Source: Candidatus Nitrosopumilus limneticus
GTDB taxonomy: Archaea > Thermoproteota > Nitrososphaeria > Nitrososphaerales > Nitrosopumilaceae
Assembly: GCA_022117465.1 (NCBI GenBank)
Contig: JAHCGZ010000002.1
Coordinates: 124,001-188,000, forward strand
Direction: 5' to 3'
DNA: 64,000 nucleotides
Part shown: piece after piece, positions 1 through 64,000 of the stretch
Layout: the number at the start of each line of letters is the position of its first letter
How positions within the stretch are numbered: position 1 is the first letter of the stretch
The notes under the pieces: model-generated
What the model saw: only the letters and a program-made list of their open reading frames with translations
The model's database searches: none
Told to the model about the DNA's origin: nothing
Program-made: the position numbers and the translations under genes

Positions 1-560
1 AATAATGTTACAGCATCACGAGCAGTTCCCTCAAAAATTATCGTAGAGGAATTAATTGAATCTAAATTAATTTCAGAAGTTTCAAAGAACTTTGCACCCT
101 TTAATGAACGAGGATGTTTAGTTGTTGTAATAGATACAGATTCTAATTCATTTTTAATTGATTTTAATCCATCCAATCCTGCAATTGCACCAGAAGGAAG
201 ATAGATTGTTTTTTTGAAATGTTTACATGCATCGTATAAAATATCAAAAATTGATTCATCTAATAATGCACCAACACTCATTATCATAAAATCGCGTTTA
301 TTTTGTAAAATACTTAAGCCATCATCTCTGACAGCATTTTGTGAAGCTGCTTCAACTACAATGTTTACAGAATGAGAAGATAACAAATGAGAATTTTCAA
401 CAATTTCAGGTTTATTATTTAATTTAGAAACAAGTAAAGCAGAAGCTTCTTTAGAATCATCATACACATGTGTCAAAATTCCAGGTATCTTGCCAGAATC
501 AATTGCAAGTGCAATTTGAGTACCCATGACACCACATCCTAATAATCCAATTTTTTTCAA
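1..560 (-). CDS. nadX: L-aspartate dehydrogenase, 3' end missing
   Basis: The reverse strand reads open from a TTG at 560 to the window edge, about 186 codons, so the C-terminus lies outside. The N-terminus has the Rossmann motif GCGVMGTQIA. Further in are SVGALLDE, the family block PSGAIAGLDGLKS and TTTKHPRSLKG, which are typical of aspartate dehydrogenase. This enzyme oxidises L-aspartate to iminoaspartate with NAD(P), feeding quinolinate synthase in NAD synthesis. TTG is chosen because an in-frame stop lies ten codons upstream with no ATG or GTG between. The family assignment is solid; the NAD-biosynthesis role is inferred, since nadA and nadC are not in the window. Confidence 0.85.
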   Translation of the reverse strand, partial: MKKIGLLGCGVMGTQIALAIDSGKIPGILTHVYDDSKEASALLVSKLNNKPEIVENSHLLSSHSVNIVVEAASQNAVRDDGLSILQNKRDFMIMSVGALLDESIFDILYDACKHFKKTIYLPSGAIAGLDGLKSIKNELESVSITTTKHPRSLKGAKFFETSEINLDSINSSTIIFEGTARDAVTL

Positions 561-625
561 GTGATCAGAATAGAAAAGTTCTCTTAATTAATGATAGTTT
601 AAAATAAAAAACAGAATCAGTGATA

Positions 626-1579
626 ATGGTGACAATTAATAAAAAAATAATTCTAGGAATATCATTTTTTTTGATATTTTCATTTATTTTTACCATAAAT
701 GCAGATATAGATTCTCCAAGAAAGCAAATAAAACAAGGGATATCTGCAGAGAACGTTCAATGTAGAAATGGATTAGAGATAGTTATTCGAACCAACGCAA
801 TGCCAGCATGTGTAAAATCAGAAACAGTTGATAAAATGCAAGAAAGAGGTATTTTATTTGCTACAAAAATTACTAAATCATATTCTGAGATTGTCACAGT
901 TCCAGCATCAAGCATGTCTGTAGTAAATTTCTACATTACAGATAATGATTTGAATCTGTCACATAGAGGTGTAGACGTAGTATCTACTGGAGGGCTTTTT
1001 GAGTTTACAATTAATGGGATTTCAATACAGGGACCTGAAAAAATGATTGAAACAGGATACGATACAGGTAAATTTTATCTAAAATTAGAATTACCTGAAA
1101 CAATTAATGGTAAACAACTAAGTCAGAATGACGTTGTTTTGATAAAATATTTAGATAAATCTAATTTATCTGGAGAACAAAGTGTGCAAGTAAAGTCAAT
1201 TCCACTAACAAAAACATTTGCCAAAGTTGAGACATTTGGAGGAGGTTCAAAAATTGGACGTGAGTTTATCTTAAGACTATACGAACCAGATTCAAATATA
1301 GATTCTAAAGATGAAGATAAAATTCCAATCAATCAATTAGAATTTACAAGTGAAGGAGGAATTAAAACTACGCTTGCAAATCCAAAATTTGATGCCAATT
1401 CCAATTTTCTAATTGAAACCGGACCCAACACAAATATCTTTGAAGTAAAAATCAAAATCCCGCGTCAAATTGACGATAAAATTATCCATATTGGAGATTG
1501 GTATGAGATAAAGTACATTGATAGTACCACTCCATCAAATTCAAATGAAAAAGTCATTTTCAAAGGTAAGATTGGATAA
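626..1579 (+). CDS. Secreted or membrane-anchored hypothetical protein
   Basis: The protein of about 317 residues opens with a charged stretch and one hydrophobic segment (FFLIFSFIFTI), a signal peptide or N-terminal anchor. The rest is beta-rich, with two similar halves that each include the phrase 'IETGxxTxxFxxK' and an ending like 'WYEIKYID'. This suggests tandem Ig-like domains. A motif near residues 45-60 (CRNGLEIVIR, ACVK) resembles one I associate with exported thaumarchaeal proteins. An in-frame GTG at 620 is an alternative start; the ATG at 626 is preferred. Function is unknown; an envelope role is inferred from the leader. Confidence 0.7.
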   Translation: MVTINKKIILGISFFLIFSFIFTINADIDSPRKQIKQGISAENVQCRNGLEIVIRTNAMPACVKSETVDKMQERGILFATKITKSYSEIVTVPASSMSVVNFYITDNDLNLSHRGVDVVSTGGLFEFTINGISIQGPEKMIETGYDTGKFYLKLELPETINGKQLSQNDVVLIKYLDKSNLSGEQSVQVKSIPLTKTFAKVETFGGGSKIGREFILRLYEPDSNIDSKDEDKIPINQLEFTSEGGIKTTLANPKFDANSNFLIETGPNTNIFEVKIKIPRQIDDKIIHIGDWYEIKYIDSTTPSNSNEKVIFKGKIG

Positions 1580-1638
1580 GTTGTTTGAATAGATCATCTT
1601 TGTCAAAACTCAACACAACCTAAAGATTTTATTCAAAC

Positions 1639-2490
1639 ATGACAAGTATTGTTGTGCTCAATACAGTATACAAAGATGCAATTATCAATAGAGAGAAAAT
1701 ATTATCAATTCTAAAAGGTCCAAAATTTGAGCAAATTTTACAAAAAGCACGAGTAAATTGGAATGAGTACACACCTACCAAAGAAAATGTAGTTACGGCA
1801 GGTATTGACAGTAGTTTCAATAATACTAAATTTCAAGGAATTGAATTATGGGCAACTACCGCAGTTTCAATAAAAACTGACGGAGTAGTTCTTGTGGATT
1901 TACATGATTCAGGACTAGGTTCAGATACGGATCTTTCAAGAATTGCAAGTAAAATGGAAATTGATGCATGTGAAAAAACAGTTGATGAAGTTGATTTAGT
2001 TTTAATGGATGGTTCACTTCACTCACAATTTATGACAAGACAATCATCATTAGATGTACAAGTTGTAAGAACAATGAACAAAAGAAAAAATGTCATATTC
2101 ATTGCAAAAACATCAAATACAAAAAAACAATTTGAGAATCTAGGATCACTGGCAGGAGATATTTTTTACTATAATCATGTTACAAATGGTCCAGGTTTTA
2201 GTGAAATATTTGTAGAAAAAAATTATGGTATAGATAAAATAATCTCATCAACATTTGTAAGATTAAGTGATTCGACTCCAATAATCAAATTAGAATTCTT
2301 AGGAGGTAAACACGATAATGAGGAGGTAAAATCAATTATGAATAAGTTATTTAAAACTAGTGTTGGTGGATATCCATATGCATTAAAGCTTGCACACAAC
2401 AACTGTAAAATATCAGACAAAGAACTTGGAAAAATGGTTAGTTTGTTAGGATTGAGTAATGAAATTGGTTCTAGAGAGGTATTAGGTTGA
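1639..2490 (+). CDS. nurA: NurA 5'-3' nuclease
   Basis: NurA is the nuclease partner of the HerA translocase; together they resect DNA ends to give 3' overhangs. The 283-residue protein has the NurA acidic motif AGIDSSF (D57) and a second acidic strand VLMDGS (D124), the expected metal ligands. It is the first gene of nurA-herA-mre11-rad50, the classic archaeal order. Its stop codon TGA overlaps the herA TTG start (TTGA). The family is assigned from these motifs and, strongly, from the operon. Confidence 0.9.
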   Translation: MTSIVVLNTVYKDAIINREKILSILKGPKFEQILQKARVNWNEYTPTKENVVTAGIDSSFNNTKFQGIELWATTAVSIKTDGVVLVDLHDSGLGSDTDLSRIASKMEIDACEKTVDEVDLVLMDGSLHSQFMTRQSSLDVQVVRTMNKRKNVIFIAKTSNTKKQFENLGSLAGDIFYYNHVTNGPGFSEIFVEKNYGIDKIISSTFVRLSDSTPIIKLEFLGGKHDNEEVKSIMNKLFKTSVGGYPYALKLAHNNCKISDKELGKMVSLLGLSNEIGSREVLG

Positions 2491-4019
2491 GTTTAGGTTT
2501 TGTGGTAGGAGAATCAAAACCTACATCAGTGACAGCAATTACATCAAGATCGTTATCAGTTGGAGAATACATCAAAATTAGTATAGATGAAGGAGAAATT
2601 TTGGGATTAGTTGAAAGATCATCAGTGTCAAGTGCAGCATTTACAGACGTTAGAAATTTTCATGAAGCAGAAGAAAGTACAGAAATTGCAGACATCAATA
2701 AAAGAGACAAAACATTTACAGCACATATAGGAATTTTAGGATTTTTAGAGAATTTACGTAAAGGTCAGTCAATTATTCCAGTAATTCCACCAATTCCAGG
2801 CACAGAAATCACACAACCAACTAATCAAGATTTAGAAGAAATTTTCAGTCCACAAAAAGAAGGATGGTTAAAAATTGGAAATTTATTACGGAATAAAAAT
2901 ATTGAAGCAAAAATCAATTTAGATAAAATTGTTTCAAGACATCTAGGAATCTTAGCAATGACCGGAATGGGTAAAAGTAATTTAGTTTCATTAATTACAA
3001 AAAAAATTTCAGAAGTAAAAGGAACAGTAATAATTTTTGATTATCACAACGATTACACAACATTAAACATTTCAAATGTTAATGTAATTGATGCAAAAAT
3101 TAATCCCAGATTACTTGAAGTAGACCAGTTTTCAGAAGTTTTAGAAATTAGAGAAAACGCAGATGTTCAACAACGAGTTTTAAGAATGACATTTACACAA
3201 GAAGTAAAAGAAGCAAGAGAATTTTGGAATAAATTAGAATATGAAGTGGCTTCACTTGTAAATTCAGATGATAAAAAATTAAAAGAAATCAGAACATCAG
3301 CATATAGAGTGCAAGATATCATAGAGGATGCACAAAGACGATTTGATGATATTTTAGATCCAGATATTGGAAATCCAATGGACTACATAAAAGAAGGATA
3401 TACAAACATCATTAATATTTCAGAATTATCAGAAAAACAAGCAAATGTAGCAATGGGGTTTTATTTACAGCAATTACTAAAAGATAGAAAAAATGCAACA
3501 ATAGCAAAACATGGAAAAACAAAAAATCAAAAAGATTTTAAATTCTATGAACCAGTTTTTATAATTCTTGAAGAAGCCCACGTGTTTATTCCAAAAGATC
3601 ACGATACTGCAGCAAAGTATTGGGCTGCAAAAATTGCAAGGGAAGGAAGGAAATTTGGAGTAGGTTTAGCAATAGTATCACAAAGACCACGCAGCGTGGA
3701 TCTAAACATTCTCAGTCAAATGGGCTCATTTGCGATAATGAAAATTATTCAAGAAGATGACCAAAGACAAATAGCCTCAGCCACAGAATCAACTAGTCGT
3801 GAATTGATATCACAATTAACGTCATTAAACGTAGGAGATGCAGTTCTTGTTGGGCAATGGACAAATTTACCATCCATGGTTCATGTTGAGGAGGTAAAAG
3901 AAAAGAAAATGGGAGCGGATCAAAGTGCAACTAAAGCTTGGATAAAGGCTGATAAAATGAAAAATATCGGAGTAGAATCAACACAAGGATTAATTCAAAA
4001 AGATTTATTATTAAAGTAA
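2487..4019 (+). CDS. herA: HerA hexameric DNA translocase
   Basis: HerA is an FtsK/VirB4-type ATPase that pumps DNA into NurA during end resection. The 510-residue protein has an N-terminal HAS-barrel region (about 1-90), a Walker A motif TGMGKSN near residue 160, and a Walker B motif FIILEEAH near 360. A conserved REGRKFGVGLAIVSQRP follows, containing the arginine-rich sensor region. The TTG start overlaps the nurA stop, and the TAA shares its last base with the mre11 ATG, so the four genes are translationally coupled. Length is normal for archaeal HerA. Confidence 0.95.
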   Translation: MSLGFVVGESKPTSVTAITSRSLSVGEYIKISIDEGEILGLVERSSVSSAAFTDVRNFHEAEESTEIADINKRDKTFTAHIGILGFLENLRKGQSIIPVIPPIPGTEITQPTNQDLEEIFSPQKEGWLKIGNLLRNKNIEAKINLDKIVSRHLGILAMTGMGKSNLVSLITKKISEVKGTVIIFDYHNDYTTLNISNVNVIDAKINPRLLEVDQFSEVLEIRENADVQQRVLRMTFTQEVKEAREFWNKLEYEVASLVNSDDKKLKEIRTSAYRVQDIIEDAQRRFDDILDPDIGNPMDYIKEGYTNIINISELSEKQANVAMGFYLQQLLKDRKNATIAKHGKTKNQKDFKFYEPVFIILEEAHVFIPKDHDTAAKYWAAKIAREGRKFGVGLAIVSQRPRSVDLNILSQMGSFAIMKIIQEDDQRQIASATESTSRELISQLTSLNVGDAVLVGQWTNLPSMVHVEEVKEKKMGADQSATKAWIKADKMKNIGVESTQGLIQKDLLLK

Positions 4020-5158
4020 TGTTATTTTCACATATTTCAGATACACATTTGGGATTAGTACAGTACGGTTCCAATGAGAGAGAACAAGATGTCTATGATG
4101 TTTTCAATCAAGCAATCGACATATCAATTAAGGATCATGTAGATTTTGTAATTTTTGCAGGAGATATTTTTAATGTACCAAATCCAAACGGTACGGCAAT
4201 TATACAAATGGCAAATGCATTAAAGCGTTTAAAAGAAAACGATATTGATTCATTTTTTATTTTAGGTGAACACGACATTAGTAGAATTAGAACAACTCCA
4301 ATTCCATACACATATCATAATTTAGGATTTTCTAAATATATTGGAGATGGAAAACCTATAGAGTATAAAGGAATCAGGATAGCTGGATTAGATAAAATAA
4401 GAAAAACAGAAATGATACAATATCAAGAAACATTTCTAAATTTAGATAAAAGTGCAGAAAAATTTTCAGGGCATAAAATATTGGTGTTACATCAAGGAAT
4501 TACAGAGTTTAATAAATTTGCAGGAGAATTACAATCTACAGATTTACCAAAAAACTTCACATATTATGCAATGGGACATTTGCATGATAAAGATATAAAA
4601 CAATTTAATCACCTCAAAGGACCAATTGTATATCCAGGATCAATTGAACTAACAACTAGTGAAGGAATTAAAGATACCAAAAAAGGATTTTTTGAAATAG
4701 ATATTTCCGGAAAAGATTCAATTCCAAAGTGGATTGAATTAGATATTAGACCTCAATTCTCATTTAACACAGAATACAAAGAATTAACAAAAACAATTGA
4801 TCAAATTACAGAAAAAATCAGTAGTTTGACAAAAAAGCCAATGATTCAAGTAAAAATAGAAGGTGAAAACATTGAAACAGACCATATTCAGGCACAAATT
4901 TCAAGATTAAACTCATTATCATTAAGATGTTTTTGGAAAATCACTACAAAACAAATATCAGATTCATCAGTATTTCTAGAAAGGCCAAAGCTAATTGAAG
5001 ATGAAATGTTTAGACTTTCAATAAATGCATTAGATTCAGAAAAAGATGCAAATTTTGCAATTAAAGAACTTTTACCAACACTGTCAACAGACGGAATGAA
5101 TCAAGCATTAGAAATAATTTTAGAAAATTATGAAAAATTTAAAAAGGAAGAAAAATAA
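4019..5158 (+). CDS. mre11: Mre11 nuclease
   Basis: Mre11 is the metallophosphoesterase nuclease of the Mre11-Rad50 complex. Visible motifs are SDTHLG (D8, H10), FAGDIF (D49), GEHD (83-86), VLHQG and MGHLHD. The usual third motif is GNHD with a metal-binding Asn; here residue 84 is Glu (see findings). The C-terminal third is lysine-rich and should hold the capping and Rad50-binding regions. At 379 residues it is close to archaeal homologues. The ATG overlaps the herA stop by one base, and the stop overlaps the rad50 ATG by one base. Confidence 0.94.
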   Translation: MLFSHISDTHLGLVQYGSNEREQDVYDVFNQAIDISIKDHVDFVIFAGDIFNVPNPNGTAIIQMANALKRLKENDIDSFFILGEHDISRIRTTPIPYTYHNLGFSKYIGDGKPIEYKGIRIAGLDKIRKTEMIQYQETFLNLDKSAEKFSGHKILVLHQGITEFNKFAGELQSTDLPKNFTYYAMGHLHDKDIKQFNHLKGPIVYPGSIELTTSEGIKDTKKGFFEIDISGKDSIPKWIELDIRPQFSFNTEYKELTKTIDQITEKISSLTKKPMIQVKIEGENIETDHIQAQISRLNSLSLRCFWKITTKQISDSSVFLERPKLIEDEMFRLSINALDSEKDANFAIKELLPTLSTDGMNQALEIILENYEKFKKEEK

Positions 5159-7227
5159 TGATAACGTCAATTGAACTAGTAGATTTTTTAGCACATTCAG
5201 ATACAAAATTAGAATTTGAAGATGGAGTAACTATTTTTGTAGGAGAAAATGGTGCAGGTAAATCAAGCATTATTGATGGAATTACATTTTCATTATTTGG
5301 AGAACATACAAGAAAATCGAATAAAGGATTAATCAGACGTGGAGCAAATCAAGGATATGCAAAAATTAAATTCACTATAAACAATAAACAATATGAAACA
5401 GTTAGAAAAATAGATAGTAAAGGCAGTCTATCTGCAACATTTTATGAAATAACAAAAAATGAACGAATAGAAATTGCCGCTGGAGAGAGAAAACAATTTG
5501 GAGATGGAATGACAAAACAAGTAGAAAAAATAGTAGGAATGAATTTTAAAAAATTAAAAATAGCATCAATTGTACAACAAGGAGAATTAAATTCAATAAT
5601 AAATGCAGAACCAAAAGAATTCAAAGAATTACTTAATGCTATAATTGGAATAGACAAATTAGATATTGCATCAGAATATATGAAAAAAATAATAAAAGAA
5701 TTTCGTGAAAAAATTAAAATAGATTTAGGATATGATGATACTCATATTGAGATTTTAGAACGAGATTTTGAAAAATATCAACATGATATTAAAGAGGAAG
5801 GTCCTAAAAAAATTCAATTAGAATTAAAACAAAAAGAAATGCAGGAAGAACTCAGAACATTACAAGATAAGTTAGAAATTGAAACACCAAAAATTGAGAA
5901 AATTAATCAATTGGAATTAAGAAAAAAAGAACTTTTGAGATATGCAAAAGAAATAATTGAAAATATACGACAAAAAATTAGTCAAAATGAGCGTAAAATC
6001 TCTGATTGTGAGGGTTGTTTTGATGAAATTAAACTAAAAGGAGATTTCGAATTAAAAATTCAAAAAGTTGAAGAAGCAATTGAAGAAACATTAAAAAAAA
6101 TACAAGAAACGACAATTCAAATTGCATCTTTAAAAGAAAAAGAAATTCTAGCATCAAAATTACAATTAAAGGATAACAAATGCCCAGTATGTGATTCAAT
6201 TGTTAAAAAACTGAATCCATTTTTTCAAGAAGAGCATATTAAAGAAGAAATAATCAAATTACAGAAAGACATAATATCAAAAGAAAAAGAACGAAATATG
6301 TATACTCTAGAAAGAAAAGAATTTTTAGAAAAAGTACAAAAAACACGTGATGCAGAAATAACACTTAGAGCACATTCAATTAGTAATGAGGATGAATTAA
6401 TAAAAATTGAAAAAGATATAATAATTCAAAAACAAAAATTACTATTATTTGATAATAGTGATTTAAAACAAATATCACAAATAGATAACCATACAGAATT
6501 AATTTTTGAAAATATATTAAAATTAGAATTTGAAACAAAGGAATTTAGTGAACAAAAATTTTCAAATCTTAAAAAAATAATATTAGAAAAACAAAGAGAT
6601 GTATCTCAAATTGATCAACAAATGGGAGGAGTTTTAGAGAAAATAGATAAAGCTAAAAAACAGATTGACACAATTGAAAAATCAATTTTAGAGCTTAAAA
6701 AAGTAAAAAAATATATTTCAAAATTAAATAAAATTGAAACAAATATTTTTAGTAGGGATGGATCAGTTGCAACAAGCTTAAGATCATGGGCATTAAATTC
6801 AATTTCAGTTAAAGCGTCAGAATATCTATCATTTTTAAATACAAAAATTCTAAGAATTGCATTATCCGAAAAAACCAGAGATGTATCAATTGCATGTTAT
6901 TCAAAAACAGAGGTGCTAGAATTGGAATCTCTAAGTGGAGGAGAAAAAGTGAGCGTAGCATTAGCATTACGACTAGGAATGGCAAGTTTACTAGGAGCAT
7001 CAAATCTAAATTTAATGATACTAGATGAGCCGACAACACATCTGGATGTAGAAAGAAAAAAATCCCTGGTAAGAGTTTTATCACAATTATCAGAAATTTC
7101 AAACTCACAAGCACCAATGCAATTTTTAATTATCACTCATGATGCAGAAATATTTGAAAATTCAAATGTTGAACAAATTTACAAATTTGAATCCAATGAA
7201 GAAGGCACTAAAGTTATTGCACTTTAA
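5158..7227 (+). CDS. rad50: Rad50 ATPase with zinc hook
   Basis: Rad50 is the SMC-like ATPase that tethers DNA ends and controls Mre11. The sequence shows Walker A GENGAGKSS (29-37), a long Lys/Glu-rich coiled coil, the zinc hook CPVC (342-345), a returning coiled coil, the ABC signature LSGGEK and Walker B LMILDEPTTHLD. At 689 residues the coiled-coil arms are shorter than in many Rad50 proteins of roughly 850-900 residues. It is the last gene of the operon. Confidence 0.96.
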   Translation: MITSIELVDFLAHSDTKLEFEDGVTIFVGENGAGKSSIIDGITFSLFGEHTRKSNKGLIRRGANQGYAKIKFTINNKQYETVRKIDSKGSLSATFYEITKNERIEIAAGERKQFGDGMTKQVEKIVGMNFKKLKIASIVQQGELNSIINAEPKEFKELLNAIIGIDKLDIASEYMKKIIKEFREKIKIDLGYDDTHIEILERDFEKYQHDIKEEGPKKIQLELKQKEMQEELRTLQDKLEIETPKIEKINQLELRKKELLRYAKEIIENIRQKISQNERKISDCEGCFDEIKLKGDFELKIQKVEEAIEETLKKIQETTIQIASLKEKEILASKLQLKDNKCPVCDSIVKKLNPFFQEEHIKEEIIKLQKDIISKEKERNMYTLERKEFLEKVQKTRDAEITLRAHSISNEDELIKIEKDIIIQKQKLLLFDNSDLKQISQIDNHTELIFENILKLEFETKEFSEQKFSNLKKIILEKQRDVSQIDQQMGGVLEKIDKAKKQIDTIEKSILELKKVKKYISKLNKIETNIFSRDGSVATSLRSWALNSISVKASEYLSFLNTKILRIALSEKTRDVSIACYSKTEVLELESLSGGEKVSVALALRLGMASLLGASNLNLMILDEPTTHLDVERKKSLVRVLSQLSEISNSQAPMQFLIITHDAEIFENSNVEQIYKFESNEEGTKVIAL

Positions 7228-7279
7228 AAAATAATTCAACAGTATTTAAAATAAATTTTAATTATTAATTTATATAAAA

Positions 7280-8170
7280 TTATTCTACGATGATTGTACC
7301 TTGCATCCAAGTGTGCAACATACAATAGTATGGAACTTCACCTGCAGTTTCTGGAGTCCATTCAAATGAATCCTCTGCATACATAATTCCAGTATCAAAT
7401 GTTCCACTTGGTGAAGGACTAAATCCATCTACTGTTCCTGCAGTAAAGGAATGCATTGCTGCAGCTGAATCAGAATTTATCATAGTAACTACAGAACCCG
7501 CATTTACAGTAATTGTATTTGGAGTGTAACAATCTGATGCTGCTTGACAATCCATACTCATTCCAGAATTATCTGCTGTTTTAATTACAGTTTGGGATAC
7601 AATTAATTCTTCAACAACTGGTTCTTGTATAGTTTCAACAACTGGTTCTTGTATAGTTTCAACAACTGGTTCTTCTACAGTTTCAGGTACAGTTTGATCT
7701 AATACTATAGGAGTAACAATAAATGCAGTTTCAATACCTTTAGGTCCATAAATTGCATCGCCATGGCCTAAACCTTGTACGACAACTTGAATGTCAATAA
7801 CAGAATCAGTTAATGTAATACTTTCATGAACAGGATATATTCCAGGATGACGGTGTGATGCTAGTACTGAAAGAATTGAATTAGAATCTTGACTTGCAAA
7901 AATATCATAATTAACATGATCAACAATATTTCCATCATCATCTCTAAATTCAACTTCAAGAACAAGTGAGTCGCCAACATTAGTACTAGTAGTTAACAGA
8001 CTAGGGTTAACTGAAAGTTGATTAAGGTCTTCTTCAATTTGATTAATTTTATTATCAGACGTCTCAATAATACGTGGTTCAATAATATCATTAGGTTCAG
8101 CAATAATTAGAGCTAAAGATATTGCAACTAAAATTCCCACAATTGCAATTACACCATATGAAAAATTCAT
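7280..8170 (-). CDS. Membrane-anchored plastocyanin-like copper protein
   Basis: Residues about 1-25 form a hydrophobic anchor (VIAIVGILVAISLALII). A beta-rich domain follows, then a Pro/Val/Glu/Thr linker with copies of PVVETIQE, and finally a C-terminal cupredoxin domain. The type 1 copper ligands are all present: His in AAMHSF, then Cys, His and Met in YYCMLHTWMQG. Thaumarchaea use many such blue copper proteins in place of cytochromes for electron transfer outside the membrane. The ATG at 8170 is preferred to an in-frame GTG at 8179, because it begins just after the upstream stop and behind GGTGGATGAG. Probably co-transcribed with the HEAT gene. Confidence 0.88.
   Translation of the reverse strand: MNFSYGVIAIVGILVAISLALIIAEPNDIIEPRIIETSDNKINQIEEDLNQLSVNPSLLTTSTNVGDSLVLEVEFRDDDGNIVDHVNYDIFASQDSNSILSVLASHRHPGIYPVHESITLTDSVIDIQVVVQGLGHGDAIYGPKGIETAFIVTPIVLDQTVPETVEEPVVETIQEPVVETIQEPVVEELIVSQTVIKTADNSGMSMDCQAASDCYTPNTITVNAGSVVTMINSDSAAAMHSFTAGTVDGFSPSPSGTFDTGIMYAEDSFEWTPETAGEVPYYCMLHTWMQGTIIVE
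7611..7685. repeat. 24-bp tandem repeat encoding PVVETIQE
   Basis: About three copies of a 24-bp unit (core tttcaacaactggttctt) encode the flexible linker between the two domains of the cupredoxin gene. A closely related array lies at 11781-11922 in another membrane protein gene. Confidence 0.85.
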
Positions 8171-8171
8171 C

Positions 8172-8660
8172 TCATCCACCTGTTAATTTAGCAAATTTTT
8201 CATTCTTACTTAAAGTTTCCATAAATACAATATTTGATAAAGCAACAACTGCAGATTCTACTACTGGTGCATCTGGATCACTTAGTGCTTTTTCTAAAGT
8301 TTCTTTTGCTTCTTTATTTCCAACTACCCCCAAGGCGATTGCTGCCTCATGACGAACAAACATACTTGGATCATTTAGAGTTGCATCAATAAGCGGAGGA
8401 ATAGCGGAGGAATATGACATTTGACCTAATGCAAAAGCAGCTTCATGTCGAACTAATTCATTATCATCATTTTTTAAAACTTTAGCAATATGTGGAATTT
8501 TATCCTCACCACCAAAATCAACCAAAATACATGTGGATCTTGTTCTAACTACATAGTCGGGATGATTCAAAAGAGAAATAAAGTATTCCACATCGTTATC
8601 TTCATATTTTAATTCCATTTCTGTAAAAAGGGCCAATCTTTCATCAGGTATTACTAACAA
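8172..8660 (-). CDS. HEAT-repeat protein with deoxyhypusine hydroxylase-like HE pairs
   Basis: The 162-residue protein consists of about four HEAT/PBS-lyase-type helical repeats. Two of them carry VRHEAAFALG and VRHEAAIALG, placing His-Glu pairs at 72/73 and 104/105. Deoxyhypusine hydroxylase binds a di-iron centre with four such pairs, the first two spaced 33 residues apart, so the resemblance is notable. Only two pairs are present here, so the activity is uncertain. A TATA-like element (ATAATATAG on the reverse strand, about 8684-8692) centred 28 bases before the TTG at 8660 suggests a nearly leaderless transcript from that TTG. An ATG at 8618 is the alternative start. The gene lies one base upstream of the cupredoxin gene. 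Confidence 0.75.
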   Translation of the reverse strand: MLVIPDERLALFTEMELKYEDNDVEYFISLLNHPDYVVRTRSTCILVDFGGEDKIPHIAKVLKNDDNELVRHEAAFALGQMSYSSAIPPLIDATLNDPSMFVRHEAAIALGVVGNKEAKETLEKALSDPDAPVVESAVVALSNIVFMETLSKNEKFAKLTGG

Positions 8661-8759
8661 TTTACTGTGAAATTTTCTGAGGTCTATATTATCCTACTTG
8701 AGAAAAAATTAGATACTTGTAGAGTTATGTATTTATCATAAAAAAATTACCCAAACAAT

Positions 8760-9425
8760 ATGGGTGTAAAAATAGGTGAGAAAGCACCAAATTTTGGGGT
8801 TTCACATTGGGTACAAGGAGCCCCAACAAATTTTGATCAAGAAAAAGATCATATTGTATTGTTAGAAGTATTTCAAGTGAATTGCCCAGGATGTTTTATG
8901 GGAGCAATTCCAGATGCCATAAAAATTTATGAAAAATATAAAAATGAAGGAGTGACAGTAATAGGCCTTGCAACAGCATTTGAAGATTTTGATAAAAATA
9001 ATTTAGATAATTTGAAAATGCTTGTAGAAACAGGAGAAGTGGTAGGTGAAACAAAAAGTGCACTGGCACAATATGGTCAGTTACAAGAAGGAAGTAAATT
9101 ATCTTTTAAAATTCCATTTCCAATAGGAATGGACAATTTAATAAAAAGCTCAGGTGAAATTACACAAGAAAAAATATTGGAATTCATTTATCCGCAAATA
9201 CCAGAATTTGATTCCCAACCAGAAGAGTATAGGAATCAAATAATTCAAAGAGTAAAAGATCATATGAGATCAAAAGAGTATTCTGCTGAAACATTTGAAA
9301 ACTTTTCACTACAAGGTACACCATCAGCTATACTAGTAGATAGAAAAGGAATTCTAAGAAATGTGTCATTTGGTCAAACAGGACATATTGATGGAATGAT
9401 TCAAAAGTTACTTAAAGAAGATTAA
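8760..9425 (+). CDS. Peroxiredoxin/TlpA-like thioredoxin-fold protein
   Basis: The 221-residue protein begins with GEKAPNF, the usual opening of AhpC/TSA and TlpA-type redoxins. It has a CxxC active site CPGC near residue 43, a cis-Pro block GTPSAILVD and a 'RKGILRNVSFG' strand. A 60-residue insertion rich in charged residues lies mid-protein. No signal peptide is seen, so it should be cytoplasmic. It is likely a thiol-disulfide oxidoreductase or peroxidase; the exact substrate cannot be told. Confidence 0.8.
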   Translation: MGVKIGEKAPNFGVSHWVQGAPTNFDQEKDHIVLLEVFQVNCPGCFMGAIPDAIKIYEKYKNEGVTVIGLATAFEDFDKNNLDNLKMLVETGEVVGETKSALAQYGQLQEGSKLSFKIPFPIGMDNLIKSSGEITQEKILEFIYPQIPEFDSQPEEYRNQIIQRVKDHMRSKEYSAETFENFSLQGTPSAILVDRKGILRNVSFGQTGHIDGMIQKLLKED

Positions 9426-9426
9426 A

Positions 9427-10008
9427 TTAATTCTTTTTTTTTAGAATTTTCATAATACCAAATACAGCAATAATAACTACAGTCACTCCTACAATTATCC
9501 AAATTAAATAATCATTAGAGGATGTCTCCAATTTTTCACCAGGAGGTAAGAAATCACTATCATCGGAATTAGAAGATTCATTTTCAATGGGAATGACACC
9601 GTCCATACCAGTTAAGTATTCAGTACCAATTATTTTTATTACATTAGAACCTAAACCAGTAAACTCAAAAGTAATAAAATGAATTTTTTCATTAGATTCA
9701 ATTTTTGGAAAAAATTCCTGATCATTTAGATAAAATGTGAAATCACCGCTTAAGAGATTTTTAGGAATTATAATTTCAGCTAAATTATTTTCTAGTCCAC
9801 TATCAAAATATATGGTAAGTTGTTTTTGCTCTTTTTCAAAACTATAATCAGATAAATCAAAATTTGAAACTAATTCTATTTCAAAAATATGCCCAGAAGT
9901 TTCAATATCAAGTCGATTCAAAAATCCCGTTGCATCAGAAAGCAATTGTCCATGTACAGGTGAAATTACAAAAAATAATACAACTACTAATAATAAAATA
10001 GATTTCAA
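9427..10008 (-). CDS. Secreted protein with C-terminal membrane anchor
   Basis: The 193-residue protein starts with a clear signal peptide (LLLVVVLFFVIS, then a PVHGQ cleavage-like site). It ends with a transmembrane segment (IWIIVGVTVVIIAVFGI) followed by KILKKKN. The middle is beta-rich with no recognised catalytic motif. The topology predicts a domain facing outside and a short basic cytoplasmic tail. Its end converges with the redoxin gene one base away, and its start lies two bases after the rpl15e stop, so it is probably co-transcribed with rpl15e. Function unknown. Confidence 0.72.
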   Translation of the reverse strand: MKSILLLVVVLFFVISPVHGQLLSDATGFLNRLDIETSGHIFEIELVSNFDLSDYSFEKEQKQLTIYFDSGLENNLAEIIIPKNLLSGDFTFYLNDQEFFPKIESNEKIHFITFEFTGLGSNVIKIIGTEYLTGMDGVIPIENESSNSDDSDFLPPGEKLETSSNDYLIWIIVGVTVVIIAVFGIMKILKKKN

Positions 10009-10010
10009 TC

Positions 10011-10466
10011 TTATGCAGACTGTGCTACTCGTCTGTTAAGTTCCTTATCCTGTGAAATTCTAGGATGAGAAGGATCTGCCAAAATGACTTCAAACCAATA
10101 ATGTTTTCCGTCTTTATAGATATAGTAAGAACCTAAAAGTTTCATATTTGGGTAACGTTCTAAAACTCTTCTTTCTGCAACAGTTTTCATATCATCATCA
10201 GCTTTAATTCTAGTAACACCAAGATGTTTTGGTCTTCTACCAGCAACTGGTCTTTGTTTTCGCATACCACCAGTTCCAACTCGCATTCTAATAACAACAA
10301 TACCTTGTTTTGCTTTGTAACCTAATCTTCGAGCTCTTTGAATACGACTTGGTTTTTCAATACGAGTAATTGCATTTTGTTTACGCCATCCAATAACTCG
10401 TGTACGTAATTCAGGTGAATTTTCTTTCCAGAGTCTTATCCAGGTTTGATCTTGATAACTAGGCAT
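10011..10466 (-). CDS. rpl15e: 50S ribosomal protein L15e
   Basis: The protein matches archaeal/eukaryotic L15e: it starts MPSYQDQTWIRLWKEN, has the basic core RIQRARRLGYKAKQG, then VGTGGMRKQRP, and ends near HPRISQDKELNRRV. The ATG at 10466 gives 151 residues, in line with the family. The reading frame stays open for 14 codons upstream but these look non-coding. It is a core protein of the large subunit near the exit-tunnel region. Confidence 0.95.
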   Translation of the reverse strand: MPSYQDQTWIRLWKENSPELRTRVIGWRKQNAITRIEKPSRIQRARRLGYKAKQGIVVIRMRVGTGGMRKQRPVAGRRPKHLGVTRIKADDDMKTVAERRVLERYPNMKLLGSYYIYKDGKHYWFEVILADPSHPRISQDKELNRRVAQSA

Positions 10467-10609
10467 ATCATTGAATAAAAAATCCCCTATAATAACTGAT
10501 TTCAGCAAATAAGAGTAATGTTAACACACATTATACAAAAATATGAAATTAATAAAAAATCACTACAAAATTAAGTGAAATGTCAAACAATGATAATCAG
10601 TAAAAATCT

Positions 10610-10640
10610 CTTTGAGTGATGAATAATCATCAACTCAAAG
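10610..10640. promoter_or_regulatory. Strong inverted repeat between divergent genes
   Basis: CTTTGAGTGATGA pairs with TCATC-A-ACTCAAAG: 13 base pairs, one bulged A and an ATAA loop. It lies 37 bases before the GTG of the secreted protein at 10677, in the intergenic region shared with rpl15e. It could be an operator or a 5'-leader hairpin. It is not followed by a U-run and does not sit at a gene end, so a terminator is unlikely. Confidence 0.55.
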
Positions 10641-10676
10641 ATATGCCTCCGCAAAAAACGCTATGAATAAGGTTAG

Positions 10677-11402
10677 GTGAAGGTGTTAAAAAAGATTCCT
10701 AAGGATAAATTTCAGATTTTTATTGATGATAAAAAAATAGTACTTGTGATAACAAAAAAAATCATATTTTTTACAATATTAATTGGAACTACAGGATTTG
10801 CAGCATCAGCATACGCTCAACCACAAGTTTCAATCATTATGGAAAAAACAACATACACCTATTGTGAGAAATTAGTATATTCAATTGAAGTGTCAGAAAT
10901 AACAGGAGACCTTGCCATCATATACATCAGAGATGAAGTAGGTGTAAAAAGTAGTGCAATTCCAGTGGAAATAAAAAAATTATCAAATCCAAATCCGTCA
11001 TTATATGCATTTGAAAAAGATATTTTTCCACTAGGAACATATTTCATAGATGTAGAATACTCGGGAATACAAAACACAGTAGAATTTAATTTGATAGATT
11101 CAGATAACTGGTGTATTTCTGAAGCAATGCAACCAGTTGTAGTAAAGTGGATTAATGGAGAATTCACAGATGGAATGTTAATTAGTGGATTTCAAAACAT
11201 TGTAGATAAAAAATTAATTCAGATACCATTTGAATTTACAGAAAAAAATATTGATTTATTACATATCCCAGAGTGGGTCAAGAGTGTGGGAAAAGGATGG
11301 ATAATGGGAATAGTGTCAGATGAAATGTTAATCAAAAATTTACAATATTTAATACATGAAAAAATTATTACATTTCCAATAGTAATAGAAAATGAAATAT
11401 GA
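10677..11402 (+). CDS. Exported protein with two C-terminal repeats
   Basis: The 241-residue protein has a lysine-rich N-terminus, a hydrophobic signal (IIFFTILIGTTGFAASAYAQ) and a beta-rich domain with two cysteines. It ends with two related repeats of about 35 residues. Each holds an aromatic-Gly pair, an acidic turn (FTD or VSD), a Leu/Ile-rich helix with Gln (GFQNIV, NLQYLI) and an ending such as KLIQIP or KIITFP. I associate such repeats with exported thaumarchaeal proteins. GTG is the only reasonable start; the next Met lies after the signal. Function unknown. Confidence 0.68.
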   Translation: MKVLKKIPKDKFQIFIDDKKIVLVITKKIIFFTILIGTTGFAASAYAQPQVSIIMEKTTYTYCEKLVYSIEVSEITGDLAIIYIRDEVGVKSSAIPVEIKKLSNPNPSLYAFEKDIFPLGTYFIDVEYSGIQNTVEFNLIDSDNWCISEAMQPVVVKWINGEFTDGMLISGFQNIVDKKLIQIPFEFTEKNIDLLHIPEWVKSVGKGWIMGIVSDEMLIKNLQYLIHEKIITFPIVIENEI

Positions 11403-11537
11403 ACAAATATTGAATAATCAGGGTTGTAAATATTCAAATACCAAAATTAGGAATAATTCTATATCCACATAGTATTCAAATTTTAGATTTTAAATTAGAT
11501 CAAACTATAACGATAAAGAATTATTCTGAAATTAATT

Positions 11538-12335
11538 TTATTTTCTATTAGATCGTGAAATAAGTCCAAATATAATTCCAACAATTCCAGCAATTACAAA
11601 TGCTCCAACGATTCCTATAATCAATTCTCTACCATTTCCAGATGAAGAAGATTTTGAAGGAGTAGAATCAAGAACACATTCATTATTTTCAAGAACAGTA
11701 CCAGGACCGCATCTTTCATCTAAAATACAAACATTATTTTCAAGAACAGTACCAGGACCGCATTGATTAGTATTTTGATTAACTGGTTCGTCTACAGTTT
11801 CAACAACTGGTTCGTCTACAGTTTCAACAACTGGTTCGTCTACAGTTTCAACAACTGGTTCGTCTACAGTTTCAACAACTGGTTCTTCTACAGTTTCAAC
11901 AACTGGTTCTTCTACAGTTTCAGGTACAGATTCTAATTCAGAATTATTAAGTACAGAACCAATAATTTCTAATTCTTCAGTTCCAAATGGAACTTCAATA
12001 GTTAAACTTCTACTTTGAGTAGTTTGAATTTCTGTTGAAACAACTTCATCACCATCAGCTAAAATAAAGAAGATATCATCAGTTTCACCATCTATTAGAG
12101 AATCAAAGAATGAACGCTCAAATTCTATCTCTAATATTCCAGGAGAATCAGTAACATCAACTGAAAAAATTAAAGAATAAAATCCAGTATCAGATTCAAC
12201 ATCAATAATTGTCATACCTGTTGCAGTATATGAAACATCAAAAGCAGTTCCATCAACATCGACTGAAATAGTTTCAGCATAAACAAGTGCTGTAGAAAGG
12301 ATAGTAAGAAGGATCAATCCCAATGAGATTTTCAT
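11538..12335 (-). CDS. Cell-surface protein with PVVET repeats and Cys repeats
   Basis: From the ATG at 12335 the protein (265 residues) begins with a signal peptide, MKISLGLILLTILSTALVYA. It continues as a beta domain, then five tandem PVVETV(E/D)E units, two copies of CGPGTVLENNxC, and a C-terminal transmembrane segment (IIGIVGAFVIAGIVGIIFGL) with basic tail. The design is a surface domain on a stalk anchored in the membrane. The open frame extends 34 codons further upstream, but those look non-coding and lack a leader. The linker repeats are shared with the cupredoxin gene near 7.6 kb. Function unknown. Confidence 0.75.
   Translation of the reverse strand: MKISLGLILLTILSTALVYAETISVDVDGTAFDVSYTATGMTIIDVESDTGFYSLIFSVDVTDSPGILEIEFERSFFDSLIDGETDDIFFILADGDEVVSTEIQTTQSRSLTIEVPFGTEELEIIGSVLNNSELESVPETVEEPVVETVEEPVVETVDEPVVETVDEPVVETVDEPVVETVDEPVNQNTNQCGPGTVLENNVCILDERCGPGTVLENNECVLDSTPSKSSSSGNGRELIIGIVGAFVIAGIVGIIFGLISRSNRK
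11660..11762. repeat. Tandem copy of a 51-bp Cys-repeat unit
   Basis: Two adjacent copies encode CGPGTVLENN followed by Val or Glu, Cys and an acidic end. The DNA of both includes tcaagaacagtaccaggac, so the duplication looks recent or homogenised. Confidence 0.75.
11781..11922. repeat. 24-bp tandem repeat encoding PVVETV(E/D)E
   Basis: Five near-identical 24-bp units (core acagtttcaacaactggttc) plus degenerate flanking units. The third codon position of one residue alternates between two forms (ttcg or ttct), giving Asp or Glu. Such arrays can gain or lose units by slippage. Confidence 0.9.
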
Positions 12336-12516
12336 TAAAGAATTAAAATTGGGAAATTGAATTGAGTTTTTAGATTTTAAATTATCAATATTATTTTTTA
12401 ACACAATTATTTGTCTTTGAAAGTATGTTAAAATCAAAGAACTGATAATTAATTACTTACAAGTCAATTTTTTTGAGCATTTTTAAAATTTAGGCATGGA
12501 ACACCAGTAAAAAAAG

Positions 12517-13449
12517 CTAAATTACACCACGAAGAATTTGAATAATTTTTTCTCCAATTACATTTGCAGCCAAAGATTGAGCCTCCTTTGTTTGAGCACC
12601 AATATGAGGAGTCAAAATTACATTATCCAGTTCTGCCAATTTGCTTCCAAGAGCAGGTTCGTTTTCAAATACATCTAAAGCTGCACCACCTAAATTTCCA
12701 TTTTTTATTGCTTCATACAAGGCATCTTCATCAACTACACCACCTCTAGAAGTATTGATAATTTTTGCAGTTTTTTTCATAGTGAACATTTTTTGCGCAT
12801 CTATGAGATGATAAGTTGAATCCAATAGTGGAACATGAATGGAAATATAATCAGAACTTTGTAACAAAGTATTCAAATCAGCCCTCATCAAACCAACTTC
12901 TTTTGCAAATTCTTCATCAATTGGTACCACATCATATCCAATAATATTCATGTTTAGAGCACGTGCTAGTCTAGCTAATCTTTTTCCAATATTTCCCAAT
13001 CCAATAATTCCTAAATACTTTCCACGAAGTTCAGTTCCTATTAGTTCTTTTTTAAGCCATTTACCATTACGTATTGCTCTATCACCTCGAGCAGTTTGTC
13101 TTGCCAAAGACAGCATTAAACCTAAAACCAATTCTGCAACTGCATTCATTGCACCTTCAACAGCATTAATCACACGAATGTTTTTTGCTTTAGCAGCTTC
13201 TTGATCAATATTGTCTAATCCAACACCAACACGTGCAATTATTTTACAATTGTCAGCTTTGTCAATCATTGCTTTTGTAATTGTTGTTCTACTTCTGACA
13301 ATGACAATATTATAATTAGAAATTTTTCCTAAAATTTGTTCAGGAGATATTTCAGGTTCATATGAAACTTTTAAACCATTATCTACTAATATTTTAGTTA
13401 ATACAGAATCTACTTCATCACAAATAAGTACAGAATCATTAAAGCTCAT
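12517..13449 (-). CDS. serA: D-3-phosphoglycerate dehydrogenase, short form
   Basis: The protein of 310 residues belongs to the D-isomer-specific 2-hydroxyacid dehydrogenases. It has the NAD motif GLGNIGKRLA and the catalytic Arg in INTSRGG, Glu in DVFENEP and His in LTPHIGAQT. This fits 3-phosphoglycerate oxidation, the first step of serine synthesis. It lacks the ACT regulatory domain of long SerA forms, so serine feedback through that domain is not expected. Other 2-hydroxyacid substrates cannot be excluded by sequence alone. Confidence 0.85.
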   Translation of the reverse strand: MSFNDSVLICDEVDSVLTKILVDNGLKVSYEPEISPEQILGKISNYNIVIVRSRTTITKAMIDKADNCKIIARVGVGLDNIDQEAAKAKNIRVINAVEGAMNAVAELVLGLMLSLARQTARGDRAIRNGKWLKKELIGTELRGKYLGIIGLGNIGKRLARLARALNMNIIGYDVVPIDEEFAKEVGLMRADLNTLLQSSDYISIHVPLLDSTYHLIDAQKMFTMKKTAKIINTSRGGVVDEDALYEAIKNGNLGGAALDVFENEPALGSKLAELDNVILTPHIGAQTKEAQSLAANVIGEKIIQILRGVI

Positions 13450-13518
13450 AAAAATGCAAAATGAAATGCGGCATATAATTCATTAAAAAAAATTAAAAAA
13501 ATGAAAAAATATAAAAGA

Positions 13519-14940
13519 TTATTCAGCTGGCACAGCGGTTAGCATTTCTGCTACAACAGGAATTACTTCCCATAACGCTATTACACCATTGTCTTTCATT
13601 TCAGAAGCTACTTCATCAGTGTATAAACCGTGAATGTTTACTGCAGGGTGGGCAATGCTGTGTAATCCTACTGGAGGAACTGCATCACTTGGGTTGCCTA
13701 AAGCATATGCATACGATGCGACTGGAGCTGGGATGACACCTTTTTCAACTAGAACTGGGTTCAAGCCGAATGGATCACCTGCAACAAAAATTGTTGCTGC
13801 ACCAGAGTAAAGTGCTGCATAATCATGGTTTACTGCTGCGTATACACCTGGTTCATCAAAGACTATATCAACAATCATGTTTTGTGAGCCACCGAGTAAC
13901 CATGTTTCAGTTGCTGCGGCTTGTACTCTATTACCTTGTGTAACTCTATCCAATATTTCTCCAACAATGTGGAAGAAAACTGGTTCGTTACCTTGGTTTT
14001 CCATAAAGATTCTCACGTGTTGATTGGTTTCAACAAACAAAAGTTGTGATTGGTATTGCTTGTGTTCAAGTCCATTCCATGGTTGTGCAACAAAAATATT
14101 TTTGTTTACATCACCATTTACAAGTAAGTTGTGTGCCATGTTTGGTACATAACCAAATTGCATACCATTAACTACAGTTCCTGTGTTTTGATGTCCATGC
14201 ATTGCAACGGCATCATAATTACCATCTTCTGTAAGGTACAATTGATTGTATTGGAGTGTGAACTCTAGTGCATCTGCATCATAGAAAACTCTGTCTATTA
14301 CACCGCTGCCGCTAGTTTTCTCTACCATTAATTTCTTATATCCATCAGCTGGGTCAACGATTGCAATTCCGTACATGCCGGAAAGAACGTGTTGATCCAT
14401 ACCTGCTAAGTGAACACCAGAACAGTGGTATTTGAAAACACCAGCTGATTCAGCAATGTAGCAATATTGACTTGTCTCTCCTGGGTTAACAGAATCAAAG
14501 TATGTTGCTGACATTTGTGATGCATGCATATCGTTACCGTGACCAGTAACTTCACCTTCTGGAATTGTCAATGTCATTTGTACAACGTCACCTTGTGTAA
14601 CTCTTAATGTTGGTCCTGGGACTTGTCCATTAAAGGTCATGGCGTTGTAAGTTTTTCCTCCCATAATTGGAAGTGTGACACTCATACCAGTTAGATTAAA
14701 CTCATGTACATTTCTGCCAGAGTCTGCAAGAACACCACAATCAGTTTCTGCGAATGCTTGAGGCATTACAAGTTGTAAACCACCCATTTCATGGATTTGT
14801 GAAAGTACGTCAACATCCATTTTATTGATGTCAAGTGCTTGTCCACTAATTTGGGTTTGTGTGTATGTGCTTCCGAATAAGGTTGCTCCCATTACAGCTA
14901 CTGCTGCAATTGTAAAGAGCATACTAATTTTCTTATTCAT
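13519..14940 (-). CDS. nirK: Copper-containing nitrite reductase, thaumarchaeal NirK
   Basis: The 473-residue exported multicopper oxidase has a signal peptide (MNKKISMLFTIAAVAVMGATLF). The ligand pattern of NirK is complete: His in TGHGND, His in NDMHAS, His-Cys in KYHCSG, His in MDQHVL, Met in LSGMYG and His in VFFHIVG, giving type 1 and type 2 sites. NirK reduces nitrite to NO; in ammonia-oxidising archaea it is usually highly expressed and linked to NO metabolism. The ATG at 14940 starts the signal peptide; the frame is open 28 codons further but looks non-coding. G+C and codon use are visibly richer than the neighbours, consistent with strong expression. Confidence 0.93.
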   Translation of the reverse strand: MNKKISMLFTIAAVAVMGATLFGSTYTQTQISGQALDINKMDVDVLSQIHEMGGLQLVMPQAFAETDCGVLADSGRNVHEFNLTGMSVTLPIMGGKTYNAMTFNGQVPGPTLRVTQGDVVQMTLTIPEGEVTGHGNDMHASQMSATYFDSVNPGETSQYCYIAESAGVFKYHCSGVHLAGMDQHVLSGMYGIAIVDPADGYKKLMVEKTSGSGVIDRVFYDADALEFTLQYNQLYLTEDGNYDAVAMHGHQNTGTVVNGMQFGYVPNMAHNLLVNGDVNKNIFVAQPWNGLEHKQYQSQLLFVETNQHVRIFMENQGNEPVFFHIVGEILDRVTQGNRVQAAATETWLLGGSQNMIVDIVFDEPGVYAAVNHDYAALYSGAATIFVAGDPFGLNPVLVEKGVIPAPVASYAYALGNPSDAVPPVGLHSIAHPAVNIHGLYTDEVASEMKDNGVIALWEVIPVVAEMLTAVPAE

Positions 14941-14960
14941 TACAGCAACAAGCCTTAGCC

Positions 14961-14970
14961 CATATAAATA
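14961..14970 (-). promoter_or_regulatory. TATA box of nirK
   Basis: The reverse strand reads TATTTATATG, centred about 26 bases before the nirK ATG. Archaeal TATA boxes sit about 26 bases before the start of transcription, so the nirK mRNA should be nearly leaderless. Confidence 0.6.
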
Positions 14971-15064
14971 CCGGATCCATATTTTCAGCATACACTGACT
15001 AGATAATCTAATGAAAATAAACAATCTACAGTAATTCTATAAACACTAAATCACTTGAAAAGTA

Positions 15065-16459
15065 ATGAATAATAAAAGTGAAAATAGTAAAGTCAACGTG
15101 AAGTTTCGATTAGATCAAGATTCATTGGGCAAAGTCAAAATTCCTGCAGATGCATATTATGGAGCATTTACTGGCAGAGCAATTAATCAATATTATGTAA
15201 CAGGGAACAAAGCCCACAAAAATTTGATTGACGCTTTTGCAATGATTAAAAGATCTGCAGCAGTGGCAAATATGAAAACAAAAGCAATTGACCAAAAACG
15301 AGGTAGAGCAATAATTTCAGCATGTGATAAAATATTGTTAGGAAAATTTAATGATCAATTTGTAGTAGATATGATAAACTCAGGTGCAGGAACTGCATTT
15401 AACATGAATTGTAATGAAGTGATATCAAATGTAGCATTAGAGATTCTACATAAAAAGAAAGGTCAGTATCAATTTTTACATCCAAATGATCATGTAAACA
15501 TGTCACAATCAAGTAATGATACATATCCAACTGCAATGCATGTTGCAATTTTGATGAATCTAAAAGAAACAATTCCAGCAATTGAAATTCTAATTAAATC
15601 ATTATCTAAAAAGGCAAAAGAGTTTTCATCATTTAAAAAAATTGGTAGAACACATCTTATGGATGCATTACCAATTACACTAGGTAGTGAATTTAGAGCT
15701 TACGCAACATCGATTACTAAAGCTAAAAATAATATTATTCTAGCACAAAAAGAATTACAAAATGTAGCACTTGGAGGAACTGCAGTAGGTAATGGAGCAA
15801 ATACACCAAAAGGATATAGAAAAATCGCAATAATAGAACTTGGAAAAATTTCTAAACTAACATTAAAACCAGAACCAGATATGCAATTTAGTTTACAAAG
15901 CAAATTACCAGTTGCAAATGTATCAAGTGCATTACGAAACTTTGCATTAGAAATCGGAAAGATTGCAAATGACATTAGATTAATGGCATCAGGTCCAATT
16001 GCAGGTTTAGCAGAATTAGGAATTCCTGCAGTTCATGCAGGTTCATCAATTATGCCAGGTAAAGTAAATCCATCATTAGCTGAATGCATGAATATGATTT
16101 GTTTTAACATTATAGGAAATGATACAGCAGTATCATATGCTGCACAAGGCGGACAGTTTGAGCTAAATGTAATGTTACCAGGAATGCTAAAATCAGTATT
16201 AGAGTCAACAGATATGCTAAAAAATTTCTTGCCAATATTTTCTGCAAATCTAATTGATGGACTAACAGCAAATAAACAAAAACTACAAGAGAACATTGAA
16301 AATAGTCCAGTAATAGTAACTTTACTTACTCCAAAGATAGGATATTTGAAATCAGCAGAACTTTTTAAAGAATCACTAAAAACAGGAAAAACAATCAGAG
16401 AATTAGTTATTTCAAAGAAACTAATGAGTAACAAAGAAATTGATTCGTTATTTAGATAA
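15065..16459 (+). CDS. fumC: Class II fumarase / fumarate lyase family enzyme
   Basis: The 464-residue protein carries the lyase signature GSSIMPGKVNP with the catalytic Ser loop, plus NMNCNEVISN, MSQSSNDTYPT and the early block KIPADAYYGA. The SSNDT block favours fumarase, while the ADAYYG and SIMPGKVNP blocks also occur in aspartase. The likely reaction is fumarate hydration to malate; aspartate ammonia-lyase remains possible. It is transcribed divergently from nirK, and three bases separate it from the methylthiotransferase gene. Confidence 0.85.
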   Translation: MNNKSENSKVNVKFRLDQDSLGKVKIPADAYYGAFTGRAINQYYVTGNKAHKNLIDAFAMIKRSAAVANMKTKAIDQKRGRAIISACDKILLGKFNDQFVVDMINSGAGTAFNMNCNEVISNVALEILHKKKGQYQFLHPNDHVNMSQSSNDTYPTAMHVAILMNLKETIPAIEILIKSLSKKAKEFSSFKKIGRTHLMDALPITLGSEFRAYATSITKAKNNIILAQKELQNVALGGTAVGNGANTPKGYRKIAIIELGKISKLTLKPEPDMQFSLQSKLPVANVSSALRNFALEIGKIANDIRLMASGPIAGLAELGIPAVHAGSSIMPGKVNPSLAECMNMICFNIIGNDTAVSYAAQGGQFELNVMLPGMLKSVLESTDMLKNFLPIFSANLIDGLTANKQKLQENIENSPVIVTLLTPKIGYLKSAELFKESLKTGKTIRELVISKKLMSNKEIDSLFR

Positions 16460-16462
16460 ATT

Positions 16463-17731
16463 ATGGCAAAAATTTTTGTAGAAGCCTATGGATGTTCTGC
16501 TAGTTTTGCAGATTCAGAAATGATTTCAGGATTAATTCTAAATGGTGGACATACATTGGCAACTAATCCGTCAGAATCGGATCTGAATCTTATCGTAACA
16601 TGCTCAGTTAAAGATACCACTGCAAATAAAATGATGCACCGAATAAAATCATTAAAAACAAAACCACTAATCGTGGCAGGATGTTTACCAAAGGCAGAAC
16701 AAAGTAATGTGGAAAAATTTGTAGAAAATGCAAGTTTACTTGGACCAAATTCACTTGGTAAAACACTTGAGGTGATTAATTCAACATTGAAGGGCAAAAA
16801 ACTAGTTGCTTTAGAAGATACAGACTTGTCAAAGGTAGGACTGCCAAAAGTTAGACTAAATGCAACAGTAGGAATTGTAGAAATTGCAAGTGGTTGTATG
16901 AGTGAATGTACATTTTGTCAGACGAAATTGGCTAAAGGTGACCTTTCTAGCTATAGATTAGGAGATATTGTCAGACAAGTTCAAACAGAAATTAAAGAAG
17001 GATGTAAAGAAGTATGGTTAACATCAACAGATAATGGATGTTATGGTTTTGATATTGGAACTGATTTACCAACATTGATAAATGCAGTTTCAGAAATTCC
17101 AAGAGATTTTATGATTAGAGTTGGAATGATGAATCCAATGTATATGTCAAGAATAAAACAAAATTTGATAGACTCCTATGATAATGAAAAAGTTTTCAAA
17201 TTTTTACATATTCCGGTTCAGAGTGGAAGCAATAAAGTACTAAACGACATGAAAAGAGGTCACACATCTGAAACTTTTAGAGAAATTGTAAAAAAGGCAA
17301 GAGAAAGATTTCAAAATTTTACAATTTCAACAGATATCATAGTAGGATTTCCATCAGAAACAGAAGAAGACTTTCAAAAAACCATAACAATGTTAGATGA
17401 AACAAAACCAGATGTAGTAAATTTATCAAAATATAGTCCAAGACCAGGTACTGATGCTGCGGAATTAAAACAAATTGATGCATCAGAAATTAAACGAAGA
17501 AGTAAAATAATTTTTGAACAGATCAACAAAATATCCCTAGAAAGTAACAAAAAATGGATCGGCTGGAAAGGAAAAGTATTGTTTGATGAAAATACAGAGG
17601 AAGGAATCAAAGGAAGGAATTATGCCTACAAACCCATAGCAGTACATGAAGATGTCAACATAGGTGATTCATATATTGTTGAAATCATAGATGCCACAAG
17701 AAAAAGACTAATTGGTAAGATCGCAAGCTAA
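16463..17731 (+). CDS. tRNA-t6A37 methylthiotransferase, CDKAL1/MtaB type
   Basis: The 422-residue radical SAM enzyme should convert t6A37 to ms2t6A in tRNA. Three N-terminal cysteines (GCSASFADSE, TCSVKD, AGCLPKAE) bind the auxiliary cluster. The radical SAM motif is CMSECTFC. A C-terminal TRAM-like region (VLFDEN...GRNYAYKPIAV...GDSYIVEI) follows. The short spacing and archaeal context fit the eukaryote-like e-MtaB branch rather than bacterial MiaB. Likely co-transcribed with the fumarase gene. Confidence 0.9.
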   Translation: MAKIFVEAYGCSASFADSEMISGLILNGGHTLATNPSESDLNLIVTCSVKDTTANKMMHRIKSLKTKPLIVAGCLPKAEQSNVEKFVENASLLGPNSLGKTLEVINSTLKGKKLVALEDTDLSKVGLPKVRLNATVGIVEIASGCMSECTFCQTKLAKGDLSSYRLGDIVRQVQTEIKEGCKEVWLTSTDNGCYGFDIGTDLPTLINAVSEIPRDFMIRVGMMNPMYMSRIKQNLIDSYDNEKVFKFLHIPVQSGSNKVLNDMKRGHTSETFREIVKKARERFQNFTISTDIIVGFPSETEEDFQKTITMLDETKPDVVNLSKYSPRPGTDAAELKQIDASEIKRRSKIIFEQINKISLESNKKWIGWKGKVLFDENTEEGIKGRNYAYKPIAVHEDVNIGDSYIVEIIDATRKRLIGKIAS

Positions 17732-17803
17732 ATTTTTTCGATCATAAATTTGATAAAAAAAACGTAAGAAGGTTTTTTATGTAAATCAGGGAACAAGATT
17801 AGA

Positions 17804-18751
17804 ATGAGTTTTGTAGTAAAAGAGCCAGTATTAGTAATAGGATTAGGAGGCTTAGGCTCAAAATTAGCAAATGAAGCAAAAAACTGTCTAAATTCAGATT
17901 GCTTGATAATTAGTAATGATTCAAAAGATTTCTCATTAGAAAATGAGTCAATTCATGTATCTACAGATTCAATAATTAATCCATCAGTTCAGTTAATCAG
18001 AGGTTCAACTTACAAAGTCTCAAAACAGATTGAATCAAAAATTTCACAATATTCAACAATTGTATTAATTAGTAATTTAGCTGGAAAAGCAGGTTCAGCC
18101 ATAGCCCCAGTTATTTCTAAAATGTGTAAAGAAACAGACAAGGGATTAATTTCATTTGTTGTAATGCCATTCAAATATGAAAAAGAGAGAATTTTCAATT
18201 CAGGAGTAGCGCTAAAAAGAATTAGAGAGAATTCCCAATGTACAATTGTTTTAGATAACGATTCACTACTTGAAAGTAATCCAGATTTAACCCCAAAATC
18301 ATGTTACAGTATTGCAAATTCTGCAATCATACACGTGATAAAATCACTGGAAACAACAGAAATTTCTTCTAAAACAAATATTCTAACTACGAGTAAAGAT
18401 GGACAAAGCATGGAAGAGTCACTAAGAGATTCGTTAAAAATGCTTTACCAAAATGCACCACCAAATGCAATTAAAAGTTCAATGCTATACGTTGCAGGAG
18501 GAGAAAATATACCTGTTGGAATGATTAATTCAATTAAAAATATCGCCTGCGGAATTACAAATGAATCAAGTTCACAAATTAACATTTCATCATCAGATGA
18601 ATCCAAAATAGTAATGCTATCATCAATTCAAACAATGGCAAAATTTGATAGTTATGATCCATTAGGAATGATTCCAAAAGATCAAACTTTAGATTGGGAA
18701 ACTCCAGATTGTAGCATAGATTGTAAATTAGATCTATATCAACTGGAATAG
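17804..18751 (+). CDS. Divergent FtsZ/tubulin-superfamily protein with degraded GTPase motifs
   Basis: The layout over 315 residues follows FtsZ. There is a Gly-rich loop GLGGLGSK (13-20), a loop NLAGKAGSAIAPV (91-103) where FtsZ has its GGGTGTG tubulin signature, and the block FVVMPFKYEKERIFNSGVAL, which matches the FtsZ strand 'xxTxPFxFEG'. TIVLDNDSLL then matches 'IVIPNDRL'. The signature Gly/Thr residues are mostly lost and no clear T7-loop catalytic Asp is seen, so GTP hydrolysis is doubtful. These archaea divide with Cdv (ESCRT-like) proteins, so this homologue may have another role. Confidence 0.75.
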   Translation: MSFVVKEPVLVIGLGGLGSKLANEAKNCLNSDCLIISNDSKDFSLENESIHVSTDSIINPSVQLIRGSTYKVSKQIESKISQYSTIVLISNLAGKAGSAIAPVISKMCKETDKGLISFVVMPFKYEKERIFNSGVALKRIRENSQCTIVLDNDSLLESNPDLTPKSCYSIANSAIIHVIKSLETTEISSKTNILTTSKDGQSMEESLRDSLKMLYQNAPPNAIKSSMLYVAGGENIPVGMINSIKNIACGITNESSSQINISSSDESKIVMLSSIQTMAKFDSYDPLGMIPKDQTLDWETPDCSIDCKLDLYQLE

Positions 18752-18790
18752 AACACTTTCATAAATTATAAAAAAATCATATAAAGTAAT

Positions 18791-19018
18791 TTAATTCATA
18801 ACTCCATTGTTATCTTTAGAATCAGATTCAACAATAGCCTTCATTTGTGAAGTATCAGAGCAAGTTTTTTTAAATCCAATATTATGTTCTAAAATTCTTA
18901 CCATACCATATCGTCTGTAGCCTTTAATTGAATCATCATATTCTTTTTCATGTTCAGTTAGAACTATGGCTTTCACTTTTTTAGAACATGTTTTACAATA
19001 AACAAAGACTTCAGGCAT
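18791..19018 (-). CDS. Small CxxC protein
   Basis: From the ATG at 19018 the protein has 75 residues: MPEVFVYCKTCSKKVKA, then a charged middle and a lone Cys near residue 54. One CxxC pair plus a single Cys could bind a metal, perhaps as a dimer. The frame begins two codons earlier with TTG. Family not recognised. Confidence 0.6.
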   Translation of the reverse strand: MPEVFVYCKTCSKKVKAIVLTEHEKEYDDSIKGYRRYGMVRILEHNIGFKKTCSDTSQMKAIVESDSKDNNGVMN

Positions 19019-19024
19019 GATCAA

Positions 19025-19445
19025 TATTACTAAATAATTGATGAACTTAAAATTTGATTAATTTTGAAACTAGTGTTAAAACAACAAGAAAATATCAAAA
19101 AGAAAAAAATCCATGCATTCTGCCACTCAGAACTGCAAATGATAGTTTTTCTTCTTATAAAATAGGCTAAAAAAATGATTTAACTTTAATCATTATCCAA
19201 AATTTCAAAAAGTAGAGAAGAAGAACATAAATCAAAGAAAAACATTATAGATCAATGAAAAAGGAATTAACAAGTACTATCGAAAAGAGAATATTCTGTT
19301 TTATTATGGATTTGCCTAATTCCAATTCAAACATAAAAACAGAATCTTAAATGAATAATCAGTTAGAGGATATACATTATTCATTTGAATAAAACTAATT
19401 TTGTGATATTTGAAGAAGTTTTAACTTTTAATCTTTAGATGGATT
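19025..19445. other. 420-base intergenic region without a clear gene
   Basis: Very AT-rich. It holds two small inverted repeats, one at 19174-19194 (AATGATT, 7-base loop, AATCATT) and a longer one at 19349-19386, plus a 31-codon open frame at 19255-19350 with no support. I saw no tRNA-like or other recognisable RNA fold. Confidence 0.5.
19349..19386. terminator. Inverted repeat downstream of rpl31e
   Basis: AAATGAATAAT and ATTATTCATTT form an 11-bp perfect stem (13 with one G-U) around a 16-base loop. It begins 60 bases after the rpl31e stop on the reverse strand. It may mark the 3' end of the rpl39e-rpl31e transcript, but archaeal termination often needs only a U-run, so this is tentative. 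Confidence 0.35.
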
Positions 19446-19976
19446 TTATTTTTTAGATGGTTTTGCTTCAGTTTTTTTTGCTTCTTTTTTAGATGGTGCT
19501 TCTTTTTTAGCTGGTGCTTCTTTTTTAGCTGGTGCTTCTTTTTTAGCTGGTGCTTCTTTTTTAGCTGGTGCTTCTTTTTTAGCTGGTGCTTCTTTTTTAG
19601 CTGGTGCTTCTTTTTTAGCTGGTGCTTCTTCGGTAACTGGGGATTCTTCTGTATTAGTCTCTACCTTATCTTCAACTTTTTTAGTTTCTTTTTCAGGAGT
19701 AACTATAGATTCTACATCATCGCTAAATGGTGAAACAAGAACATAGCCATCATCAGTTTTACTCATTCTAACCTTTATTTTTCTTGGAGGACTACGAACA
19801 CCTCTAGCCCAAATTTTGTGTGCTAACTCTTCATCAATTTTAATAATTTCAACTTTCATGTGGTGTCTAGCAAATTCTTTAATCATATTGATAGCACGTA
19901 CCGCCCTATGTTGTGATTGGGAAATCAATGCTTTACCTAAAGGAATTGTATAAACTCGTTCTAATTCTTGAGACAA
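19446..19976 (-). CDS. rpl31e: 50S ribosomal protein L31e with a repetitive Lys/Ala/Pro tail
   Basis: Residues 1-90 are a typical L31e: ERVYTIPLGKAL, RAVRAINMIKEFARHHMK and WARGVRSPPRKIKVR. Normal archaeal L31e ends soon after this. Here about 85 extra residues follow: an acidic stretch, then seven copies of EAPAKK and one EAPSKK, and a basic end. The tail should be disordered and positively charged. The gene starts with TTG directly after the rpl39e stop, so the two are translated from one mRNA. Confidence 0.93.
   Translation of the reverse strand: MSQELERVYTIPLGKALISQSQHRAVRAINMIKEFARHHMKVEIIKIDEELAHKIWARGVRSPPRKIKVRMSKTDDGYVLVSPFSDDVESIVTPEKETKKVEDKVETNTEESPVTEEAPAKKEAPAKKEAPAKKEAPAKKEAPAKKEAPAKKEAPAKKEAPSKKEAKKTEAKPSKK
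19485..19628. repeat. 18-bp tandem repeat, eight units, in rpl31e
   Basis: Eight consecutive 18-bp units (ttttttagctggtgcttc; the first has agatgg) encode EAP(A/S)KK. Seven units are essentially identical at the DNA level, including synonymous sites, which points to recent slippage expansion. Confidence 0.95.
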
Positions 19977-20135
19977 TTATCCTACCTCCACATCAGTTGA
20001 TCTCCAAGCCCTTCGTTGAGGATTACTTCTAACAGTTCTTTTTGTTTTTAGAATTATCCAGGCTGGTACTGCTGAATTCTGTTTTATTTTTTTTAACAGA
20101 CGAATTTTTCTTGGTGAGGACTTGCGAGCAGCCAT
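19977..20135 (-). CDS. rpl39e: 50S ribosomal protein L39e
   Basis: Reverse translation from the ATG at 20135 gives 52 residues beginning MAARKSSPRKIRLLKKIKQ. It then has the L39e core VPAWIILKT and NPQRRAWRST. This small basic protein lines the exit tunnel of the large subunit. Its TAA abuts the TTG of rpl31e, the usual archaeal L39e-L31e pairing. Confidence 0.93.
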   Translation of the reverse strand: MAARKSSPRKIRLLKKIKQNSAVPAWIILKTKRTVRSNPQRRAWRSTDVEVG

Positions 20136-20157
20136 AGTTTTTCAGGCGCGAAGAGCT

Positions 20158-20167
20158 CTTTTTAAAT
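20158..20167 (-). promoter_or_regulatory. TATA box of rpl39e-rpl31e
   Basis: The reverse strand reads ATTTAAAAAG about 27 bases before the L39e ATG, a spacing that predicts a very short leader. Confidence 0.5.
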
Positions 20168-20172
20168 GAATC

Positions 20173-20721
20173 TCACAAGTTTAGTTTATTTTCAATTTGT
20201 TTCAATATTCTTGCAGATGCTCCCCATATGACATCTGCCTGATATTCAAAAGTATACATTTCATCAATAAGATTATGATTTGGATCTGTATCATTTCTAC
20301 GAGTATTTAATAAAGAATTCAGAGGTATGTGAAAAATTTTCTCAACTTCAGAATTTGATGCAAGTGGTGGAATTTTATCTAAAATTGAAATAAATGGTAA
20401 AATTGAAAAACCAGAATTCAATGTATTCACAGGAGTTAATTGACCAATTACTTGTTCCTTTGAAATAATCAATCCAATTTCCTCACTGGTTTCACGTAAA
20501 GCGGTTTCTAAAAGATCAGAATCATTCTCATCAAATTTTCCACCAGGAAAGGAAATTTCACCGGCATGAAATTTCATATTTTTTGGTTTTTTAGTCATTA
20601 TGATTTTTGGAGAATGATCATAAATCACCACAAGTACAGATGCCAATCTACAATTCATATCAAATTTAATTTTAGGATTAATAGGTGTGGAAAGTGCAAA
20701 TTTTAAATCATCTAAAAACAT
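20173..20721 (-). CDS. Nudix hydrolase, CoA pyrophosphatase (NudL) type
   Basis: The 182-residue protein has the Nudix box from GGKFDENDSD through ALRETSEEIGL. The preceding HAGEISFPGGK, with the PGGK-D pattern, marks the CoA pyrophosphatase subfamily, which cleaves CoA and acyl-CoA to 4'-phosphopantetheine and 3',5'-ADP. The substrate within the Nudix family is inferred. It lies upstream of the L39e promoter on the same strand. Confidence 0.85.
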   Translation of the reverse strand: MFLDDLKFALSTPINPKIKFDMNCRLASVLVVIYDHSPKIIMTKKPKNMKFHAGEISFPGGKFDENDSDLLETALRETSEEIGLIISKEQVIGQLTPVNTLNSGFSILPFISILDKIPPLASNSEVEKIFHIPLNSLLNTRRNDTDPNHNLIDEMYTFEYQADVIWGASARILKQIENKLNL

Positions 20722-20794
20722 AGTTTTTTTTCCTACAATTACATGGAGGTTTTAGTATTCAAAGGTTTTAACCAAGTATAGAAAAAATGAAAAT

Positions 20795-21529
20795 ATGACA
20801 ATTCGATATGAAGCGAATCCACCTAAAATTTTATTAGATGTAGATACAGATGAGTCAATTAAAAGATTTATTGAAAAAATTAAAATCATATCAAAAAAAT
20901 GTGATGCAATTCACCTAACAGAAAATGTATTAGGACATCAAAGAGTATCTCCAATAAAAATTGGAGAAATAATTAAAAAAGAAATTCCAAACATTCCAAT
21001 TACAGTTAGTCTAAGAGTTAGAGACAAAAATGAGGAGGAAATTGAAAAATTTGTAGATAAATGCATATCAATAGGAATTACAGGAATTTTAATAATTATG
21101 GGCGACCCATCACAATTAAAAAATGTGGAGTCAGGCCTAATTCCAAGTGATGTAGTTTCAAATTTAAAAAAGAAAAAATATGATTCAAAAATTGAATTAT
21201 ATCTTTCAATTTCTAACAAACCAAATTTTTTAAAAATTGAGAAAAAAATTAAAGCAGAACCTAAAGGATTCATGACTCAAGTTATTCAAAATATTCAACA
21301 AGTTCAAACCCTTGCAGATAATCTTAAACAATTTTCAATAATTCCAATCATATTATTTCCATCAGAAAAAAATCAAAAATCAGCAGATTTTTTGGGATTG
21401 AATCTAGAAGAATATAATAAGAATTTTGATAAATTAGTAAAAGAAGCATACAGAATTACAGGAGACGTTTTAATTACATCACCTAATGATTTTAATGGAT
21501 TAAAAGAATATTTAGAAAAGCACTGGTAA
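20795..21529 (+). CDS. Methylenetetrahydrofolate reductase-like protein, short form
   Basis: This is a 244-residue TIM-barrel protein with the MTHFR pattern: an N-terminal RYEANPP in place of the bacterial EFFPP block, IHLTENVLG, the strand GILIIMGDP and an ending ITGDVLITSP. It is shorter than bacterial MetF (about 290). It ends two bases from the convergent metH gene, which supports a role in making or using a methyl group for methionine. Cofactor and C1 carrier cannot be told from sequence. Confidence 0.75.
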   Translation: MTIRYEANPPKILLDVDTDESIKRFIEKIKIISKKCDAIHLTENVLGHQRVSPIKIGEIIKKEIPNIPITVSLRVRDKNEEEIEKFVDKCISIGITGILIIMGDPSQLKNVESGLIPSDVVSNLKKKKYDSKIELYLSISNKPNFLKIEKKIKAEPKGFMTQVIQNIQQVQTLADNLKQFSIIPIILFPSEKNQKSADFLGLNLEEYNKNFDKLVKEAYRITGDVLITSPNDFNGLKEYLEKHW

Positions 21530-24028
21530 TTAAATTACAAAATATTGCGCTTTTGGATGATGAAGTACTATTGCAGCAGTAGATTGTTCAGGAATTATTT
21601 GACCAGATTCAGTAATACTCATTCCAGATTTTTCAGGTTGTAATAATTTCCATACCAAATGATGTTGAGAGACATCAGGACAACTTGGAAACCCCCAACT
21701 ATATCGTAAACCACCTTCATCTAATTCCAATTCAGATTTAATTTTTTTATTAACCCATTGTGCTAAAGCTTCTGCAAGTTCAACAGCTAATCCATGGAGA
21801 TAATATGCCTCTGAATATTTATCCTCCTCATTCCATTTTTCTATAATATCAGCAACTTTTCTACCAACAGTCACTGATTGAAATGCAACGATATCATCAA
21901 CTCCAAAATAATCAGTTAAACATAGATGCTCAGGACGAGTAGAACGTGGAAAATCAAATTCCACATCATCACCAAAAGGATTTTCAACTAATAATTTTTG
22001 ACCATTATTATGACATTTAAAATATCCATACACTATTTCAGGCTCAATTAATTTATCACGAATTAATCTAATTTTCCATTCTGTTAATAATTGCTCATGT
22101 GACTCTTCAGATTCTGAACCTGCTTTACCTCTTAGTCCCCAAGATAATTTGAATAGGGATTTTTTATCAATCATCGTCCAAACTTCATTCATATTGATTT
22201 GATCTAATTTTAAACGAATAGGTTCTCCAATTATTTTAGGATTAGGAGGGTTAACAGGTTTAATATTACTTCTAGGAAGAGTAGTAGGATCAATGAAGGT
22301 ACTAGATTTTTCTTTCCAATTTTCTAATTTTGTTTTCCACTCTTCCAAAAGTTTTGACTTATCATCAGAAACTAAAGTGTCCATTGTTTTTAGACCTTCA
22401 AACATAGTGTTACAATAAAATACACCTGGCTCATAAATCCCACCTTCTTTTGCAATTCGATTAATGTAATTACTGTTAATTGCAGCTCCACCACAAAGAA
22501 TTGGAACATTCATGTTATTTTTTCTGGCATACTCAACAAAAAATTGCATTTGTTTAGAAGTTGAAACCAATAATGCAGATAAACCTATGGCATCAGGTTT
22601 TACTTCATCAATTTTTTCTAAGAATTTTTGTAGTGGAACTTGTTTCCCTAAATCATATACAGAATATCCATTATTTTGAAAAATAGTTTTAACTAAATTT
22701 TTCCCGATATCATGAACATCACCATAAACAGTTCCTAAAACTAGTTTTCCTTTACTAGTTCCCTCTTCTTTTAGTAAATATTTTTCAAGTTCACCAACAG
22801 AGGCTTTCATACATTCAGCAGATTTTAAAACAAAAGGTAAAATCAATTCACCTGCTCCAAATCTATCACCCACTTCCTTCATTGCAGGAAGTAAATCTTC
22901 ATTGAGAGTCTTAATTGCACCAGGATGAGTTACGTCCTTAGGAAGATCTAGGCTCAAAATTCCATTATTATTTTGAATTAAATCAGTTTTATCCAGTTTA
23001 TCAGCAATAGCAGAAACAACATCATTTTCAATTCCATCTTTGAGTCTATTTATAATTCTAAAATTAGCACGCTTACCAGGAGGCCAAGTAGGATCAACAT
23101 CAAGTTTTTTTGCAGTGTTACTAGATTGAGAACCTGTTTTTTCAAAATAGGAAATTAATTCAGATAGTGCATCAGGATGTGTATTAAAAACTAAATCTTC
23201 AGCAAGTTTCTTTTCTTTTGGATCAATTTCACCATAAGGAATAATTTCTTTAGCATTTACAATAGCTGAATCTAATCCAGATTTTACAGCATGGTGTAAA
23301 AATATTGAATTAACAATTTTTCTAGCATAAGGCATTAATCCAAAACTAATATTACTCAAACCTAAAGTAGTAAAACAATTAGGAAATTTTTCTTTAACAA
23401 GACGAATTCCTTCTAAAGTATTTTTACCAGCATCAAGAAATTCATCTTCACCAGTTGCTAAAGTAAAAGTTAGTACATCAAAAATAAATTGTTCAATTTT
23501 TAATCCATATTTTTTACCAGTCTCATAAAGTAATTCAGCAGTATCAACTTTTTGCTGAGATGTTTTTGCCATTCCGTTAGGACCAATACACAAAGCTATT
23601 GCAGGTAAACCATATTTTGCCATTACAGGAGCTAGTTTTTCAAATTTACTTCCATCACCCTCTAAATTAATAGAATTAATTATAGGTCTACCAGGAATTT
23701 GTTTTACACATGATTCAATAACATCAGGATCCGTTGAATCGATTACCAAAGGAGCGTCAATTTCTAAACTCAATTTTTTAACCAAAGTTAACATGAATTC
23801 ACGTTCATCAGAACGTTCAGTTGTAGCAACACAAATATCCAAACAATGTGCACCATCTTCAGCTTGAATTCTTGCTAAATCAATCAAGCCATCAAAATCA
23901 TCGGCAAGCACAAGTTTTTTGGCTTTTCGAGAACCTTGAGTGTTAATTCTCTCCCCAATAATTAAAGGGGCAGGAATTTGTTTAAGGTCAACAGCCTTTA
24001 ATGCAGAACTTACTCTTGGAACAGTCAT
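21530..24028 (-). CDS. metH: Cobalamin-dependent methionine synthase, pterin/B12/activation domains
   Basis: The 832-residue protein contains the C-terminal three quarters of MetH. The pterin-binding TIM barrel begins with IIGERINTQGSRKAK. Next are the B12 cap and Rossmann domain with GDVHDIGKNLV, whose His is the lower cobalt ligand. Last comes the AdoMet-binding reactivation domain with VGRKVADI and LRYSWGFPSCPD. The homocysteine-binding domain is encoded by the next gene on the same strand (31 bases upstream), so MetH is split in two. It transfers a methyl group from a folate-like carrier to homocysteine through cobalamin. Confidence 0.94.
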   Translation of the reverse strand: MTVPRVSSALKAVDLKQIPAPLIIGERINTQGSRKAKKLVLADDFDGLIDLARIQAEDGAHCLDICVATTERSDEREFMLTLVKKLSLEIDAPLVIDSTDPDVIESCVKQIPGRPIINSINLEGDGSKFEKLAPVMAKYGLPAIALCIGPNGMAKTSQQKVDTAELLYETGKKYGLKIEQFIFDVLTFTLATGEDEFLDAGKNTLEGIRLVKEKFPNCFTTLGLSNISFGLMPYARKIVNSIFLHHAVKSGLDSAIVNAKEIIPYGEIDPKEKKLAEDLVFNTHPDALSELISYFEKTGSQSSNTAKKLDVDPTWPPGKRANFRIINRLKDGIENDVVSAIADKLDKTDLIQNNNGILSLDLPKDVTHPGAIKTLNEDLLPAMKEVGDRFGAGELILPFVLKSAECMKASVGELEKYLLKEEGTSKGKLVLGTVYGDVHDIGKNLVKTIFQNNGYSVYDLGKQVPLQKFLEKIDEVKPDAIGLSALLVSTSKQMQFFVEYARKNNMNVPILCGGAAINSNYINRIAKEGGIYEPGVFYCNTMFEGLKTMDTLVSDDKSKLLEEWKTKLENWKEKSSTFIDPTTLPRSNIKPVNPPNPKIIGEPIRLKLDQINMNEVWTMIDKKSLFKLSWGLRGKAGSESEESHEQLLTEWKIRLIRDKLIEPEIVYGYFKCHNNGQKLLVENPFGDDVEFDFPRSTRPEHLCLTDYFGVDDIVAFQSVTVGRKVADIIEKWNEEDKYSEAYYLHGLAVELAEALAQWVNKKIKSELELDEGGLRYSWGFPSCPDVSQHHLVWKLLQPEKSGMSITESGQIIPEQSTAAIVLHHPKAQYFVI

Positions 24029-24059
24029 ACTCTAAAATCACATTAGTTTTTGTAAATAC

Positions 24060-25022
24060 TTAATCCTTGGTAGAACTGGCTTTTTCGTCAATAATTTTTC
24101 TTAATATTTTAATATGTTCAGGATTTGTGCCACAACAGCCACCAATTATCTTAACTTTGTTATATTGATTAAGAAAATCACCTAAAGCATCAGCCATTTT
24201 TTCAGGAGTCATTTTGTAAACAGCTCTTCCTCCCTGATTTTCAGGCATACCAGCATTTGGAACAACCAAAAGATTATGTTCATTTTGCTCATCAAGCCAT
24301 TGTACACTAGGATTCATTTCAATAGGACCAGTAGAACAATTCAATCCAAATACATCAATCCCCATATCAGATACTGTAGTGTATGCAGCTTGAATGTTGG
24401 TACCTAGTAACATTTTTCCATATTTATCCAAAGTAACATTGCAAATAATCGCAACTCTCTTTCCAATTTTAGATATTGCATTATGACATGCTTCAATAAC
24501 TAATTTTACTTCCAAAATATCTTGACTCGTTTCAATAAGTAATGCGTCAACACCCCCAAGAATCAAACCTTCAGCTTGCAATTCAAAAGCTTCACGAATT
24601 TTATCAAGAGGAATTTGTCCCAAATCAGGATCATTTGAACTTGGCAAATAACCTGTTGGTCCCATAGAGCCAATTACAAATCTAGTAGTGTCAGAATATT
24701 CAGCGCAAACATCACATGCCAAGAGTGCAATTTTTTTATTAAACTCAACAGTTTGATCACCAAAACCATATTCATCTAGTTTGATTTTATTAGAACCAAA
24801 AGAATTTGTTTCAATGCAATCAGCGCCAGCATTTAGATAATTTCTATGAATTTGTTTAATCCAATCAGGATGAGTCAATATCAAACCATCATTAAATCCA
24901 TCTTGATTATTTGGGAAATCTTCAGGAGATGGATCATATTTTTGAATTTCAGTACCCATCGCTCCATCAAAAAGTAAAACTCTTGTTTTTAATGCATCTA
25001 AGAAAGATTCTTTTTCAATCAA
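24060..25022 (-). CDS. Homocysteine S-methyltransferase subunit of split MetH
   Basis: The 320-residue protein equals the N-terminal domain of MetH. It has LLFDGAMGTEIQ, GADCIETNSFGSN and, for the zinc-binding thiolates, GLNCSTGP and IIGGCCGTNPEH. It binds homocysteine on zinc and works with the downstream cobalamin subunit. It is the first gene of the pair. Confidence 0.93.
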   Translation of the reverse strand: MIEKESFLDALKTRVLLFDGAMGTEIQKYDPSPEDFPNNQDGFNDGLILTHPDWIKQIHRNYLNAGADCIETNSFGSNKIKLDEYGFGDQTVEFNKKIALLACDVCAEYSDTTRFVIGSMGPTGYLPSSNDPDLGQIPLDKIREAFELQAEGLILGGVDALLIETSQDILEVKLVIEACHNAISKIGKRVAIICNVTLDKYGKMLLGTNIQAAYTTVSDMGIDVFGLNCSTGPIEMNPSVQWLDEQNEHNLLVVPNAGMPENQGGRAVYKMTPEKMADALGDFLNQYNKVKIIGGCCGTNPEHIKILRKIIDEKASSTKD

Positions 25023-25132
25023 TTAATTTTAAAAAATACTTCCACAGTTTAACTCTTTTCAGATAGAAATAGAAAAAATCTAAAATGTGTACGTATGTTG
25101 AAATTAGGTAAAATAGAAATCAGTGTATATTT

Positions 25133-26233
25133 ATGTCAAAGTTACAAATAAACAACTTAATTCGTAGTGCAACCTTTTTTCAACATACAGGAATTTCAAT
25201 TGTTTTTGTTTTTATGCCAATAATTGGTAAAGGGGTAACAGATTCAATTTTTGAAATTGGATTGTTGATAGCCTCATTCAGTTTTGCACAAATTCTATCA
25301 GAAATGTATTTTGGAAGATATTCTGACAAGAAAGGAACTAGACTGAAATTCATTAGAATTGGATTCGTATGTTGTGCAATAGCATTTGGATTACATTATT
25401 TTGCTACTGATCTGACATTATTATTTGTAGTAAGAATTGCTGCAGGAATTGCAAGTGGAATAATGATTCCAGCAATGATTGCTTACACATATGAAATAAA
25501 TACTGATAAAAAGAGAGCGGCAACAATACTATCATTTCATGCTTTAGGATGGTTAGCAGGAATTTCAGCTGCAGGAATTGCAAGTGATCTGAGATTAATT
25601 TTCATAATTAGCGCAGTTTCATTTATCATAGGCTTAATTTTTACAATAAAACTTCCAAGTCCACAACAGAAAAAAGAAATAGAATCAGGAACAACAAAAT
25701 TGGTAATTTTAAAAAATAAATTTCTATTTTTATCATTATTACTAAGACATATTGGCGCTGCTGCAGTATGGACAATTCTTCCCATAATGATTGTAGATAA
25801 ATGGGGAGGTGACTTGTATCATATTTCTGTAGTTTATGTTTCCAATACACTGACAGCATTCATTTTAATGAACATTATGACAAGTAAAATTAAACTTTCT
25901 AATATTACTAAATTTAAAATTGGAATCGGTTTCACTACATTCGTATTTATTGGATTATTATTTGTAACAGAATGGTGGATGGCAATGCCATTTATGTCAC
26001 TAGTTGGTGCTACATGGGCATTTTTATTTATTGGAGGAAATTTTCATCTAATGGAAAACAATCCACATTCAACATCAACAGGAATATTTAGCGGAACACA
26101 ATCATTTGCAGCAGTTATCGGACCGATAGTAGCAGGAAGTATTGCATTTATGTTTGACTATATTGCTGTAATGTATTTTGCAATTGCAATCATTGTATGC
26201 GCATTCATTGTTTCATTAAAAATTAAAAAATAA
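25133..26233 (+). CDS. Major facilitator superfamily transporter
   Basis: The 366-residue membrane protein has about 11-12 hydrophobic helices. The MFS loop 2-3 motif appears as YFGRYSDKKGTRLKFI. The second half repeats the pattern with FIGGNFHLMENN. The substrate is unknown. It stands alone between metH and the ABC transporter operon. Confidence 0.85.
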   Translation: MSKLQINNLIRSATFFQHTGISIVFVFMPIIGKGVTDSIFEIGLLIASFSFAQILSEMYFGRYSDKKGTRLKFIRIGFVCCAIAFGLHYFATDLTLLFVVRIAAGIASGIMIPAMIAYTYEINTDKKRAATILSFHALGWLAGISAAGIASDLRLIFIISAVSFIIGLIFTIKLPSPQQKKEIESGTTKLVILKNKFLFLSLLLRHIGAAAVWTILPIMIVDKWGGDLYHISVVYVSNTLTAFILMNIMTSKIKLSNITKFKIGIGFTTFVFIGLLFVTEWWMAMPFMSLVGATWAFLFIGGNFHLMENNPHSTSTGIFSGTQSFAAVIGPIVAGSIAFMFDYIAVMYFAIAIIVCAFIVSLKIKK

Positions 26234-26238
26234 AAAAA

Positions 26239-26997
26239 TCATCTTAAGCCCCAACGAGACATTACTTTAGTTTCTAATCTTTTGAAAATTATACCATCAA
26301 TTATCAACCCAATTAACATGATAACAACCATTATTCCAATAACTTGTGAAACATCATTTAGAGAACGTCCAGCATTTAGTAAAAATCCCAATCCTAAGAA
26401 CGAAAACAATATTTCAGCACCAATTACACCCCTCCATGCAAAAGCCCATCCCTGTTTAAATCCAGAAATCATGTAAGGAAATGCAGCAGGGATCAAAACG
26501 GATATGATTAATTGAGTTCCTTTGGCACCCATATTTCTTGCAGCCTCAATAAAATGAGGATCGATATTTTTAACTCCAGTATAGGTGTTGATAGTAACAG
26601 CAAAAATTGCACCAATTGCAGTAACAAAAATAATTCCACCATCAGTTAAACCAAACCAAAGTATTGCCAGCGGAACCCAAGCAACTGAAGGAATGGATTG
26701 TAATCCTAAAACTAGAGAACCAATAGTTTGATTAATTACTTCAACTCTTGCCATCAAAATTCCCAATACAATGCCACCAACAATTGCAATTACTAATCCA
26801 ATTGATAATCTCCACATACTTGTTGCAATTCCATAAAATAAACTACCATCTGCACCACCATAAAACAAATCCTCAGCTACTTCATAAGCAGATGGAAAAA
26901 TATTATCAGGCCAAATTCCAATCATTGCAATTACTTGCCATACTACTACAATTCCAATGTAAAATGCAATTCGATGGGGGATAAAATTTTTTGCCAA
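26239..26997 (-). CDS. ABC transporter permease, NitT/TauT family
   Basis: The 252-residue protein has six hydrophobic helices and the inner-membrane permease loop (EAARNMGAKGTQLIISVLIPAAFPYMISG cut short: EAARNMGAKG, then VLIPAAFPY) that docks to the ATPase. It resembles SsuC/TauC/NrtB permeases for sulfonates, taurine, nitrate or thiamine precursors. The start is TTG. It forms an operon with the ATPase and the binding protein; the substrate is not determined. Confidence 0.9.
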   Translation of the reverse strand: MAKNFIPHRIAFYIGIVVVWQVIAMIGIWPDNIFPSAYEVAEDLFYGGADGSLFYGIATSMWRLSIGLVIAIVGGIVLGILMARVEVINQTIGSLVLGLQSIPSVAWVPLAILWFGLTDGGIIFVTAIGAIFAVTINTYTGVKNIDPHFIEAARNMGAKGTQLIISVLIPAAFPYMISGFKQGWAFAWRGVIGAEILFSFLGLGFLLNAGRSLNDVSQVIGIMVVIMLIGLIIDGIIFKRLETKVMSRWGLR

Positions 26998-27002
26998 AAT
27001 AA

Positions 27003-27767
27003 TTACTCCAAATTTTTCTTTACTTCAGGTCTAAGTTGCAGTAAGATATCTTGTTGAAATTTTTTTAAAGACTCATCTTCAGCACTCCTAGGTCTAGGAA
27101 AATCATTAGTTAATTCTTTTTTGATTATTGACGGTCTATTACTAAAAATTGCAACTTTAGTTCCTAGAACAGATGCCTCTGCAACATTATGAGTAACAAA
27201 CAAAATAGTTTTTTTAGTTTTCTCCCAAATTAATTGCATTTCAACTAACAATAAATCTCTAGTTTGTGGATCAAGAGATGCAAATGGTTCATCCATCAAT
27301 AAAACGTCAGGATCCATCACAAGAGCTCTAGCAATTGCTACACGTTGTTTCATTCCAGTTGATAGTTGATATGTAAATGAATCTGCAAATTTGGTTAATT
27401 GCATCATGTCTAAATATCTGTGAGATATTTTGGATCTTTCTTCTTTTGAAACTCCAGCCATCTTTAATCCGAATTCAACATTATCTTGAACCTTTAACCA
27501 AGGAAACAATGCACCTTCTTGAAAAACCATTATTCTTTCAGGACTAGTTTCAGATACAGGGTGACCATCAAAGATAATTTCTCCTTGATCAGGTTTTTCT
27601 AAACCAGCTACTATACGTAAAAAGGTAGATTTACCACATCCAGAAGGTCCAACCAGGCATACAAAATCACCAGATTCAATTTTTAAATTCACTCCACCCA
27701 ATGCTTTGAGTTTATGTGAATCATGACTAAAATATTTTACAATATTTTTTGCCTCAAGTTTAGTCAT
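27003..27767 (-). CDS. ABC transporter ATP-binding protein, NitT/TauT family
   Basis: This 254-residue ABC ATPase has Walker A GPSGCGKST, Q-loop VFQEGALFPW, a signature region in which LSTG replaces the canonical LSGG (QLSTGMKQRVAIARAL), Walker B VLLMDEPFASLD and the His switch FVTHNVAEA. The family pattern matches SsuB/TauB. The ATG starts right after the stop of the binding-protein gene. Confidence 0.92.
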   Translation of the reverse strand: MTKLEAKNIVKYFSHDSHKLKALGGVNLKIESGDFVCLVGPSGCGKSTFLRIVAGLEKPDQGEIIFDGHPVSETSPERIMVFQEGALFPWLKVQDNVEFGLKMAGVSKEERSKISHRYLDMMQLTKFADSFTYQLSTGMKQRVAIARALVMDPDVLLMDEPFASLDPQTRDLLLVEMQLIWEKTKKTILFVTHNVAEASVLGTKVAIFSNRPSIIKKELTNDFPRPRSAEDESLKKFQQDILLQLRPEVKKNLE

Positions 27768-28792
27768 TTAAGTACCTCCCTCAAGATTAGGATTTGAATC
27801 AATAGTGTAAAAAATTTCAGATATATCATATCCATTTCTTCCCAAATAACCCAATTCATTAGCTCTTTCAGCAAATGAATAAACAGAATCTTTTACAGGA
27901 TCAGTAGTAATTTTGAGATTAGATAATGAAATATCAACTATATCATTAGACAAAGATTTTCCCAAATGTGATTTTAAGAAATTATTAAAAATTATTCTCG
28001 TCTCAATAGGATTGTCATTAATCCAATCAGCTGTGTTTTTATGAGAAACAAGAAACTTAGAAATAAGTTCAGGATTTTTTTAACGTAATCAATATTTCCA
28101 ATTAATAATACTGATGCAAATTGTTTATTGGGCCATAAATCTTCTTCAAAAAACAATCTTTTTCCACCAAGCTCAACTTCTAAAACTGTTGCCCAAGGTT
28201 CTGCAACCCATGCACCATCGATATCACCCTTTACAAATAAGGTGTAAATATCAGAATTAGAAATATTATAAATTATTACAGAACCACCTTTCTCAGCAGG
28301 TTTTAAATTATTTTCAGACAGATAATGACGTAAAGATATATCCTGAGTATTACCAATTTGTGGTGTAGCAATTTTCTTTCCTTTAAAATCGGATGCAGAA
28401 TTAATTTGAGAATTAGGATGAACAATAAAACTTGCACCGCCACTTGCAGCTCCAGATAAAATTTTAACATTATTGTTTTCTGAATTTAAAAATCCATTAA
28501 TTGCAGGTCCAGATCCAACATATGCAATATCAACAGAATTTGTAAAAAGTGATTCTATAGCTTGAGGACCACTATCAAAAATTCTACTTTCGATTTTAAT
28601 ATCAGAACCAATATCATCAGAAAAAAATCCATTTTCTATTCCAACAATAGGAATTGCATGACCAATATTTGCAAAATATGCTATTCTTAAATTATTTTCA
28701 ACAGGAACTTCATTAGAATTTAAATTGAGACCTACAATAGAAGCTAAAATTACAGTAATAATACCTACAGAAAGTAACAATTTGGTTATCAT
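27768..28792 (-). pseudogene. ABC transporter substrate-binding protein, frameshifted
   Basis: The N-terminal part (from the ATG at 28792) has a hydrophobic anchor and the NitT/TauT binding-protein fold blocks (GHAIPIVGIENGFF, GSGPAINGFL, KIATPQIGNTQD, GAWVAEPWA). The frame is lost in a run of seven A (reverse strand) at 28075-28081. Adding one A restores the family sequence (VKKNPELISKFLVSHK), which continues without a stop to 27768 and ends NPNLEGGT. Either the gene is broken or one base is missing from the assembly; two similar losses occur in argG nearby, which favours sequence error. No lipobox Cys is visible. Confidence 0.8.
28075..28081. other. Homopolymer frameshift site in the binding-protein gene
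   Basis: Run of seven T (seven A in the gene). Eight would keep the frame open across the whole family-length protein. Confidence 0.75.
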
Positions 28793-28924
28793 AAAACAGC
28801 GTTATATTTGGCGGTTAAATAATCATCGAATTTTAGCTCAAGCTAGTCATGAAAAAATTGAAAAAATAAAAAAATATGCCTTACACAAGAGATAAATTTG
28901 AAAATACTGCGGGATAAATATTTC

Positions 28925-30122
28925 ATGACTCAAAAAGGAATTCTTGCATTTTCGGGAGGATTAGATACATCAGTTGTTGTAAAATATTTACAAGAAGAGC
29001 ACGACATGGAAGTAATCACAGTTACTGTAGATGTAGGTCAAGGAGATGATCCAAAAAAAATTGCTGCAAAAGCAAAAAATTAGGAGTTATAAAACATTAC
29101 AATATTGATGCAAGAAAAGAATTTGTTGACGATTACATATTTCCAGCAATTAAAGCAAATGCACTTTATCAAAAAAATATTGCTTAGCAACTGCTCTTGC
29201 CAGACCATTAATTGCACAAAAAGTTTTAGAAATTGCGAAAAAAGAAAAAGTGACATCATTAGCACATGGATGTTCAGGTAAAGGTAATGATCAAGTTCGT
29301 TTTGACATAACATTACGTTCGGGTTCAGATCTTCCAATCATAGCACCAATTAGAGATAAAAATTTAGATAGAGATACAGAATTAGAATTTGCAAAAAAAC
29401 ATGGAATAGAAATTGATGCAGTTGCTAAAAAATTTAGTATTGATCAAAATTTATGGGGAAGAGCAATTGAAGGAGGAGTTTTAGAAGATCCATATAATGA
29501 ACCACCTGCGGATGCTTTCATTTGGGTAAAAACAAAAAATTTACCTGATAAACCAACTTACTTGGAAATTAAATTTAATAAAGGAATTCCAATTGCAGTT
29601 GACGGTAAAACAATGGAACCAATAAAATTAATTGAATACGTTAACAAAAAAGCAGGAAGTGCAGGTGTGGGAATAGTTGATCATATTGAAGATAGAGTGG
29701 TAGGAATTAAATCTCGTGAAGTATATGAAACACCTGCAGCAACTTGTTTAATTGAAGCTCATGCAGATTTAGAAAAAATGGTACATACTAAACATGAAAA
29801 CAAATTCAAATCAATGATTGATGATGAATGGGCATATTTGGTGTATTCTGGACTTTGGCAGGATCCTCTAAAAACAGATCTTGATGGATTTATTGAAGCA
29901 TCACAAAAACCAGTATCTGGAACTGTAAAACTAAAGTTGTACAAAGGAAGTATTAGAGTAGTCGGAAGAAAATCAAGTAATTCACTGTACAGTCATGACA
30001 TTGCAACTTATGGGTCAAAATCAACTTTTGATCAAAGATTAGCCAAAGGATTTGTTGAATTGTGGGGAATTCAGTCAACAGAAGCTAATAAATTACAAAA
30101 GAAAATGAAAACAAAAACATGA
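28925..30122 (+). pseudogene. argG: Argininosuccinate synthase, two frameshifts
   Basis: ArgG joins citrulline and aspartate in arginine synthesis. The N-terminal [12 protein letters not shown] (ATP-pyrophosphatase P-loop) starts from the ATG at 28925. The frame stops at a TAG near 29081 after a run of six A (29074-29079) and shifts again after a run of seven A (29171-29177). One extra A at each place gives continuous protein, including [24 protein letters not shown] and EGGVLEDP, on to the TGA at 30122. An essential-type gene with two single-A losses is more likely misassembled than dead. The stop overlaps the ATG of lysW-1 (ATGA). Confidence 0.85.
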
Positions 30123-30286
30123 ACTGTCCAGAATGTGATGCAAAATTAAATATCCCAGAAGATGCCTCAGTAGGAGAGATAGTTTCCTGTCCTGATTGTG
30201 GAGCTGATTTTGAGATTTCTATAAAAGAAGGATCAAGAATTGAGCTCAAACACGCAGAAAGCGTAGGCGAAGACTGGGGAGAGTAA
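30119..30286 (+). CDS. lysW: LysW-type amino-group carrier protein, copy 1 (ends EDWGE)
   Basis: This gene is 55 codons long. Zinc-ribbon cysteines are C3/C6 (MNCPEC) and C24/C27 (VSCPDC). An acidic body follows, and the C-terminus is GEDWGE. The gamma-carboxyl of the last Glu is the known attachment point for the amino group of glutamate or 2-aminoadipate. It overlaps argG by four bases and the argX start by one (TAATG). Its company, argG and argX, suggests the arginine branch, though it could serve both. Confidence 0.95.
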   Translation: MNCPECDAKLNIPEDASVGEIVSCPDCGADFEISIKEGSRIELKHAESVGEDWGE

Positions 30287-31143
30287 TGTCAAAAATCAGC
30301 ATTGTTTTTGACCGTTTAAGAACGGAAGAAAAAATGCTGCAAGACGAAGCTGCTGAATTAGGTCATACCGCAGTAATGTTAGATGCAAAAATTACTCAAA
30401 TCAACACAGACACAAGAAAAGAGGATTTAGATTTAGGTGATGTGGTATTAGAAAGATGTGTTAGTTATTTTAGAGGTCTTCATTTTACATCAGCTCTAGA
30501 ATTTTTAGACATACCAGTCTTAAACAAATTTGACGTTGCAAATATTTGTGGAAATAAAATGTTTATGACATTAGTTTTAAAAAAAAATAACATACCAACT
30601 CCAAAAACATATTTTTCATTTTCAGGTGAAAGTGCTACAGAAAATTTAGAAAATGTTGGATATCCACTTGTGATTAAACCAGTAATAGGTAGTTGGGGAA
30701 GAGGAATCATGCCAATTAAAGACAAGGATACTATGGATGCACTTGTTGAAATTAGAGAAATTACAGATAGTCCACATGATAGAATTTACTATTTGCAAGA
30801 AGTTGTAAAAAGACCACCAAGAGACATTAGAATAATTACAATTGGAGATGAGCCAATTGCTGGAATGTATAGAAAATCATCAGGTGGTTTTAAAACAAAT
30901 ATTGCATTAGGGGCTAATCCAGAAATTTGTGAGATTACAAAAGAGATGGGGGAGATGGCAATTAAAGCATCAAAAGCAATGGGGGGAGGAATTTTAGGAA
31001 TAGATATGATGGAAGATGAAGAAAAAGGAATAGTAGTACACGAAGTTAATAATACAGTAGAATTCAAAGGATTATCAAAAGTTGCAAAAAGAAACATACC
31101 AAAAGAAATGATAAAATTTGCTTTAGATTATTCTAGAAAATAA
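30286..31143 (+). CDS. argX: LysW-glutamate ligase (ArgX-like) of the LysX/ArgX/RimK family
   Basis: The protein of 285 residues is an ATP-grasp ligase: VIKPVIGSWGRGI, RPPRDIRIITIGDE and a metal-binding end VHEVNNTVEFKG. It attaches an amino acid to the C-terminal Glu of LysW. I assign it to glutamate (ArgX), because it follows argG and lysW-1 and its specificity loop (NTVEFKGLSKV) differs from the paralogue at 36.9 kb, whose loop is closer to what I recall for Thermus LysX. The substrate split is inference. Confidence 0.85.
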   Translation: MSKISIVFDRLRTEEKMLQDEAAELGHTAVMLDAKITQINTDTRKEDLDLGDVVLERCVSYFRGLHFTSALEFLDIPVLNKFDVANICGNKMFMTLVLKKNNIPTPKTYFSFSGESATENLENVGYPLVIKPVIGSWGRGIMPIKDKDTMDALVEIREITDSPHDRIYYLQEVVKRPPRDIRIITIGDEPIAGMYRKSSGGFKTNIALGANPEICEITKEMGEMAIKASKAMGGGILGIDMMEDEEKGIVVHEVNNTVEFKGLSKVAKRNIPKEMIKFALDYSRK

Positions 31144-31159
31144 CAAAAATAAAAAAGAT

Positions 31160-31489
31160 TCATCTAGGAAAATAAAACATAATTGCAATACCAATTAAAA
31201 CTACAATAGAACCAAGAATTTCAAATTTATCAGGTTTTTTCTTATCTATCCAATATCCCCACAATAAAGAAGATACAACAAAAATTCCACCATATGTCGC
31301 ATATACTTTTCCAAAATTTTCAGGTTGGAAAGTCATCACTACACCATATGAAAATAATATCAACCCTCCAACTATTCCAATAATTTTTCCTTGATGATTT
31401 TTTATCCATCTCCAAACTAAATAGCCCCCGCCAATTTCCAATAATGCAGCAAAAAAGAAAATACTTAATGATGTTATTGCATCAATCAA
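31160..31489 (-). CDS. YnfA/UPF0060-type small membrane protein, copy A
   Basis: The 109-residue protein has four transmembrane helices and the family blocks LLEIGGGYLVWRW, VYATYGGIFVVSSLLWG and PDKFEILGS. YnfA proteins are distant relatives of small multidrug-resistance (SMR) transporters. The basic residues lie mostly in loops 1 and 3 (RWIKNHQGK, DKKKPDK). It overlaps copy B by eight bases and starts with TTG. Transport function is inferred from family. Confidence 0.85.
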   Translation of the reverse strand: MIDAITSLSIFFFAALLEIGGGYLVWRWIKNHQGKIIGIVGGLILFSYGVVMTFQPENFGKVYATYGGIFVVSSLLWGYWIDKKKPDKFEILGSIVVLIGIAIMFYFPR

Positions 31490-31856
31490 ATTTTTCTCCT
31501 TTCCTAGGATAATAGAAAATTATTAAAATTCCAATTACTGCAATAATCGTTCCAATTACATCATACTGATCTGGGGGCACTCCATCAATTAACCATCCCC
31601 AAAAAATAGACATTACAATAAACACTCCACCATATGCGGCATAGATTCTATGAAAATGAGTTTTTTGAAATGTTGGGACTATTCCATAAAGAAACAATAC
31701 AAATCCACCCAATCCACCCAATATCCAACTAAAATCATGTCGTAACCATAACCAAATAAGATAGCCTCCACCAATTTCTAAAAATCCCGCCATAACAAAT
31801 AGAAATAATGAAGTTACAATATTTTTTGGAGACAAATTATTCACAGATATATCCAA
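31482..31856 (-). CDS. YnfA/UPF0060-type small membrane protein, copy B
   Basis: The 124-residue paralogue of copy A has GFLEIGGGYLIWLWL, IYAAYGGVFIVMSIFWGW and PDQYDVIGT. Its basic residues lie in loop 2 (FQKTHFHR) and the C-terminus (PRKGEK), the opposite pattern to copy A. The pair probably forms an antiparallel heterodimer, as in paired SMR proteins. The TTG start is the first codon of a clean N-terminus (MDISVNN). It is placed in opposite orientation inside the lys/arg region. Confidence 0.85.
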   Translation of the reverse strand: MDISVNNLSPKNIVTSLFLFVMAGFLEIGGGYLIWLWLRHDFSWILGGLGGFVLFLYGIVPTFQKTHFHRIYAAYGGVFIVMSIFWGWLIDGVPPDQYDVIGTIIAVIGILIIFYYPRKGEKFD

Positions 31857-32009
31857 AACTTCCTATAAATTTATTTTAAAAATAGGAATTTCCTCAAAGA
31901 ATACGAGATTTTTTGAAATTTTACTAGATAAATCACCAATTCTGTAGAAATAGAGATCTAGTATCCAATATAATAAAATAAATTATACTCCATTAGCAAA
32001 AGAATCATC

Positions 32010-33056
32010 ATGAAAGTTGGAGTAGTAGGAGCATCAGGTTATGTAGGAGGAGAGACACTTCGTCTACTCGTCAATCACCCAGATGTTGAAATCAGCATGG
32101 TAACATCAAGACAGCATGTTGGAGAATACCTACATAGAATTCAACCTAGTTTAAAGGGATTCACAGAACTTCAGTTTTCAGAATTAGATTATGATAAATT
32201 AACTGATCAATGTGATGTAGTATTTACAGCAGTACCACATGGAACGGCTACAGAAATTGTGAAAGCACTTTATGATAGAGGAATGAAAGTGATTGACTTG
32301 AGTGCAGATTACAGATTACATGAACAAGATGCATATGACAAATGGTATGGTTGGAAACATCCACATCCAGATTATCTACCAAAGTCAGTTTTTGGAATTC
32401 CAGAATTACATAGAGAAGAAATTAAAAAAGCACAACTTGTTTCTTGTCCAGGATGTATGGCTGTTACTTCAATTCTAGCACTTGCACCATTAATTAAAAA
32501 TGACATCATAGATACAAATCATATCATTGTTGATTCAAAAATTGGATCATCTGGCGCAGGTTCTGGTTCAGGTACTGCACATGCAATGAGAGCAGGAGTA
32601 ATTAGACCATACAAACCAGCAAAGCATAGACATACAGGTGAAATCGAACAAGAGTTAAGTCAAATTGCAGGGGAAAAAATTCATGTTTCAATGAGTCCTC
32701 ATGCAGTAGATGTTGTTAGAGGTATTTTATGTACAAATCATACATTCATGAAAAAAGATATCGAAGAAAAAGAATTATGGAAAATATATCGTCAGGCTTA
32801 TGGAGAAGAAAAATTTATCAGATTAATTAGAGATAAAAATGGATTGTATAAATTCCCAGATCCAAAATTCCTAGTAGGTTCAAACTTTTGTGATATTGGA
32901 TTTGATATAGATGAAGATAACAATAGATTAATTGCTTTATCAGCATCAGATAATTTAATGAAAGGTGCAGCAGGGTCTGCAATTCAAAACATGAATGTTA
33001 TGTGTGGTTTTGATGAAATGAATGGACTAAGATACACTCCATTAACTCCAGTTTAG
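32010..33056 (+). CDS. lysY: LysW-acyl-phosphate reductase (LysY/ArgC)
   Basis: The 348-residue protein of the ArgC family has the NADP motif GASGYVGGE, the catalytic Cys in VSCPGCMA and HRHTGEIEQEL. It reduces LysW-gamma-glutamyl phosphate or LysW-aminoadipyl phosphate to the semialdehyde. As only one copy is seen, it likely serves both the lysine and arginine branches. It starts a forward operon with lysZ, lysJ and lysM. Confidence 0.92.
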   Translation: MKVGVVGASGYVGGETLRLLVNHPDVEISMVTSRQHVGEYLHRIQPSLKGFTELQFSELDYDKLTDQCDVVFTAVPHGTATEIVKALYDRGMKVIDLSADYRLHEQDAYDKWYGWKHPHPDYLPKSVFGIPELHREEIKKAQLVSCPGCMAVTSILALAPLIKNDIIDTNHIIVDSKIGSSGAGSGSGTAHAMRAGVIRPYKPAKHRHTGEIEQELSQIAGEKIHVSMSPHAVDVVRGILCTNHTFMKKDIEEKELWKIYRQAYGEEKFIRLIRDKNGLYKFPDPKFLVGSNFCDIGFDIDEDNNRLIALSASDNLMKGAAGSAIQNMNVMCGFDEMNGLRYTPLTPV

Positions 33057-33058
33057 AA

Positions 33059-33862
33059 ATGATCACAATTAAAATTGGTGGAAGTGTAGTAGATGATTTG
33101 CATCCATCCACAATTTCAGATATTAAAAAAATTGCAGAAACAGAAGGAATCATAATAGTTCATGGTGGAGGAAAAGAAGTTACAAAAGTTTGTAAACAAT
33201 TAGGCAAAGAACCAAAATTTGTAACATCACCAAGTGGAATTAAGAGTAGATATACAGACAAAGAAACTGCAGAAATTTTTACAATGGTGATGTCAGGAAG
33301 AATTAATAAAACAATAGTTCAAATGCTACAAAAAAATGGAATTAATGCAATTGGGCTATCCGGAGTAGATGCCAAAGTCATAGAAGCAGAAAGAAAAAAG
33401 AAATTATTAATTATAAATGAAAAGGGCAGAAAACAAGCAATTGATGGAGGATATACAGGTAAAATTAAAAATGTAAATTCTGAATTTATCAAATTATTAC
33501 TTAAGCAAGGATTAACACCAGTAATTTCACCCATAGCAATTAGTGAAGAATCAGAGTTTCTTAATGTAGATGGAGACAGAGCTGCAGCATATATTGCTGG
33601 TAGTATAGGCTGTGACAAAGTATTATTCATTACAAATGTAGATGGGCTTTTAATAGATGACAAAGTAGTATCAAAATTGACATTAATAGAAGCAAAAGAA
33701 ATTCGACCAAAAATTGGTCCAGGAATGGAAAAAAAGATTTTGGCTTCCACAGAAGCATTGGAAATGGGAGTGAAACAAGCTTTCATTGCAAATGGTCAAA
33801 AAGAAAATCCTATATCCTCAGCAATTTCACACGATAATTGTACGGTGATTGAAAATGAGTGA
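33059..33862 (+). CDS. lysZ: LysW-acyl kinase (LysZ/ArgB)
   Basis: This 267-residue amino acid kinase has IKIGGSVVDD, IVHGGGKEV, the nucleotide-binding block FITNVDGLL and a kinase end KIGPGMEKKI. It phosphorylates the side-chain carboxyl of the amino acid held by LysW. Two bases after lysY; it overlaps lysJ by eight bases. Confidence 0.92.
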   Translation: MITIKIGGSVVDDLHPSTISDIKKIAETEGIIIVHGGGKEVTKVCKQLGKEPKFVTSPSGIKSRYTDKETAEIFTMVMSGRINKTIVQMLQKNGINAIGLSGVDAKVIEAERKKKLLIINEKGRKQAIDGGYTGKIKNVNSEFIKLLLKQGLTPVISPIAISEESEFLNVDGDRAAAYIAGSIGCDKVLFITNVDGLLIDDKVVSKLTLIEAKEIRPKIGPGMEKKILASTEALEMGVKQAFIANGQKENPISSAISHDNCTVIENE

Positions 33863-35030
33863 AGATGAACACATGGGAAATCTCTATCAAAGATTTCCAG
33901 TTACAATTGAAAGAGGTATTGGAGCTCATGTTTGGGATATAGAAGGAAAGGAATACATCGATTGTATGGGTGGATATGGAGTAGCATTAGTTGGACATCA
34001 AAATCAAAGGGTAAATAATGCAATCAAGGAACAAATTGATAAAATAATTACTGTACACGGTTCACTTTACAATAAAACAAGGGAAGCATTTTTAAAAAAA
34101 TTAATTGGGATAGCTCCAAAAGGGTTAACTCAAGTTCATCTCAATAACAGTGGAGCAGAAGCTGTTGAAGCTGCAATGAAATTTGCAAGAAAGTATACAG
34201 GAAAAAAAGGAATGGTTGCAATGAAAGGATCATATCATGGAAAAACATTTGGATCATTATCATTAACATTTAATCCAAAATATAGAAAATCATTTTCACC
34301 ATTAGTTGAAAAAGTTTCTTTTGCAACATTTGGAGATATGGAATCACTTCGATCAGTAATTGATGAAGATACAGCATTCATAATTTTGGAACCAATTCAA
34401 GGAGAAAGTGGAATTATTGTTGCTCCAGATGGATTCTTACAGGAAGTTAGAAATCTATGCAATGAAAAAGGAATTTTATTAATTTTTGACGAAATTCAAG
34501 CAGGGTTAGGAAGAACTGGTCGATTATGGGCAGGAGAGCATTGGAATACGGCACCAGATATTTTATGCCTTGCTAAAGGAATTGCAGGTGGAGTACCAAT
34601 GGGTGCGACATTAGTTAGACCAGATATTTTAGCAGCAATGAGTAAAGGAGAGCATTCATCAACATTTGGTGGAAGTCCAATTGCATGTGCAGCAGGAATT
34701 GCGGCACTGACATCAATAACAGAAGATGGATTAATTGAAAATTCTAAAAAAATGGGAGAGATTTTTAAAGAAGGATTAGAAAAATTAAAAGAAAAACATA
34801 CAATGATTAGAGAAATTAGAGGAAAAGGACTAATGATTGGAGTTGAAATGAAATTTGAAGTAAAGGATATTTTGATGGGATTAATCCAAGAAGGTGTTTT
34901 AATGTTATATTCAGGAAGAAATGTTCTTAGAATATTACCTCCACTAGTAATTAATGAGGAAGACATAACAAAAGTTTTACATGCTTTAGATGTTGTAATA
35001 ACTAAAGAGGAACAACGAAAGGATGTTTAA
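33855..35030 (+). CDS. lysJ: LysW-semialdehyde aminotransferase (LysJ/ArgD)
   Basis: This class III PLP aminotransferase has about 391 residues. Visible are NSGAEAVEAAMKFARKYTGK, SYHGKTFGSLS, the PLP-binding DEIQAGLGRTG, and the Schiff-base Lys in LCLAKGIAGG. It converts the LysW-bound semialdehyde to LysW-lysine or LysW-ornithine. The ATG at 33855 is preferred to the TTG two codons earlier. Confidence 0.92.
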   Translation: MSEDEHMGNLYQRFPVTIERGIGAHVWDIEGKEYIDCMGGYGVALVGHQNQRVNNAIKEQIDKIITVHGSLYNKTREAFLKKLIGIAPKGLTQVHLNNSGAEAVEAAMKFARKYTGKKGMVAMKGSYHGKTFGSLSLTFNPKYRKSFSPLVEKVSFATFGDMESLRSVIDEDTAFIILEPIQGESGIIVAPDGFLQEVRNLCNEKGILLIFDEIQAGLGRTGRLWAGEHWNTAPDILCLAKGIAGGVPMGATLVRPDILAAMSKGEHSSTFGGSPIACAAGIAALTSITEDGLIENSKKMGEIFKEGLEKLKEKHTMIREIRGKGLMIGVEMKFEVKDILMGLIQEGVLMLYSGRNVLRILPPLVINEEDITKVLHALDVVITKEEQRKDV

Positions 35031-35442
35031 AGATAAAATTGATGAAAGAATTATAGGATATCTAAAGGAAGATTCCAGAGAATCATTTGTAGATATTGGT
35101 AAAAAATTAAAACTTTCTGAATCAGCAGTTAGAAGAAGAGTTAAGAATTTAGTAGATAGTAAAACAATAAATAAATTTACAATAGAATTAGGAGAAGAAA
35201 ACGTCACTAGTGCAATTGTACTAGTTTCAGTAGATTCTGCAGCAGATACATCCAAAGTATCTCTAAAACTTGCAAAACTAGAGGGAGTAAAAACGGTGTA
35301 TGAGATTACAGGACAATATGATATTACAACAATAATTAATGCATCAAGTATTGCAGAAATTAATAACAGCATAGATGCATTAAGAAAAATTCCAGGTGTG
35401 GTAGATACCAATACCGTAATTATTTTAAGAAAAGTTATCTAA
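35023..35442 (+). CDS. lysM: Lrp/AsnC-family regulator (LysM-like)
   Basis: The protein has 139 residues: an N-terminal winged helix (DERIIGYLKEDSRESF... SESAVRRRVKNL) and a C-terminal RAM ligand domain (TVYEITGQYDITTII). The gene overlaps lysJ by eight bases. In Sulfolobus, LysM regulates the lys operon in response to lysine; the same job here is inferred from position. Confidence 0.88.
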   Translation: MFKDKIDERIIGYLKEDSRESFVDIGKKLKLSESAVRRRVKNLVDSKTINKFTIELGEENVTSAIVLVSVDSAADTSKVSLKLAKLEGVKTVYEITGQYDITTIINASSIAEINNSIDALRKIPGVVDTNTVIILRKVI

Positions 35443-35453
35443 AACGAGTTTCG

Positions 35454-35475
35454 GTTTAAAATTGTGATTTAAAAC
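35454..35475. promoter_or_regulatory. Possible LysM operator
   Basis: gtttaaaat-tgtg-atttaaaac is a 9-4-9 inverted repeat with one mismatch. It lies between lysM and the homocitrate synthase gene, upstream of a TATA-like AT stretch near 35520. Lrp-type proteins bind such AT-rich dyads, but AT content makes chance likely. Confidence 0.3.
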
Positions 35476-35558
35476 TAATTTAGGATCAATTAGAATTATT
35501 TTCAACGGAAATAGTACGAATATATTTATATTATCAATTTCAAGCAACGAAATTAGTA

Positions 35559-36725
35559 ATGATAGATCCGAATCACTATGCAAATTTGTATAACGCATAT
35601 GAAAAAAACCCAAAAAAGATTAGAGTGTTAGATAGTACTCTAAGGGAAGGTGAACAACATCCAGGGGTTTCATTCACAAATAAACAACGAATTCAGATTG
35701 CATGGATGTTAGATTATTTTGGAGTTGATCAAATTGAAATATCTCCAATAATTTCAAAAGATCATCAAGAAGCCACTAAAACAATAATCAAACAAGGATT
35801 ATCAGCAGACATAGTATCACATGGGCGTGCACTTAAAGAAGACATAGACATATCATTGGATTGTGATGCAAAATGGTGTGCGGCATATTTAGGAATTTCA
35901 GATATACATCTAAAAGATAAATTACGAATTTCCAGAGAAGAAGCTTTGGAAAGAGCTGTAGAAACTGTAGAGTATGCAAAATCTCATGGATTAAAAATTA
36001 GATTCACAGTAGAAGACGGAAGCAGAGCAGAACCAGAATTTTTACTAACTGTCTGTAAAGCTATTGAGGAAGCAGGAGTAGATAGAATTAGTCTTCCAGA
36101 TACAGTTGGGATTATGCGACCAATTGGGATGTATAATTTTGTAAAGAAGGTTAGAGATGAAATTAGTGTTCCATTGGATGCACATGTTCATAATGATATT
36201 GGGTTTGCAGTTGCAAATGCATTTTCAGCATGTGATGCAGGAGTGGATCAAATTCATACAACTATTGATGGAATCGGTGAAAGAACTGGAATACCACCAC
36301 TTGCAGAAGTTGCAGTAGCACTAACATACTTGTACAAATCTCCAAATGATTTTAGATTAGACATGTTATTGGATTTATCCAAATTGATTGAAGATTATAC
36401 TAAAATCAAACCATATGATTCAAAACCAATTGTAGGTTCATCAGCATACAAACACAAGGCAGGTACACACCTTGCAGCCATTCTCAAAAATCCAGCAGCG
36501 TATGAACCAATTCCACCACGAGCTGTAGGAAATAGAAGAACAATAGTATTTGGAGAACTAGCTGGAAAAACAGGTGCAGCCTACTTGATGTCATTACTAG
36601 GATTAGAAAGTGATGAAGCAGGTGCAAAGGCAGTGGCATCTGGACTAAAAAATCTACGAATGGGAGACCTATTAGAAATTCCACTTGATGATAGACTTGA
36701 AAAAAAGATTATTGAAGATAAATAA
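35559..36725 (+). CDS. lysS: Homocitrate synthase
   Basis: This 388-residue DRE-TIM metallolyase opens its barrel with LDSTLREGEQHPGVSF. The metal ligands sit in DAHVHNDIGFAVANA, followed by IDGIGERTG. Acetyl-CoA and 2-oxoglutarate condense to homocitrate, the first step of the aminoadipate route to lysine. Placement directly before lysW-2, lysX and lysK favours homocitrate over isopropylmalate or citramalate synthase. Confidence 0.9.
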   Translation: MIDPNHYANLYNAYEKNPKKIRVLDSTLREGEQHPGVSFTNKQRIQIAWMLDYFGVDQIEISPIISKDHQEATKTIIKQGLSADIVSHGRALKEDIDISLDCDAKWCAAYLGISDIHLKDKLRISREEALERAVETVEYAKSHGLKIRFTVEDGSRAEPEFLLTVCKAIEEAGVDRISLPDTVGIMRPIGMYNFVKKVRDEISVPLDAHVHNDIGFAVANAFSACDAGVDQIHTTIDGIGERTGIPPLAEVAVALTYLYKSPNDFRLDMLLDLSKLIEDYTKIKPYDSKPIVGSSAYKHKAGTHLAAILKNPAAYEPIPPRAVGNRRTIVFGELAGKTGAAYLMSLLGLESDEAGAKAVASGLKNLRMGDLLEIPLDDRLEKKIIEDK

Positions 36726-36747
36726 AGAGGAGAAATGAATAACAGAT

Positions 36748-36915
36748 ATGTCAAAATGTGAAGAATGTGATGCAGATATTTCCGTGCCAAGTGATGCACT
36801 TGAAGGAGAAATTGTAACATGTCCAGAATGTGGATCAAGTTTTGAATTAGCAAAAGGTTCACATGGTTTTGAACTAAAGCCGGCCCAAACGGTTGGCGAG
36901 GATTGGGGACAGTGA
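36748..36915 (+). CDS. lysW: LysW-type carrier protein, copy 2 (ends EDWGQ)
   Basis: This gene has 55 codons with zinc-ribbon cysteines C4/C7 (SKCEEC) and C25/C28 (VTCPEC). The last five residues are EDWGQ: the final codon is CAG at 36910-36912, followed by TGA. The conserved carrier Glu is replaced by Gln, so as encoded the side chain is an amide and cannot be activated by LysX without deamidation. GAGGAG lies upstream. The TGA overlaps the GTG start of lysX. By position it belongs to the lysine branch. Confidence 0.93.
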   Translation: MSKCEECDADISVPSDALEGEIVTCPECGSSFELAKGSHGFELKPAQTVGEDWGQ

Positions 36916-37754
36916 ATCCCGATGTTACAATTCTTTACGATTCCATACGTTGGGAAGAAAAAGCTCTACTAGAAGCTGGTAAAAAAAAAGACATCAACAT
37001 ACAGATGGTTGATTGTAAAAAACTAGCTTTAGATTTAGAAAAAAATCCTGAAGATTATGGAGTAGTTATACAGCGATGTGTCAGCTACTATAGAAATGTA
37101 CATTCTACAGCAGCTCTTGAAGGATTAGGAGTTAAAGTAATCAATTGTCTAAATACAGGGATCTTTGCAGGAAACAAATTGTTTACACATATGTTACTAA
37201 AAAAATTTGGAGTGCCAACACCAGATGCAACTGTTGCATTTTCAAAGGATGCAGTATTGGAGGCATTAGAAGCAGGTGGATATCCAAGAGTGATCAAACC
37301 AACAGTAGGTAGCTGGGGAAGATTAATTTCAAAATTAAATGATAAAGAATCGGCTGAAGGAATAATTGAAAGTCGAGAAACAATGTATCCTATTTATCAA
37401 ATTCATTATTTAGAAGAATTTGTAAATAGACCACCCAGAGATATTAGAGCAATAATGGTAGGCGATAAAATAGTTGCTGCGATTTACAGAAAGTCAGACC
37501 ATTGGAAAACAAATATGGCATTAGGTGGAACTGCTGAACCATGTAAAATTACACAAGAAATGGAAGAAATGTGTATCAAAGCAAAAAATGCAGTAGAAGG
37601 AGATATTGTAGGAGTTGATTTAATGGAAAGTGAAGAAAAAGGATTAGTAGTTCATGAAGTTAATAACACAACAGAATATAAAAATACTGTAAGGGTATGT
37701 GGTGTAGACATACCTTCTCTAATGCTGGATTATGCAATGAAAGTAGAAAGATAA
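36912..37754 (+). CDS. lysX: LysW-aminoadipate ligase (LysX)
   Basis: The 280-residue ATP-grasp ligase has VIKPTVGSWGRL, RPPRDIRAIMVGD and VVHEVNNTTEYKNTV. It should attach 2-aminoadipate to LysW. The substrate is inferred from the neighbouring homocitrate synthase and lysK and from a specificity loop (NTTEYKNTVRVCGVDIP) that resembles Thermus LysX as I recall it. The GTG at 36912 overlapping the lysW-2 stop (GTGA) is chosen over an in-frame TTG three codons earlier. Confidence 0.88.
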   Translation: MNPDVTILYDSIRWEEKALLEAGKKKDINIQMVDCKKLALDLEKNPEDYGVVIQRCVSYYRNVHSTAALEGLGVKVINCLNTGIFAGNKLFTHMLLKKFGVPTPDATVAFSKDAVLEALEAGGYPRVIKPTVGSWGRLISKLNDKESAEGIIESRETMYPIYQIHYLEEFVNRPPRDIRAIMVGDKIVAAIYRKSDHWKTNMALGGTAEPCKITQEMEEMCIKAKNAVEGDIVGVDLMESEEKGLVVHEVNNTTEYKNTVRVCGVDIPSLMLDYAMKVER

Positions 37755-37755
37755 A

Positions 37756-38883
37756 ATGGACAATCATTTTACAGTAACTTCAAAATTTGCAACAAAAATG
37801 CTAGAGAAATCACTAAGACTGTACACACCATCTCTTAGTGAAAAACCAATGGCTGAATTTTTAGCAGATAAATGTGATGATTTAGGATTTGAAGATATAG
37901 AAATTGACGAAGTAGGTAACATCATTGCAAAAAAAGGCTCAGGTTCTCCAACAATTATGCTATGTGGACACATGGATGTAGTGCCAGGTAAAATAAAAGT
38001 TAGAAAAGAAGGAGACTCACTTTATGGTAGAGGGGCATCAGATGCAAAAGCACCATTAATGGCAATGTTATTTGCAGCAGCATCAGTTGAAAAAAATCAA
38101 GGAACGGTTATTTTTGTAGGAGCAGTAGATGAAGAAGGAAATGCAATTGGAATAAAAAATATTGTAAAAAAACAAATGAATGTAGATTATGCAGTATTTG
38201 GAGAACCAAGTGGAATAAAACAAGTCACAATTGCATACAAAGGAAGATTAGCAATTAATTTGAAAATTACAGTTCCAAATAGTTCACATGCAAGTGCTCC
38301 ATGGCTTTCAAAAAATGCAATTGAAGAATCAATGATATTTGTAAAAGAATTAAAAGAAAAACTAGAAGCAAATCAAGAGAATAAAACAAAAGGAATGCTA
38401 CTAACCGCAACAATGACTGAGATTAAAGGTGGAACAAGTCACAACATAACACCAAAAGAATGTGAAACTCTTTTTGACATTAGAATTCCAGTGGACATGA
38501 ATTGTAAAACTATTGAACAAAAAATTGCGGTATTGGTAAAAGAAATTTCTCAAAATAGAGAAGTTGAAGCATTTTATTCAATTTTAGATGAAACTGAACC
38601 ATTTGAAGCACCACATGATTCAGTATTAGTTAGAGCATTTACACTAGGTATTTTGCAAGTTGAAAAATCCAAACCTACCTTAATTAGAAAAACAGGAACT
38701 GGAGACATGAATGTTTTAGGAAATCAATGGAATATTCCAGTTGTAACATATGGTCCTGGAGATCCACATGAAGCTCATACAATAGATGAAAAAGTATCAA
38801 TTGAAGAGTATCTAAAAGGTATAGAAATTTTCAAAGCAACTCTACAGCATTTAAAAAGACTACATGATAAAACAATGCAATAA
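37756..38883 (+). CDS. lysK: LysW-lysine/ornithine hydrolase (LysK/ArgE, M20 family)
   Basis: The 375-residue M20 metallopeptidase has the metal-binding blocks MLCGHMDVVPG, YGRGASDAKAP, VDEEGNAIG and FGEPSG. It cleaves the isopeptide bond between the LysW C-terminal Glu and lysine or ornithine. One base separates it from the lysX stop. Its stop overlaps the dph5 ATG by one base. Confidence 0.92.
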   Translation: MDNHFTVTSKFATKMLEKSLRLYTPSLSEKPMAEFLADKCDDLGFEDIEIDEVGNIIAKKGSGSPTIMLCGHMDVVPGKIKVRKEGDSLYGRGASDAKAPLMAMLFAAASVEKNQGTVIFVGAVDEEGNAIGIKNIVKKQMNVDYAVFGEPSGIKQVTIAYKGRLAINLKITVPNSSHASAPWLSKNAIEESMIFVKELKEKLEANQENKTKGMLLTATMTEIKGGTSHNITPKECETLFDIRIPVDMNCKTIEQKIAVLVKEISQNREVEAFYSILDETEPFEAPHDSVLVRAFTLGILQVEKSKPTLIRKTGTGDMNVLGNQWNIPVVTYGPGDPHEAHTIDEKVSIEEYLKGIEIFKATLQHLKRLHDKTMQ

Positions 38884-39920
38884 TGTTATCTTTTGTAGGT
38901 TTAGGAATTTCAGGTTTTGAGTCTATTTCAATTGAAGGATTAGATGCAATATCAAAAGCAGATATTGTGTATCTAGAACAGTTTACTAGTCCTATAAGTA
39001 AATCAGATTTAGAAAAAATTCAAAATGCAGTAAAAGGTGAATTTATCCCTGCAAAAAGATGGCTAGTTGAAGACGGTAATGAAATTTTAGAAATGGCAAA
39101 AGAAAAAAATGTAATTTTGTTATCTTATGGTGATCCGTACATTGCAACAACACATGTCGAATTACGAGTAAGGGCAATTGAAAACAAAACACAAACACAT
39201 TCCATACATGCATCATCATCACTTACATCAATGATAGGGGAATGTGGTTTACACTTTTACAAAGTTGGAAGAATAGCAACAATAATGAGTGAAGTAAAAT
39301 CACTGACAACACCATATTATGTAATTTATAAAAATTTGATTGAAGGAAACCATACGATTCTGCTATTAGAATACAATCAAAATAAAGATTTTTTCTTAGA
39401 TCCCAAGGATGCACTGAAAGGACTATTAGAAACGGAAAAAGGAGAAAGGAGAAAAGTCCTAACAGAATCAAGTTATGTAATAGTTGCATCAAGAATTGGT
39501 TTTAAAGATCAAACAATTATTTCAGGAAAAATATCGAATTTATTAAAAATAGATTTTGGAAAAGCACCTCATACAGTAATTATTCCAGGTAAATTGCATT
39601 TTACAGAATCTGATGCATTAAAATTATTTGGAAAATGTACAGATGAGCCATTTGATAATTCTGAAAATACGCAAAAAATTTCAATTCAAATGATGAAAAA
39701 ATATGTTCCAATGGTTAGAGATGCACTTGAAGAAATTAAACCATATTATGAAAATGAAAATGAATTTAAAATAATTTTAGAAAATGCAGAATTATACGTT
39801 AAAGATGCTGAGAAATTTTTAGATGACGGTCATGATGAAGTTGCAATTTTGAGTATTGGTTATGCAGATGGGTTAGTAGATGCATTAAGGATGGCAAAAG
39901 GCCTTGAGCCAAAGATGTAA
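38883..39920 (+). CDS. dph5: Diphthine synthase fused to a DUF357-like helical domain
   Basis: Residues 1 to about 260 form the Dph5 methyltransferase: LSFVGLGISGFESIS, DIVYLEQFTSP, LLSYGDPYIATTH and VVASRIGFKDQTI. It makes the diphthamide precursor on elongation factor 2 using AdoMet. Archaeal Dph5 normally ends there. Here about 75 further residues follow, ending VKDAEKFLDDGHDEVAIL and YADGLVDALRMA, which resembles the archaeal DUF357 helical family. The fusion is described in findings. Confidence 0.9.
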   Translation: MLSFVGLGISGFESISIEGLDAISKADIVYLEQFTSPISKSDLEKIQNAVKGEFIPAKRWLVEDGNEILEMAKEKNVILLSYGDPYIATTHVELRVRAIENKTQTHSIHASSSLTSMIGECGLHFYKVGRIATIMSEVKSLTTPYYVIYKNLIEGNHTILLLEYNQNKDFFLDPKDALKGLLETEKGERRKVLTESSYVIVASRIGFKDQTIISGKISNLLKIDFGKAPHTVIIPGKLHFTESDALKLFGKCTDEPFDNSENTQKISIQMMKKYVPMVRDALEEIKPYYENENEFKIILENAELYVKDAEKFLDDGHDEVAILSIGYADGLVDALRMAKGLEPKM

Positions 39921-39940
39921 CGTCATCAATAAATTAATGA

Positions 39941-40582
39941 ATGGGTCAGAAGGTAGAAAAAACATTGGAATTAATTGAAAAGACTATTCTTGCGGCAATA
40001 TGTGTAGGTCAAATTAACGGAAATAATCCAATAGACATAATCAAAGAAAAAAGCATGCTTTCAATTGAGCAAATTGAAGAAAAGATTTCTCAACTCATAC
40101 AAAAAAATCTTGTAAATGAGGACAAAACGACATTATCAGAAATGGGAAGAGATTCTTTACGAATAGTATTGGCAGGAGGGGTTTTTGATATCATTCATCC
40201 AGGTCACATATCCACATTGAATGCAGCAAAAGCGTTAGGAGACGTATTGGTAGTGGTGGTTGCAACAGATAACACTGCAGTAAAAATGAAAAAACGAAGA
40301 CCAATACACAATCAAGAACAAAGACAAGAATTAGTAAATTCACTAGGCGTGGTAGATTTGTGTTTAATAGGACAAGAAAATGATATTTTTAAAACAGTGA
40401 ATTTAGTAAGGCCACAAATTATTGCATTAGGATATGATCAGGTTCATCAAGAACAATTCATTACAGAAGGATGTAAAAAAATTAAATTGGATGCTAAAGT
40501 TGCTAGATTACAATCACCAATTCCTGAAAGTTCTAGTTCTAAAATAGAAAAAGAGTATGGCGAGTCAATTCATGGCATCTAA
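39941..40582 (+). CDS. ribL: FAD synthase (RibL-type) with N-terminal winged-helix-like domain
   Basis: Residues about 70-213 form a cytidylyltransferase-like domain with AGGVFDIIHPGHIST, the HIGH-like motif, and ESSSSKIEK. RibL adenylates FMN to FAD. The first 65 residues look like a small helix-turn-helix domain (SIEQIEEKISQLIQKNLV, then TLSEMGRDSL), not usual for the short RibL enzymes I know. It converges with the riboflavin kinase gene with a four-base overlap. Confidence 0.85.
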   Translation: MGQKVEKTLELIEKTILAAICVGQINGNNPIDIIKEKSMLSIEQIEEKISQLIQKNLVNEDKTTLSEMGRDSLRIVLAGGVFDIIHPGHISTLNAAKALGDVLVVVVATDNTAVKMKKRRPIHNQEQRQELVNSLGVVDLCLIGQENDIFKTVNLVRPQIIALGYDQVHQEQFITEGCKKIKLDAKVARLQSPIPESSSSKIEKEYGESIHGI

Positions 40583-41262
40583 GAATTAATTTCAATTTTA
40601 ATTGAAACTTTTGAACCATCTTTTAATTTAGTATTTTTTCGTAAACATGTTTTAGATATTAATTCAATTACAGAATCATCATGATGAGTGCGTTCAAGTA
40701 TTATTAATTCACAATTAATAGAATTATTCAATATAGCTGAAAAACATTTTACCCAACCATATGTTCGCTTACCATCAGAAAAACTTTCAATTTTAATTCC
40801 ATCCAAAGTTTCAAATTGTTTAATAGATTCTTGATGAATTTTTTTATCCAATCGAATATTCAATGTTCCAGGAAATGGAATATAACCAATTTTCGATTGA
40901 AATTGTTTTGTATATCCTTTTAATGCCATATAGTATGCACCTTCACCCATTCCTGAAACTATAGTACCTTGAAGATCAACAGAAGAAGGAGAGGAATCCA
41001 AACTCTTTTGTAAAATAGAAGATAGTTTAACCATTTCAGAAAAACCTTTACTAGTAATTTTTACAGATAAATTTCTTCCACTGATTATTCTAGTAATGAA
41101 TTTGTTTTGTTCTAATTCAAGTAAATGTTTGGATGCAGCTTGCTGGGATTTATTGATATTTTTCCCTAAAGAAGAAGTTGTAATTGTAACATAATTGTAT
41201 TTAGCCCCTTTAGATAAAAGATAAGATAATGTTAGAATATGCTGAATTTTTAGTTCAGTCAT
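40579..41262 (-). CDS. ribK: CTP-dependent riboflavin kinase with HTH domain
   Basis: The 227-residue protein has an N-terminal winged helix (KSQQAASKHLLELEQNKFI), then the archaeal RibK barrel: GTIVSGMGEGAYYM, PFPGTLNIRLD and GKRTYGWVKC. It phosphorylates riboflavin using CTP to give FMN. It is the metabolic partner of the convergent ribL. Eight bases upstream lies dnaG on the same strand. Confidence 0.9.
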   Translation of the reverse strand: MTELKIQHILTLSYLLSKGAKYNYVTITTSSLGKNINKSQQAASKHLLELEQNKFITRIISGRNLSVKITSKGFSEMVKLSSILQKSLDSSPSSVDLQGTIVSGMGEGAYYMALKGYTKQFQSKIGYIPFPGTLNIRLDKKIHQESIKQFETLDGIKIESFSDGKRTYGWVKCFSAILNNSINCELIILERTHHDDSVIELISKTCLRKNTKLKDGSKVSIKIEINS

Positions 41263-41270
41263 TTAAAATC

Positions 41271-42413
41271 CTAAGATATGCCTAGATCAGCAAATGTCTT
41301 AAGAGTCATGCCATCAGAGTTAGATAATTTTACAACTCTGTGTCCAACTACACATTGAATTCCAGCATCTCTTGCTCCTTCCAATAGTCTTTTTGTAATA
41401 ATTCCATCCAATAGGAGATACTTGATACCAGATTGAGAGGACAATTTACTGACTACTTCACTAATTGGAACTTTGAAAATTTCATTTTTATCATTGTCCA
41501 ATGCAATAGCTTCTAAAGTTTCATTGAGATTTGGGAAAATTTTGGATGCCACATCTGCAAGTGATTTATCGTCATCACTACTTAGTTTTGGTGCAGGTTT
41601 ACCGTTTTTAATTTCATCAGCAATAGGTTGTAAAATTTCATCTATTCTTTGAGGAGTTAATTCTTCTACTTCAACACCAGCATCTGCTTGCAATTCATAA
41701 TCAAGTTTTACCACAGACTTTAGTTCTTTAAGAATAAATCCACCGGCTCTATCTCCATCAATAAATGCAACAACCGTTTCTTTTTGTGAACATAGTTCTT
41801 TAATTGATTCATCGATTTTTGCTCCCTCAATTGCAAGAACGTTATCATAACCAGCTCTCAATAAGTTGATTACATCAGCTCTACCTTCAACTAAAATTAT
41901 CCATTTTGAATTAAACACTCCAGAACTACAAGTTAATTTGGATGGTCCATATGTGGACAGTTTCCCATTATCACCTTGATGAACATCATTTAGCATACTT
42001 TCACCTTCACTAACCGTCTTTGTTGCCCATTTTTGCTTAATTTCTTTTGCACGTCTTACAATTTCATCTTTTTTTGCAGCACGTACATCGTCAATTCCAT
42101 CTAAAGAAAATTTGCAATCAAATGGACCAACCTTATCAATGCTTTCAATACCTGCTGCAATTAATGCACAAGTATCAATATCAGTACTCATTGGAATTAC
42201 AGCACTACCATTTGTTGTGTTGGATGTAGATTTAGTAATAACTTCAATACGTCCTACTTTAGAAACTCGTTGCAGTTCATTCAAATTCATCTCTGGGCCC
42301 AACAGTCCTTCTGTTTGACCAAAGATGGCTCCGATTATATCTGCTCTTTCAACGAGTCCATCAACTTCATAGGAAAGTTTAACGTGATATTTGACAATTC
42401 CTGATTGAGGCAT
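41271..42413 (-). CDS. dnaG: Archaeal DnaG primase
   Basis: The 380-residue protein has a central TOPRIM domain with ILVEGRADV and VVAFIDGDRAG. The N-terminus (GIVKYHVKLSYEVDGLVERADIIGAIFGQTEGL split: KLSYEVDGLV, GAIFGQTEG) is the archaeal DnaG-specific region. Archaeal DnaG is known as a primase and as a component linked to the RNA exosome. The start has a good ribosome-binding site, AGGAGATGA. Confidence 0.93.
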   Translation of the reverse strand: MPQSGIVKYHVKLSYEVDGLVERADIIGAIFGQTEGLLGPEMNLNELQRVSKVGRIEVITKSTSNTTNGSAVIPMSTDIDTCALIAAGIESIDKVGPFDCKFSLDGIDDVRAAKKDEIVRRAKEIKQKWATKTVSEGESMLNDVHQGDNGKLSTYGPSKLTCSSGVFNSKWIILVEGRADVINLLRAGYDNVLAIEGAKIDESIKELCSQKETVVAFIDGDRAGGFILKELKSVVKLDYELQADAGVEVEELTPQRIDEILQPIADEIKNGKPAPKLSSDDDKSLADVASKIFPNLNETLEAIALDNDKNEIFKVPISEVVSKLSSQSGIKYLLLDGIITKRLLEGARDAGIQCVVGHRVVKLSNSDGMTLKTFADLGIS

Positions 42414-42540
42414 AAATTCATCTCCTGTATCATTATACCCACATTTCCATTATACAATATATGAGGGTATCGCATAAATGAATAAAATTTTCAATACGAA
42501 TTAGATAAGAAAATTAAAAAATGAAAATAATTATATGATT

Positions 42541-42891
42541 TTATTCAGTACTAAATGAATGGCCACATGAACAGGATTTTGTAACATTTGGATTGTTAAT
42601 TTTAAATCCAGAACCCATTAGGCTTTCAATATAGTCAACGTTTGCACCTTGTAAATGATCAACACTGTAACTGTCAACTAAGAGTTTTACTCCATTTTCT
42701 TCAAGAACGATATCATCTTCTTCTGGTGCTTTTTCAAAGCCCATTCCATAAGACAATCCAGAGCAACCTCCACCTTGTACGTATACTCGTAAGTATGAAG
42801 GTGATTCTGCCTCTTCTTTCATAAATTCACGGATTTTCTCAGCTGCTTTTGCAGTAACTGTAACCATTTTTTGTGTTTGTTCAGTTGCCAT
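42541..42891 (-). CDS. A-type iron-sulfur carrier (IscA/ErpA/HesB)
   Basis: From the ATG at 42891 the protein has 116 residues (MATEQTQKM). The three family cysteines are present: GGGCSGLSYG and the C-terminal SCSCGHSF. It delivers Fe-S clusters to apoproteins. Five extra upstream codons in the open frame are unlikely to be used. Confidence 0.92.
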   Translation of the reverse strand: MATEQTQKMVTVTAKAAEKIREFMKEEAESPSYLRVYVQGGGCSGLSYGMGFEKAPEEDDIVLEENGVKLLVDSYSVDHLQGANVDYIESLMGSGFKINNPNVTKSCSCGHSFSTE

Positions 42892-42996
42892 TACAATTAA
42901 AATCAATTTTAAATTATAATAAGCTTTTCCTCATTAACATACTAGTAATTTATAGGCTCAATAAAATATAAAAATAAAAAAAGAGACTAAAATAGG

Positions 42997-43794
<798 letters not shown>

Positions 43795-45915
43795 CTATTT
43801 ACCGAGTATTTTGCCCCATTGGGCTAATGCAGATGCAGCTGCAACCCAAGTTCTAAGATCTTGATAAACTGGAACATTATGTTTCTCAATTAAATTAATC
43901 ATTTTTTCAGTATATGGACCACCATTTCCACCGGCCAGAATAGGTTTCGTCTTTTTATTTGAAAGAGCAGCTAAATAATCAACAATTGTTTCTTGGAGTG
44001 GATCATCTTGGAAAACAAACCAAGGCATAGCAATATCAATATTATTTTCAGCAAAAAATTGTTCAATTACAAAATTATAATCATCAGCAGTTGCACCGCC
44101 ACCCACATCTGCAGGATTACCATTATGAATTGGAACAGCAGGTGGGAAATGATCCTTTATGTTTTGACGAATTTTTGGAGATAAATTTCCAATAGTAAGT
44201 CCTAATCTTTCTAATTGATCAATTCCACCAATCATTGGTCCAGCACCATTACTAGTCATTGCAACACGATTTCCTTTTGCTGCAGGTTGCCACGCAAGTG
44301 CCTTAAGAACTCCAACTAATTCTTGATAACTGTCAACTGAAATAATTCCAGCTTGTTTGAATGCACCCATTATCATTGCATTTGAACCACCAAGTGAACC
44401 AGTATGGGATGCAGCCTGTTTTGCACCAGCTGCAGTCCTACCACTTTTCCAAATAACAATAGGTTTCTTTTTCTCTTTCATTACACGTTTAGCTGTATTG
44501 ATGAATTTTCTTCCATCACCAAATCCTTCAACATATAATCCAATTACTGTAGTTTGAGGATCATTTGCAGCATACCAAATCATATCTGCTTCATCAACAT
44601 CAGAACGATTACCAAAACTAATCATTTTAGATAAGCCAAACAAATCAGCACTTTCTAACATACTAATTCCCATAGTTCCACTTTGAGAAAAGAATGCAAC
44701 ATGTCCTAATTTTGAACGCACCATTCTTTCTTGTCCTTGGAATGCACAATCAAGTCTATTTGCCGCATTAAACATTCCAATACAATTAGGACCAATTACA
44801 CGAATCTTATGCTTTATTGATAATTCTTTTACTTCAGATTCCATTAAAGCTCTATCACCACCAAGTTCCTTACCTCCACCAGAAACAATTACAACATTGT
44901 GGATTCCTTTCTTTGCACAAGTTTTCATAATTTCCCCACATGCGGAAAGATCAACACAAACAACAACAAGATCAATTGGTTCAGTTACTGCATCTAAAGA
45001 TGGATAACATTTTATTCCAAGGATGGATGTTTGTGTAGGATTAATTGGATAGACTTTACCTTTGTAATCTTGTTTACCAAGTGCATCCAATACAGAATTA
45101 CCAATTTTTCCAGGTGTTGCAGATGCACCAACTAATGCAACAGATTTTGGTGTAAAGAAAGACTCCATAGATGTAGTATTTGGTTTATCTTTTGAAATTG
45201 AATTCTTTTTTAATTCATTATTTAAAATTATTTTTGCATCCACTACAAAGTAAGTTTTTGGATATACAATTACAGGGTTAAAATCAATACTATTAACATA
45301 ATCTGCATTATCAACTCCCATTTTACCAATTTGTACAAGTGCTTTTGCAATCATGTTAAGATCAATTGGTGCACTGCCACGAAATCCTTTGAGAAGTTTT
45401 GAACCCTTTAATTCATTTAGCATTGATTTTGCGTCAAAAGTTGAAATTGGTAGCATTCTAAATGCAACATCTTTGAAAATTTCAGTCATGATTCCACCTA
45501 ATCCAACCATAATCATTGGGCCAAATTGAGGATCATTTTGAATACCTACAATTAATTCAACTCCATCCTTAGGAACCATTTTTTCTAAAAGAATTCCTTT
45601 TACATCAACACCTTTCTTTTTAGAAAGACGACCAAACATATCATCAAAGGTTTTTTTAACATCTCCTACATTATTAATACCAACTTTAACTCCACCAACA
45701 TCAGTTTTATGTAATATCTGTGGAGATACTACTTTCATTACAAGTGGAAAACCAATTTTTTTTGCTTGTTTTACAGCATCAGATGCAGATGTGGCTAATG
45801 CATATGGTGGAACCTTAATTCCATAAGTTTTGAGAATGGATTTAGATAATTCTTCAGTGATAACCTTATGATCGGTTTGAATAGTTTCTTGAAAAAGTTT
45901 ATTCACAACAGTCAT
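43795..45915 (-). CDS. ADP-forming acyl-CoA synthetase, likely 3-hydroxypropionyl-CoA synthetase
   Basis: The protein has about 706 residues. The ATP-grasp domain comes first ([20 protein letters not shown]), followed by the CoA-binding domain ([15 protein letters not shown]) and a ligase domain with the phosphohistidine loop [13 protein letters not shown]-forming synthetases make acyl-CoA with ADP as product, which saves energy. In Nitrosopumilus the enzyme activates 3-hydroxypropionate; the neighbouring hydratase gene supports this. The ATG at 45915 is chosen; a TTG nine codons upstream is possible. Confidence 0.88.
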
Positions 45916-45957
45916 TGTTTGATCGATGAAATCAAAACTCAATATATTAAACTTTGG

Positions 45958-46641
45958 TCAAAGACCAAATTCACATTTAAAATTATTATAAAAAAGTTCC
46001 ATGTTAGATTTTACAATAGAAATATTTTCATTAATGTCTGAACGAATTTTTTGTGGATCTATGTATGTAATTTGTTTTAATTTTTCTTCAGTTTTATCTA
46101 ACCAAAGATTCACCATTTGTTCATTTATTTCAAGATGAAATTGAAGACCGACTGCAGATTTGTATCGAAATGCTTGATTTTGATAATTAGCAGATAATAC
46201 TAATCTAGTGGCACCAATAGGTAAATCAAAAGTATCACCATGCCAATGAAATACAGAAAATGGGTTTTTGAATCCTTCAAATAATTTAGAATTATTTGAA
46301 AACATCAGATCATGATAAAATCCAATCTCTTTTTTTGGGCCTTGGTAGACTTTGGCACCAAAAGTTTTTGCAATTAATTGTGATCCCAAACAAATTCCTA
46401 AAACAGGAATATTCGAATTTACAGAATTTTTAATTAATTTTTGTTCAGCTATAAGATATGGTAAATCATCGTTAGCACTCTCAGGGGCACCAAGTATTAC
46501 TATTAATGAAAATTCTTTTGTGGGAATTGTTTCATGTTTTGCATTAACTGAAGTAATATCAAATCCATCTTCAGATAATAATTCTCCTAAATATCCTGAA
46601 TTTTCAATTTTAGTATTTTGTATTAATAAAACATTAGACAT
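45958..46641 (-). CDS. Class I glutamine amidotransferase-like protein
   Basis: The 227-residue protein has the catalytic nucleophile in LGICLGSQLIA and the His-Glu pair in VGLQFHLEI, as in GuaA-like amidotransferases, with HWHGDTFDLP typical of stand-alone members. It may hydrolyse glutamine or a gamma-glutamyl bond. The acceptor is unknown and no synthetase partner is adjacent. Confidence 0.82.
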   Translation of the reverse strand: MSNVLLIQNTKIENSGYLGELLSEDGFDITSVNAKHETIPTKEFSLIVILGAPESANDDLPYLIAEQKLIKNSVNSNIPVLGICLGSQLIAKTFGAKVYQGPKKEIGFYHDLMFSNNSKLFEGFKNPFSVFHWHGDTFDLPIGATRLVLSANYQNQAFRYKSAVGLQFHLEINEQMVNLWLDKTEEKLKQITYIDPQKIRSDINENISIVKSNMELFYNNFKCEFGL

Positions 46642-46665
46642 TCTATGAATTAAAAAATAAATTTA

Positions 46666-47940
46666 CTAAGGCCAGATACCCTTATGATGAAATGCTTCCA
46701 AAACACGTTCAACTGCTAAAACCATTGTAGCTTTACGCATATCAACTTTATATTTTTTTGATAATGCATATGCATCTTTGAATCCTTGTGTAATATTTTT
46801 CTCCATCTTAGATGCAACTTCATCAAAACTCCAGTAATATCCCATATTATTTTGAACCCATTCTAAATATGAAATACATACACCACCAGAGTTAGCTAAA
46901 ATATCAGGAATAACAAGAATTTTTTTTTGTTCAATTATAGGATCTGCTTCAGGTAAAGTTGGACCATTTGCAGCTTCAGCAAGAATTTTACAATTTAGTT
47001 TTTTTGCAATTGCTGCAGTAATTTGATTTTCTAAAGCTCCTGGAATTAAAATATCACATTTTGCAGTTAGTAAATCTTCAGTTGAAACTTTTTTACTACC
47101 AGTAAAACCTACAACAGAACCAGTTTTTTCTTTATGCTCTAAAATTTTACTAACTTTAGCTCCTTTAGGAATTAATATCGACCCTTTTGAATCACTAACA
47201 CCAATTACTATTGAACCCATTTTTTCTAAATATTCTCCAGAAAATGTTGCTGCATTACCAAATCCTTGTAAAATTACTTTTGCGCCTTTTAGGTTAATCT
47301 TCAAAGTTTTTGCAGCTTCTCTAACTGTATATGCAACTCCTAAACCAGTTGCAACATTTCTTGCTAAAGAACCACCCATTGAAATTGGCTTGCCAGTAAT
47401 TACACTAGGAGAATATTTGTTTCCGTTTAATTTGCTAAAAGTATCCATGATTTGAGTCATTTCTCTACCAGTAGTGTATACATCAGGAGCAGGAATATCT
47501 TTTTCAGGTCCAATAATTTCAGAAATTTTGAAAGTAAAAGCTCTTGTCAATCTCTCCATTTCACCATCACTAAGTTTCTCAGTTTTAGGATTAACATAGA
47601 TAGCACCCTTTCCACCTCCAAGAGGTACATCAACAATTGCACATTTCCAAGTCATCCAAGATGATAAAGCCATTACTTCACGTTCCATGTATTCAATACC
47701 ACCTTCAGGATTGAAATAACGTATACCACCTTTGTATGGACCTCTATCGTTATTGTGTTGACTTCTAAAACCAGTAAACATTCTAATTTTTCCATTATCC
47801 ATTTTAACAGGAATTTTAACTCTCAACATTTTATTTGGTATTGCAAGATACTCACGAATTCCTTTGTCTTTTATTCCAAGAATATCACAAGCATCATTAA
47901 CTTGTTTAGTTGCATTAGCAAAGGGATCAGACTTTACCAT
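46666..47940 (-). CDS. gdhA: Glutamate dehydrogenase
   Basis: From the ATG at 47940 there are 424 residues (MVKSDPFANA). Visible are GGIRYFNPEG, the catalytic Lys in VPLGGGKGAI, APDVYTTGREM and the Rossmann motif VILQGFGNAA. It interconverts 2-oxoglutarate plus ammonium and glutamate, the probable entry of ammonium nitrogen and the source of glutamate for the LysW pathways. The frame is open 28 codons upstream but a TATA box lies within that stretch, which settles the start. Confidence 0.95.
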   Translation of the reverse strand: MVKSDPFANATKQVNDACDILGIKDKGIREYLAIPNKMLRVKIPVKMDNGKIRMFTGFRSQHNNDRGPYKGGIRYFNPEGGIEYMEREVMALSSWMTWKCAIVDVPLGGGKGAIYVNPKTEKLSDGEMERLTRAFTFKISEIIGPEKDIPAPDVYTTGREMTQIMDTFSKLNGNKYSPSVITGKPISMGGSLARNVATGLGVAYTVREAAKTLKINLKGAKVILQGFGNAATFSGEYLEKMGSIVIGVSDSKGSILIPKGAKVSKILEHKEKTGSVVGFTGSKKVSTEDLLTAKCDILIPGALENQITAAIAKKLNCKILAEAANGPTLPEADPIIEQKKILVIPDILANSGGVCISYLEWVQNNMGYYWSFDEVASKMEKNITQGFKDAYALSKKYKVDMRKATMVLAVERVLEAFHHKGIWP

Positions 47941-47964
47941 AATGATGAGATTAGTACGATTTAG

Positions 47965-47974
47965 ATTATATAAG
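47965..47974 (-). promoter_or_regulatory. TATA box of gdhA
   Basis: The reverse strand reads CTTATATAAT about 28 bases before the ATG at 47940, the expected place for a nearly leaderless archaeal transcript. Confidence 0.6.
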
Positions 47975-48075
47975 TTTGGTTCAAAAATCAATATTGGTAT
48001 TTTAAATTTTGAAAAAATGTACAATAATGGATAGATAATTACCCTTAAATTGACTGAGAATAAACTTGTGATATC

Positions 48076-48801
48076 ATGATGGCATCACGCGGTTACGATA
48101 TGACACCTACAATGTATTCTCCCGACGGTAGAATCTATCAAGTTGAATACGCAATAGAGACTGTAAAGAGAGGAACATTAGCTATTGGAATAAGTACCAA
48201 ACAGGGAGTCATTATGGCAGTTGAAGAAAAAGCTAGAACTTTACAAACTAAAAATATTACACAGAAAATTTTCCAAGTAGATTATCACATTGGTGTTGCA
48301 GCAGCAGGTTACATTCCAGATGCACGTGTTCAAGTAGACAATGCAAGAGCATTTTCACAAGGAAATAGAATGACCTATGACGAGTCAGTAGAAATTGCAA
48401 CAGTTTCAAAATATTTAGCAGATACAGCTCATCAATTTACTCAATATGGTGGAGTACGACCAAACGGGGTCTCTATGATTATTGGAGGAGTTGATCAAAA
48501 AGGAGAAGCAATCTATGTGATAGATCCTAGTGGAACATATGTACAATTCACAGCAGTTGCAATAGGTGCAGGTGCTGATGATGTTAATTCATTTTTAGAA
48601 AAAAATTATAATCCAGATATGAGTTTAGAAGATGCAGCAGCATTAGCTATAGCATCAATCAATTTAAAAGCAGAATTAAAAAATGAAATTAAAAATGTCA
48701 AAATGGCCAAGGTATCATCAAAATCAAAAGTTTTTGAAAAAGTTTCAGAGTCAGAGTTAGAAAACTATTCTAAGAACGTATCCAAATTTACAAACTTATA
48801 G
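48076..48801 (+). CDS. psmA: Proteasome alpha subunit
   Basis: The 241-residue protein starts with the gating peptide SRGYDMTPTMYSPDGRIYQVEYA, here noted as YDMTPTMYSPDG and IYQVEYA, the proteasome alpha signature. It also has GTLAIGI and RPNGVSMIIGG. Alpha rings cap the 20S core and lack catalytic Thr. Two ATGs stand in tandem at 48076 and 48079. Transcribed divergently from gdhA. Confidence 0.95.
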   Translation: MMASRGYDMTPTMYSPDGRIYQVEYAIETVKRGTLAIGISTKQGVIMAVEEKARTLQTKNITQKIFQVDYHIGVAAAGYIPDARVQVDNARAFSQGNRMTYDESVEIATVSKYLADTAHQFTQYGGVRPNGVSMIIGGVDQKGEAIYVIDPSGTYVQFTAVAIGAGADDVNSFLEKNYNPDMSLEDAAALAIASINLKAELKNEIKNVKMAKVSSKSKVFEKVSESELENYSKNVSKFTNL

Positions 48802-48851
48802 AAGTTTTAAATTTGAAAAATATTCAATTACATTTAATGAGGGAATAGATA

Positions 48852-49544
48852 ATGGGTTTAGGTAGCAGTTATTGGAGCGAAGTCATTGAAGTACTTAGAG
48901 AAATTATTCCAATTTATGATAAAGTAAATTCAATAATATCACTAGGCAAAGATACAGAGCACAGAAGTCGAGGAATTTCAGGAAGAGTATTCAAAGGAAA
49001 TAAAATTTTAGATGCAGGTTCTGGTTTTGGAAATATGTCTAAAACAGCCCTAAAACTCACAGATGGAGATATTTCAATTACACTTTATGATCCCCTGATA
49101 CCTATGCTCAAAAATACAAGTTCACATTTTGAAAAAATTCCAGATATGACTAATGGTGTTTTTGAACACATACCATTTAGAGATGAGGAATTTGACGCAG
49201 TATTATGTGGCTATTCATTAAGAGATGCAATTAATTTAAGAATTGCAATTTCTGAAATTCACAGAGTAATAAAAAAAGAAGGAAGAATGGTAATTGTAGA
49301 TTTAGGTAAACCAGATAACAGATTTATCAGAGCAGGAGTTGGATTTTATCTAAGATGTATTTTACCAATTCTTGCATTTAGTGCAGGAGGACGATTAGGA
49401 TTAAAATTTGGAACATTGTATGGAACATTCCAAAGATGGCCTCAAAATAAAAAATTAGAAGGATTACTATTAGAAAAATTTTCACGGGTGGAATTTGAAA
49501 AGGATCTCATGGGTGGCGCAATAATGGTTGCAGCATACAAATGA
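48852..49544 (+). CDS. UbiE/MenG-like AdoMet methyltransferase
   Basis: The 230-residue class I methyltransferase has motif I ILDAGSGFGNMS, an acidic motif II (TLYDPL), FDAVLCGYSLRD and VIKKEGRMVIVDLG. The pattern YDKVNSIISLG near the N-terminus is typical of UbiE/MenG quinone methyltransferases. A role in menaquinone-type quinone synthesis is plausible but inferred. It overlaps the next MFS gene by four bases. Confidence 0.8.
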   Translation: MGLGSSYWSEVIEVLREIIPIYDKVNSIISLGKDTEHRSRGISGRVFKGNKILDAGSGFGNMSKTALKLTDGDISITLYDPLIPMLKNTSSHFEKIPDMTNGVFEHIPFRDEEFDAVLCGYSLRDAINLRIAISEIHRVIKKEGRMVIVDLGKPDNRFIRAGVGFYLRCILPILAFSAGGRLGLKFGTLYGTFQRWPQNKKLEGLLLEKFSRVEFEKDLMGGAIMVAAYK

Positions 49545-50695
49545 ACAGAGTTCTAATTTTAGTTAACATTACAGGATTAATCATAGGAATTTCATATGGT
49601 CTTCATGGTCCTATACTCCCAATTTTTGCAAAAAATGTCATTGGTGCATCATATTCAGAATTAGGTTTCATAGGATTAGCAAATTTTGTACCATACATGT
49701 TCATTCCAATTTTTGTAGGAATATTGTTAGATAGAATAAACAATGCGTACATACTAGCTATAGGGGCAGCAATTAATTCAGCATCAATTTACCTTTTATC
49801 AATTGCGCAGTCAATTCCAGAAATATTAGGATTTAGAATAATAACAGGAGTAGCTCACGCATTTTTCTGGCCACCGTGTGAATCAATTATTTCAAATGAA
49901 AGTACAGAGAAAAATAGAGTCAAGCATATCTCGTGGTTTACAATGTTTTTTGTAATGGGTTTTATGATAGGACCATTACTAGGTACAGCATTTTTAGAAA
50001 ACCTAGATGTCACATATAGAATATTATTCCAAATTGCAGCATTCGTTTTAGCTGGATCAATAATTACAGCACTACTTGCATCAAGAAAAAAAATCAAAAA
50101 GCAACACGAGCGATTTTCTTTTTCAGCAATTAAAGACATGAAAAAATTTCCAGAAGTTATAACATTATTAATTTTTTGTACATCATCATTTGGAATAATT
50201 TTAACGATTTTTCCAGCATTTCTTAATGATAAAGGAATTAGTGCAACAGAAATTTTGTATCTATATTTTGCCTTTGGAATTTCACGAGTAGTATCACTTG
50301 CATTGGCAGGAAAATTTGCTAGAAAAACAAGTCAAACTTTGATTGCAGCAACACTAGCAATTTCAGTGGGATTAGCAATATCAGTTGTTGCAGATTCAAT
50401 CATCATGTTTGGAATTTCCTTGGTATTGATGGGATTTGGTTTTAGTATATTTTTTCCATTAACTTTAGAAATTATTTTAAGTAAAACAAAAAAAGGCATA
50501 TCTGGAAAAATTATTGGAGCATATGAAACAATTTTTGGATTTGGGTGGGCAATTGGACCAACAGTAGGAGGACCAATTACTCAATCATTTGGAGGCGAAA
50601 CACCATACATAATATTTGCAATAATAGGAATAGGAGTTACATCCCTAGCAATAATTTCAAGAAAGAAATTAGAGCCATTAAAAATTAGTGAATAA
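49541..50695 (+). CDS. Major facilitator superfamily transporter
   Basis: The 384-residue protein has about 12 hydrophobic helices. MFS features include a GILLDRINN loop between helices 2 and 3 and GAYETIFGFGWAIGPTVGG in the second half. The substrate is unknown. The ATG overlaps the end of the methyltransferase gene (ATGA), indicating co-expression. Confidence 0.85.
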   Translation: MNRVLILVNITGLIIGISYGLHGPILPIFAKNVIGASYSELGFIGLANFVPYMFIPIFVGILLDRINNAYILAIGAAINSASIYLLSIAQSIPEILGFRIITGVAHAFFWPPCESIISNESTEKNRVKHISWFTMFFVMGFMIGPLLGTAFLENLDVTYRILFQIAAFVLAGSIITALLASRKKIKKQHERFSFSAIKDMKKFPEVITLLIFCTSSFGIILTIFPAFLNDKGISATEILYLYFAFGISRVVSLALAGKFARKTSQTLIAATLAISVGLAISVVADSIIMFGISLVLMGFGFSIFFPLTLEIILSKTKKGISGKIIGAYETIFGFGWAIGPTVGGPITQSFGGETPYIIFAIIGIGVTSLAIISRKKLEPLKISE

Positions 50696-50773
50696 ATAAC
50701 TTTTAAAATTAACTAATTAATTAGGCATAAAATCAAACATTACGTTTAATTTTAAATCAAAAAATATCTGAAC

Positions 50774-51118
50774 ATGTTTGAATATTCATTAAACATAGGT
50801 GGAAGTGAATGGATGATAATCATATTTGTTGCAATTGTATTAGTTTTAGGAACAGGTAAACTTCCAGGTACAGCTAAAAAAATGGGAAAAATTATGAGTG
50901 AATATAACAAAGCAAAAAATGAAATTCAACAACAAATGAAAGATGTAACTGAGGAAATACCAAAAATATCTGGACCAGTAGAAACAGAAAGAGAAAAATT
51001 AGAGATGATAGGAAAATCAGCTGGAATTAAAGCAGAGGGAAAGACAGATGATGAACTTCAAAAAGAAATTTCTTTAAAGATTGGTCAAAAAACAACTGAC
51101 ATTAATGAAACAAAATAA
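50774..51118 (+). CDS. tatA: TatA/TatB-type twin-arginine translocase subunit
   Basis: The 114-residue protein has one N-terminal membrane helix (EWMIIIFVAIVLVLG), a hinge at KLPGTAKKMGK, an amphipathic helix and a charged tail. TatA oligomers form the pore for folded proteins such as cofactor-loaded copper proteins. No TatC gene lies in the window. Confidence 0.85.
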   Translation: MFEYSLNIGGSEWMIIIFVAIVLVLGTGKLPGTAKKMGKIMSEYNKAKNEIQQQMKDVTEEIPKISGPVETEREKLEMIGKSAGIKAEGKTDDELQKEISLKIGQKTTDINETK

Positions 51119-51121
51119 AAA

Positions 51122-51898
51122 TCATTTCAATGTTTTTATCCGATATAGATCTTTATCTAATCTCTTTTTAGCAAATTTGTAATAATCAGGAACAATTTCA
51201 AATCCAAGATAACGACGGTCCATAGATTTACTTACTACAGCAGTTTGTCCCGACCCCAAAAAAGGATCAAAAACAATATCTTTTTTTTCACTAGAATAAT
51301 CTAATAATTTTTTAATTATTTCTAATGGAAGTTTTGTAGGAGTTTTTTCATCCCCAATCCAATATTCACGTTTAATATCCCAAACATCCTCTTTATCTCG
51401 ATAGTGAAGACTACGACCATCTTCAGATTTATCATCTTTTTTGAATCTAGTAAAAGGGAAAAATTTTCTTTGTTTATCATTTTTGCAAACATAAAGACAA
51501 TGATAATGAGAAGTAACAAATTTCTTTTTTGTTACAACACCAAATTGATATTTCCAAATAATATGATTAATAGTTACAAATCCAACATCATCCAAAGCAG
51601 TTAAAATATCCTTTAGATTATTCCATCCTGAAAAAACATACATGCTTCCAGAATCCTTTAAAATTCTAAAAACTTCACTCATCCAAGAAAATGTAAAATC
51701 ATAGTAATTTTCAGGCTTTATTTCATTATATCCAGATAAAACCCTAGAAACAGTTCTATTGTAATTAGCTTTTTTTGCTTGAAAATTAATAGCAAAAGGA
51801 GGATCAGTAATTACAAGATCAATTTTATTTTTAGGAATTAATTTCATCCCTCCAATACAGTTTTGATTGTATATTTTGTTAATTTCTATTTTTTTCAT
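51122..51898 (-). CDS. Orphan site-specific DNA methyltransferase, beta class
   Basis: The 258-residue protein has motif IV TDPPFAINF near residue 35, a target-recognition region in the middle, and motif I DPFLGSGQTAVV near residue 215. This order is the beta class of N6-adenine or N4-cytosine methyltransferases. No restriction endonuclease gene is adjacent, so it looks like an orphan enzyme. Its end is four bases from the convergent tatA gene. Confidence 0.9.
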   Translation of the reverse strand: MKKIEINKIYNQNCIGGMKLIPKNKIDLVITDPPFAINFQAKKANYNRTVSRVLSGYNEIKPENYYDFTFSWMSEVFRILKDSGSMYVFSGWNNLKDILTALDDVGFVTINHIIWKYQFGVVTKKKFVTSHYHCLYVCKNDKQRKFFPFTRFKKDDKSEDGRSLHYRDKEDVWDIKREYWIGDEKTPTKLPLEIIKKLLDYSSEKKDIVFDPFLGSGQTAVVSKSMDRRYLGFEIVPDYYKFAKKRLDKDLYRIKTLK

Positions 51899-52053
51899 TT
51901 TTAAATTGAAAATGGCTTCTAGGTTAATAATCTCATTGATTAGTAAATAAATTAAATAATAAATTATTAGATATTTCTTACAAAATATATCTTAAAATTT
52001 TCATATCCCAGATGTAGAAGAAAGGAAACCATTTGGGTAAAAAAATCAAAATG

Positions 52054-52064
52054 GGATAAATATA
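52054..52064 (+). promoter_or_regulatory. TATA box of the SDR gene
   Basis: ataaatataag stands about 25 bases before the ATG at 52084, consistent with a very short leader. Confidence 0.5.
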
Positions 52065-52083
52065 AGAAAAAAATAAGATAACC

Positions 52084-52911
52084 ATGGGAAAAGTTGCTCT
52101 TGTAACTGGTAGTTCATCAGGTATTGGATTAGAAACAGTATTAGCACTAGCAAGAGACGGATATGAAACATTGGCAAGTATGAGAGATATTAAAAAATCA
52201 GCAGAATTAGAATATGCCGCAAAAAAAGAAAATCTTAAAATAAAAATTATTGAATTGGATGTAGACAAAGAAGAATCAATTGTTTCAGCAATTAAAAAAA
52301 TCTCTTTAGAATACGGTAGATTAGATGTTTTAGTAAATAATGCAGGATATGGTCAATTTGGATGCACTGAAGATGTTCCAATAGAGGATTTTAGAAAACA
52401 ATTTGAAACAAATTTTTTTAGCATTGTCAGAATAATTCAGGAGGTATCACCAATTATGAGAAACCAAAAATCAGGAATTATAGTAAATATCAGTTCAGTA
52501 GTTGGAAAGATAGGATTACCAGGTTCTCCAGCCTACATCAGTACAAAATTTGCCTTAGAAGGATTTAGTGAATGTTTAAGATATGAACTAGGTCTATTTG
52601 GAATAAAAACCACGTTGATTGAACCAGGAGTAATCAAAACAAATTTTTTTAATTCTATGAAAATTCCAGAATCAAAGACAGACCCAAAATACAAAAAATT
52701 AACAGATCATATTCTTGCAGGTCTTAAAATGATGGCAGAAATGGGAACTCCGCCATCACAAGTTGCAGATGTAATTATTAAGGCAATTCACAGTGATGAA
52801 ATATTACCACGATATATTGTAGGAACGGATGCAGCCATGTTTATCGAAGCAAAACAATCCAAAACAGACCTAGAATTTGAAAAATACATGAGTAAAGAAC
52901 TATTTCCATGA
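52084..52911 (+). CDS. Short-chain dehydrogenase/reductase
   Basis: The 275-residue classical SDR has the cofactor motif TGSSSGIG, NNAGYG, the catalytic Ser in VNISSVVGK and the YISTK Tyr-Lys pair. IEPGVIKTNFF follows. It probably oxidises or reduces a hydroxy/keto substrate with NAD(P); the substrate cannot be read from sequence. It stands as a single gene. Confidence 0.88.
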   Translation: MGKVALVTGSSSGIGLETVLALARDGYETLASMRDIKKSAELEYAAKKENLKIKIIELDVDKEESIVSAIKKISLEYGRLDVLVNNAGYGQFGCTEDVPIEDFRKQFETNFFSIVRIIQEVSPIMRNQKSGIIVNISSVVGKIGLPGSPAYISTKFALEGFSECLRYELGLFGIKTTLIEPGVIKTNFFNSMKIPESKTDPKYKKLTDHILAGLKMMAEMGTPPSQVADVIIKAIHSDEILPRYIVGTDAAMFIEAKQSKTDLEFEKYMSKELFP

Positions 52912-52983
52912 TGATGACCACAATATCTTAAATTATATACACATACAAACAAATTTTGTCAAAGTCCGCAATTAAGAATCAAC

Positions 52984-54657
52984 ATGAAATGGAAAAAATT
53001 ACAACATAATGGAATCCTGTTCCCTCCAGAATACGAGAAGCAAGGAATTACAATTAAAATTAAAGGCGAGACTATCAATCTAAACATCAATCAAGAAGAG
53101 ATGGTGTATCAGTGGGCAAAGAAAAAAGACACACCATATGCACAAGATAAAGTTTTTCAAAAAAACTTTACAGGTGATTTTACCAAAACATTAGATTCAA
53201 AATTTAAAAAAATTTCATATGAAGAAATTGATTTTTCAAATGCCTACAAAATTGTAGATAAAGAAAAAGACTACAAAGAAATGATGACAAAAGAAGACAG
53301 GAAAGCATTAGCCATTAAAAGAAAAGAATTAAGTGAAAAATTAAAAACAAAGTACGGAATTGCAGTCATGGACGGAAAAGAAGTTGAAGTTGGAAATTAT
53401 ATGGCAGAACCACCAGGAATATTCATCGGTAGAGGAGAACATCCACTAAGAGGCAAATGGAAACCCAGAGTTACAGCAAAAGATGTAACATTAAACTTGG
53501 GAAAGGAAGCAAAAAAACCAGAAGGTAATTGGGGTAAAATTATTAATGAAAATGATTCAATGTGGCTAGCTAGTTGGATGGATTTTCTTACACAAAAAAG
53601 AAAGTATGTATGGTTAGCAGATACTTCAGGACTAAAACAAGATAGAGACAAAGAAAAATACGAAAAAGCAGTTAAACTAGGAAATGAAATTGAAAAAATT
53701 AAAGACAGAATAGTTAACGATATGAAAAGTAAAGATTCTAAAATTAATAAAATATCTACTGCTTGTTATTTGATTTATAGAACTGCTATGAGAGTAGGGG
53801 ATGAAAAAGATCCAGACGAAGCAGATACAGTTGGTGCAACAACTCTAAGAAAAGAACATGTCAAAATTACAGCAAAAACAATAGAATTTGATTTTCTAGG
53901 TAAAGATAGTGTTAGATGGCAAGAAACAGTTGTTGCCGAAGGTCACGATAAACAATTACATGAAAATCTTAAAAATATTATAGAAAAGAAAAAACCAAAT
54001 GATGAAATTTTTGAAGATATAACATCAAGGCATGTGAATCAATATTATTCCGGAATTGTAAAAGGATTGACTGCCAAAGTGTTTAGAACGTATCTTGCAA
54101 CAACAGTTGTTAAAGATTATCTAATAAAACACGATACAATTAAAGCAAAAACACCAAATGAAAAATTATATCATGCCAAATTAGCAAACTTGGAAGCTGC
54201 AATGATGTGTAATCATAAAAGAACAATTCCTAAAACATATGAATTAACATTACAAAATAAACGAGATTCTATTAAAAAATTAGAAAAGGAACAACCATGG
54301 AAAAAAACCCAAGAAACACTTAAGCAAGTTGAATCAAATGAACCAAAAACAGATACTCAAAAGAAAAGTAAGACAGAAAGAATTAACACATTGAATGAAC
54401 AAATCAAAAATCAAAAAGCAAAACATAAAGATAGATTAGAAAAACTAGAACTTCAATTAGATTTATCAGAAAAAACTAAAGATTATGCAATTGGAACATC
54501 TCTTAGAAACTACATAGATCCACGTGTTTTCAAAGCATGGACAGATGAAGTTGGAGTAGAATGGGAAAAATTGTACACTGCAGCATTACAAAAGAAATTT
54601 CTCTGGGTAAAAAATGAGGATGTAAAGTGGAAAGACATAATCCATAAAATCCAATAA
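52984..54657 (+). CDS. Eukaryote-type DNA topoisomerase IB
   Basis: The 557-residue protein has the Top1 N-terminal core (WKKLQHNGILFPPEYE shown as HNGILFPPEY), then MRVGDEKDPDEADTVG with the first catalytic Arg, FDFLGKDSVRW with the catalytic Lys, and KGLTAKVFRTY with the second Arg. A lysine-rich coiled-coil linker follows, and then the C-terminal nucleophile Y510 in RNYIDPRVFKAW. It relaxes positive and negative supercoils through a 3'-phosphotyrosine link. Within archaea Topo IB is a thaumarchaeal hallmark. Confidence 0.96.
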   Translation: MKWKKLQHNGILFPPEYEKQGITIKIKGETINLNINQEEMVYQWAKKKDTPYAQDKVFQKNFTGDFTKTLDSKFKKISYEEIDFSNAYKIVDKEKDYKEMMTKEDRKALAIKRKELSEKLKTKYGIAVMDGKEVEVGNYMAEPPGIFIGRGEHPLRGKWKPRVTAKDVTLNLGKEAKKPEGNWGKIINENDSMWLASWMDFLTQKRKYVWLADTSGLKQDRDKEKYEKAVKLGNEIEKIKDRIVNDMKSKDSKINKISTACYLIYRTAMRVGDEKDPDEADTVGATTLRKEHVKITAKTIEFDFLGKDSVRWQETVVAEGHDKQLHENLKNIIEKKKPNDEIFEDITSRHVNQYYSGIVKGLTAKVFRTYLATTVVKDYLIKHDTIKAKTPNEKLYHAKLANLEAAMMCNHKRTIPKTYELTLQNKRDSIKKLEKEQPWKKTQETLKQVESNEPKTDTQKKSKTERINTLNEQIKNQKAKHKDRLEKLELQLDLSEKTKDYAIGTSLRNYIDPRVFKAWTDEVGVEWEKLYTAALQKKFLWVKNEDVKWKDIIHKIQ

Positions 54658-54736
54658 ATTTTAAAATCAATCTAAAAAAAGAAAAAAATATACCAGTAGA
54701 ATCATTTAATTTCTCAAATTTTAAGCCATATAATAT

Positions 54737-54851
54737 GCCGGGGTAGCTCAGCCTGGTTAGAGTGCCAGTTCAATTGGTAAACTCTAACGGTTCTCCAAAT
54801 AAGGCAATACTCATAATCTGGAGGTCGCGAGTTCAAAACTCGCCCCCGGCA
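54737..54851 (+). tRNA. tRNA-Met (CAT), elongator, with a 40-base intron
   Basis: The acceptor arm is GCCGGGG with CCCCGGC and discriminator A851; CCA is not encoded. The T arm is GCGAG-TTCAAAA-CTCGC. After removal of 54769-54808, the anticodon arm is CCAGA-CTCATAA-TCTGG with anticodon CAT at 54812-54814. The GCCGGGG acceptor matches archaeal elongator Met, not initiator or Ile2. Confidence 0.93.
54769..54808 (+). other. Archaeal tRNA intron at position 30/31, bulge-helix-bulge
   Basis: A central helix TGCC (54763-54766) pairs with GGCA (54803-54806). Three-base bulges AG/T and AT/A carry the cuts, and an outer helix GAG (54760-54762) pairs with CTC (54810-54812). Cutting after the second bulge base at each side yields perfect anticodon-stem pairing. 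Confidence 0.88.
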
Positions 54852-54913
54852 CACAAATTATTTCCAAAATCACAAATTTGTGTAAGTATTAAAATTAAAA
54901 ATTTTAAGAAAAT

Positions 54914-55357
54914 CTAGGAATAATATTCTTTGAATCCTTTATCAGTTGGCAATAATTCAGTTTTCATGCCAAACAAACCTGACTTTTGTTGAGATTTCAT
55001 CAATCCATTATTTTCCAAGTCTTCTAAAATAGAATTCAATTCTTCAACTGTTAAACCAGTATTTTTTTGAATATTTTCAAATAACTTTACTCCTCGATTT
55101 AATTCACCTAAAACAAGCATATTTTTGGTTTCAGGTTTTGAAAATTTTGGAGGTTTATTATAATCAGTTGAATTGGATTCAAATTGTTTGTCAGATTGCT
55201 CTTCGTATCTCTTATAATCAGACGCAAGTGGTTTTTGGGAAATTTCTTGTGACTTAAAATTATCAGATTTGAATTTTTTCAAAGCACGGGGCAAAATTCG
55301 AGCTAATGGAAACATTAAAAAGATTAGCAAGTAAATCCATGAAAAATCAGCTTCCAT
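54914..55357 (-). CDS. Membrane-anchored winged-helix protein
   Basis: From the ATG at 55357 the protein has 147 residues. It has one N-terminal membrane helix (WIYLLIFLMFPLARIL), a charged disordered stretch, and a C-terminal domain (VKLFENIQKNTGLTVEELNSILEDLE cut to GLTVEELNSILEDLENNGL) with the helix-turn-helix form of MarR-like domains. It may be a membrane-tethered regulator. Seven more upstream codons are open (TTG or ATG alternatives). Divergent from the SPFH gene. Confidence 0.65.
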   Translation of the reverse strand: MEADFSWIYLLIFLMFPLARILPRALKKFKSDNFKSQEISQKPLASDYKRYEEQSDKQFESNSTDYNKPPKFSKPETKNMLVLGELNRGVKLFENIQKNTGLTVEELNSILEDLENNGLMKSQQKSGLFGMKTELLPTDKGFKEYYS

Positions 55358-55445
55358 GTCATATCTAGAAAAGAACAAAATAAATCTGTTGAGGTATATT
55401 ATTTTATAATTTTAGAATAAATTATGATGGGTATAATAATAGGAA

Positions 55446-55465
55446 ATCTGTACCGATTTACAGAT
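55446..55465. promoter_or_regulatory. Palindrome overlapping the SPFH start codon
   Basis: ATCTGTA-ccgatt-TACAGAT is a perfect 7-6-7 dyad whose last bases belong to the ATG at 55464. A TATA-like stretch (gtataataata, near 55432) lies about 28 bases before the ATG, so the dyad covers the transcription start. It may be an operator. Confidence 0.5.
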
Positions 55466-56327
55466 GTCAAAATATCAATCACCTAGAGTCAATGTAAACA
55501 TGAATAGTGCGAAAATCGTTGTTGGAATCATAATTTCACTCATAATAGTAGGTGTGATAGTTGGAGCATCAGTCAAAATAGTAGAATCTGGAAATAGAGG
55601 TGTTTTAACATCATGGAGTGCAATAGACGTACAAAACCCACCGCTGGGCGAAGGAATACATTTTGTTACCCCGTTTCAAGATGAAGTAATCCAAGTTGAA
55701 GTTCGTACACTAAAGTATGATGCAGAAACTAGAAGTGCATCAATGGATCTTCAAAACGTACAAACAACAGTTACCGTTAACTATCATCCAGATCCGGAAA
55801 AGGTTAACCTTCTTTTCAAAGAAGTTGGATTAAATTATGAAAGTAGAGTTATCCAACCAGCAATTGAGGAAACAGTAAAACAAGTAACTGCAAATTATAA
55901 TGCAGAAGAATTAATCACTAAAAGACCATTAGTAAAATCAGACATAGAAAATGCAATTAGAGAAAGATTAACTCAATTTTATGTAGAGACCGAAGTTATT
56001 TCAATTACAGATTTTGAATTTTCAATATTATTTGCCCAAGCAATTGAATCCAAAGTAGAAGCAGAACAAAAAGCAAAGAAGGCAGAAAATGACCTAATAA
56101 GAATTGAAGTTGAAGCTAGACAATTAGAAGCTCAAGCAGTAGGTTTAGCTGCAGCAAACATAGAAGAAGCACGAGGTGAAGCAGAAGCAATTTCAATTAT
56201 TAATTCAGCATTATCAGAAAATCCATACTATCTAGAATGGTTAAAGACCCAAGCATGGGATGGTAAACTTCCACTTGTCGTAGGGGAAGGTGGAACACCA
56301 TTTATTGCAATTCCAACTCAACCATAA
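55464..56327 (+). CDS. Prohibitin-like SPFH/Band 7 membrane protein
   Basis: The 287-residue protein has an N-terminal membrane helix (IVVGIIISLIIVGVIVGA), the SPFH domain (GNRGVLTSW, GEGIHFVTPFQDEV, RTLKYDAETRSASM) and a coiled-coil C-terminus (QAIESKVEAEQKAKKAEND). Prohibitin-type proteins form large membrane rings acting as scaffolds for proteases and membrane organisation. No NfeD or protease partner is adjacent. Confidence 0.9.
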   Translation: MSKYQSPRVNVNMNSAKIVVGIIISLIIVGVIVGASVKIVESGNRGVLTSWSAIDVQNPPLGEGIHFVTPFQDEVIQVEVRTLKYDAETRSASMDLQNVQTTVTVNYHPDPEKVNLLFKEVGLNYESRVIQPAIEETVKQVTANYNAEELITKRPLVKSDIENAIRERLTQFYVETEVISITDFEFSILFAQAIESKVEAEQKAKKAENDLIRIEVEARQLEAQAVGLAAANIEEARGEAEAISIINSALSENPYYLEWLKTQAWDGKLPLVVGEGGTPFIAIPTQP

Positions 56328-56345
56328 GTAAATTAAATAAAAAAT

Positions 56346-56648
56346 TTATTCCCCAGCATTATTAGAATTTTCTCTAATTGCATCATACATGGCTAGAAAT
56401 TGATCTGGTTCATTTTGTCGATAATTTTTTTCAAGTTTTTGAATTTCTTTATGAGATAAGGATTCGCCTTTATTTTCATAATATTCCCTAATTATTTGGG
56501 AAGGTGTTTTGTCAATGTTATATTTTTTAAGTGTTTTTAAAATAGATCGCTTGGACAATAAATCTTTTAAAAATAATTTATACACAAGATACGAAGGAAT
56601 TGCCACTAAAGCAACAACCAAAATTGGAATTATGATAATAGCTATCAT
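56346..56648 (-). CDS. Small single-helix membrane protein
   Basis: 100 residues: an N-terminal membrane helix (IAIIIIPILVVALVAIPSYL) and a lysine-rich soluble tail (SKRSILKTLKKYNID) with helical heptads. It converges with the SPFH gene. Family not recognised. Confidence 0.6.
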   Translation of the reverse strand: MIAIIIIPILVVALVAIPSYLVYKLFLKDLLSKRSILKTLKKYNIDKTPSQIIREYYENKGESLSHKEIQKLEKNYRQNEPDQFLAMYDAIRENSNNAGE

Positions 56649-56765
56649 ACACTATATGTTCACAGATGTATATTTCATTGTTATTCTTTTTTTAGTAATG
56701 AAGTATTTGATTTTTCTAAAAATTCAAGTTAATGTTAAATGTAGTATTTCCAGATTTTAAGCGAA

Positions 56766-57854
56766 TTGGGCGAATTTCAAGAATTTACAGAGGCGTTATT
56801 TGGGCAATTATCAGTTGAAATTGATGAAGAAAAAGAGATTATTAAATTGGCCAGTAGAGCCAAAGAAGATCTAAAAGAAAAAGTAAAATTTAACAGTCTA
56901 GAAAATATTGCAACAGATATTTTTTCTACATATAAAAATAAAGTAGAGGAATTTCTAGGATTAGAAATTCCAAAAAATATTCAATTAAAATTTTTAGAAT
57001 TAACAGATTTAAAAAAATTAAAAGGAGAAAAAGTATTTGCAGACAAGGAATCAAAAGAATTTGTAACACAACTGTTTAATGCAGTTGCAAAAGAAGATAA
57101 AACAAAAATTGCAGAATTAATGCAAGAAGATACTGCTAAATATTTAGTGTATTCAACATATGCAATTCAATACATTTCTAAAATTACAACAACATATGGG
57201 GATTATTTGGATTCAATAATTTATTTGAATAAATTTATTTTATCACGATATCCTGAAATAATTCTTCATAAGCAGGCTGAACCATATGATGTAAAATTTG
57301 ATAATGTAAATTCAGGATATATCGGAGCTGTAAAAATGACAGTTATTGAAGAATTAATTCATGCCACTCAAGAAAATCTACAACAAATAAACAAAAATGC
57401 AGCAATACAAGTTAATAAAATAAATGAAGAATTAGCAAGCATAATTTTAAAATTAGATGCTGAAATAATTAACAAACTTTCAGAGTACTGCCAATTGCAG
57501 GCGGTACCAGATGACTTTCCATTTGCAAAAAAAGCAAATCTATTTTTCTTTTTGAATCCAGATCATTTCTTAATTGAGCAGATAGGACCAGATGTAATGA
57601 CATTTACTCATGTAGAAATAGATCCAAAAATAGGCGAATTCATTCCTCAACTTTTAGAGATTTATAAAAAATGGTTAGTGCCAATACAACATCATCACGC
57701 AGCATTTACAACAATGGAAGGAATGGCAGCTTTTGCAATTGAAAATATTTTAAAAGATGATAAAGATTTTCAAAATTATCTTACCACCTTTATGGGCACT
57801 GATTTTTCAGCTTATCAAATAAGAAAAAATATTGGCAAAGACTTTACAAAATAA
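56766..57854 (+). CDS. Unrecognised soluble protein with His-rich patch
   Basis: The 362-residue, mostly helical protein has no signal peptide and starts with TTG. A segment VIEELIHATQEN (about residue 196) and a later IQHHHAAFTTMEGMAAFAIE hold clustered His and Glu. This arrangement recalls metal-binding helices of zinc peptidases but is not the standard HExxH. No family could be named. It is preceded by 117 non-coding bases, so it has its own promoter. Confidence 0.65.
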   Translation: MGEFQEFTEALFGQLSVEIDEEKEIIKLASRAKEDLKEKVKFNSLENIATDIFSTYKNKVEEFLGLEIPKNIQLKFLELTDLKKLKGEKVFADKESKEFVTQLFNAVAKEDKTKIAELMQEDTAKYLVYSTYAIQYISKITTTYGDYLDSIIYLNKFILSRYPEIILHKQAEPYDVKFDNVNSGYIGAVKMTVIEELIHATQENLQQINKNAAIQVNKINEELASIILKLDAEIINKLSEYCQLQAVPDDFPFAKKANLFFFLNPDHFLIEQIGPDVMTFTHVEIDPKIGEFIPQLLEIYKKWLVPIQHHHAAFTTMEGMAAFAIENILKDDKDFQNYLTTFMGTDFSAYQIRKNIGKDFTK

Positions 57855-57890
57855 TATACGAAAAATTAGGGTACCAGTACATTCAAAAAA

Positions 57891-57962
57891 ATGATTGAAA
57901 TTCCTCCAAATACAAAAGAATTGAAAGATCCTCAATTATATCTAAAAAAACTGAGATTGTAA
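57891..57962 (+). CDS. Possible 23-residue small protein upstream of the SirB1-like gene
   Basis: An ATG frame (MIEIPPNTKELKDPQLYLKK...) ends three bases before the TTG of the next gene. A TATA-like aataatatac lies about 35 bases upstream of this ATG. It could be a leader peptide coupling translation to the weak TTG start, or chance. Confidence 0.35.
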   Translation: MIEIPPNTKELKDPQLYLKKLRL

Positions 57963-57965
57963 TAA

Positions 57966-58784
57966 TTGAGTGAAAAATTTGATCCGTTAGTTGCAGAATG
58001 GATATCATTTGTAAGGAATCCTAATTTCAATTTAATTGAGAAATCTCTTAAATTTTCACAATTAATAGAATATCCAGAATTACAAGTTGAAGAATATATA
58101 AAAAAAATTAACCGCATTGGAATGACATTAAAGGAATCGATAAGTGATGTAAAAAATCCAACATATCTAATTTCAATGTTAAATGAATATCTCTTTGAGA
58201 ATTTAGGTTATAGTGGAGATGATGATGATTACTATAATCCAAAAAACAATTTTCTTAATGAAGTAATAGATAAAAAAACTGGTCTTCCAATTACTATATC
58301 AATTCTGTATGTTGAAATTGCAAAATTTATTGGATTAGATCTTAAAATGGTTGGATTTCCAGGCCATATACTAGTAAAATATAACGAAGAAATGATATTA
58401 GATCCTTTTTTTGATGGGCGCTTATTAGATATTGATGATTTACAAGAAATTTTAGATAATAATTTTGATGGAGATTTAGAATTCAAACCAGAATTTCTTG
58501 ATGAAATAAAATCAGAACAAATTCTGATAAGGATGGTTCGTAATTTGAAAAATTCTTACATACAATCATTTGTGTATGATAAAGCATTACGCTGTGTAAA
58601 TATGGCATTAGCAATTGAACCAGAAAATCCAGAAGATATCAGAGATAAAGGGATTTTAGAGCAGAGATTACTAAATTCTGAAAATGCTTTAAAGTATTTG
58701 AATAAATATTTAGAAATAAATCCTAACGCAGAGGATGTAGATTTTATTTTAGAATTAATTAGAAGTATTAAGACAAAAGATTAA
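57966..58784 (+). CDS. SirB1-like transglutaminase-fold protein with TPR tail
   Basis: The 272-residue protein carries the SirB1 block: DKKTGLPITISILYVEIA, VGFPGHILVKY and MILDPFFDG. The Cys of the catalytic triad common in transglutaminase folds is not evident. The C-terminus has TPR-like repeats (ALRCVNMALAIEPENPEDIRD cut to ALAIEPENPED, and NALKYLNKYLEINPNAED cut to YLEINPNAED). Role unknown, possibly a protein-interaction or inactive-protease role. TTG start. Confidence 0.78.
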   Translation: MSEKFDPLVAEWISFVRNPNFNLIEKSLKFSQLIEYPELQVEEYIKKINRIGMTLKESISDVKNPTYLISMLNEYLFENLGYSGDDDDYYNPKNNFLNEVIDKKTGLPITISILYVEIAKFIGLDLKMVGFPGHILVKYNEEMILDPFFDGRLLDIDDLQEILDNNFDGDLEFKPEFLDEIKSEQILIRMVRNLKNSYIQSFVYDKALRCVNMALAIEPENPEDIRDKGILEQRLLNSENALKYLNKYLEINPNAEDVDFILELIRSIKTKD

Positions 58785-58951
58785 TCAATTATTGAATTGA
58801 TATCTTGACCTTTTTTGATCAGTGATATCTCATGACGAGCAAGTTTATTTCTTAAAGCTGCTTTCAAAATATCTACTTCACTTCTAAGTACTGCAATTTC
58901 ATCTTCAAGTTTTGCAACCCGCTCATAAATGGTTTCAGCATCTGAACTCAT
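58781..58951 (-). CDS. Small coiled-coil protein
   Basis: Reverse translation gives 56 residues, MSSDAETIYERVAKLEDEIA, continuing with a heptad-rich helix (VLRSEVDILKAALRNKL). This predicts a dimeric coiled coil. It overlaps the end of the SirB1-like gene by four bases in the opposite direction. It is supported by clean ATG-to-stop coding and plausible amino acid content; function unknown. Confidence 0.7.
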   Translation of the reverse strand: MSSDAETIYERVAKLEDEIAVLRSEVDILKAALRNKLARHEISLIKKGQDINSIID

Positions 58952-59023
58952 AATAAATTATGAATAAAAAATTGTCTTAAAAAGTTATTGGTGTATAGTT
59001 TGATTTAGTAGATGATTTTTAAA

Positions 59024-59185
59024 TTATAATTCGAATTCTTGACGACATTTTTCACATTTTGCTCTTTCTTGACCAGGTGAGCCTAAAAGAAAGATTTTTC
59101 CAATGGTCATACACAGTGGACACATTCCAGTAGTTGCATTTTTAGGACCTGTACGAATAATTTTTTGACTTTTTCTACGTCCCAT
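59024..59185 (-). CDS. Small zinc-ribbon protein, Elf1-like
   Basis: The reverse strand encodes 53 residues beginning MGRRKSQKIIRTGPKN, with paired cysteines MCPLC and KCEKC and an ending RQEFEL. The basic MGRRKS start and zinc ribbon resemble transcription elongation factor Elf1, though it is shorter than eukaryotic Elf1 and lacks its acidic tail. Other zinc-ribbon families are possible. Confidence 0.6.
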   Translation of the reverse strand: MGRRKSQKIIRTGPKNATTGMCPLCMTIGKIFLLGSPGQERAKCEKCRQEFEL

Positions 59186-59221
59186 GAAAAAAACTTTCTA
59201 AATCGGTCTATTAAGGTTTAA

Positions 59222-59308
59222 TGGCGCGGGGAGAGGGATTTGAACCCACGAGTTCTTTCGAACATAGGATTAGCAATCCTACGCCCTACCAAGCTAGGCG
59301 ACCCCCGC
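59222..59308 (-). tRNA. tRNA-Ser (GCT)
   Basis: The reverse strand folds with acceptor GCGGGGG/TCCCCGC (one G-U), anticodon arm TAGGA-TTGCTAA-TCCTA with anticodon GCT at 59272-59274, and the long variable arm GTTC-GAAA-GAAC typical of Ser. The T arm is GTGGG-TTCAAAT-CCCTC with one U-U mismatch. Discriminator G is followed by an encoded CCA. No intron. Confidence 0.93.
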
Positions 59309-59401
59309 ATAATTATGCCAAGATGTATCTGTAAATAAATTCATTCGTTATCATTAAAAGAGTAATGGTAGAATTAATTAGAAGTAGACAAAAATCTTGC
59401 A

Positions 59402-60436
59402 ATGATGAGTAAAAAAGCTGCAGTGATGAAAGGAGACGGTATAGGTCCAGAAGTTGTAGATTCAATGCTAAAAGTTCTAAAAGAATGTAATTTCCAATCA
59501 GAATTAATCTTATGTGAAGCAGGTTCTGAGCAATGGGATAAAAATGGTAGAAAAGACACATCGTACATTCCAGATTCAACTATGAAAATACTAGAAGAGA
59601 TGGACTGTTGTTTTAAAGGCCCAACCACAACTATCCCGGTACCAGGTGCACCGAGAAGTGTTGCAGTAACATTAAGACAAAAATTTGATCTTTATGCAAA
59701 TATTAGACCAATTAAAACTTATGATAGATTAACACCAAATAGAAAACTTGATTCTGTTTGTTTTAGAGAAGCAACTGAAGGACTCTACATAGGAATAGAA
59801 ACAAAAATTACTGATGATGCAGCAATAGCAATTAGAAAAATTACAAGACAAGGAAGTAGAAGATTAGTTAATTCTGCAGTGGATTGGGCAAATAAATTTG
59901 AAATGAAAAAAATGGTTGCAATTACAAAAAGAAATATCTTAAAAGAAACGGACGGAATATTTTGGGATGAAACACAAAAAGCTGTTGAAGGAACTGGCAT
60001 AGAACTATCAGAAATTTACATAGACAACATGGTACAACAAATGGTAATTGCAACTGAACAGTTTAATGGTACAGTATTAGTCAGTACTAATTTATTTATG
60101 GATATTATTTCAGAACTTGCATCAGCTTTAGTTGGTTCAATTGGATTAATCTATTCAGCAAATATTGGAGATAATTATGCAATGTTTGAGGCAGCTCATG
60201 GAAGTGCACCTCAATTTACAGGGCAAAATAAAGTAAATCCAACAGCAACTGTACTATCAGGTGCGTGGATGGCAGATTATATGGGTGAAAGAGAAATTAG
60301 AGATGCAATATTTTCTGCAACTGAGCAAGTTATCAATGAAGGTAAAACAGTTACATGGGATATTGGTGGAAATGCAAGTACTACACAAATGACAGATGCA
60401 ATAATCAAATATGCAAAAAGTAATTTAAGAAAATAA
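59402..60436 (+). CDS. Isocitrate/homoisocitrate/isopropylmalate dehydrogenase family
   Basis: The 344-residue protein has KGDGIGPEVV, the substrate-Arg block LRQKFDLYANIRPIKT, REATEGLYIGIE, and EAAHGSAPQFTGQNKVNPTA. REATEGLY is nearer to isocitrate and homoisocitrate dehydrogenases than to isopropylmalate dehydrogenase. Isocitrate for biosynthesis of 2-oxoglutarate, or homoisocitrate for the lysine route present in this window, are both possible substrates; it may do both. Confidence 0.85.
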   Translation: MMSKKAAVMKGDGIGPEVVDSMLKVLKECNFQSELILCEAGSEQWDKNGRKDTSYIPDSTMKILEEMDCCFKGPTTTIPVPGAPRSVAVTLRQKFDLYANIRPIKTYDRLTPNRKLDSVCFREATEGLYIGIETKITDDAAIAIRKITRQGSRRLVNSAVDWANKFEMKKMVAITKRNILKETDGIFWDETQKAVEGTGIELSEIYIDNMVQQMVIATEQFNGTVLVSTNLFMDIISELASALVGSIGLIYSANIGDNYAMFEAAHGSAPQFTGQNKVNPTATVLSGAWMADYMGEREIRDAIFSATEQVINEGKTVTWDIGGNASTTQMTDAIIKYAKSNLRK

Positions 60437-60958
60437 TTAATTTATTGCTTCTACAAGAATTAATTCTTCAAAAAAAAGTTTCTTTTGGGCAATTATTTTG
60501 GTTTTTAATCCTAGTTGTTGTGCATAATCTATCAATTTTGAATAATTAGATAACGAAGAAGTAACAAAAATGAATTTGCCATTTTTTTTAAGATTGTTTA
60601 TAGCAGAGTCAAATATTTTTTTAGGGATTTCAAATCCTTCAGAACCACCATCAGTTGCAATATCTATAATTTCATCAGTTGCTAAATATGGTAAATTACA
60701 AACAATAAAATCAAATTTAATTTTTAATGCATCAGAACTATTACAACAAATCAAATTATCAGTTTTATATGAACTTTGATTTTGTAATACATTATAATTA
60801 ATATCAGTTCCAATAACAAGAGAAAAATTTTTAGACAGTAATTTTGTCAAGTAACCAGAACCACTTCCAATATCTAATGCATGATCACCTTTTTCATTTT
60901 CAATATTATTTGCAATAAAAAAAGTATCCTCTGATGGAGGATATTCATCATTTTTCAT
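60437..60958 (-). CDS. HemK/Mtq2-like glutamine N5-methyltransferase
   Basis: The protein has about 173 residues with EYPPSEDTFF at the N-terminus, motif I ALDIGSGSGYLT and the NLPY active-site motif (VCNLPYLA) typical of HemK-type methyltransferases. Archaeal/eukaryotic members methylate the GGQ glutamine of release factor 1. The ATG at 60958 overlaps ksgA by 11 bases; a TTG five codons upstream is possible. Last gene of the rpl21e cluster. Confidence 0.82.
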   Translation of the reverse strand: MKNDEYPPSEDTFFIANNIENEKGDHALDIGSGSGYLTKLLSKNFSLVIGTDINYNVLQNQSSYKTDNLICCNSSDALKIKFDFIVCNLPYLATDEIIDIATDGGSEGFEIPKKIFDSAINNLKKNGKFIFVTSSLSNYSKLIDYAQQLGLKTKIIAQKKLFFEELILVEAIN

Positions 60959-61652
60959 GAATTTGTTTTGCAAGATTAATTATTTCATCTCCAGAAAGAT
61001 CATCAACACGTTTCTCTATTGTACTTTGTTTATTGAATTGTTTTAAAATATTTTTTATAGTTTTACGCCTATAAGAAAAAATATCATTAACAATAGAAAT
61101 TAAATTTTTATCCAAATTAGTCTTTTTTGTGATTCTTAAAATTACTGAATCAATTTTTGGTGGAGGTGAAAAATTATTCTTACCAACATCAGAAATTTTT
61201 TTGATATCAAGTGTATAACTGGCAATTATACTAATTGCTCTTCGATTTTTTGATGTTGCAATGAGTTTTTCAGCAAATTCTTTTTGAACCATTATTATTC
61301 CATGTGAAAAAGAATTTTGAGCTAACCATTCAATTGCATCTTTACTCCTAGAATACGGAAGATTTGAAACAAAAATAGAAAAAATATCTTTTTGCTTGAA
61401 TCCATCACCTGTCTTTAGTATTAGATTATCAAATCTAGAGAATTCAGATTTTGCTTTTTTAATTAAATTTTCATCAGCATCAACAGAAATAACTTTTTGG
61501 GCTTTTTCACATAATAGGGGTGTCAAAATACCCAACCCAGTTCCAATTTCAAAAACAACGTCAGTCTTAGTAATTCTAGCTTCATTAACAATAAATTCTG
61601 CAATAGATTTTGAATTAAGAAAGTGTTGTCCCAGTAATTTACGTTTAATCAT
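60948..61652 (-). CDS. ksgA: 16S rRNA dimethyladenosine transferase (KsgA/Dim1)
   Basis: The 234-residue enzyme has GQHFLNSKSIAEFIV, motif I FEIGTGLGILT and the active-site motif VSNLPYSRSK. It dimethylates two adenines near the 3' end of 16S rRNA. It is a little shorter than usual (about 270), the C-terminal domain being reduced. It overlaps the DUF655 gene by four bases. Confidence 0.92.
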   Translation of the reverse strand: MIKRKLLGQHFLNSKSIAEFIVNEARITKTDVVFEIGTGLGILTPLLCEKAQKVISVDADENLIKKAKSEFSRFDNLILKTGDGFKQKDIFSIFVSNLPYSRSKDAIEWLAQNSFSHGIIMVQKEFAEKLIATSKNRRAISIIASYTLDIKKISDVGKNNFSPPPKIDSVILRITKKTNLDKNLISIVNDIFSYRRKTIKNILKQFNKQSTIEKRVDDLSGDEIINLAKQIHEK

Positions 61653-62215
61653 CTCTTAACAAATAGATTCATTCTACTTTCACCAGAAATTTCATCCATA
61701 ATTCTTTGAGAAATGTGCTTTATTGGTTCCTTGAGTCCGACTCTCTCCTGTAAGTCAGCGTAACTTTCAAATTTTTTCTTTTCTCTTTCTTCTAACATTA
61801 TTTTCATGTATGTTTTTCCAATTCCAGGAATTAATTCTAGTGCGTGTATTCTTGGAGTTAGTGGTCGTGCATTGTTAAGATATTGTACAAATTTCGTTTC
61901 ATTAGTTGCTACTATCTTTTTTATAACATCAGATAGTTCAGTTTGAGCAGATGAAGAAATATTTTGATATTCCATTTTCCCAAGTACTGATAAAATTTTA
62001 GTTCTCTTATCTTTACCAATGTAAATTTTTTCTCCAATTTCAAAACTTGAATTTGGAATTCCAAGAACTTCTAAAAACATTAGACCGTCTTCACCAATAG
62101 AAGTAATAATAATTCCATCTCTCCCTCGTACGGTAGTTGACTTTCCTTTAGAATTAAAATCTAAAACATATGCATATTCTTCATATTTTCGAGGAGGGGA
62201 TTGAGCCCGGTACAA
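61649..62215 (-). CDS. DUF655 family protein
   Basis: The 188-residue protein has an N-terminal barrel (EEYAYVLDF, GEKIYIGKDKRTKI) and a C-terminal helix-hairpin-helix region (ALELIPGIGKTYMKIMLEERE split: LELIPGIGKTYM). This archaeal family sits next to rpoF and ksgA in many genomes and is probably a nucleic acid-binding protein. TTG start, 20 bases after rpoF. Confidence 0.88.
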   Translation of the reverse strand: MYRAQSPPRKYEEYAYVLDFNSKGKSTTVRGRDGIIITSIGEDGLMFLEVLGIPNSSFEIGEKIYIGKDKRTKILSVLGKMEYQNISSSAQTELSDVIKKIVATNETKFVQYLNNARPLTPRIHALELIPGIGKTYMKIMLEEREKKKFESYADLQERVGLKEPIKHISQRIMDEISGESRMNLFVKR

Positions 62216-62235
62216 AATGTATTACTCCGGTAAAA

Positions 62236-62562
62236 TTAAGAATATTCCCTGATTATTTTAAGTATTTTTTCCAGGGTTTCAGCAAGAATTAATTTTTTCC
62301 AACCAAATGTAAATGAACGCAATTCAGCCATACTTGTTGGTCTGATATTAACAATTTCAACAGCTTCGTCCTCTGTTAATTCACAATCTTTCATTAGTTT
62401 CTTTTTCATTTCTTTTGCATCTTTAGCGTCTATAGATGAAAACTTTGAAACATAATCATATGTCCAACGTTGTATTTGATCCATTTCTTCCACATCGACT
62501 TTACCTAAAATTTCTTTAGCTTCAGAAAGTGAAATTGATTGTTTCTGTTTTACTTCTTCCAT
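62236..62562 (-). CDS. rpoF: RNA polymerase subunit Rpo4/RpoF
   Basis: This 108-residue HRDC-like helical protein corresponds to eukaryotic Rpb4: SLSEAKEILGKV, QRWTYDYVSKF and EAVEIVNIRPTSMAEL. It forms the polymerase stalk with RpoE. Two bases separate it from the rpl21e stop. Confidence 0.92.
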   Translation of the reverse strand: MEEVKQKQSISLSEAKEILGKVDVEEMDQIQRWTYDYVSKFSSIDAKDAKEMKKKLMKDCELTEDEAVEIVNIRPTSMAELRSFTFGWKKLILAETLEKILKIIREYS

Positions 62563-62564
62563 AG

Positions 62565-62864
62565 TTAAACACCAAATGGTTTTATGTGATCCAATCTAGT
62601 GATCAAGGTTTTTGGCTTGTTACCTAGTTTTACACTTAAGGTTATAGCACGTCGACCAACATTTGTTATAACACCTACCTTACCGTGATATCTTCTATGT
62701 GGTAATCCTTTATGCTGTCTAGGATCAATGATAACAAGTGCTTGTTGACCTTCATGGTATTCACGTAACAAAAATGATACACCCCTAGGTGCTTCTTTTG
62801 TCATTACAGATCTAGATTTATGTTTAAATCCATGTGAACGACCATGAGATTTTTTAGTTGCCAT
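62565..62864 (-). CDS. rpl21e: 50S ribosomal protein L21e
   Basis: The 99-residue basic protein matches L21e: KSHGRSHGFKHKSRSVMTKE cut to HGRSHGFKHKSR, then DPRQHKGLPHRRYHGKVG cut to GLPHRRYHGKVG. It leads the cluster rpl21e-rpoF-DUF655-ksgA-mtq2, an order common across archaea. Confidence 0.95.
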   Translation of the reverse strand: MATKKSHGRSHGFKHKSRSVMTKEAPRGVSFLLREYHEGQQALVIIDPRQHKGLPHRRYHGKVGVITNVGRRAITLSVKLGNKPKTLITRLDHIKPFGV

Positions 62865-62898
62865 GTGTGTAAAACCTTGGAAAGCCCTATTTTAACAC

Positions 62899-63975
62899 TT
62901 AGGAGATTTTTTTAGTAAATTGACCAATGACATCAGTTCTAAGTTGACCACATGCAGCTGAAATCTCAGTACCTTTTTCAATTCTTATTGTACAATTTAC
63001 ACCTGAACTTGACAAAATTCGTTCAAATTCATGGACTCTATTATTAGACGGTCTTGTAAAATCACCAGCAGTGGGATTGATAGGAATTAAATTTACATGT
63101 GAACCATTACCATGTAATAGTTTTGCCAAATCCCTTGCAATTTCAGGAGAGTCATTAATTCCACTCATTAATGCATATTCAAAAGTCACACGTCTTCCAG
63201 TTTTCTTAAAATAATTATATCCAGATTCAATAATCTCCTCAACAGAATTAAAAGTTGCAGTTGGAACTAATTTTTTACGTAATTCATTATTTGGTGCATG
63301 TAAAGATATTGCAAGTCCTATCTGTAAATTTTCTTCAGCCAATTTTTCAATTCCAGATTTAATTCCAATAGTAGAAATTGTGATATGTCGTTGACCTAAT
63401 CCAAATCCTCTAGGATGAGTTAAAACTTTTACCGCTCTAATCATTTCATCATAATTTGCCATGGGTTCACCCATTCCCATAAAAACTAAATTTGTTACAT
63501 GCTGACCTCGTTGTTGTAAGAGTTCTGCAAAATGAAGTACTTGAGATATTATATGTTCTGCTTTCAGATTTGTTTCAAAACCCATTTGTCCAGTTGCACA
63601 AAATGTACATCCCATCGCACATCCAATTTGAGTTGAAACACAAATTGTTGATCTCTGATGACCTCCAATTTTAGATGGTTCATATTGCATTAAAACAGTT
63701 TCAACAGATTTGTCATTAGTCAAACTAAGTAATAATTTTGTAGTATCTCCATCTTCACTTACAATCCGATGAGTTTCTTTTGCAGAGCCAATTGTATAAC
63801 CAGATTCAATCAAGTCATTAATCAATTGTTTAGGAAGTTGTTTGATATCGGAAATATTTTTAGGAAATTTGTAATACAAATGAAGTAAAATTTGATCTGC
63901 ACGATACCTAGGATATCCCATATCAATTACTAATTGTTCCATTTCTTCAGGAAGAAAACGATAAAGATCAGTCAT
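62899..63975 (-). CDS. rlmN: RlmN-type radical SAM rRNA methyltransferase
   Basis: The 358-residue protein has the radical SAM motif CAMGCTFC, FMGMGEPMANYD, GLAISLHAPN, SGINDSPE and the C-terminal catalytic Cys in AACGQLR. RlmN methylates C2 of A2503 in 23S rRNA and A37 of some tRNAs in bacteria. The complete set of motifs suggests activity. The family is chiefly bacterial, so lateral origin is likely, although base composition matches the neighbours. Confidence 0.92.
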   Translation of the reverse strand: MTDLYRFLPEEMEQLVIDMGYPRYRADQILLHLYYKFPKNISDIKQLPKQLINDLIESGYTIGSAKETHRIVSEDGDTTKLLLSLTNDKSVETVLMQYEPSKIGGHQRSTICVSTQIGCAMGCTFCATGQMGFETNLKAEHIISQVLHFAELLQQRGQHVTNLVFMGMGEPMANYDEMIRAVKVLTHPRGFGLGQRHITISTIGIKSGIEKLAEENLQIGLAISLHAPNNELRKKLVPTATFNSVEEIIESGYNYFKKTGRRVTFEYALMSGINDSPEIARDLAKLLHGNGSHVNLIPINPTAGDFTRPSNNRVHEFERILSSSGVNCTIRIEKGTEISAACGQLRTDVIGQFTKKIS

Positions 63976-64000
63976 GATAAACTATTAGATTTCCAAATGA

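Follow-up and report, generated by a model that had tools for sequence, protein, structure and literature searches.

A LysW carrier encoded with a C-terminal glutamine in Candidatus Nitrosopumilus limneticus and most other ammonia-oxidising archaea, and its possible priming by deamidation

In the synthesis of lysine and arginine on the carrier protein LysW, the ligases LysX and ArgX activate the gamma-carboxyl of the carrier's C-terminal glutamate. In the DNA of Candidatus Nitrosopumilus limneticus analysed here, a stretch of 64,000 nucleotides referred to as the window, the gene lysW2 (36748–36915, plus strand) encodes a 55-aa zinc-ribbon carrier protein with the C-terminus EDWGQ. Its 3' end reads GAG GAT TGG GGA CAG TGA, the last sense codon at 36910–36912 being CAG for Gln where the acceptor Glu is expected, followed by the stop codon at 36913–36915. 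The second LysW gene of the window, lysW1 (30119–30286, plus strand), ends in EDWGE, and both endings, already given in a preliminary description of this DNA, were confirmed in the sequence. How, then, could a carrier be loaded whose gene does not encode the residue that receives the amino acid?

Regarding family membership, lysW2 scores 87.9 bits against the LysW/ArgW carrier model NF041070 (cut-off 75; 89.5 bits for lysW1) and 44.9 bits against PF21344 (cut-off 27), and it adjoins lysX2 within a lysine/arginine operon, as is typical of LysW/ArgW genes. Likeness to known carriers (NF041070; 3vpb, 3wwl, 5k2m) comprises the zinc ribbon, the CxxC pairs, the GE turn, the EDWG tail and the gene order with LysX, whereas these characterised members carry the acceptor Glu at the C-terminus and LysW2 as encoded does not. 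Judged from its sequence, lysW2 belongs to the LysW/ArgW family by descent, but the direct acceptor property does not hold for the encoded protein. A search of the whole 1.19-Mb genome assembly revealed no LysW beyond lysW1 and lysW2, a third match at E=0.19 being noise.

The genes around lysW2, all on the plus strand, comprise lysX1/argX (30286–31143; TIGR02144, 286 bits), lysY/argC encoding a reductase (32010–33056; TIGR01850, 419 bits), lysZ/argB for a [LysW]-aminoadipate/[LysW]-glutamate kinase (33059–33862; NF010662, 312 bits, exceeding the cut-off), the aminotransferase gene lysJ/argD (33849–35030; TIGR00707, 438 bits) and a gene for a LysM-type Lrp regulator (35023–35442; NF040947, 180.6 bits at a cut-off of 180). 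Immediately 5' of lysW2, a gene of the homocitrate/isopropylmalate synthase family (35559–36725) scores 371 bits against TIGR02146 and 418 bits against NF002085, both under cut-off; its assignment is clear at the level of the family. Downstream follow lysX2 (36912–37754; TIGR02144, 334.7 bits, cut-off 275.6), a LysX-type ATP-grasp ligase with intact catalytic residues and PDB relatives 3vpd, 1uc8, 5k2m and 3vpb, and lysK (37756–38883), an M20 amidohydrolase best matching PDB 5xoy, a [LysW]-lysine hydrolase (E=4e-53). According to the signature rule cited in PMC10433800, the ligase beside the Gln-ended copy is of the LysX type (Asn-Thr signature, TEYKNT) and that beside the Glu-ended copy of the ArgX type (VEFKG, with Gly at the signature position). 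Besides, argG, encoding argininosuccinate synthase at 28910–30098, is broken near 29050–29080 and again near 29170, so that its pieces lie in three reading frames; it is intact in relatives, and the breaks are probably assembly indels rather than marks of a pseudogene. Between argX and lysY, the minus strand (31160–31856) encodes two tandem small membrane proteins, the first matching the YnfA family (NF002586) and the second by eye an apparent paralogue.

The preliminary description had warned that a single-base read error (GAG to CAG) might have produced the Gln codon, and that Glu in all relatives would speak against a genuine Gln. Among 80 loci from other genomes, lysW2 ends in CAG-TGA in 77 and in GAG-TGA in the remaining three (L045, L066 and L080), and lysW1 ends in Glu wherever seen. 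Moreover, an exact-pattern scan of 400 genomes of the host's class matched EDWG[EQ]-stop in 367 and EDWGQ-stop in 263 of them, with the reversed-pattern control for the latter matching none of the 400. Since Gln is shared by so many loci and genomes, the read error is excluded and the feared uniformity of Glu among relatives does not exist. The EDWGQ-pattern match in G427 is not a LysW (the LysW of this genome ends in Glu), and a second such match in G070 shows the codon TGG and no stop.

Within the class, Gln-ended LysW is limited to three families, f1 (the window's family), f2 and f3, and archaeal amoA was found in all 19 genomes tested from these. They probably correspond to Nitrosopumilaceae, Nitrosocaldaceae and Nitrososphaeraceae, respectively, the assignment of f1 being backed by Nitrosopumilus and Nitrosarchaeum loci. 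Outside the class, a Gln-ended LysW is the only one in G414 and G517 (both single contigs) and in G504, G407, G435, G509, G529, G442 and G514; in G414, G442, G504 and G407 it is clustered with relatives of lysY, lysZ, lysX, lysJ and lysK. In the outside genera g117 and g133, other species carry a Glu-ended LysW. These loci were picked by the Gln pattern itself, and the frequency of Gln outside the class is not estimable from them. A Gln-ended LysW is encoded in most ammonia-oxidising archaea including the host, and in several distant Thermoproteota. The idea that Gln strictly marks ammonia oxidisers is rejected, as the AmoA-positive genomes G112 and G136 have Glu on both copies and the AmoA-negative G414, G504 and G517 carry Gln.

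Which of the two carriers bears the Gln varies between lineages. In f1 and in genus g23 of f2, the arginine-side LysW ends in Glu and the lysine-side LysW in Gln, as in the window, and the same holds for genus g26 of f3. Genera g25, g28, g46 and g48 of f3 have Gln on both copies, g30 and g36 have it on the arginine-side copy with Glu on the lysine side, and g24 as well as G201 and G276 of g41 possess a single LysW, which is Gln-ended. Glu on both copies was found in five sampled f1 genomes (G078, G220, G260, G293 and G307), in genus g31 of f2 (G136) and in the f5 genome G112. Two f1 loci of genus g7, L190 (G037) and L229 (G141), show a Gln-ended arginine-type LysW without lysX in the contig stretch covered, unlike their relatives. 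In the 3.2-Mb one-contig genome G132 (L191; f1, genus g11), lysW2 is lost and the sole LysW, Glu-ended, lies beside both ligases. This reverses the situation in g24: the Gln copy was lost and one Glu copy kept.

Genomes with Gln-ended LysW only are decisive for whether this form takes part in the pathway. The single-contig genomes G109, G131 and G135 have two LysW each, both Gln-ended, and in G093, G100 and G070, likewise single contigs, lysW1 is lost and the one remaining LysW ends in Gln, with an operon that keeps argG, argX, lysY, lysZ, lysJ, the regulator, the synthase, lysX and lysK. A profile search of the whole genomes did not detect a further LysW in any of them. In G093 and G100, both ArgX and LysX have kept all 21 near-invariant residues inspected, the GSWGR motif and their own signatures. 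As the full pathway is kept in these Gln-only genomes, the Gln-ended LysW must be usable, which indirectly calls for covalent carriage of aminoadipate/glutamate by it, and where just one is present without a Glu copy it must, going by gene content, serve both ArgX and LysX. It is thus very improbable that LysW2 serves as a decoy or regulator that is never loaded, next to a Glu copy doing all the work. Such a role would suit the window, where lysW1 supplies a Glu-ended carrier and the Gln of LysW2 is without the carboxyl that gets activated, but it is rejected as a general rule by the Gln-only genomes, and it also disagrees with the placement of Gln on the arginine copy in g30 and g36 and with changes that revert to Glu. 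Of the two options put forward in the preliminary description, the non-loading carrier consequently fails in view of complete Gln-only genomes with intact ArgX and LysX, while the deamidation option, for which LysK had been named as one candidate and Pup/Dop as the analogy, fits all data. With Gln on the sole LysW of some genomes, we infer that the cell must convert it first.

To estimate how readily the two residues replace each other, 125 LysX proteins were placed on a tree and each was assigned the terminal residue of the LysW encoded next to it. On this quick tree, on which the counts depend, the Glu/Gln label changes at least nine times, five of these changes being forced by well-supported branches. 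For comparison, the third, silent base of the Gly codon in front of it changes 28 times, and 14 changes remain when only exchanges between purine and pyrimidine are scored. Glu/Gln exchange is one kind of transversion and is not clearly slower than the silent transversions; therefore, Glu and Gln at the C-terminus of LysW look close to interchangeable. Among the 123 sequences of f1 alone, the silent base shows 20 changes and the Glu/Gln base one; selection for Gln over Glu is not supported by this difference, as only three of the silent changes are purine/pyrimidine exchanges. From the interchangeability it would follow that Gln-bearing cells convert or use Gln efficiently and that this ability was already present whenever the change occurred.

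The GTG start of lysX2 (36912–36914) sits inside the stop of lysW2 (GTGA), the G of CAG being its first base. In principle, the C might be kept for this overlap (CA-GTG-A) and not for the protein, and all 123 f1 sequences indeed have the stop TGA preceded by G, just as a GTG overlap needs. Nevertheless, GAG-TGA gives the same GTG and exists in L045, L066 and L080; in addition, Gln codons occur as both CAG and CAA, with TAA, TAG and TGA stops, and in other families without any overlap. The codon constraint is rejected by these non-overlapping and CAA cases, and little credence is left for it. CAA-TGA, which would yield an ATG start for lysX2, is absent among the 123 f1 sequences.

The explanation favoured here, to which we assign a probability of roughly 0.6 as a whole, is that lysW2 makes a real, working LysW translated as a pro-carrier, the C-terminal Gln of which would be hydrolysed post-translationally to Glu, with LysK as the candidate deamidase, before LysX (or ArgX) activates the gamma-carboxyl and attaches the amino acid. 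That Gln-ended LysW is functional after conversion to Glu is, from the comparative genomic evidence, highly probable, and for LysK as the converting enzyme the chances appear about even. In an established LysW pathway, LysK releases lysine (or ornithine) from the gamma-carboxyl of the C-terminal LysW residue; removing ammonia from Gln would be a hydrolysis of the same kind in which a smaller group departs. LysK is regarded as the leading candidate because it is the sole amidohydrolase in the operon, cuts amides at the gamma-carboxyl and is present in 24 of 24 genomes tested. The metal-binding and catalytic residues H72, D74, D96, E126, E127, E150 and H341 are invariant in 13 aligned LysK proteins, and the lysK next to lysW2 is a clear relative of PDB 5xoy with the same catalytic residues, although the established activity of the latter is lysine release from LysW and deamidation of LysW-Gln is a proposal. 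In the accessible literature, no M20 enzyme was found described as releasing free ammonia from the side chain of a protein's C-terminal Gln. For the need of Glu itself, a Natrinema mutant with ArgW E54A is unable to make arginine (PMC10433800). A possible benefit of the pro-carrier would be that it is unloadable until it has met the enzyme that later frees the product.

LysK also occurs in genomes with Glu-ended LysW only, and for this reason the genomic data cannot tell it from an unlinked deamidase. A dedicated enzyme encoded elsewhere and turning LysW-Gln into LysW-Glu would fit these data equally well, and Gln-ended LysW lies apart from lysK in L190, L229 and L221 (G517). On the other hand, Glu and Gln flip both ways, even within genera, which is harder to reconcile with a dedicated enzyme that would need keeping in Glu-only lineages, and in ammonia oxidisers LysK represents the only amidohydrolase family linked to the operon; we consider this source of the activity unlikely, albeit the most serious competitor of LysK.

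Less probable still is a direct loading of Gln by LysX/ArgX, either by amide exchange or via an acyl-phosphate with ADP/Pi, in which no free Glu form would arise. LysX is conserved beside Gln-ended LysW, and for Dop, a phosphorylation of the amide oxygen of Pup-Gln has been put forward (PMC8599861). In disagreement with this, the active site of LysX is standard and no LysX residue following the Gln state was found in five independent pairs, a comparison of low power. If direct loading were true, Gln-only archaea would run lysine and arginine synthesis on an amide-primed carrier, representing a new type of carrier activation. Finally, the amino acid might be attached not to a side chain but to the terminal Gln's alpha-carboxyl, a group that exists in both the Glu and the Gln form; considering that known LysX chemistry employs the gamma-carboxyl of Glu and that the repeated Glu/Gln swaps with unchanged LysX would demand two regiochemistries, this proposal can hardly be entertained.

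Priming of Gln-ended LysW by deamidation would parallel the Pup/Dop system in its logic, an analogy and not a membership. Some species encode Pup, likewise a small carrier, with a terminal Gln and others with a terminal Glu, ligation takes place at the gamma-carboxyl of the Glu form, and in both cases removal of the conjugate and priming of the carrier would fall to a single enzyme, Dop both deamidating Pup-Gln and stripping Pup from its targets (PMC8599861). In contrast, the components are not homologous, a zinc ribbon, an ATP-grasp ligase and an M20 hydrolase (LysW, LysX and LysK) standing against Pup, the GS-fold PafA and the GS-fold Dop, and deamidation has been demonstrated for Dop but is proposed from genomic evidence for LysW. 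The term EDWGQ is absent from the open literature searched; subscription literature lay outside this search and may hold an earlier notice. A metabolic model of Nitrosopumilus maritimus employs the LysW pathway, its accessible part making no mention of a Gln end (PMC6038301).

Ammonia-oxidising archaea are abundant, and the finding bears on their synthesis of two essential amino acids. Annotation rules demanding Glu at the C-terminus of LysW would misjudge Gln-ended genes, and clear predictions arise for species whose sole LysW is Gln-ended. Conversion of LysW-Gln would mean that this textbook carrier pathway contains a processing step so far unrecognised, and would provide a second, unrelated case of the logic known from Pup, in which Gln is encoded and Glu does the work.
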